23,745 bases of DNA from a virus: positions 860 to 24,604 of IMG/VR virus record IMGVR_UViG_3300030430_003321; one strand, 5' to 3'. The notes below the pieces were generated by a model. The model was given only the letters and a program-made list of their open reading frames with translations. It searched no databases and had not been told where the DNA came from. Made by a program: the position numbers and the translations under genes. This document shows, piece by piece, positions 1 through 23,745 of the stretch (position 1 is its first letter; each line of letters opens with the position of its first letter).

Positions 1-3000
1 AATTTATCACTGTCAATGATTTGTTTTAAAATAAAAGCTAATTTTCTTTTTTGTAAAGGCGCTGCATCAAACTTTTTATCATTTATTTTTGTATAAGAGA
101 ATTTAACATTAGGATCTTTATCTATAGCAGAAGCTAATAATTCTACATCATTTTCAGCTTGAGTTTTTTCGTCTATTTTGCTTTTAAACTTTTCACTTTG
201 CCTAACCTGCATTATAGCATCGTCTATCATTATTTGTTGAAAACGTTTTGCAAAGTTATCTTTTCTAGTACCTTTTAAACCTGATCTTTTACCTGTTTCA
301 GGATTTACTGGTGGTTTGTCTGCAAATGCTACAATTTTTTCGTCAGTAGGTTTTGTTTTTTCGTATAAATTAACAGCTTGACCTTTATCTATTTTATTTA
401 AAGAGTCTTTAGGTAACATACCTAAATTAACGTAATTTTCTACTTCTGCTTTACTAGTAAGTTGTTTGATAAATTTAAGGCCAAATTGCTCGCTTTCAGG
501 AGCTTCTCTTAACATTTGTACAAGATCAGCTGTTTTAATTTCTTTAATAAAAATATCTTTATATTCTTTTAAATTGTTAATATAATTACCTTCTGACAAT
601 AAATTTTTAATATTTTTAAATATAGGAGTAAAATTACCTTTAGTTGTATATTCTTTACGAATCATTTCAACTACTTTATCTATTCTCTCTTTTGCGTTAG
701 TAATATTTTCTGTTTTAGCGTAAGCTGTAATTAAACTTTTTTCAACTGAATCTAAAATTCTATTATATATTTCGCTACCAGTTTCAATACCAAGTATTTT
801 TCTAAACTTAGAAGTTTTTTGAATATTAGCTTTAGCTTGCTCTGCTTTTTTTCTAGCTTGAGCTGCTGGTGATAAATCTTCTGTCTCAAGAGCTTCTAAT
901 GTAGGATCTTTTTCAGCTGCAACTTGAGTTTTTACTTCACCTTCTTTTGTTCTATCATCTACGTTTTTAGCTGTTTTTTCTTGCTCTTTTTTTGCGTATA
1001 TTTTATTATACACGTCTCCAGCTCTAAAACTAATTCTACTTTGTAAATAACCAAATAAACTATCATTTTCTTCTGGTTTAAAACCTCTTATATCAGGTAT
1101 TAGTTGTGTTATAACGTCGTTAACAAAATTTTTAGGTACTTTATCTGCTTTATATTTAGCAGCTATTAAATTATCTAAATAACCTTTTTCTTTTATTTCT
1201 TTTATAACATCGTCAACTTCTGCTTGATAATAAAAGTTACCAGTACCTTTTTCTCTAAGATTATTACCATCTTTATCAACTTTTCCAAGTTTATCAACTT
1301 TTTTAGTTATTTCAGCTTTTTGTTTTGAAGTAATAGATCTTTTTTCAACAACATCACCCATGTCAATGCCCTCTTGTGCCATTTCAATAAACTGTTGTCT
1401 GAACTCGCCTTTTTTTCTGTCTGACACATAAGCTTTTAAAAATGCTTTTACATCTGCACCAGTTTTAAATTCTAGATTTTTATAACCTTTATCACCACTA
1501 TTAAATATTTTAGATATAAACTTACCTATTTTAACTAATAAACCATCAGAAAGTTCGTTTTTTATAGCAGCATCAGCATAAGCGTTTAAATACTCTTCAG
1601 CGTATTGTGAAAATATTTTTTCAGAATTAGTACCGTCTTCATTTTTTATTATATCACCGTTTTTATCCCTATTGTATCTGTAATTATCATCTATTCTTTT
1701 TTGTACAATAGCTCTTTCTTTTGAGCTTAACTCGTTTAAAAAATCGTTTATTAATAGCTCGCCTTCTTGTGTTAAGTCAGTAGTAATATTTTTACCATTA
1801 GCATCTTTACCAATAACTCTTTTACTACCAGTCAATGAAGATTTTAATATAGCATGTAAAAGCTCGTGTGATCCTACCGTAACAGCATTATTATCTGCTG
1901 CTACTTCTTCGTTTATCATTACTTCTTTACCAACAATCAAACCATCAACGCCATCCATATCTTGTAAAGTAAAGTTTTTACCAGTTTTAGCGTTATAAGC
2001 TTTTAAAAACTCTTGTGGTGTTTTATAAACTTTTTGTTCTAAACCTAATATTTTATTTATGGCATTATTTGAAGTTCTTAAATCTTCGTGTAAAAGCTTT
2101 TTGTTAGCTTCTTTTTTTATTTCGTTTATTTTTTTATTACCAGAGTCTATCTCGTTATTTATATTCTCTGTTAAAATATTAAATTCATCTAAAACTATTT
2201 CACGATTATTTAACTGTTGTCTAAATTTTTCTAAATCTGAATTTAATTTTTTTCTATTATCTAATATACCTATTATCTCTTTTGATTGATCATCTGTTAT
2301 AAACTCAGATTTTTTACCGTTTTTTAATAAAAAATTTTTAAGATTATCTTCTGTCTCTTTAATTTTTTTATCTATAATTTTTTTAGCGTCTTCAGTTTTT
2401 GATTTTACTTTCTTTTCGTTTAAACCTATTAAGCTGTTAATATAATTATTTATAACTAAATTATCTTCTTCAGTCCTCATAGCACTATTAATAGTGTTAC
2501 CAGCAGCAGATATACCAGCACCTCCAACAAAACCTTGTAAAAACTCTTCTTTAGCTTGATCACTAGCCATATGATCAATAACTTTTTTAGCAACAGTCTC
2601 ATTGTCATCGCCTTGAGCTATGCTTACGTTAGCAACGTTTAAAGCTCCTTGAAAATATTCTGTTAAACCTTCTTTACTACCGGTTAAAACTAAACCTGCT
2701 ATTTTTTGTACACCTACTTTTTTAGCATTATTAAGAATATAGTTGCTTATACCTTTTATACCAATTCTTTCTAAAGCAACAGAAAGAGTACCAATAGCAA
2801 GAGGCACAGCAACATCGTCTTCGTTGTTTTCTAAAAGCTTAGTAATAGCTTTTTCAGTATCATCACCATATAGTTTTTTAGCTTTTTCAGCGTTATATTC
2901 TGTATATATAGGCGCCATTATTTGAGGTACTAATGATAAGCCTCTAGTGGCTATAGCAGGTACTACCGTAGTTACAGTACTAGTTAAAGCGTTGGTAATA

Positions 3001-3383
3001 CCAATAGCTATATCAGCAATATCACCTTCTTTAAAACCACCAAGTATACCTTTACCTGTATCTCTCATACGCTTGTTTATTTTATCAAGCTCTTCGTATT
3101 TATCAACTATAAAAGCATCGGTATCACCTTCAATTAAACCTAAGTAATCCATTGCAGAAGCACTAGCTATTTGCGTACTAACCCAAGCGTTCTGTAAACT
3201 TAACGCAGCATTATTAAAAACATTTTTAAACTGTTGAGCATCAGACAACTCTTCATCAGTTTCTATTTGTTTCAAACCTTGTTTAGTCAAACTAGCTATA
3301 TAAACATCAGTATCATAACCAAATTTTTTAGCAGATCTAGCTAAATCGTTATAAGTATATTTTTCTCCTTCGTATTCAAACAT
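1..3383 (-). CDS. Giant virion protein with HELLH zinc-protease motif (cut by left edge)
   Basis: An uninterrupted reading frame from ATG at 3383 to the left edge, at least 1127 residues. It starts FEYEGEKYTYNDLARSAKKF, then has hydrophobic Ala/Gly/Ile/Val helices at about 121-160, 191-213 and 281-300, a charged coiled-coil-like stretch (about 310-470), and the sequence VGSHELLHAIL, giving HExxH at residues 506-510. A candidate third zinc ligand is Glu596 or Glu597 in SQYAEEYLNAYAD, so it reads as a gluzincin-type metalloprotease domain. Later parts include LFGYLQSRISFRAGD (near 775) and a basic patch GLKGTRKDNFAKRFQ (near 1035). The size, multidomain make-up and place after the tail hub resemble the polyvalent or ejected cargo proteins of podoviruses. 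Its substrate is unknown. Possible jobs are cutting cell-wall peptides, a host protein, or another virion protein. Confidence 0.82.
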   Translation of the reverse strand, partial: MFEYEGEKYTYNDLARSAKKFGYDTDVYIASLTKQGLKQIETDEELSDAQQFKNVFNNAALSLQNAWVSTQIASASAMDYLGLIEGDTDAFIVDKYEELDKINKRMRDTGKGILGGFKEGDIADIAIGITNALTSTVTTVVPAIATRGLSLVPQIMAPIYTEYNAEKAKKLYGDDTEKAITKLLENNEDDVAVPLAIGTLSVALERIGIKGISNYILNNAKKVGVQKIAGLVLTGSKEGLTEYFQGALNVANVSIAQGDDNETVAKKVIDHMASDQAKEEFLQGFVGGAGISAAGNTINSAMRTEEDNLVINNYINSLIGLNEKKVKSKTEDAKKIIDKKIKETEDNLKNFLLKNGKKSEFITDDQSKEIIGILDNRKKLNSDLEKFRQQLNNREIVLDEFNILTENINNEIDSGNKKINEIKKEANKKLLHEDLRTSNNAINKILGLEQKVYKTPQEFLKAYNAKTGKNFTLQDMDGVDGLIVGKEVMINEEVAADNNAVTVGSHELLHAILKSSLTGSKRVIGKDANGKNITTDLTQEGELLINDFLNELSSKERAIVQKRIDDNYRYNRDKNGDIIKNEDGTNSEKIFSQYAEEYLNAYADAAIKNELSDGLLVKIGKFISKIFNSGDKGYKNLEFKTGADVKAFLKAYVSDRKKGEFRQQFIEMAQEGIDMGDVVEKRSITSKQKAEITKKVDKLGKVDKDGNNLREKGTGNFYYQAEVDDVIKEIKEKGYLDNLIAAKYKADKVPKNFVNDVITQLIPDIRGFKPEENDSLFGYLQSRISFRAGDVYNKIYAKKEQEKTAKNVDDRTKEGEVKTQVAAEKDPTLEALETEDLSPAAQARKKAEQAKANIQKTSKFRKILGIETGSEIYNRILDSVEKSLITAYAKTENITNAKERIDKVVEMIRKEYTTKGNFTPIFKNIKNLLSEGNYINNLKEYKDIFIKEIKTADLVQMLREAPESEQFGLKFIKQLTSKAEVENYVNLGMLPKDSLNKIDKGQAVNLYEKTKPTDEKIVAFADKPPVNPETGKRSGLKGTRKDNFAKRFQQIMIDDAIMQVRQSEKFKSKIDEKTQAENDVELLASAIDKDPNVKFSYTKINDKKFDAAPLQKRKLAFILKQIIDSDK

Positions 3384-3405
3384 ATATTATATTATTTATC
3401 TTTGA

Positions 3406-5370
3406 CTAAAATGGTTGACCAATGTTTTCTTGTGTAGGATCTACTACAGCCATGCCGTCTTTATTGATCTTATAACCACTTTGCACGTAGTTGCTACCAT
3501 CAAACTCGCCTATTTTACCACTTTTTAATTTGTAATAAAGCCCAGATTCAGGAGTGCCTCCAGTTAAAACTATAAAATCTTGAGCTGTACTTCCACTACC
3601 ATCAGATTCTTTTATTTTTTGTGGCGAATACGTTTGATAACTCAATTTGTTTTGTAATTTTTCAAGATATCTAGCAAGTCTTTTTGCGTCTTGAGTTTTA
3701 AATGAAGTTACAGTTGAAATACGAAACTTAGTTTCATAATCTAATTCTTTAAATACTTTATTTATTTGATTAATTATTTTTTCTCCTGTTTGTTTAGCTG
3801 TTTCTGATGTATATCCATCTTGTTTTAACATTGCTATTAATTTTTTTAAATCGTTTTCTGCAATAGTATCTTTTGCTGGATCAATAACTCTAGAAATAGC
3901 TAAAAATAAATCACTAGGTCTTATACTTTGTTGACCAGCACCAACACCACCACCTTCTCCAAAAACATTTAATCTAATTAATTCGTTATCAGAAAAAACA
4001 ATTTCATTTATTAAATCTACACCTTCTTGAACATTTTCGCTAATGTCTTCAATCTTAAAACCACTATCTTTGTCATTAGGATTATCTACTGTTACTTTTT
4101 TTGTATTAAATTTTTCCTGTGTTATTTGTTCACTTGTTTTCTTATCAGGGCCTGGTACCTTCTTTTTATTTTCTTCTTCTATTCTTTTATTTTCAGCTTC
4201 TTGTATTGCGTTTCTAGTTTTATTAGTTTCGTATTTTAAAAACAACTTTTTTAAACTAGCAGCGTTACCATTTTCGTCTTTATATTTAGTAGAATCTATA
4301 ACGCTAATACTTTTCATTTCTTCTATTTTATTAAGTATTTCTGCATCACTTAAATCACCAAAAGTATCTTTTATTACTTTGTATATAAATTCTTTTGTAT
4401 CAGGTCCACCGTATATATCATCTACCTCTACATTTATACCATCAAATATTAATGACTTTATTTCATCTGGTTTTAATCTTCTAAGATTATTTAAACTACC
4501 TTCTATAATAGCTGTGTATGAATAATCATCTAAAAGACCACCGTTATTTATATATTCTGCTTCAATGCCTTTATGTTTTACATACGCATTAACACTAACA
4601 CCGTTTATTTGCGTTGGTGAATTACCAATATATCTAAGATCTATTTTATTTTTAGAATTAGTAGGATCAACCCAAAAAAGATTACCATCTATGTTTTTAA
4701 TATTAGATCCATCACCAGCATAAATATCTTTCCACATTTGCGCTTCATGCGTTGGCATACCATCGCTAAACTCTTCTAATGATATTTGCTGTATAACTTC
4801 TCCAGTGTCTCTGTCTCTACCGTTTCTAATATCAAATAACTTTTTATTTACAGCATCGTAATTAACTATAAGCTTTTCATTTTCTTCTATTCTTTTTCTA
4901 GCTTCTTCGTATCTAGGATCGTTAATATTTAAATTAGATATTAAACGATAGTCTTTTTTAAGTAAATCACTAATATTTTTTATATTATCAGACAAAGGTA
5001 TTTGTGTACCATTTGCTTCGCCAAATATGTTAGTATCGTCATAATCTGGCATGTTTTTAGTACGCTCTTGAAACTCTGCATCAGAAGCAGCTTTTCTTGT
5101 TTTATAAAGCTCAAAAACAGGTCCTACTGCTAAAGCAATGTTTTTTTGTGTTTCTAACACACGACCAGAACCTTGCCTTCTATATAAAGCTGCTAATTTT
5201 TCATCAACACTAGAGCCTTTTGGTGTAGATAATTTTTTTATTTGCTCATCTACAGCAGTAGTATCTACTTTAGGCGTAGTCATAATATCAAGATTACTTT
5301 TAAACATGTCTAAAAGATCTTTTTCTTTTTCACCTGTAATTATATTTTTTTCTTTTTCGTTTTCTGCCAT
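3406..5370 (-). CDS. Large virion protein, probable ejection protein (654 aa)
   Basis: A 654-residue, hydrophilic, charged protein I cannot assign to a named family. Visible parts are an acidic/Lys-rich N-terminus (residues 1-35), a helix LAALYRRQGSGRVLETQKNI (about 59-78), a long middle region with a predicted globular part around WKDIYAGDGSNIKN and LFWVDPTNSKN, a charged linker with predicted coiled coil at about 380-411 (AIQEAENKRIEEENKKK), and a C-terminal part with RLARYLEKLQNKL and the terminal PTQENIGQPF. No signal peptide, transmembrane segment or catalytic motif is evident. It lies 14 bases after the repeat-bearing protein and 22 bases before the giant left-edge gene. In T7- and crAss-type phages this region holds internal or cargo proteins, which is the basis for the role given. 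It ends with TAG. Confidence 0.68.
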   Translation of the reverse strand: MAENEKEKNIITGEKEKDLLDMFKSNLDIMTTPKVDTTAVDEQIKKLSTPKGSSVDEKLAALYRRQGSGRVLETQKNIALAVGPVFELYKTRKAASDAEFQERTKNMPDYDDTNIFGEANGTQIPLSDNIKNISDLLKKDYRLISNLNINDPRYEEARKRIEENEKLIVNYDAVNKKLFDIRNGRDRDTGEVIQQISLEEFSDGMPTHEAQMWKDIYAGDGSNIKNIDGNLFWVDPTNSKNKIDLRYIGNSPTQINGVSVNAYVKHKGIEAEYINNGGLLDDYSYTAIIEGSLNNLRRLKPDEIKSLIFDGINVEVDDIYGGPDTKEFIYKVIKDTFGDLSDAEILNKIEEMKSISVIDSTKYKDENGNAASLKKLFLKYETNKTRNAIQEAENKRIEEENKKKVPGPDKKTSEQITQEKFNTKKVTVDNPNDKDSGFKIEDISENVQEGVDLINEIVFSDNELIRLNVFGEGGGVGAGQQSIRPSDLFLAISRVIDPAKDTIAENDLKKLIAMLKQDGYTSETAKQTGEKIINQINKVFKELDYETKFRISTVTSFKTQDAKRLARYLEKLQNKLSYQTYSPQKIKESDGSGSTAQDFIVLTGGTPESGLYYKLKSGKIGEFDGSNYVQSGYKINKDGMAVVDPTQENIGQPF

Positions 5371-5384
5371 GATTTATCTATTTT

Positions 5385-6236
5385 TTACGATCTAAATAAC
5401 TCTTCAAACGTTTTACCATAAAGAGCTCCTTTTGGCATAAACAGTCCACCAACAGAGCCAGCAATATCTCCTAAAGCACTAAATTGTTGTGCTCTAGCAT
5501 CTGCTCTAGCTTGATCTGCAGCCATTTTTCTATCCATAGCCATACCAAACAACCTTTCAGTACGAGCATCTCTTTGTTGTTGAGCCATCATTTCACCTTG
5601 TATTTTAGCCTGTTCTATTTGGAAATCAGTACTTCTTTGTAATTTATCAATATCAAAAGCACTTTCTCTTTTTAATTTATCTAAACTAAACTCAGCTTTT
5701 CTTCTTTGATCAGCGCCTTGTAATCTAAGTTTTTCATTAGCTGCTTCTTGTTCGGCTATTTTAGCAGAAGCTTCTCTAGCTTGTTTATCTGATAAATTAG
5801 CCATTGCTTGTGCTAAACCAGCAACTCCAGAACCACCAGCAGCACCTCTCATCTGTTGCATTATATTTGCTTGCGATTGTCTTTGTTGATCTCTTAAATA
5901 ATCAGCTGATCGCATGTTAACGCCTAAATCTTCATATATATTTTCAGCATAAGGATTTTGTAAACCTGAGTAAGGATTTTGTAAATTAGCATAAGGATTT
6001 TGAAGATTTTCAAATGGATTTGTAATTGGTCTTCGCATCATAGCGTCAAAACTAGATTTAGCTGCATCATAAGCTTCATTAGCTTTATTCTGCTCTTCTA
6101 TTCTAGCGCTTCTGCCAAATAAACTACCAATACCTTTAATTACACCTGGCGCTGCAGATATAGCCATCAAAGTAATAGGATCAAGCTTCATTGGTGATGA
6201 TTTTTTAAACGGAGATTTATAACCTACTATATTCAT
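5385..6236 (-). CDS. Probable internal/ejected virion protein with NPYxxLQ repeats (283 aa)
   Basis: A 283-residue protein of a type common in podoviruses and marine phages, located with other large virion proteins after the tail hub. Residues 20-42 are a short hydrophobic helix with small residues (LMAISAAPGVIKGIGSLFG). Residues 73-100 contain four tandem 7-residue units: NPFENLQ, NPYANLQ, NPYSGLQ and NPYAENI. The rest (about 108-255) is a long Gln/Ala/Arg/Asp helix, rich in AQ and QQ, which predicts coiled coil. The C-terminus is again Gly-rich and hydrophobic (ALGDIAGSVGGLFMPKGALYG). A helical protein with hydrophobic Gly/Ala-rich ends resembles internal core proteins ejected with DNA, such as T7 gp14-type proteins. 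The role is inferred, not shown by homology. Confidence 0.72.
   Translation of the reverse strand: MNIVGYKSPFKKSSPMKLDPITLMAISAAPGVIKGIGSLFGRSARIEEQNKANEAYDAAKSSFDAMMRRPITNPFENLQNPYANLQNPYSGLQNPYAENIYEDLGVNMRSADYLRDQQRQSQANIMQQMRGAAGGSGVAGLAQAMANLSDKQAREASAKIAEQEAANEKLRLQGADQRRKAEFSLDKLKRESAFDIDKLQRSTDFQIEQAKIQGEMMAQQQRDARTERLFGMAMDRKMAADQARADARAQQFSALGDIAGSVGGLFMPKGALYGKTFEELFRS
5937..6020 (-). repeat. Tandem 21-base repeat coding NPYxxLQ heptads
   Basis: Four consecutive 21-base units within the 283-residue gene, each coding a heptapeptide that starts Asn-Pro-(Tyr/Phe); three continue to Leu-Gln. On the plus strand the unit shows as the recurring string AAGGATTTTG (around 5954, 5974 and 5994), and a diverged copy AATGGATTTG. 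The period is exact at 7 codons, and the copies diverge mostly at the fourth and fifth codon. Confidence 0.85.
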
Positions 6237-6276
6237 ATTCTTTTATTTATGTGTTTATAATTACACTATTTATCAA

Positions 6277-6663
6277 TTATTTACTACTTTGCGTTACTTC
6301 AGAGCCTAGTGAAAAAAGTTTTTTATTTGAATTAACGTACGAGTCAAAAGCAGAAACATTACATTTTAAACGAGCTTGTAAAATATAACCTTTTAAACTA
6401 GTATTATTATTTAAAGGTTTTCTTGCGTAATAAAAATGACTTATAACAGTTGGGCTAGCAAATCTTGGATTACCAGCTATAGTAACAAAACCAATTTTAT
6501 TACCATTTGAATCTGTTTCTTCACCTATTTCAGTTATAACACTATTACCAGCACCGCTACTTGCTGCAGCATTAATATTATTCGAAGGCACTACAACGTA
6601 TAATAAATCACCCACTGATACTGATTCATTTATTTTACTTTGAAATTTTATTTTTGTTGGCAT
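6277..6663 (-). CDS. Small virion protein (128 aa)
   Basis: A 128-residue protein beginning PTKIKFQSKINESVSVGDLL and ending KKLFSLGSEVTQSSK. The start (VSVGDLLYVVVPSNN), the YYARKPLNNNTSLKGYILQA segment (residues 79-98) and the LFSLGSEVTQSSK terminus resemble a small protein I remember from marine phages, where it lies among tail genes. It is predicted to be mostly beta strands. No catalytic motif. It is packed tightly after the preceding gene (3-base gap) and followed by a 40-base A/T-rich gap. A minor tail or decorating role is inferred from location only. Confidence 0.72.
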   Translation of the reverse strand: MPTKIKFQSKINESVSVGDLLYVVVPSNNINAAASSGAGNSVITEIGEETDSNGNKIGFVTIAGNPRFASPTVISHFYYARKPLNNNTSLKGYILQARLKCNVSAFDSYVNSNKKLFSLGSEVTQSSK

Positions 6664-6666
6664 AAT

Positions 6667-7950
6667 TTAACTATTTGTTGCTAATATAAAGGCTCTGTCT
6701 ATATCATAAAAAACATCTGTACTAACACTAGGAAAACTATTAATTATCATACTACCTCTTATGTTAGCGTTTATAGAAGAGCCGTAAACTGTTAATATTG
6801 TATTATCTGCTAAAACTTGTGTGTCAGCTAGTGTTATTGGCGATCCGCTTGCGTGTACAGCTGTAACAGTATTAGCACCATTAGCAAAATTAACGCCTGG
6901 ACCAAATATTCTACTACCAACAGAAACACCTCTAATACCATCAACATTTATACTATTACTAGCTTGATCGCCGTTAACCGTAACACTACCACCACCAAAA
7001 TCTGTTGTAGCCAAAGGGCCTGTTGGAACTACACTTAAATCAAAACTAACATTTAAATTTGTTGATAGTCTTATTAACTCTGAACCATAAGCTCTAAACG
7101 TAATATCTTTAGCATCTGCCCAACTGTGAGCGCTAGATAAAGTTACTGTTTTAGTTTGTGTATTTATAGCCGTTATAGTTGGATATGTTAAAACACCTAA
7201 ACTACCACTTGTAGTAACACTACTACTTTCTATATCTACCAAACTCATACCAACAACAAGATTATCTACATCATTTAAAATTAGTGAAGTTGAAGAACTA
7301 CCTGTACCATTAGTTTGTTTTATTAGTTTAGTAAAAAAATCTGTATCTACTGGTTGTAAAGAATCTGCTAAAAAAGCTCTTCTAGGTGTTCTAGAACCTC
7401 CAAAACCAGTTGTATCAAAACTATACTTATAACCAAGAGACAAACCATCACCTGTATCTGCTAAATCTTCTGAAATACTTACAGTACGAGTCGATCTACT
7501 ATTTGAACTACTACTTGTGCTTCCTATAAAAGCACCTATACCTACAAAATTAGCATCTGCTTGATCTGAAGAAGTACTAAATCTAACAGTAACATCTTTT
7601 TCTTGATTTATTGTTTGTTTTAATAACCCTATTGAACCACCTACAATTTGTGTTCCAAAATGATAATTAGGTATTAATAAAAAAGTATAACTATTACCAC
7701 CAGAAGAAGATGGTATTTTAATTGTAAAATTAAAAGTATTACCATCTAAAACAATATTTAAATTATTTTGAGAGTTAAAACCATTTACAAAAGATTTTGT
7801 TTTAAAGTTATAAAATTTTGTTGGAGAAGAATTATCAAATATATGTAAATGACAATAAGAACCAATATCACCTTGTATAAAACACTCTATACTCTGCGCT
7901 GTTGATTCTATTGTTTTGTTTAATATATTAAAACTATTTATGCTTTTCAT
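6667..7950 (-). CDS. Beta-rich virion protein with duplicated module (427 aa)
   Basis: A 427-residue protein rich in Ser, Thr, Asn, Gly and Val, with no signal peptide, membrane segment or enzyme motif. Two related beta modules occur in tandem: residues about 220-291 (LILNDVDNLVVGMSLVD … TITAINTQTKTVTLSSAH … ITFRAYGSEL) and about 331-393 (SINVDGIRGVSVGSRIFG … TVTAVHASGSPITLADTQ … LTVYGSSI). They share the pattern of a short strand, a V(V/S)VG(M/S) turn, a TxTA(I/V) strand, a TL(S/A) strand and a terminal YGS(E/S)(L/I). Such modules are frequent in marine phage tail proteins. The gene starts 11 bases after the giant tail-hub gene and ends 3 bases before the next, so a tail-attached or adhesin-like role fits. 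Specific function unknown. Confidence 0.72.
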   Translation of the reverse strand: MKSINSFNILNKTIESTAQSIECFIQGDIGSYCHLHIFDNSSPTKFYNFKTKSFVNGFNSQNNLNIVLDGNTFNFTIKIPSSSGGNSYTFLLIPNYHFGTQIVGGSIGLLKQTINQEKDVTVRFSTSSDQADANFVGIGAFIGSTSSSSNSRSTRTVSISEDLADTGDGLSLGYKYSFDTTGFGGSRTPRRAFLADSLQPVDTDFFTKLIKQTNGTGSSSTSLILNDVDNLVVGMSLVDIESSSVTTSGSLGVLTYPTITAINTQTKTVTLSSAHSWADAKDITFRAYGSELIRLSTNLNVSFDLSVVPTGPLATTDFGGGSVTVNGDQASNSINVDGIRGVSVGSRIFGPGVNFANGANTVTAVHASGSPITLADTQVLADNTILTVYGSSINANIRGSMIINSFPSVSTDVFYDIDRAFILATNS

Positions 7951-7961
7951 AATATATTTTA

Positions 7962-10900
7962 TTATAACTGTTCATGTTCAAATGCTTCGCCAATACCTAA
8001 ATTAGATTGACTTTCTGTGTCTATAGTACCGTCAGTTTCACTATGCATATGCTGTATATAGGCAAAAGCTTTTTCTTCTTTTTTAACAAATTGATTTACG
8101 TTTGGATTATCTATAACACTATTAGTATCAAAAGGCGTTGATAAAATTCTACCTTCACCTCTTTCTGTTTCTAATCGATTACATGTCCAAGCAGGAACTC
8201 TACTATTATCACCTTTAAAATCTCCAACGTAATTTAATGTATTAAAGTTTTTTATAGACAAAGGTGCATCGTTAAAAATAGCATTAACACTAGCTATCCT
8301 AGTAGTTGAATCATTAGTACCGTAAAAATGACAAGCACCAACATTTTCATTGTGATGAAACGCTTTACCATCTCTAAACGTTATGTATTCGTTATTTACA
8401 ATAACACCAGATTCTTGTATAAATCCTTTAAAACTAGACCAACCTTTTACGTTTTCTTTATAAGTAACAGTTATTGATTGATCTGCATTTTTATATACAT
8501 TTTTAGAAGTATTAAAATCATCTTCTACATAATCAAAGTCATAACCAGAATCAAACGTTAAGTTATAATCGTTTTTAGTTTTATCGTAACTACCAACTAT
8601 TCTATAATAATCACTTTTTAATTTATCTCTAAACCAGTCTCTCATACCAGCGTCAGATATAGGTGTTAAACCATCCATTGATAATCTTAATACTGCACCT
8701 CTCTGTTTATCTGTAAAATATGCTCTATAAGAAGACGATGCAAAACTTTCAGGATTTTTAGATATGCCATACTCACCAACAAAAGGCCTTGACTGACCTA
8801 AAACTTTATTAGAAGCCGTTAGCTGAGTGTTGCCATCTGCATTAAATATAAGATCTTTATCAGCAAATATTTGAACTATTTTATCTTCACATAAAGCTAT
8901 TAAGTCACTATTTCTAGCAAATAATTTTTGTATACTACCATATGTAGTATCTAATTCTTTAGTTATATTATCTGCTTGAATAAATTGATTTAAATCGTTT
9001 AAACTTGTATTTTTATTGTATATACCAGAAAATATTAAACCACTAGTTCTTGTATCTTGTTTATATTTTTCTTGTAAAGTTGTAGATACTCTTGCACCAT
9101 TTTTTATAAAAGTTTGATTAAAATCATCTCTTATTCTATTTGATTCTACACCGTTACCAAAGCTAAAAGCGTTAAAATAAGGTAAACCAACTTCTTCTGG
9201 TATGATTTTTACTCTAAATTTAATAATACTATTATAAGAATTTGCAGATGAAGTAGGGTTGGTTGTACCTAATTGTACAACATCTAGTATTTTATATTTA
9301 ATATAACCGTCTTCTTGGTCGTCATAAAACTCCAAAAATTTATTAGTAAAAAATTGCTTTTGATGACTAAGATTTGTTTGAACTCCAGGTACATTGTTAG
9401 GTTGAAAATTAAAACTTTGAGCACCTCCAAGAGCACTTATACCACCGGCTAATTCAACTATATCTCCATCCCAAGATTTTACTCTACAATCAATAGGTTC
9501 GCCAGCAGCGTTGTTGCTTGAATCAACATAAGTATTAGCTATATCCATAGCAGTTCCAGATACTTTAACTTTAGTACCTACTTTAGCCGCTAAATATCCT
9601 TTAGTATTATTTGTTAATTCTACGCCTGATCCATAAGTCGATGTTGTTGTAGAATTAACATCTAGTTTTATAGGATAAGTAGGTGAAGCTTCATAATATA
9701 AATCTAAATCAACTTTTTCTTTTGGTTCTGTTTCAAATATAGCAGGATTATCTTTTATTTCGTTTACACCGTCAGAAAAATCTTGTTCAAAAAATTCTAT
9801 AAAACCAAAATCATCATTAGTACCATCAAAATCAAAATCAAAAGTTTCAGGGTTTATAGAGCATTGTGTTCTAGGATCTTTATCTAATTCTACTATATAA
9901 CAAATTCTTCTGTTATCAGCTCTACCAAACCTACGAACTGCTTCTTCTAATTGGTTAAATCTATTGTTTAGCTCTGTTATATCACCACCCGGCGTGTAGG
10001 CATAAGTATGCCATCTATGATAATGATATGCTACTGAGTTTTCGTTTTGAAACCACTGGCCATTTTGAGCAGCGTTCATATCAACTGTAACAGATAAATT
10101 CCAAGGTGTATGATTATACACTCTTACTTTTGAAGTATTTCTTATTATGAAAGAAGTTCCGCTAGTATCATTGGAAAATCTAAAAACACTACCTGGGGTT
10201 TCTAGTTTATTTATAAATTCTTTATTACCAGGTCTAAAATTACCAAGATCAGGATGACCTACAGGATCCCATTGTGTTTCTGCTTTTATTCTCCAATTAA
10301 CATCACCTCTAGTATTAGGCTCTTGAGGAAACGGTAATACTCTACCAAAACCATCGCTACTAATATTTATTTGTTTACCACAATTTATTATTGATTGAAG
10401 ATCCATGACTCCACCAGGTATTTCTGGAGGGGTTAACTGATTACCTCCAACCTGTCCACCAGGAGAATATGTAGCAGCTACAAAAAAACCGTTACCTATA
10501 GAATAACCAGGTGTTGCTACAAATAAAGGCGCGTCTGGTTCCATTAAATCTACACCTACGCCACCAAAAGATAAATGCATAAAAAATTTACCAGTATCAG
10601 TTCCATAAACATCTCTATAGTTTTGTAAACCAAAAGCATTAATATGATCTGTTTGTTTTTTCCAAACAAGCGGCCAAGGATCAGCAGATCCAACGGAAAC
10701 TCTATTTTTATGACCTGTAACAGTTGTAACTATACCTTGCATACCATTCATTGGTGATCCTAAAGTTGATCTTCTAAATAATTGTGAAACTTTAACGTTT
10801 AATGTAGTAGTTGTTCCATTATCAAAAATATCTTTAAAAACAAATTCACCGCTAGAGTTTGTATAACCAGAGTTATTACTATTTGTGTTTCCATAGGTAG

Positions 10901-13900
10901 GATTAAAGCTCATGCTACGCAAGTTTCCACTAACAGAAGCATCAAATTGTTGTAAATCTACTATTTCACTAGCATAATCACCTCCAAAATCTGAAATAAT
11001 ACTAGTAAATGATCTATATGTATTTCTAGCATTGCTTGGTGTTTCTAAAGGTTGATGCGCAACGTAATGCAATTCATCTATAAACCAATCACTACCATCT
11101 GTACCTTGGTTATTAGTTTCATGATTAAAAAGATCTCTAAAATGTTCAGGTTTAACACTTCGACTTTGCAGAGCGTTTGTTACAGCACCAGTATTACTAG
11201 TTGTGTTTTGACCATAACTATGTGTTCCGCTATATACCCCATCTGAATCTGCTGTATCAAAAAGATTATCGTCTCTAAGACTAAAAGTTTTTGCTCTAGC
11301 AGTAAGAACAGTACCTATTTCAACACCTATCAAAGGTTCTAAGTATTGAGCTGTTATTATATTAGATCTTATTTTCACAAAAAATCTACCTTGAAACTCT
11401 TGCCATTGTCTATTGTCATTTACAAAAAATACTACTTGCAAGTCTTCGTTCAAAATACCAGGCGAAGTTTCTACCCAACTATCAGATTCTTGTATAGGTT
11501 TGTCAAGAGAAACTGTATACACGTCTGCTGTTATTTCTACGTTAACAAATGTATAAACTTCAGAGTTTATAACAGTATTACCCGCAGGATCTATTTTTTT
11601 AAACTTTATACTTAAATCTTCACCTTTATTAAATAGCTGTTGTATACCAACAACTCTTTCGCTTATTAATTGTTCTTTTTTAAAAACTAACTTACGTTGT
11701 CCAGCTGCTGGTTGAAAACTCTCATCTGGAAATAAGTTTTCTATAGACGCATCACCATCAGCATTACCTATAGATCTAAGCTTATCTCTTATAAATTCAG
11801 GCGCTTCGTTTTCTATAGCTATTATTTTAAATTTATTTTCAAGTTGAACTTGAGAATCAGAATCTACAGGTTTTTTAAGTATTATAAAATCTTCTTCTTT
11901 TATTTTATTTCTATCAGCAGAAGGAAAAGAAATCCATAAACTACCATCTTCTTTTGATCTGTAAACTCTATCTAAAACTAAATTATAGTATTCAGAAGAA
12001 GTTTCTTTTATATATAGTTTAAAATAATAAGGGTCAAAACTAAAATCACCACCAAGACTATAAGCGTCAGGAACATTTACATGACAAGGTATATTAGGTA
12101 TATCTAATACTTTTAATCTATGACTTTTAGAAGCAGTACCTTCAAAAGCAACTATAGCGTTTTCATCTGTAGACAAGTTAAAAGGAATCGTAACAGAACC
12201 TCTTTCACCAGAACTAAAAACAGGTGTTTCTCTACCTTGATAATCTAATAAACTCATACCAACTTGATACGTTCTTTGTGATTTTACTGTATTTAAACCA
12301 CCTTCGTCAAAAATTTTATCTATATTACCAAATTTTCTTTCTTCAAAATCTAATTTTAAATCATTTTCGTAATCTTGAACGTTTAGGTTTTGCGTATAAT
12401 TTCCATATATTATTCTACCTGCTGTAAAATCTTGTGCTTTAGCTTTTTTAGGAACATTATCATATATTCGTAAAGTCTGAAGCTCTGGTAAGGCAGCGTA
12501 TATTAAATCTTTAGTTAACTCATAATATCCAGAATTTGTATTATCTCTAGTAGACTGGCTTCCGTCTATAAATGTAAAAGTATTAGATCCATTATTGTCA
12601 ACGCTATGCCAAGAAGCTACATCACTACCATCTGATTTTTTAGGTTTTATAGTGTCTATTGTATATATTATTGGCGAATCATCTGACTTATACAATAAAT
12701 CTATTTCAATAACATCTCTAGGAATACCTTGGTGTACAAAATCTTTTAGTATTATTTTTTTAATATTATTTTCCATACCAGTATTGTATGGTTCTCTAGT
12801 TGGATGAATATTAAATCTACCTGGTAAAAAACCTGCTTGAGTAAAAGGAGCAAAAGAAGAATATTGATTATCTGAATATTTGTATCTGTAAGAAAATCTA
12901 GGAAAAGTTTTTTCAAAAAGTACTTTTGAAAGATCTTCTTTAATAATATTAAAAGAATAAGCTTGATCTAAAATTGAAGTTGATACATTTATAATATCAC
13001 AAGTAATAAGAGCTTTTAAAGGTAAGTTTCTATCTATTGATGAATCAGGAGGGTTAAAAAGTGTTGGGGCACTTGGATCAACGGCTAAACTTGTTATTTC
13101 AAGCCTAGCTTGAACATTTGAAGGAAGACTACCTGTAGCGCCGACTTGACTTAAAAGTAAAATATCACCAACTTCTAGTAAAGGCGCATATGCGTCGTAA
13201 TACTCATCACCTATGCCTTGTCCAGAAGAAGCTACAAAGTTTGTTGCTCCAAAACCAGAGTAATTAGCTTCAAATTTTCCTGTAACAGGGTTTATGCCTA
13301 AAAGATATAAGTTATTTGCAGTACCATCATTTTCAGGATCATATACATCATTAGCTCCAAGAACTTTAAACTCTTCTAAACCAATTTCAAATTGTATTGA
13401 GCTTCCAGCAGTTTTATTTACAAAACTAGCTGTAGGTGTATTATATAAAACTTGTCTTTCTTCACCAGGCACTAACTCTAATGTAATTGGGTTTAAAGGC
13501 CTTGGTTTTATAACTGTTATATCATGTTTAGTTACAGTACCTTTGTCTTCTCCATTAACATATAAATTACTAGTATTTGATAAAGTAATATTAGTATTGT
13601 TTAAAAATTGTGTTATATTTACTACTTTTGGTTCTGTAACGCCATCAGTAAAATATAAAAAATCATCTACAATACTAATGCCTGTTATATAATTTTCTAC
13701 TGTAAATTCTAAAACTTTATTTTGATTGTCACTTAATACAATACCAGTTTCTAAATCACCATTATTATTTTTAAAACATCTCAATATAGCGCTCTGTGTA
13801 TTATCATCTTTAACTAAAAACCAATAAGCAACATCGTTTTTTTCATCTGCTATAGAGCCTATACACTGATAACTATTATTCCAGTCTTGAGCAAGTCCTG

Positions 13901-14069
13901 TAGTTAATTTTTTATTACCCATTATAGGTTGAACGCTACCAACAGAATCTTCATCAGAAGTAGAAACTTGTATATTTAAAGCACCTCTATATTCACCATT
14001 AGGTAATATTTTTTCTTCAAGGTCTAAGTTCATACGACCTTGTGTAAAAGTAGTATTAATCTCTGGCAT
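7962..14069 (-). CDS. Giant tail-hub / stabilisation protein ('muzzle'-like, 2035 aa)
   Basis: A 2035-residue virion protein. Its N-terminus (TFTQGRMNLDLEEKILPNGE, then ALNIQVSTSDEDSVGSVQPI) is the recognisable opening of tail stabilisation proteins of marine and Bacteroidota podoviruses, the group containing the crAss-like muzzle protein. The C-terminal quarter holds a matching block: YGSIQKLFARNSDLIALCED, GEYGISKNPESFASSSYRAY (near residue 1765), FTDKQRGAVLRLSMDG (near 1785) and KGWSSFKGFIQESG…ITFRDGKAFHHN (about 1874-1905). Such proteins fold mainly as beta-propellers and Ig-like modules and close the tail end, releasing DNA on binding. The middle 1200 residues are beta-rich with many Asn, Ser, Thr and Gly and no catalytic motif I recognise; a His/Tyr-rich patch HYHRWHTYAYTPGGD lies near residue 1350. 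The exact fold and role are inferred. Confidence 0.8.
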   Translation of the reverse strand: MPEINTTFTQGRMNLDLEEKILPNGEYRGALNIQVSTSDEDSVGSVQPIMGNKKLTTGLAQDWNNSYQCIGSIADEKNDVAYWFLVKDDNTQSAILRCFKNNNGDLETGIVLSDNQNKVLEFTVENYITGISIVDDFLYFTDGVTEPKVVNITQFLNNTNITLSNTSNLYVNGEDKGTVTKHDITVIKPRPLNPITLELVPGEERQVLYNTPTASFVNKTAGSSIQFEIGLEEFKVLGANDVYDPENDGTANNLYLLGINPVTGKFEANYSGFGATNFVASSGQGIGDEYYDAYAPLLEVGDILLLSQVGATGSLPSNVQARLEITSLAVDPSAPTLFNPPDSSIDRNLPLKALITCDIINVSTSILDQAYSFNIIKEDLSKVLFEKTFPRFSYRYKYSDNQYSSFAPFTQAGFLPGRFNIHPTREPYNTGMENNIKKIILKDFVHQGIPRDVIEIDLLYKSDDSPIIYTIDTIKPKKSDGSDVASWHSVDNNGSNTFTFIDGSQSTRDNTNSGYYELTKDLIYAALPELQTLRIYDNVPKKAKAQDFTAGRIIYGNYTQNLNVQDYENDLKLDFEERKFGNIDKIFDEGGLNTVKSQRTYQVGMSLLDYQGRETPVFSSGERGSVTIPFNLSTDENAIVAFEGTASKSHRLKVLDIPNIPCHVNVPDAYSLGGDFSFDPYYFKLYIKETSSEYYNLVLDRVYRSKEDGSLWISFPSADRNKIKEEDFIILKKPVDSDSQVQLENKFKIIAIENEAPEFIRDKLRSIGNADGDASIENLFPDESFQPAAGQRKLVFKKEQLISERVVGIQQLFNKGEDLSIKFKKIDPAGNTVINSEVYTFVNVEITADVYTVSLDKPIQESDSWVETSPGILNEDLQVVFFVNDNRQWQEFQGRFFVKIRSNIITAQYLEPLIGVEIGTVLTARAKTFSLRDDNLFDTADSDGVYSGTHSYGQNTTSNTGAVTNALQSRSVKPEHFRDLFNHETNNQGTDGSDWFIDELHYVAHQPLETPSNARNTYRSFTSIISDFGGDYASEIVDLQQFDASVSGNLRSMSFNPTYGNTNSNNSGYTNSSGEFVFKDIFDNGTTTTLNVKVSQLFRRSTLGSPMNGMQGIVTTVTGHKNRVSVGSADPWPLVWKKQTDHINAFGLQNYRDVYGTDTGKFFMHLSFGGVGVDLMEPDAPLFVATPGYSIGNGFFVAATYSPGGQVGGNQLTPPEIPGGVMDLQSIINCGKQINISSDGFGRVLPFPQEPNTRGDVNWRIKAETQWDPVGHPDLGNFRPGNKEFINKLETPGSVFRFSNDTSGTSFIIRNTSKVRVYNHTPWNLSVTVDMNAAQNGQWFQNENSVAYHYHRWHTYAYTPGGDITELNNRFNQLEEAVRRFGRADNRRICYIVELDKDPRTQCSINPETFDFDFDGTNDDFGFIEFFEQDFSDGVNEIKDNPAIFETEPKEKVDLDLYYEASPTYPIKLDVNSTTTSTYGSGVELTNNTKGYLAAKVGTKVKVSGTAMDIANTYVDSSNNAAGEPIDCRVKSWDGDIVELAGGISALGGAQSFNFQPNNVPGVQTNLSHQKQFFTNKFLEFYDDQEDGYIKYKILDVVQLGTTNPTSSANSYNSIIKFRVKIIPEEVGLPYFNAFSFGNGVESNRIRDDFNQTFIKNGARVSTTLQEKYKQDTRTSGLIFSGIYNKNTSLNDLNQFIQADNITKELDTTYGSIQKLFARNSDLIALCEDKIVQIFADKDLIFNADGNTQLTASNKVLGQSRPFVGEYGISKNPESFASSSYRAYFTDKQRGAVLRLSMDGLTPISDAGMRDWFRDKLKSDYYRIVGSYDKTKNDYNLTFDSGYDFDYVEDDFNTSKNVYKNADQSITVTYKENVKGWSSFKGFIQESGVIVNNEYITFRDGKAFHHNENVGACHFYGTNDSTTRIASVNAIFNDAPLSIKNFNTLNYVGDFKGDNSRVPAWTCNRLETERGEGRILSTPFDTNSVIDNPNVNQFVKKEEKAFAYIQHMHSETDGTIDTESQSNLGIGEAFEHEQL

Positions 14070-14073
14070 TTAA

Positions 14074-15540
14074 TTAATGTTTAATTTGTTTTGATTTGCC
14101 TCTAAGTATTTGAGTTATTTCTTCTAATTTAATGTTAGAAAGTCTTAATTTAGCTTGTCTTACAGCTGCAAACTTTTCTCTTTTATATCTACGAACAGCA
14201 TACTCTGGTACGTTTGAACTTGTAGATAATATAGCGTATATAATACTTTTATACATAGCTTCTTCGGCAAGTTTATGAACTTGCATTTCTTCTTCAGTAC
14301 CTAAACTATCACTTATATAATCTATTATTACAGTTTTTCCAGAAATATTAGACGAAAAATGTATTAATCCTTTTAAACTATCTATATAATAAGAACCGTT
14401 ATCTTGTGCGTGCTGCGGATCTATACCATATCTTCTACCAACATTAGCTTCAAATATATGATCGTCATAATCATAATCATGCTGTTTATTTTCATTAGGT
14501 TTATTAGATTTATAATTACCCCAAGTAGTAGATGTTTCCTCATCACCAACTCTAACTATAGATATATTATCTATAACAACATTTAAATCGTCAGAAGTAC
14601 CAGGAGTTGTTAACGTTGACGTGTTGTCAGTTGTACACTCAAGATAAACAGAACTAGGTACATAACCAGTTGAATTATTAAGAATATTATAGTTTCCGTT
14701 CAATCCATCTGCAGTAATTGTTTCTGTATAAGTACCATTAGCACTTCTTGTAGTTGCAAGTGTTGGAATACCATTTTCATCTACTATAACAAAATTATAA
14801 CTTCCAGTAGCATAATTACTTATAGTATACGTTATAGTGTATTGTTCTCCATGTATTATGTCAACCGAATCTTGTCTAAAAGCTTGAGATTGTGGCAAAG
14901 AATATCCTTTTATACTATTGTCTTCATAATACCAACCAGACAAATTAAGAGTAGCTTGTGAAAGCGCAAGACCACTTCCTACAGGAAATGGTGCTGCTTG
15001 AGCTTGACCATCAAATCCTACGTTTAAATTCCAAGCGCCTGGCCCACCTTGAAAATTTCCGTTTTTTATTAAGTTTCCAGAAGGTAATAAACTTCTAAAG
15101 TTATTACTATAATCAAAGTCTTTACCAAATAAAAAATCACCGTTATCGTCTGTTTGATATTTTTGAGGATTTGAAGTTTTACCTAAAGTTGGATATAATG
15201 GTTTTTTTATACCAGCATTATCTACACATGATATTTTAGTATAATTAACATAATCTTGAGGTAATGGCACTGTTAAGCTTGATTGCACTTCTGTTTCTAT
15301 TGACTTGTGAGATTTAAACGTATCAAAACTTAATTCTGCTAAAGCTCTTTGCGCGTGAAAATTAACTTGCATACGATCAGCTTTGCTAATTAATTTTCCT
15401 TCACCTACGTATCCAATTATAAATTGATTTATTATATCTACTAAAGACACAAATTGATAACTACCAAACTGTATAGGATTATTAGTACTAAGATCTTTAT
15501 TGTTATAATATTCTTGTTGAGTTTGATTTATTAACGCCAT
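14074..15540 (-). CDS. Head-tail connector / ring protein with inserted carbohydrate-binding-like domain (488 aa)
   Basis: The two ends form a connector-type protein. Residues about 27-100 (SYQFVSLVDIINQFIIGYVG, helical AQRALAELSFDTF, then LTVPLPQDYVNYTKI) and about 372-488 (YGIDPQHAQDNGSYYID, GLIHFSSNISGKTVIIDYIS, EEEMQVHKLAEEAMYKSI, ending LRGKSKQIKH) match, from memory, a conserved structural protein of marine and crAss-like phages. Between them, residues about 155-333 read like a jelly-roll carbohydrate-binding module: it opens NLIKNGNFQGGPGAWNL, contains GEQYTITYTISNY and closes VVIDNISIVRVG. In relatives I remember, the two halves are joined by a short linker, so this is a domain insertion. 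The protein probably sits in the neck or tail, with the insertion exposed. It is followed after 4 bases by the giant tail-hub gene. Confidence 0.82.
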   Translation of the reverse strand: MALINQTQQEYYNNKDLSTNNPIQFGSYQFVSLVDIINQFIIGYVGEGKLISKADRMQVNFHAQRALAELSFDTFKSHKSIETEVQSSLTVPLPQDYVNYTKISCVDNAGIKKPLYPTLGKTSNPQKYQTDDNGDFLFGKDFDYSNNFRSLLPSGNLIKNGNFQGGPGAWNLNVGFDGQAQAAPFPVGSGLALSQATLNLSGWYYEDNSIKGYSLPQSQAFRQDSVDIIHGEQYTITYTISNYATGSYNFVIVDENGIPTLATTRSANGTYTETITADGLNGNYNILNNSTGYVPSSVYLECTTDNTSTLTTPGTSDDLNVVIDNISIVRVGDEETSTTWGNYKSNKPNENKQHDYDYDDHIFEANVGRRYGIDPQHAQDNGSYYIDSLKGLIHFSSNISGKTVIIDYISDSLGTEEEMQVHKLAEEAMYKSIIYAILSTSSNVPEYAVRRYKREKFAAVRQAKLRLSNIKLEEITQILRGKSKQIKH

Positions 15541-15544
15541 TTAA

Positions 15545-16261
15545 TTATTGTTTTTCTTGATTAATATCTTTAGTTTCTTCTAATTGACCAGCTTGAAATA
15601 AACTAGGATCTTTTAATGATATTCCTACTAGTTTCAATATATTATTAACTAAGTTTGTTTGTTCTGATTCGTGCAACTCAAAATCGGTACTATTAGTAGC
15701 ATTGTAAGCAAATGCTCCACCAACATTATAACCATTCCATTGTACTGTGACTGGAGTTTTTATATAGTAAGCGCTGTACGTACCATTAAAAACGGTTGCT
15801 GGTAAGAAATTAATTGTATTTTCGTTTATATAATATATTGGTCTATTTTCTGTTGGTCTTGTTAAGGGCGTATTTCTTATAATAGCAAGATCACACATAT
15901 CTATTTTAGTAACAGCTCTATACTTTCTAATTGGAGTAGTTAGCTGATCTATCTCTAAATAAACATCAGATAACATATACATGTCTGTAGTATCTGTTAA
16001 ACTATCGCCATCAGATAAATCTTCTATCTGTTTTTTAAAAGGATTTAATTTTGTTTGGATAATTTCAATAGGATCATTGTATTTTTTTCTATTACCAGGC
16101 CTTCTTTTAAACTGATGTAAATCGTAAAAATATTGTTCAAAAATATCCATTTGAGCTTTATTAGCAAATAAATTAAACTCTGTAGGTGTTAAATAACCTC
16201 TTTGTTCTTTATTAACTAAAGCTTGAACTCTTTGATATACTGTATCTATACTTACCGCCAT
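15545..16261 (-). CDS. Virion connector / ring protein (238 aa)
   Basis: A 238-residue protein recognised from its N-terminus (VQALVNKEQRGYLTPTEFNL, residues 12-31, then AQMDIFEQYFYDLHQF), a pattern widespread in uncultured marine phages and crAss-like phages where it belongs to the head-tail connector or neck-ring set. The N-terminal third is helical, the middle (about 110-190) beta-rich with IYYINENTINFLP and TYSAYYIKTP, and the C-terminus helical and Glu/Lys/Gln-rich. This helix-plus-beta arrangement is compatible with a gp11-like or ring adaptor beneath the portal. The start overlaps the stop of the 50-residue gene and a second connector gene starts 4 bases after its end. Which ring it builds cannot be read from sequence alone. 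Confidence 0.78.
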   Translation of the reverse strand: MAVSIDTVYQRVQALVNKEQRGYLTPTEFNLFANKAQMDIFEQYFYDLHQFKRRPGNRKKYNDPIEIIQTKLNPFKKQIEDLSDGDSLTDTTDMYMLSDVYLEIDQLTTPIRKYRAVTKIDMCDLAIIRNTPLTRPTENRPIYYINENTINFLPATVFNGTYSAYYIKTPVTVQWNGYNVGGAFAYNATNSTDFELHESEQTNLVNNILKLVGISLKDPSLFQAGQLEETKDINQEKQ

Positions 16262-16413
16262 TATTTATTTTTTTTATAAGGAAATACTTTGTTTAACATT
16301 TGTTTTCTTTTATCACAACCACAATCACCACCAGTAATTTTATGTATAAACTTTTTTATACCAGTTGCTGTTGTTATCTTCTCTACAGTATCACCTAAAC
16401 CCTTTGACTTCAT
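16261..16413 (-). CDS. 50-residue CxC miniprotein
   Basis: A complete 50-residue reading frame starting ATG at 16413 and ending TAA at 16261-16263; that stop overlaps the start of the next gene by one base (TAATG), a translational-coupling arrangement. The protein is basic and has an N-terminal helix-like part with TGIKKFIHKITGG, then DCGCDKRKQMLNKVFPY and a Lys-rich end. I recall the DCGCD(E/K)RK…LN..FPY pattern as a small conserved protein or terminal domain in many marine and Bacteroidota phages, always near virion genes; its function is unknown to me. The two cysteines in CGC could bind metal if the protein oligomerises, but one pair alone does not prove it. It is real because of the exact fit in the gap, the overlap with the next start, and the recognisable motif. 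Confidence 0.82.
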   Translation of the reverse strand: MKSKGLGDTVEKITTATGIKKFIHKITGGDCGCDKRKQMLNKVFPYKKNK

Positions 16414-16427
16414 ATAAATATTTTGTT

Positions 16428-16462
16428 GTAGTTGCGATCGCCCCGAAGAGCGACCGCTCTAC
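16428..16462 (-). promoter_or_regulatory. Stable UUCG-capped RNA hairpin without U-tract
   Basis: In minus-strand RNA, beginning seven bases after the stop of the 272-residue gene, GUAG pairs with CUAC at the base. Above a small internal loop (A against AA), GCGGUCGC pairs with GCGAUCGC (one G-U wobble), topped by a U-G and a C-G pair closing a UUCG tetraloop: 14 pairs in all. The wobbles only work in minus-strand RNA. No run of U follows (next bases AACAAAAUAUUU), so it does not look like an ordinary terminator. It ends 14 bases before the start codon of the 50-residue gene. Plausible roles are mRNA stabilisation, a processing site, or control of translation of the small gene. The hairpin is seen; the role is inferred. 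Confidence 0.7.
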
Positions 16463-16469
16463 AGTTTGA

Positions 16470-17288
16470 TTAGTTTAATCTTTTTTCTATATTTTGATAT
16501 ATTTCCATACCTTCATCAGTTTTAAACCAATGTGCTAATGCAGTATATGGATGCTCATCAAATGGTACTGTCATTATTTTTCTATCATTAGAACCCCATA
16601 AAAAGTTTCTTTGATCAGAAGATAATTTAATAATACCAAGCTCAACAGCTTTAATACCAAAGTTTCTAAGTTGAACATTATCATCAGCAGCTAATTCTAA
16701 GAACAAAGCAGGATTATTACGAGCAAATACTAGCAAATCTCTTTTAAGCTCTTTAGAACTCATTTTAGATACACCAGAACCTATTTCTACACGCATAATA
16801 GCTTCTACCATTTCAATATCTAAATCTCTTGCTAAAATTATTGCGTCTGCCTCAAGCTCTAATATTTCTATATCACTAGTAGCTTCTTGCACAGGATTAT
16901 ACTCATAATATATACCATCTTTATGGGGATGATATAAAGATAATAATTTTTGTAAAGTAGTTTTTGATTTTTCTACAAACAAAGCGCCGTTTCTAAAAAT
17001 AACATGTTCTAAACGTTGATCACCTTTCATTTCGTCTACAAAAGGAGTTTTTTGGTTTTGACAATATTTTAATTCTCTTTCATAACCTTTTTCTTCGTCA
17101 AAATAATAAACGTTATTAGTTTTTAACATATAAGATAACGGTTTTTTATTACCTTTTAAATAATAAACTCTATCTTTTACTTCCCATTTAGGTTTTTTAG
17201 TTTCAACTTTTTTAGGTTTTGGTGTTTCAACAACTGGTGTTTCAACAACAGGTACTTCTACCTTTTCATTTTTTTGTTTTTTTGCCAT
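16470..17288 (-). CDS. Conserved phage protein of unknown function, downstream of capsid
   Basis: A 272-residue protein. Residues 1-34 are a flexible Val/Pro/Glu/Lys tract with a repeated VVETP unit. The rest is a folded domain: WEVKDRVYYL (35-44), a FDEEKGYERELKY segment (63-75), TLQKLLSLYHPHKDG (111-125), helical SKMSSKELKRDLLVFA (174-189) and the terminal ALAHWFKTDEGMEIY (250-264). I recognise this pattern from uncultured marine phages, where it also sits near the capsid gene, but no function is known to me. No catalytic motif or membrane segment is visible. Position suggests a head-completion, head-decorating or late regulatory role. It follows the capsid terminator, so it depends on read-through or on a promoter in the 61-base gap, where only A/T sequence is seen. 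Start is ATG with no ribosome binding site. Confidence 0.8.
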   Translation of the reverse strand: MAKKQKNEKVEVPVVETPVVETPKPKKVETKKPKWEVKDRVYYLKGNKKPLSYMLKTNNVYYFDEEKGYERELKYCQNQKTPFVDEMKGDQRLEHVIFRNGALFVEKSKTTLQKLLSLYHPHKDGIYYEYNPVQEATSDIEILELEADAIILARDLDIEMVEAIMRVEIGSGVSKMSSKELKRDLLVFARNNPALFLELAADDNVQLRNFGIKAVELGIIKLSSDQRNFLWGSNDRKIMTVPFDEHPYTALAHWFKTDEGMEIYQNIEKRLN

Positions 17289-17312
17289 AATATAATATAT
17301 AATAAAATTAGT

Positions 17313-17338
17313 AAAAAAGCCGAGGCCGAAGCCTCGAC
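17313..17338 (-). terminator. Intrinsic terminator after the capsid gene
   Basis: Read on the minus strand, eleven bases after the capsid stop codon begins an 8-bp stem (GTCGAGGC pairing with GCCTCGGC, one U-G wobble) closed by a C(UUCG)G tetraloop and followed directly by six U residues. This is a textbook factor-independent terminator and the clearest GC-rich island in the neighbourhood. It would reduce read-through into the connector and tail genes relative to capsid, as the terminator after gene 10 does in T7. The wobble pair is only compatible with pairing in minus-strand RNA, which agrees with the gene direction. Confidence 0.9.
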
Positions 17339-17349
17339 TTAATAATGAT

Positions 17350-18876
17350 TTACTTCATTAACATAAAGTTGTTAGCACCTTGAGTGATTAAACATCTTTC
17401 AGTTAAGAAATGTAGTTGCATTGCATCTAACGCAGAAGTAGCAGCACCAACAGAACCAGTAACCCAAGACTTCATTCTTCGGTCATCAGTTTGTGAAGCT
17501 CTAAATCTTACGTGTAAGAAAGGACGTCTCATACTAGCTCCTACAGTTTGGTCATAAACTGAAGAAGTACCAGCAGGAATCATAACCCCTCTAATAGCGT
17601 TAGCTCCAGCGATAGCGTTAATACCACCTCTAGTTGCTAAATCATTTAAGTATCTAAAGTCAGACTTGTAGAAGTCATAAGAACCTCTTCTAAAACCAGA
17701 GAAACCTAAATTTAGCGCCATATCTTCAGAGTTGTTAAACACTCCATAAGAAGTACCACCAGCCCCGTAAGAGTTCATTGAAGCTAACATATCGTCAATA
17801 GCTAAGCTAGTAGCTCTGTTAACAAACATCATGTATTCTTCAATAGCACCTTGCTTATCAAACTCAGCAAGTATTGCATCGAACTCAGCTAAATCAGTAG
17901 CAGCATTAACACCAGTTACACCAGTAGTAATATTACCTCTTGATTCTATAGCGGCGAATAAACCTTCAGTACCTACGTTTCCAGCACCAGCTGTTGATCC
18001 AAGAATTAAACTATTACCATCTAACGTAGAAGCAGCAGCGTTAAGTTCACTTTCTAACATTGCCATTTCAATATAGTCAGTAAATCTAGCTCTTGTATCA
18101 GCTTCGGCTTTTAAATACCATAAATAACCACTTTGCCCGTTTTCAGCAGAAACTTCTACCCAACCAATTCTAGACGCGTCAGATCCTGATACTTCGTAGT
18201 AATCTTTCATTATAATTGGCTTGTTAGTAAAAGATTTGAACTGAGGCTCATTAGCTCCTCTTGAATCACTAGCCGCTGGAGAAGCAGCAGTAGTGTTATA
18301 GTTATCACCTTTACCAAACTCAGAACCATAAACTAATACAGTACAAGCTAAAGCAGCTGAAGAAGAACCAGCAGTACCTGATAAGTTTGCTGCATCATAA
18401 GGAGCAACAGTTAAAAGGTCTAAGTCAGAACCATCCTGAGCTGTAACCATACATTTAGCAACACCAGAAGCAGTAGCAACGATAATAGTATCGTTAACTC
18501 TAATTCCATGAAGTGCACTTGTAGCACCAGATCCAGATATACCGTTAGTAGTATCTTCGTTGTTACCATCAATGTCAGACTGTATTTGAATAGTTGTACT
18601 TGATTTTATCTCAGCTTTGTAAGATAAATGTAAACGACCTTGTTCAGACCAAACTACTTGATCAGAAGTCATCGCTTCTTCTGCACCAACTTGAGCAAGG
18701 AAACCAGAAATTGTACGAGGTCCAAAAACCTCAGCTTCTTTTTCCATCAAGTCTGGCAGGTATTGTTGTGCCCAGTCGTTTGCACCACTGGTAAAGTCTA
18801 GATAGTTTGTTGCTAGCGTTTGCTGTCTTTGAGCAGGTACGCTATTTAACAAACCACCAGGATTTGAAATTGCCAT
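17350..18876 (-). CDS. Major capsid protein
   Basis: A 508-residue major capsid protein, presumably with the HK97 fold, forming the icosahedral shell. The C-terminal half holds segments I recognise from marine phage capsid proteins: DFYKSDFRYLNDLATRGG (about 401-418), VMIPAGTSSVYDQ (about 431-443), RRPFLHVRFRASQTDDR (about 450-466) and the terminal LHFLTERCLITQGANNF (about 488-504). Residues about 92-185 form a beta-rich, Gly/Ser/Thr-rich segment that may be an inserted domain. The gene lies 20 bases after the scaffold-like gene and is followed by a strong terminator. Codon choice is visibly less A/T-driven than in its neighbours (AAC, GAC and TAC are frequent), as expected for the most highly expressed virion gene. 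The leader is A/T-only with no ribosome binding site. Confidence 0.9.
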   Translation of the reverse strand: MAISNPGGLLNSVPAQRQQTLATNYLDFTSGANDWAQQYLPDLMEKEAEVFGPRTISGFLAQVGAEEAMTSDQVVWSEQGRLHLSYKAEIKSSTTIQIQSDIDGNNEDTTNGISGSGATSALHGIRVNDTIIVATASGVAKCMVTAQDGSDLDLLTVAPYDAANLSGTAGSSSAALACTVLVYGSEFGKGDNYNTTAASPAASDSRGANEPQFKSFTNKPIIMKDYYEVSGSDASRIGWVEVSAENGQSGYLWYLKAEADTRARFTDYIEMAMLESELNAAASTLDGNSLILGSTAGAGNVGTEGLFAAIESRGNITTGVTGVNAATDLAEFDAILAEFDKQGAIEEYMMFVNRATSLAIDDMLASMNSYGAGGTSYGVFNNSEDMALNLGFSGFRRGSYDFYKSDFRYLNDLATRGGINAIAGANAIRGVMIPAGTSSVYDQTVGASMRRPFLHVRFRASQTDDRRMKSWVTGSVGAATSALDAMQLHFLTERCLITQGANNFMLMK

Positions 18877-18896
18877 AATTAATATTTTTTAAATTG

Positions 18897-20117
18897 TTAT
18901 TTTTTGTTTTTAATTCTAAATTTAAAGTCATTAGAATTATTACCTAACACTTTTACTTTTATACCGCTTGTATTTATTTGGCCATTAAACTCTTGCCTTG
19001 GATCCATACTAACGTTTTTAGATTTAGCTATACTTTCTTTTAAAGCATCAGCTTTACCTTGCTCGTAAAAATGTTTTGCAATAGCATCAGGATTCATAGC
19101 TGTAAACAAACTTTTATGATAACCTTTAGTATCTTGTATTTCGTTATTTTTATCAAGGAACTTCCCTATAAAATTACTAATATCACTTTGGTTTTCTTTA
19201 ACTGTACTCGCATTTTTAACATTAAATCTAAACTTTTTTTCACCAACATTATATTCAAAACCTTTAAAGTCTTTATTAAATAGCTGATTAGTTTTGTTTA
19301 AAAAAGTACGTGTTTGTCTTTCGTTAATTTCCTTTTGTTCTTTTGACTCTTTATTGTATCTATTGAAAAAATCAATGGCTTTTTGCTGATCACTCGTCAG
19401 CTTGTTTCCGTATTGTATTTCTTCATAATACTTGGTTTTTGCATTTTCTAAATGCGACTTTGCTTGAGCAACTTGCTCTTTCAAAGCTAGTTTTTTTCTT
19501 TTTATATCTCTTGGCTCATCTTCTTCTTCATCAAAAGAAAAAGCATCTTCCATCATAAACTCTATTTCTTCTGAATTAAGATGAGGTTTTGTTTGTTTGT
19601 AATATTCTTTTAATAAAGATATATTATCTAGTTTAGAATAATCTTGATTTAATTTTACATAATCTTCTAAACTACCGCCTGTTTCGTTCATAAAGTCAAC
19701 AAGCTTTTGTATGTTTTCTGGAAGAGGTTTACCAGTTTGCTCTGCTTCAGCTACAGCTTCTTCAGCTTGTTCAGTTAGTTCTTCAACTTGTTCTTTTACA
19801 TCTTCTTTTACTTCTTCTTCTGTAATTTCTTCAACAACGGGTTGGTCATCTTGAACTTCGTCGGTACTTTCTCCGGTAGGTTTTTCATCTGTCGATTCGA
19901 CGTTTTCTTCGAGTACTTTTTCGCTAGTTTCGGATTCGTCGCGTACAGAAACCTCATCTGTGCTTTGCTTTGGAACGGCATCTGTTTCTAATTTTTTAGT
20001 TAAATCTACTTTGATGATATTATCATCTTCTTTTGTTATTTTTTTATCAATATTTACTTTAGTAATATTGTCTTTTGTAGTATTTTCTACTACTTCTTCT
20101 TTTTTGTTTTCTGCCAT
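18897..20117 (-). CDS. Probable scaffolding protein
   Basis: A 406-residue protein lying between portal and major capsid genes, the classic location of the scaffold that templates procapsid assembly and then leaves. Residues 1-130 are low-complexity and extremely acidic (Glu/Asp/Thr/Val/Lys, with repeated STDE units near 52, 75 and 84). This is followed by a helical core starting KLVDFMNETGGSLEDYV (about 138-154), an acidic stretch DAFSFDEEEDEPRD (about 191-204), a predicted coiled coil (about 205-235), and a basic C-terminus ending FRIKNKK. An acidic helical protein with a basic tail is typical of scaffolds, whose basic tail binds the capsid protein. I remember the LVDFMNETGGSLEDY core from uncultured marine phages. 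No protease catalytic motif is visible, so a fused maturation protease is unlikely. The role is inferred from location and composition. Confidence 0.72.
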   Translation of the reverse strand: MAENKKEEVVENTTKDNITKVNIDKKITKEDDNIIKVDLTKKLETDAVPKQSTDEVSVRDESETSEKVLEENVESTDEKPTGESTDEVQDDQPVVEEITEEEVKEDVKEQVEELTEQAEEAVAEAEQTGKPLPENIQKLVDFMNETGGSLEDYVKLNQDYSKLDNISLLKEYYKQTKPHLNSEEIEFMMEDAFSFDEEEDEPRDIKRKKLALKEQVAQAKSHLENAKTKYYEEIQYGNKLTSDQQKAIDFFNRYNKESKEQKEINERQTRTFLNKTNQLFNKDFKGFEYNVGEKKFRFNVKNASTVKENQSDISNFIGKFLDKNNEIQDTKGYHKSLFTAMNPDAIAKHFYEQGKADALKESIAKSKNVSMDPRQEFNGQINTSGIKVKVLGNNSNDFKFRIKNKK

Positions 20118-20146
20118 AATAAAATATTATATAATTAATAAATTGC

Positions 20147-22573
20147 TTATCTTGGTCCAAACATAGACATATCACCAACGTTTGCCCCACCTAGTATATC
20201 ATTACCTGATGACTCAAATTTTTTAGCTGGTAAATCATTTTTTCTTTGTTCTATAAGTTGTGACTGCTGAGAAGCTTGTATTCTTGTTCTTTCGTCTTTA
20301 CGATCTTCTTTTTCTTTTTCTTTTTGTCTAGTGCTTTGTACTTCCATATTTTTTAACCTCATATTAAACTCAAACTCTAAACTCATTAGTTGTTGTTTTG
20401 CTTGCATTTCATATTGAAGTTTTTGTGCTTCAAGCTGAGCTTTTAGTTGCTCTATTTGAGCTTCTGATTGTGTTAAGGCTTGTTGTTTTTGTATTTCCAT
20501 TTGAGCAGCAGCTTGTTGCTGTTGAGCGTTTGCTTGAGCTTGTGCTTGTATATTTTGCTGTTTCATAGCTTGATCCATCTCCATTTTTCTTTTTCTTCTT
20601 ATTTTTAAAACTTCATTTGCAAGCTTAACATTGTTTATTTCTCTAACATCAATAGCGTCTTCTAAATCTATAGTTTGTTGCTGTAGTGCCATTTGAATAT
20701 TGTTTTCAAGCATAGCTTTTTCTTCGTCGTCAGGCATTAATTCTATAAATATACCAAAATCATATAAATGTAAACTAGACATCTCTTCTAAAGTAGCAAC
20801 ATTATGTACACCTATGCTTTGTATAAAAGCTTCTTTTGTTGGTGAATATTCTATAATATCAGATATTCTAAGTGATAATTGTTCTGCAACTTCTGCTGTT
20901 AAAAACAAACCAGAGTCTAATATATGTCTTGTGGCTGTATTACTATTTGCTGCCGCTATTTTTTGTATACCAACTAAAGCTCTTTCGTCTGGCATACTAC
21001 CATCTCTAGCTTCGTTTAATCCGGTTACATCACGTATCATTTGTAAATAGTAATTGTAATTACCTATAAGAGCTTGTATTTTATTACCACCACTACCACT
21101 AGTTATTTCTTGTATTGGTACTTTACCAGGATTCATATCACCATCTTGCGTAAACGATCTACCAATAACACTACCTGTTTGGAAGAACATATTTAAAGCT
21201 TCTTGCGGATTATAGTTTGTACCGTTACCTAAATCTATTTCAGCTAAACCATCAGCATCTAAATAAACGCCATCAGGTATCATACGTGACATTACTTGTT
21301 GTAATTTTAAGTGTGTAAGCTGTATCATGTCAGCAAAACCAGTTATACGTTTTACTAGAGAGTCTATATTTCCTTTATACATACGAGGGGCTACTATACT
21401 ATAGTTCATTTTAACTTTAGTATAATTGCTTTTTGGTCTCATCATGTTTTTAGCTATTTCCCATTTAAGTAGTTTATTAGTACCAAGAACCATAGCTCCT
21501 TCTTGCAATACTTCTATTACTCTGTCTAATCTTGAAAAATTACCTTCTGAGTCTGGAGGCGGGTTAAATGAATCATCTTTTTCTATTGCTTTTTCAGCCC
21601 CTGTAGCAGTTTCTTTTATTTTATAAACTTCGTTCATATAAGTTTTATAATTAAAATATAAAACTTGAACTTTATTACTGTCAAACTCATCATAACTACT
21701 AGCGTTTTTATATGAATTATTAGTATAAAGTGATCGTGATTGCATTATTTCTTCTAAATCACTTTGTTCTAAAAATGGAAATTGTTTTGCTAATTCATTT
21801 ATAGGTATTGTTTTTACTTCACCAACATAATATATATCATCAAAATAAGGTGACTCTGTATAAGAGTAAACTAAATCAGCAGGATCAACATATTCTACAG
21901 TAGCGCCTTCTGAAGTTGTAAAGTTTGTTTTAACAGCACCTATACCTAAAACAGTTAAATCTCTATAAAATCTATTTTTTACTAAATCATATCTATTACC
22001 ATTTAATAACACGTTTATAGCTTGTTCTTCTGCTATCTCTACGGCTTGTTTATAACTTAGTTGCATGTGAAGCTCTAACTCTTCTTTTGTTTCAGGTAAT
22101 GTATCTGGATCGTTTTGATAAAGATTAATATTAAATTTTTGCTGAACAAAATCGTTTATTTCTTTTGTATTCATGTCGTCAACTATAGACTGCATGTATT
22201 CGGTTCTTTTTGCAATACCATATGGATCTTGCGAATATGCTTTTATATCATAAGATCTATCTGCCATACCGTTAACAACTATATCAACAAATTTAGGTAT
22301 AATAGGCACTGGTGTCCAGTCTAAATTTAAATAAGATAAATCACCATTTATAGATAATTCATCTTTATATTTTTGTATTGATTGATTACCTTCAGCATAT
22401 AATCTTAATCTATGAAAATCGTTATAATGTTTATGATACCTGTTTATACCCTGATCTTTATTAAACCACTCATGCTCTATAGCTTTAGCAACTTTTAAAC
22501 CATAGTCATAACTCAACTTTTCAGCATCACTTACAACTTGACTAGGAAAATAATTATTAGTATATTCTGCCAT
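20147..22573 (-). CDS. Portal protein
   Basis: An 808-residue portal protein, forming the dodecameric ring at one capsid vertex through which DNA enters and leaves. Recognisable portal features are the EYVDPADLVYSYTESP segment near residues 227-242 (wing/clip region of podovirus portals) and the long helical block GLNEARDGSMPDERAL followed by AAANSNTATRHIL at about 518-552, which resembles portals of marine and crAss-like podoviruses. Residues about 664-780 are rich in Gln, Ala and Lys and predict a long helix or coiled coil, comparable to the helical barrel of larger portals such as that of P22. The length is well above the roughly 530 residues of T7-type portals. It sits between terminase and the scaffold-like gene, as expected. 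The start has an A/T-only leader and no ribosome binding site. Identification is firm by position and motif; the barrel role of the tail is inferred. Confidence 0.92.
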   Translation of the reverse strand: MAEYTNNYFPSQVVSDAEKLSYDYGLKVAKAIEHEWFNKDQGINRYHKHYNDFHRLRLYAEGNQSIQKYKDELSINGDLSYLNLDWTPVPIIPKFVDIVVNGMADRSYDIKAYSQDPYGIAKRTEYMQSIVDDMNTKEINDFVQQKFNINLYQNDPDTLPETKEELELHMQLSYKQAVEIAEEQAINVLLNGNRYDLVKNRFYRDLTVLGIGAVKTNFTTSEGATVEYVDPADLVYSYTESPYFDDIYYVGEVKTIPINELAKQFPFLEQSDLEEIMQSRSLYTNNSYKNASSYDEFDSNKVQVLYFNYKTYMNEVYKIKETATGAEKAIEKDDSFNPPPDSEGNFSRLDRVIEVLQEGAMVLGTNKLLKWEIAKNMMRPKSNYTKVKMNYSIVAPRMYKGNIDSLVKRITGFADMIQLTHLKLQQVMSRMIPDGVYLDADGLAEIDLGNGTNYNPQEALNMFFQTGSVIGRSFTQDGDMNPGKVPIQEITSGSGGNKIQALIGNYNYYLQMIRDVTGLNEARDGSMPDERALVGIQKIAAANSNTATRHILDSGLFLTAEVAEQLSLRISDIIEYSPTKEAFIQSIGVHNVATLEEMSSLHLYDFGIFIELMPDDEEKAMLENNIQMALQQQTIDLEDAIDVREINNVKLANEVLKIRRKRKMEMDQAMKQQNIQAQAQANAQQQQAAAQMEIQKQQALTQSEAQIEQLKAQLEAQKLQYEMQAKQQLMSLEFEFNMRLKNMEVQSTRQKEKEKEDRKDERTRIQASQQSQLIEQRKNDLPAKKFESSGNDILGGANVGDMSMFGPR

Positions 22574-22576
22574 ATG

Positions 22577-23745
22577 TTATTTTATTATTTTTGAAGTATT
22601 GCCTCTATTGTGATATTTAGCAATATTTATATTCAATTTTGGTTTTTCTATTTTAGCGTTTGGTCTATACAAGTTTCTATTGCAAGCCATGATAGCAAGA
22701 CCAGAACTTATAGAAGCGTCAAACTTTGTTCTTTTTGTTATATCAAATCTAGCCCAGTCATTTAATGTTTTATTAAAATATATATTACCATACACCCCAT
22801 CTTTTATATGACCTACGTATTGCTGTATATACATTTCAATAGCAGCTGCATGAGCTTGTTTTATATCTTCACTAGTGTTTGGTATACCACCTATTTCTTT
22901 TTCAGTAGTTGATAATTTATTCCAAATCTTGTCAGGTCTGTTCATACTAAAACCTCTATAACCTCTACGTCTTAAGTGATACAATAATCTAGGTTTGTTA
23001 TTTTCCGCAAGTAATGGCATGCCATAAAAAACTAATGCCATCAGTACATCTTCAAAAAACATTTCAGCTGTTTGAGGTCTTGCTATATATTCTAAAAAAA
23101 AATGATTAGGCGGTGCGTCTTCCATACTAAACTTAGTTAAACCGTGCAAAGCTCCGTTAGAGCCTTTACCATCTACAGTTCCTGATATATCGTAGCTATC
23201 ACAACCAAAAGCACCTATGTGCTCGTTACCAGGAAATCTAACACCATTTTTTAATATTATTCTATTTTGTAGATTACTAGGTGGAAACCAACTAACGTTA
23301 AATCTTCCTTTTGGATCTGGATAAAATATTACTTGAGTATCTTTAATACCATTAACCCATTGAAAATTACCAGTATTAACATTTGTTATAGCGTTTATAC
23401 CTTCATTGTAATCTATTTGTTCGTATATTTTTACTAAGTTAAATATACTATTTTTTGTTTCATCTCTAAATGCGTGTTCTTCTGTTCGTGGAAACTGGCG
23501 ATAAAACTCATTTAAAGCGTCTTGATCATCTTTTAAACCATCAGCTTCGTTTTGCCAGTTATCAATTACACCTACGTCTATTAGTTCACCGTCTGGGGCG
23601 AAGACATCTGTGTCAGGTGTATCAAATACTGGAACTCCGTACTCATCAATAAATCCTTCGTAGTTCCATTCCATTGGGATAAACAAAGAGTATAAACCAG
23701 ACTTTGTTTGGCCATTTCTATTTCTCTTAGTGACATCTGATGCGT
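22577..23745 (-). CDS. Terminase large subunit, C-terminal part (cut by right edge)
   Basis: This is the C-terminal half of the DNA-packaging motor protein; the nuclease domain cuts concatemeric phage DNA while the missing N-terminal ATPase drives it through the portal. The reading frame is open to the right edge: the first complete codon in the window ends at 23743, giving 388 visible residues. A TTG codon at 23686 is internal, because in-frame sequence (…KSGLYSLFIPMEW…) continues upstream of it. The RNase H-like nuclease signature is visible: an Asp in GCDSYD (fragment residue about 182), an acidic residue in the YGMPLLAENN segment (Glu about 247), and an Asp in KFDASISSG (about 342). These three are the expected metal-binding positions. 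The gene is followed after 3 bases by the portal gene, the usual order. The ATPase (Walker A/B) part and any small terminase gene lie outside the window. Confidence 0.93.
   Translation of the reverse strand, partial: ASDVTKRNRNGQTKSGLYSLFIPMEWNYEGFIDEYGVPVFDTPDTDVFAPDGELIDVGVIDNWQNEADGLKDDQDALNEFYRQFPRTEEHAFRDETKNSIFNLVKIYEQIDYNEGINAITNVNTGNFQWVNGIKDTQVIFYPDPKGRFNVSWFPPSNLQNRIILKNGVRFPGNEHIGAFGCDSYDISGTVDGKGSNGALHGLTKFSMEDAPPNHFFLEYIARPQTAEMFFEDVLMALVFYGMPLLAENNKPRLLYHLRRRGYRGFSMNRPDKIWNKLSTTEKEIGGIPNTSEDIKQAHAAAIEMYIQQYVGHIKDGVYGNIYFNKTLNDWARFDITKRTKFDASISSGLAIMACNRNLYRPNAKIEKPKLNINIAKYHNRGNTSKIIK

Follow-up and report, generated by a model that had tools for sequence, protein, structure and literature searches.

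A 488-residue virion structural protein of an uncultured phage carries an inserted domain within an otherwise conserved chain, and profile searches and structure prediction support well its description as a jelly roll resembling carbohydrate-binding modules (CBMs). Comparison of homologous proteins identifies the insertion site as an exchange hotspot for unrelated domains. It appears that surface-sticking parts can be mounted on, and exchanged at, the phage neck.

The stretch of DNA analyzed, hereafter the window, covers 23.7 kb of the 24.6 kb in an uncultured virus record. On the minus strand lie, in order, the end of a terminase gene, the portal gene, a gene for a 406-aa product occupying the scaffold position, the gene at the major capsid position, and genes for products of 272, 238, 488, and 2035 aa, past which are smaller genes and two large proteins (Table 1). 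The virion genes matched structural families in PHROGs, and their order is that of Cellulophaga phage phi38:1 (Callevirus, Pervagoviridae); the window phage is an uncultured, Pervagoviridae-related phage of the short-tailed type. The 2035-aa protein, which matched no solved structure by sequence, lies at the position of phi38:1 gp097 and of crAss001 gp44. A separate 427-aa protein, encoded at 6667-7950 (-), had a legume-lectin match below threshold (E 4.8e-5, 23.4 versus 26.3 bits) and VGM-type motifs like those of one insert class described below, and from these sequence features is possibly another surface decoration. The host is probably a member of the Bacteroidota. The hosts of the cultured relatives are marine Flavobacteriia, and a scan of genome contigs for homologues returned three binned contigs, two from Bacteroidota and one from Maricaulis, a weak host hint. 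A weak hint is also given by L188:4947-6263, which encodes a homologue with the CBM-like insert class of the window and whose contig was assigned to the bin of a Sphingobacteriales MAG.

Table 1. Features of the window and insert-bearing adaptor-ring (ring A) genes on related contigs
Feature	Location	Strand	Basis
Portal protein, PHROG 6547	20147..22573	-	PHROGs
phi38:1 gp093 homologue, major capsid protein position, PHROG 13704	17350..18876	-	PHROGs and phi38:1 order
238-aa adaptor-ring homologue (ring A), without insert in the window	15545..16261	-	HHalign to crAss001 gp34
488-aa virion structural protein gene (ring B), PHROG 13977	14074..15540	-	ORF, PHROGs, phi38:1 gp096
N-terminal flank (residues 1-138), helices followed by beta strands	15127..15540	-	Alignment and model
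Patch, residues 1-30, L001-type like the insert	15451..15540	-	19 of 21 informative sites L001 (19:2)
Patch, residues 77-100, L001-type like the insert	15241..15312	-	23 of 24 informative sites L001 (23:1)
Inserted segment, residues ~139-335, missing in 26/102 homologues	14536..15126	-	Alignment, anchor distances
CBM4/9-like jelly roll, residues 155-333	14542..15078	-	Profiles, AlphaFold2, Foldseek
C-terminal flank (residues 336-488 plus stop), beta strands followed by two long helices	14074..14535	-	Alignment and model
2035-aa virion protein, muzzle/nozzle position, PHROG 14478	7962..14069	-	PHROGs; gene order
Ring-A genes, insert at residue ~85	L134:4641-5831, L011:7088-8266, L176:4825-5994, L179:4843-5994		
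Ring-A genes, insert at residue ~165	L129:4990-5994, L133:4987-5994, L172:4986-5993, L167:5054-5998		
Ring-A gene, larger insert	L033:1895-3610		

When the 488-aa protein was aligned with relatives taken from IMG/VR, about 195 of its residues (139-335) proved to be an indel, and on both sides of it the chain runs colinear with insert-free relatives, namely 290-aa environmental homologues and the 283-aa phi38:1 gp096, a homologue annotated as a virion structural protein. The preliminary description had proposed that the flanks form one continuous conserved protein, which the alignment bears out, and had placed the domain at residues 155-333; an insertion is indeed present there, although the real indel is slightly wider. 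The insert contains NLIKNGNFQGGPGAWNL at residue 156 and VVIDNISIVRVG at residues 321-332. Using profile anchors for the two flank halves, we measured the inter-anchor distance in 101 distinct homologues and the window protein. The distances were bimodal: 26 homologues had 40-60 residues, and the other 75 and the window protein had 135-314, dividing the 102 proteins into 26 without and 76 with an insert, and the segment is therefore not integral in all relatives. Deposited phage records agreed: the best 40 of 85 matching the gene, mainly from Flavobacterium and Cellulophaga phages, aligned over 0.83-0.92 kb each, none covering 80% of the query, which leaves no space for the insert.

Searched alone, the 488-aa protein gave nothing above threshold in Pfam, no match in a single-sequence search of the PDB, and just a virion protein family when Pfam and PHROGs were combined. 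A profile built from 16 sequences, the window insert together with 15 inserts homologous to it, in whose alignment W/Y positions are conserved, found the CBM4 structures 1ulo and 1gu3, together with 2bgo and 4d0q, in the PDB (E 1.5e-4 to 9e-3). Pfam CBM_4_9 was matched by two of these 16 inserts (best E 4e-4) and not, above cut-off, by the window insert itself, and we therefore term the domain CBM-like rather than file it as a CBM4/9 member. AlphaFold2, supplied with an alignment that left out two deposited-record rows, modeled the insert core (residues 201-280) at a pLDDT of 81-91, with a mean of 60 for the full protein and poor flanks. Foldseek matched the modeled insert to CBM4, CBM16, CBM6, and a porphyran-binding CBM (E 6e-5 to 1e-3, target-normalized TM up to 0.61), and also to jelly-roll domains from larger proteins. 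Agar- and alginate-binding CBMs were also among the structural matches of the inserts, and a Foldseek search of viral predicted structures returned mostly unnamed phage proteins. Profile, predicted structure, and fold search thus concur with the CBM4/9-like module originally suggested from the ends of the domain.

The inserts of the other homologues are of several kinds. The commonest class (class 0), in 35 homologues, is about 220 aa long; its model (mean pLDDT 77) is a jelly roll of CBM/lectin type with TmCBM61 as the top match. A third class, in 19 homologues, has the motif VGMxVxGPxIPxGT, and searches with these sequences found no recognized fold or relative; a further six homologues have other types. 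HHalign between the three main classes found no relation, and by sequence comparison the one site hosts at least three mutually unrelated insert families. On the flank tree we counted at least 28 changes of insert state, where the lowest possible number is 4 and shuffling gave a mean of 56. Recombination inside the flanks may have inflated this count; strongly supported branches alone require the CBM class to have changed at least seven times and the 220-aa class at least nine. The CBM class of the window was also found elsewhere among phage ORFs, several of which match PHROGs of tail proteins. On one contig (L173:3808-7885), three genes of the 488-aa type stand in tandem, with products of 512 aa, 542 aa, and, for the third, which the contig edge truncates, at least 297 aa; each copy carries a class-0 insert, an amplification of the neck protein gene.

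An exchange involving the window itself was traced among near relatives. The window and contig L003 share 93.5% DNA identity over a 13.7-kb alignment, and near the ring gene most 100-base bins are 94-100% identical, with a few at 86-93%. Their inserts differ, at 20-70% identity in most 10-residue bins, and the window insert instead matches, at about 92%, that of the more distant contigs L001 and L002, whose identity to the window outside the gene is about 79% upstream and near 50% downstream. Informative sites in residues 126-340 favor L001 over L003 by 211 to 12, and those in residues 341-488 favor L003 by 82 to 9. In the N-terminal flank, residues 31-76 and 101-125 go with L003 (38:3 and 14:0), and the two patches listed in Table 1 switch lineage with the insert, so that the exchanged tract extends beyond it; the patches may be surfaces in contact with the insert. 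This distribution of sites indicates that the window's own cassette underwent recombination, and it fits either of the two lineages as the recombinant. Assembly chimerism is an unlikely cause of the mosaic, as L001 and L002 came from different samples and are several percent off the window insert, and switches of class are seen again and again among about 100 contigs.

The 488-aa product had at first been taken for a head-tail connector. That name is backed by position and architecture and not by homology, as searches linked its family to no known connector, adaptor, or ring protein. No match was obtained by HHalign with crAss001 gp34, gp35, gp40, gp43, or a seven-sequence gp43 profile, nor in the PDB, and on the HHalign results assignment as a crAss-type ring was dropped. 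AlphaFold2 predicted a helix-sheet-helix order, at low flank pLDDT, with the insert between two sheet segments, and the gene sits between the adaptor homologue and the very large gene at the muzzle/nozzle position. From the gene order and this layout we infer placement at the neck, where the modeled protein is likely a ring protein.

By HHalign (E 3.8e-6) the neighboring 238-aa product is a homologue of gp34, one of the tail ring proteins of crAss001 (PMC10172136), and its relative on L179 matched Pfam SU10_adaptor below cut-off (E 0.0033). Relatives of this gene have inserts of their own, near residue 85 or residue 165 and, on L033, a larger one (Table 1). Sizes range from about 80 to 330 aa. 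The L134 insert exceeds the Pfam CBM_4_9 cut-off (29.7 versus 25.9 bits), and that of L129 matches the VGM class. Eight of nine phages with a ring-A insert have an insert-free 488-aa homologue. Such an insert was found in 8 of 26 phages whose ring B is insert-free versus 3 of 75 whose ring B bears one (Fisher p 7e-4, kinship ignored); complementarity of inserts between the two neighboring genes lost its support once kinship was considered, and is kept as a lead only.

We think it reasonably probable that the 488-aa product is a neck or tail-ring protein displaying an exchangeable accessory domain, here CBM4/9-like, with weak polysaccharide binding. The domain would project from a loop in the beta region of the protein, and the ring copies would point it outwards. 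Many weak contacts with polysaccharide of the host capsule, exopolysaccharide, or marine gel could then keep the virion close to the cell until the main receptor-binding proteins engage, and a cassette swap would retune this accessory binding. The colinear flanks with and without insert, the CBM fold found by both model and profile, the state changes (at least 28), the window/L003/L001 mosaic, and the same CBM class in tail-type ORFs all support such an adhesin. So do the CBM_4_9 match of the L134 adaptor-ring insert and the commonest alternative insert, itself a CBM/lectin jelly roll though unrelated by HHalign to the window class. Counting against it, jelly rolls can also be purely structural or oligomerizing, the 19 sequences of one insert class have no recognized fold, and the flanks were modeled with poor confidence. 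Lactococcal phages have CBMs in their Dit, tail, and neck proteins; for one tail CBM and one neck CBM, binding to the host was shown (PMC6669499).

Fibre docking is the main rival to this adhesin because beta domains of adaptor rings dock fibres in SU10 and T7. In this rival reading a tail fibre or collar protein would dock on the insert, and insert variety would follow fibre variety. A beta fibre-dock domain of the adaptor ring binds long fibres in SU10, T7, and KP32, and is missing from P22 and Sf6, which have no long fibres (PMC9509320). In crAss001, rings R1 and R2 attach fibre hubs (PMC10172136). The N-terminal patches that swap along with the insert could mean direct contacts. The nearest folds of the inserts are nonetheless glycan-binding modules, and insert-free phages, the cultured phi38:1 included, manage without any docking insert; we consider docking unlikely.

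It is quite improbable that the insert binds diffuse environmental polysaccharide, such as algal exudates or marine gels, rather than the host, with virions thereby staying where hosts feed. Ig-like capsid decorations have been proposed to act similarly with mucus. The porphyran-, agar-, and alginate-binding CBM matches would suit this idea, as would the marine Flavobacteriia infected by cultured relatives, a group that degrades algal polysaccharide (PMC8776804); however, ligand specificity is not readable from structural matches, and host capsules are polysaccharides too. Least credible is a tolerated passenger or structural spacer in a loop that simply accepts insertions, for although 26 homologues are insert-free and the insert families are mutually unrelated, frames are open in 76 of 76 insert-bearing proteins examined, CBM/lectin-type folds keep arriving at the same site, and the adjacent ring gene has its own inserts, one of them CBM_4_9.

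Returning to the neck adhesin, we tentatively suggest a broader form of it, in which neck rings would be a general recombination-fed display comprising two adjacent genes, interchangeable unrelated folds, usually one decoration per neck, and occasional amplification, an adhesion system apart from the tail fibres. Swaps of this kind would be a testable source of rapid change in adsorption that fibre-based host-range prediction would overlook.

The window insert shares its jelly-roll fold and its N- and C-terminal motifs with CBM families 4, 9, and 16 (Pfam CBM_4_9), and the profile match, though weak, is real. Whereas the CBMs of glycoside hydrolases accompany an enzyme, this module lies in a virion protein in which no enzyme domain was found. 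The fibre-dock domain of T7 gp11, SU10 gp11, and KP32 is likewise an extra, variably present beta domain on an adaptor ring; it docks long tail fibres, and neither a CBM fold nor an exchange of unrelated domains is described for it in the part of PMC9509320 covered here. The crAss001 rings R1-R5 and muzzle follow the same order of capsid, ring, ring, and muzzle, and the window adaptor homologue matches gp34, but the crAss001 rings, at 225-238 aa, have no insertions of this kind, and the 488-aa protein matches none by HHalign (PMC10172136).

A sugar-binding module on the neck had been regarded as non-standard, for which the neck passage structures (NPS) of lactococcal phages are a precedent (PMC6669499). 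NPS proteins of the 936 and P335 phages likewise have exchangeable CBM classes at the neck, and one NPS CBM binds host cells (PMC6669499); yet an NPS forms a collar fibre of its own, which is non-essential and has its CBM at the C-terminus, and the CBM-like domain of the window lies within a conserved ring-type protein. Evolved Dits of lactococcal and Lactobacillus siphophages, with a BppA-like CBM inside, share with it a variably present CBM-like insert in a conserved virion ring protein (PMC6669499). The 488-aa protein shows this Dit-type insertion, a CBM-like insert in a conserved virion protein that varies among relatives. An evolved Dit is a distal tail ring of siphophages with Gram-positive hosts, whereas the window has a neck-position, Pervagoviridae-like protein that accepts several unrelated insert families. 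Because its carrier is a PHROG 13977 protein in a phi38:1-like portal-capsid-ring block, the 488-aa protein works like an evolved Dit but is none. By this comparison the principle would be shared with evolved Dits, the virion part and the phage group differ, and the site is an exchange hotspot for unrelated domains. The known display of CBMs on siphophage tails and collars is extended to proteins at the neck position in a marine group of Pervagoviridae-like phages, with direct evidence of recombination at the hotspot between near relatives.
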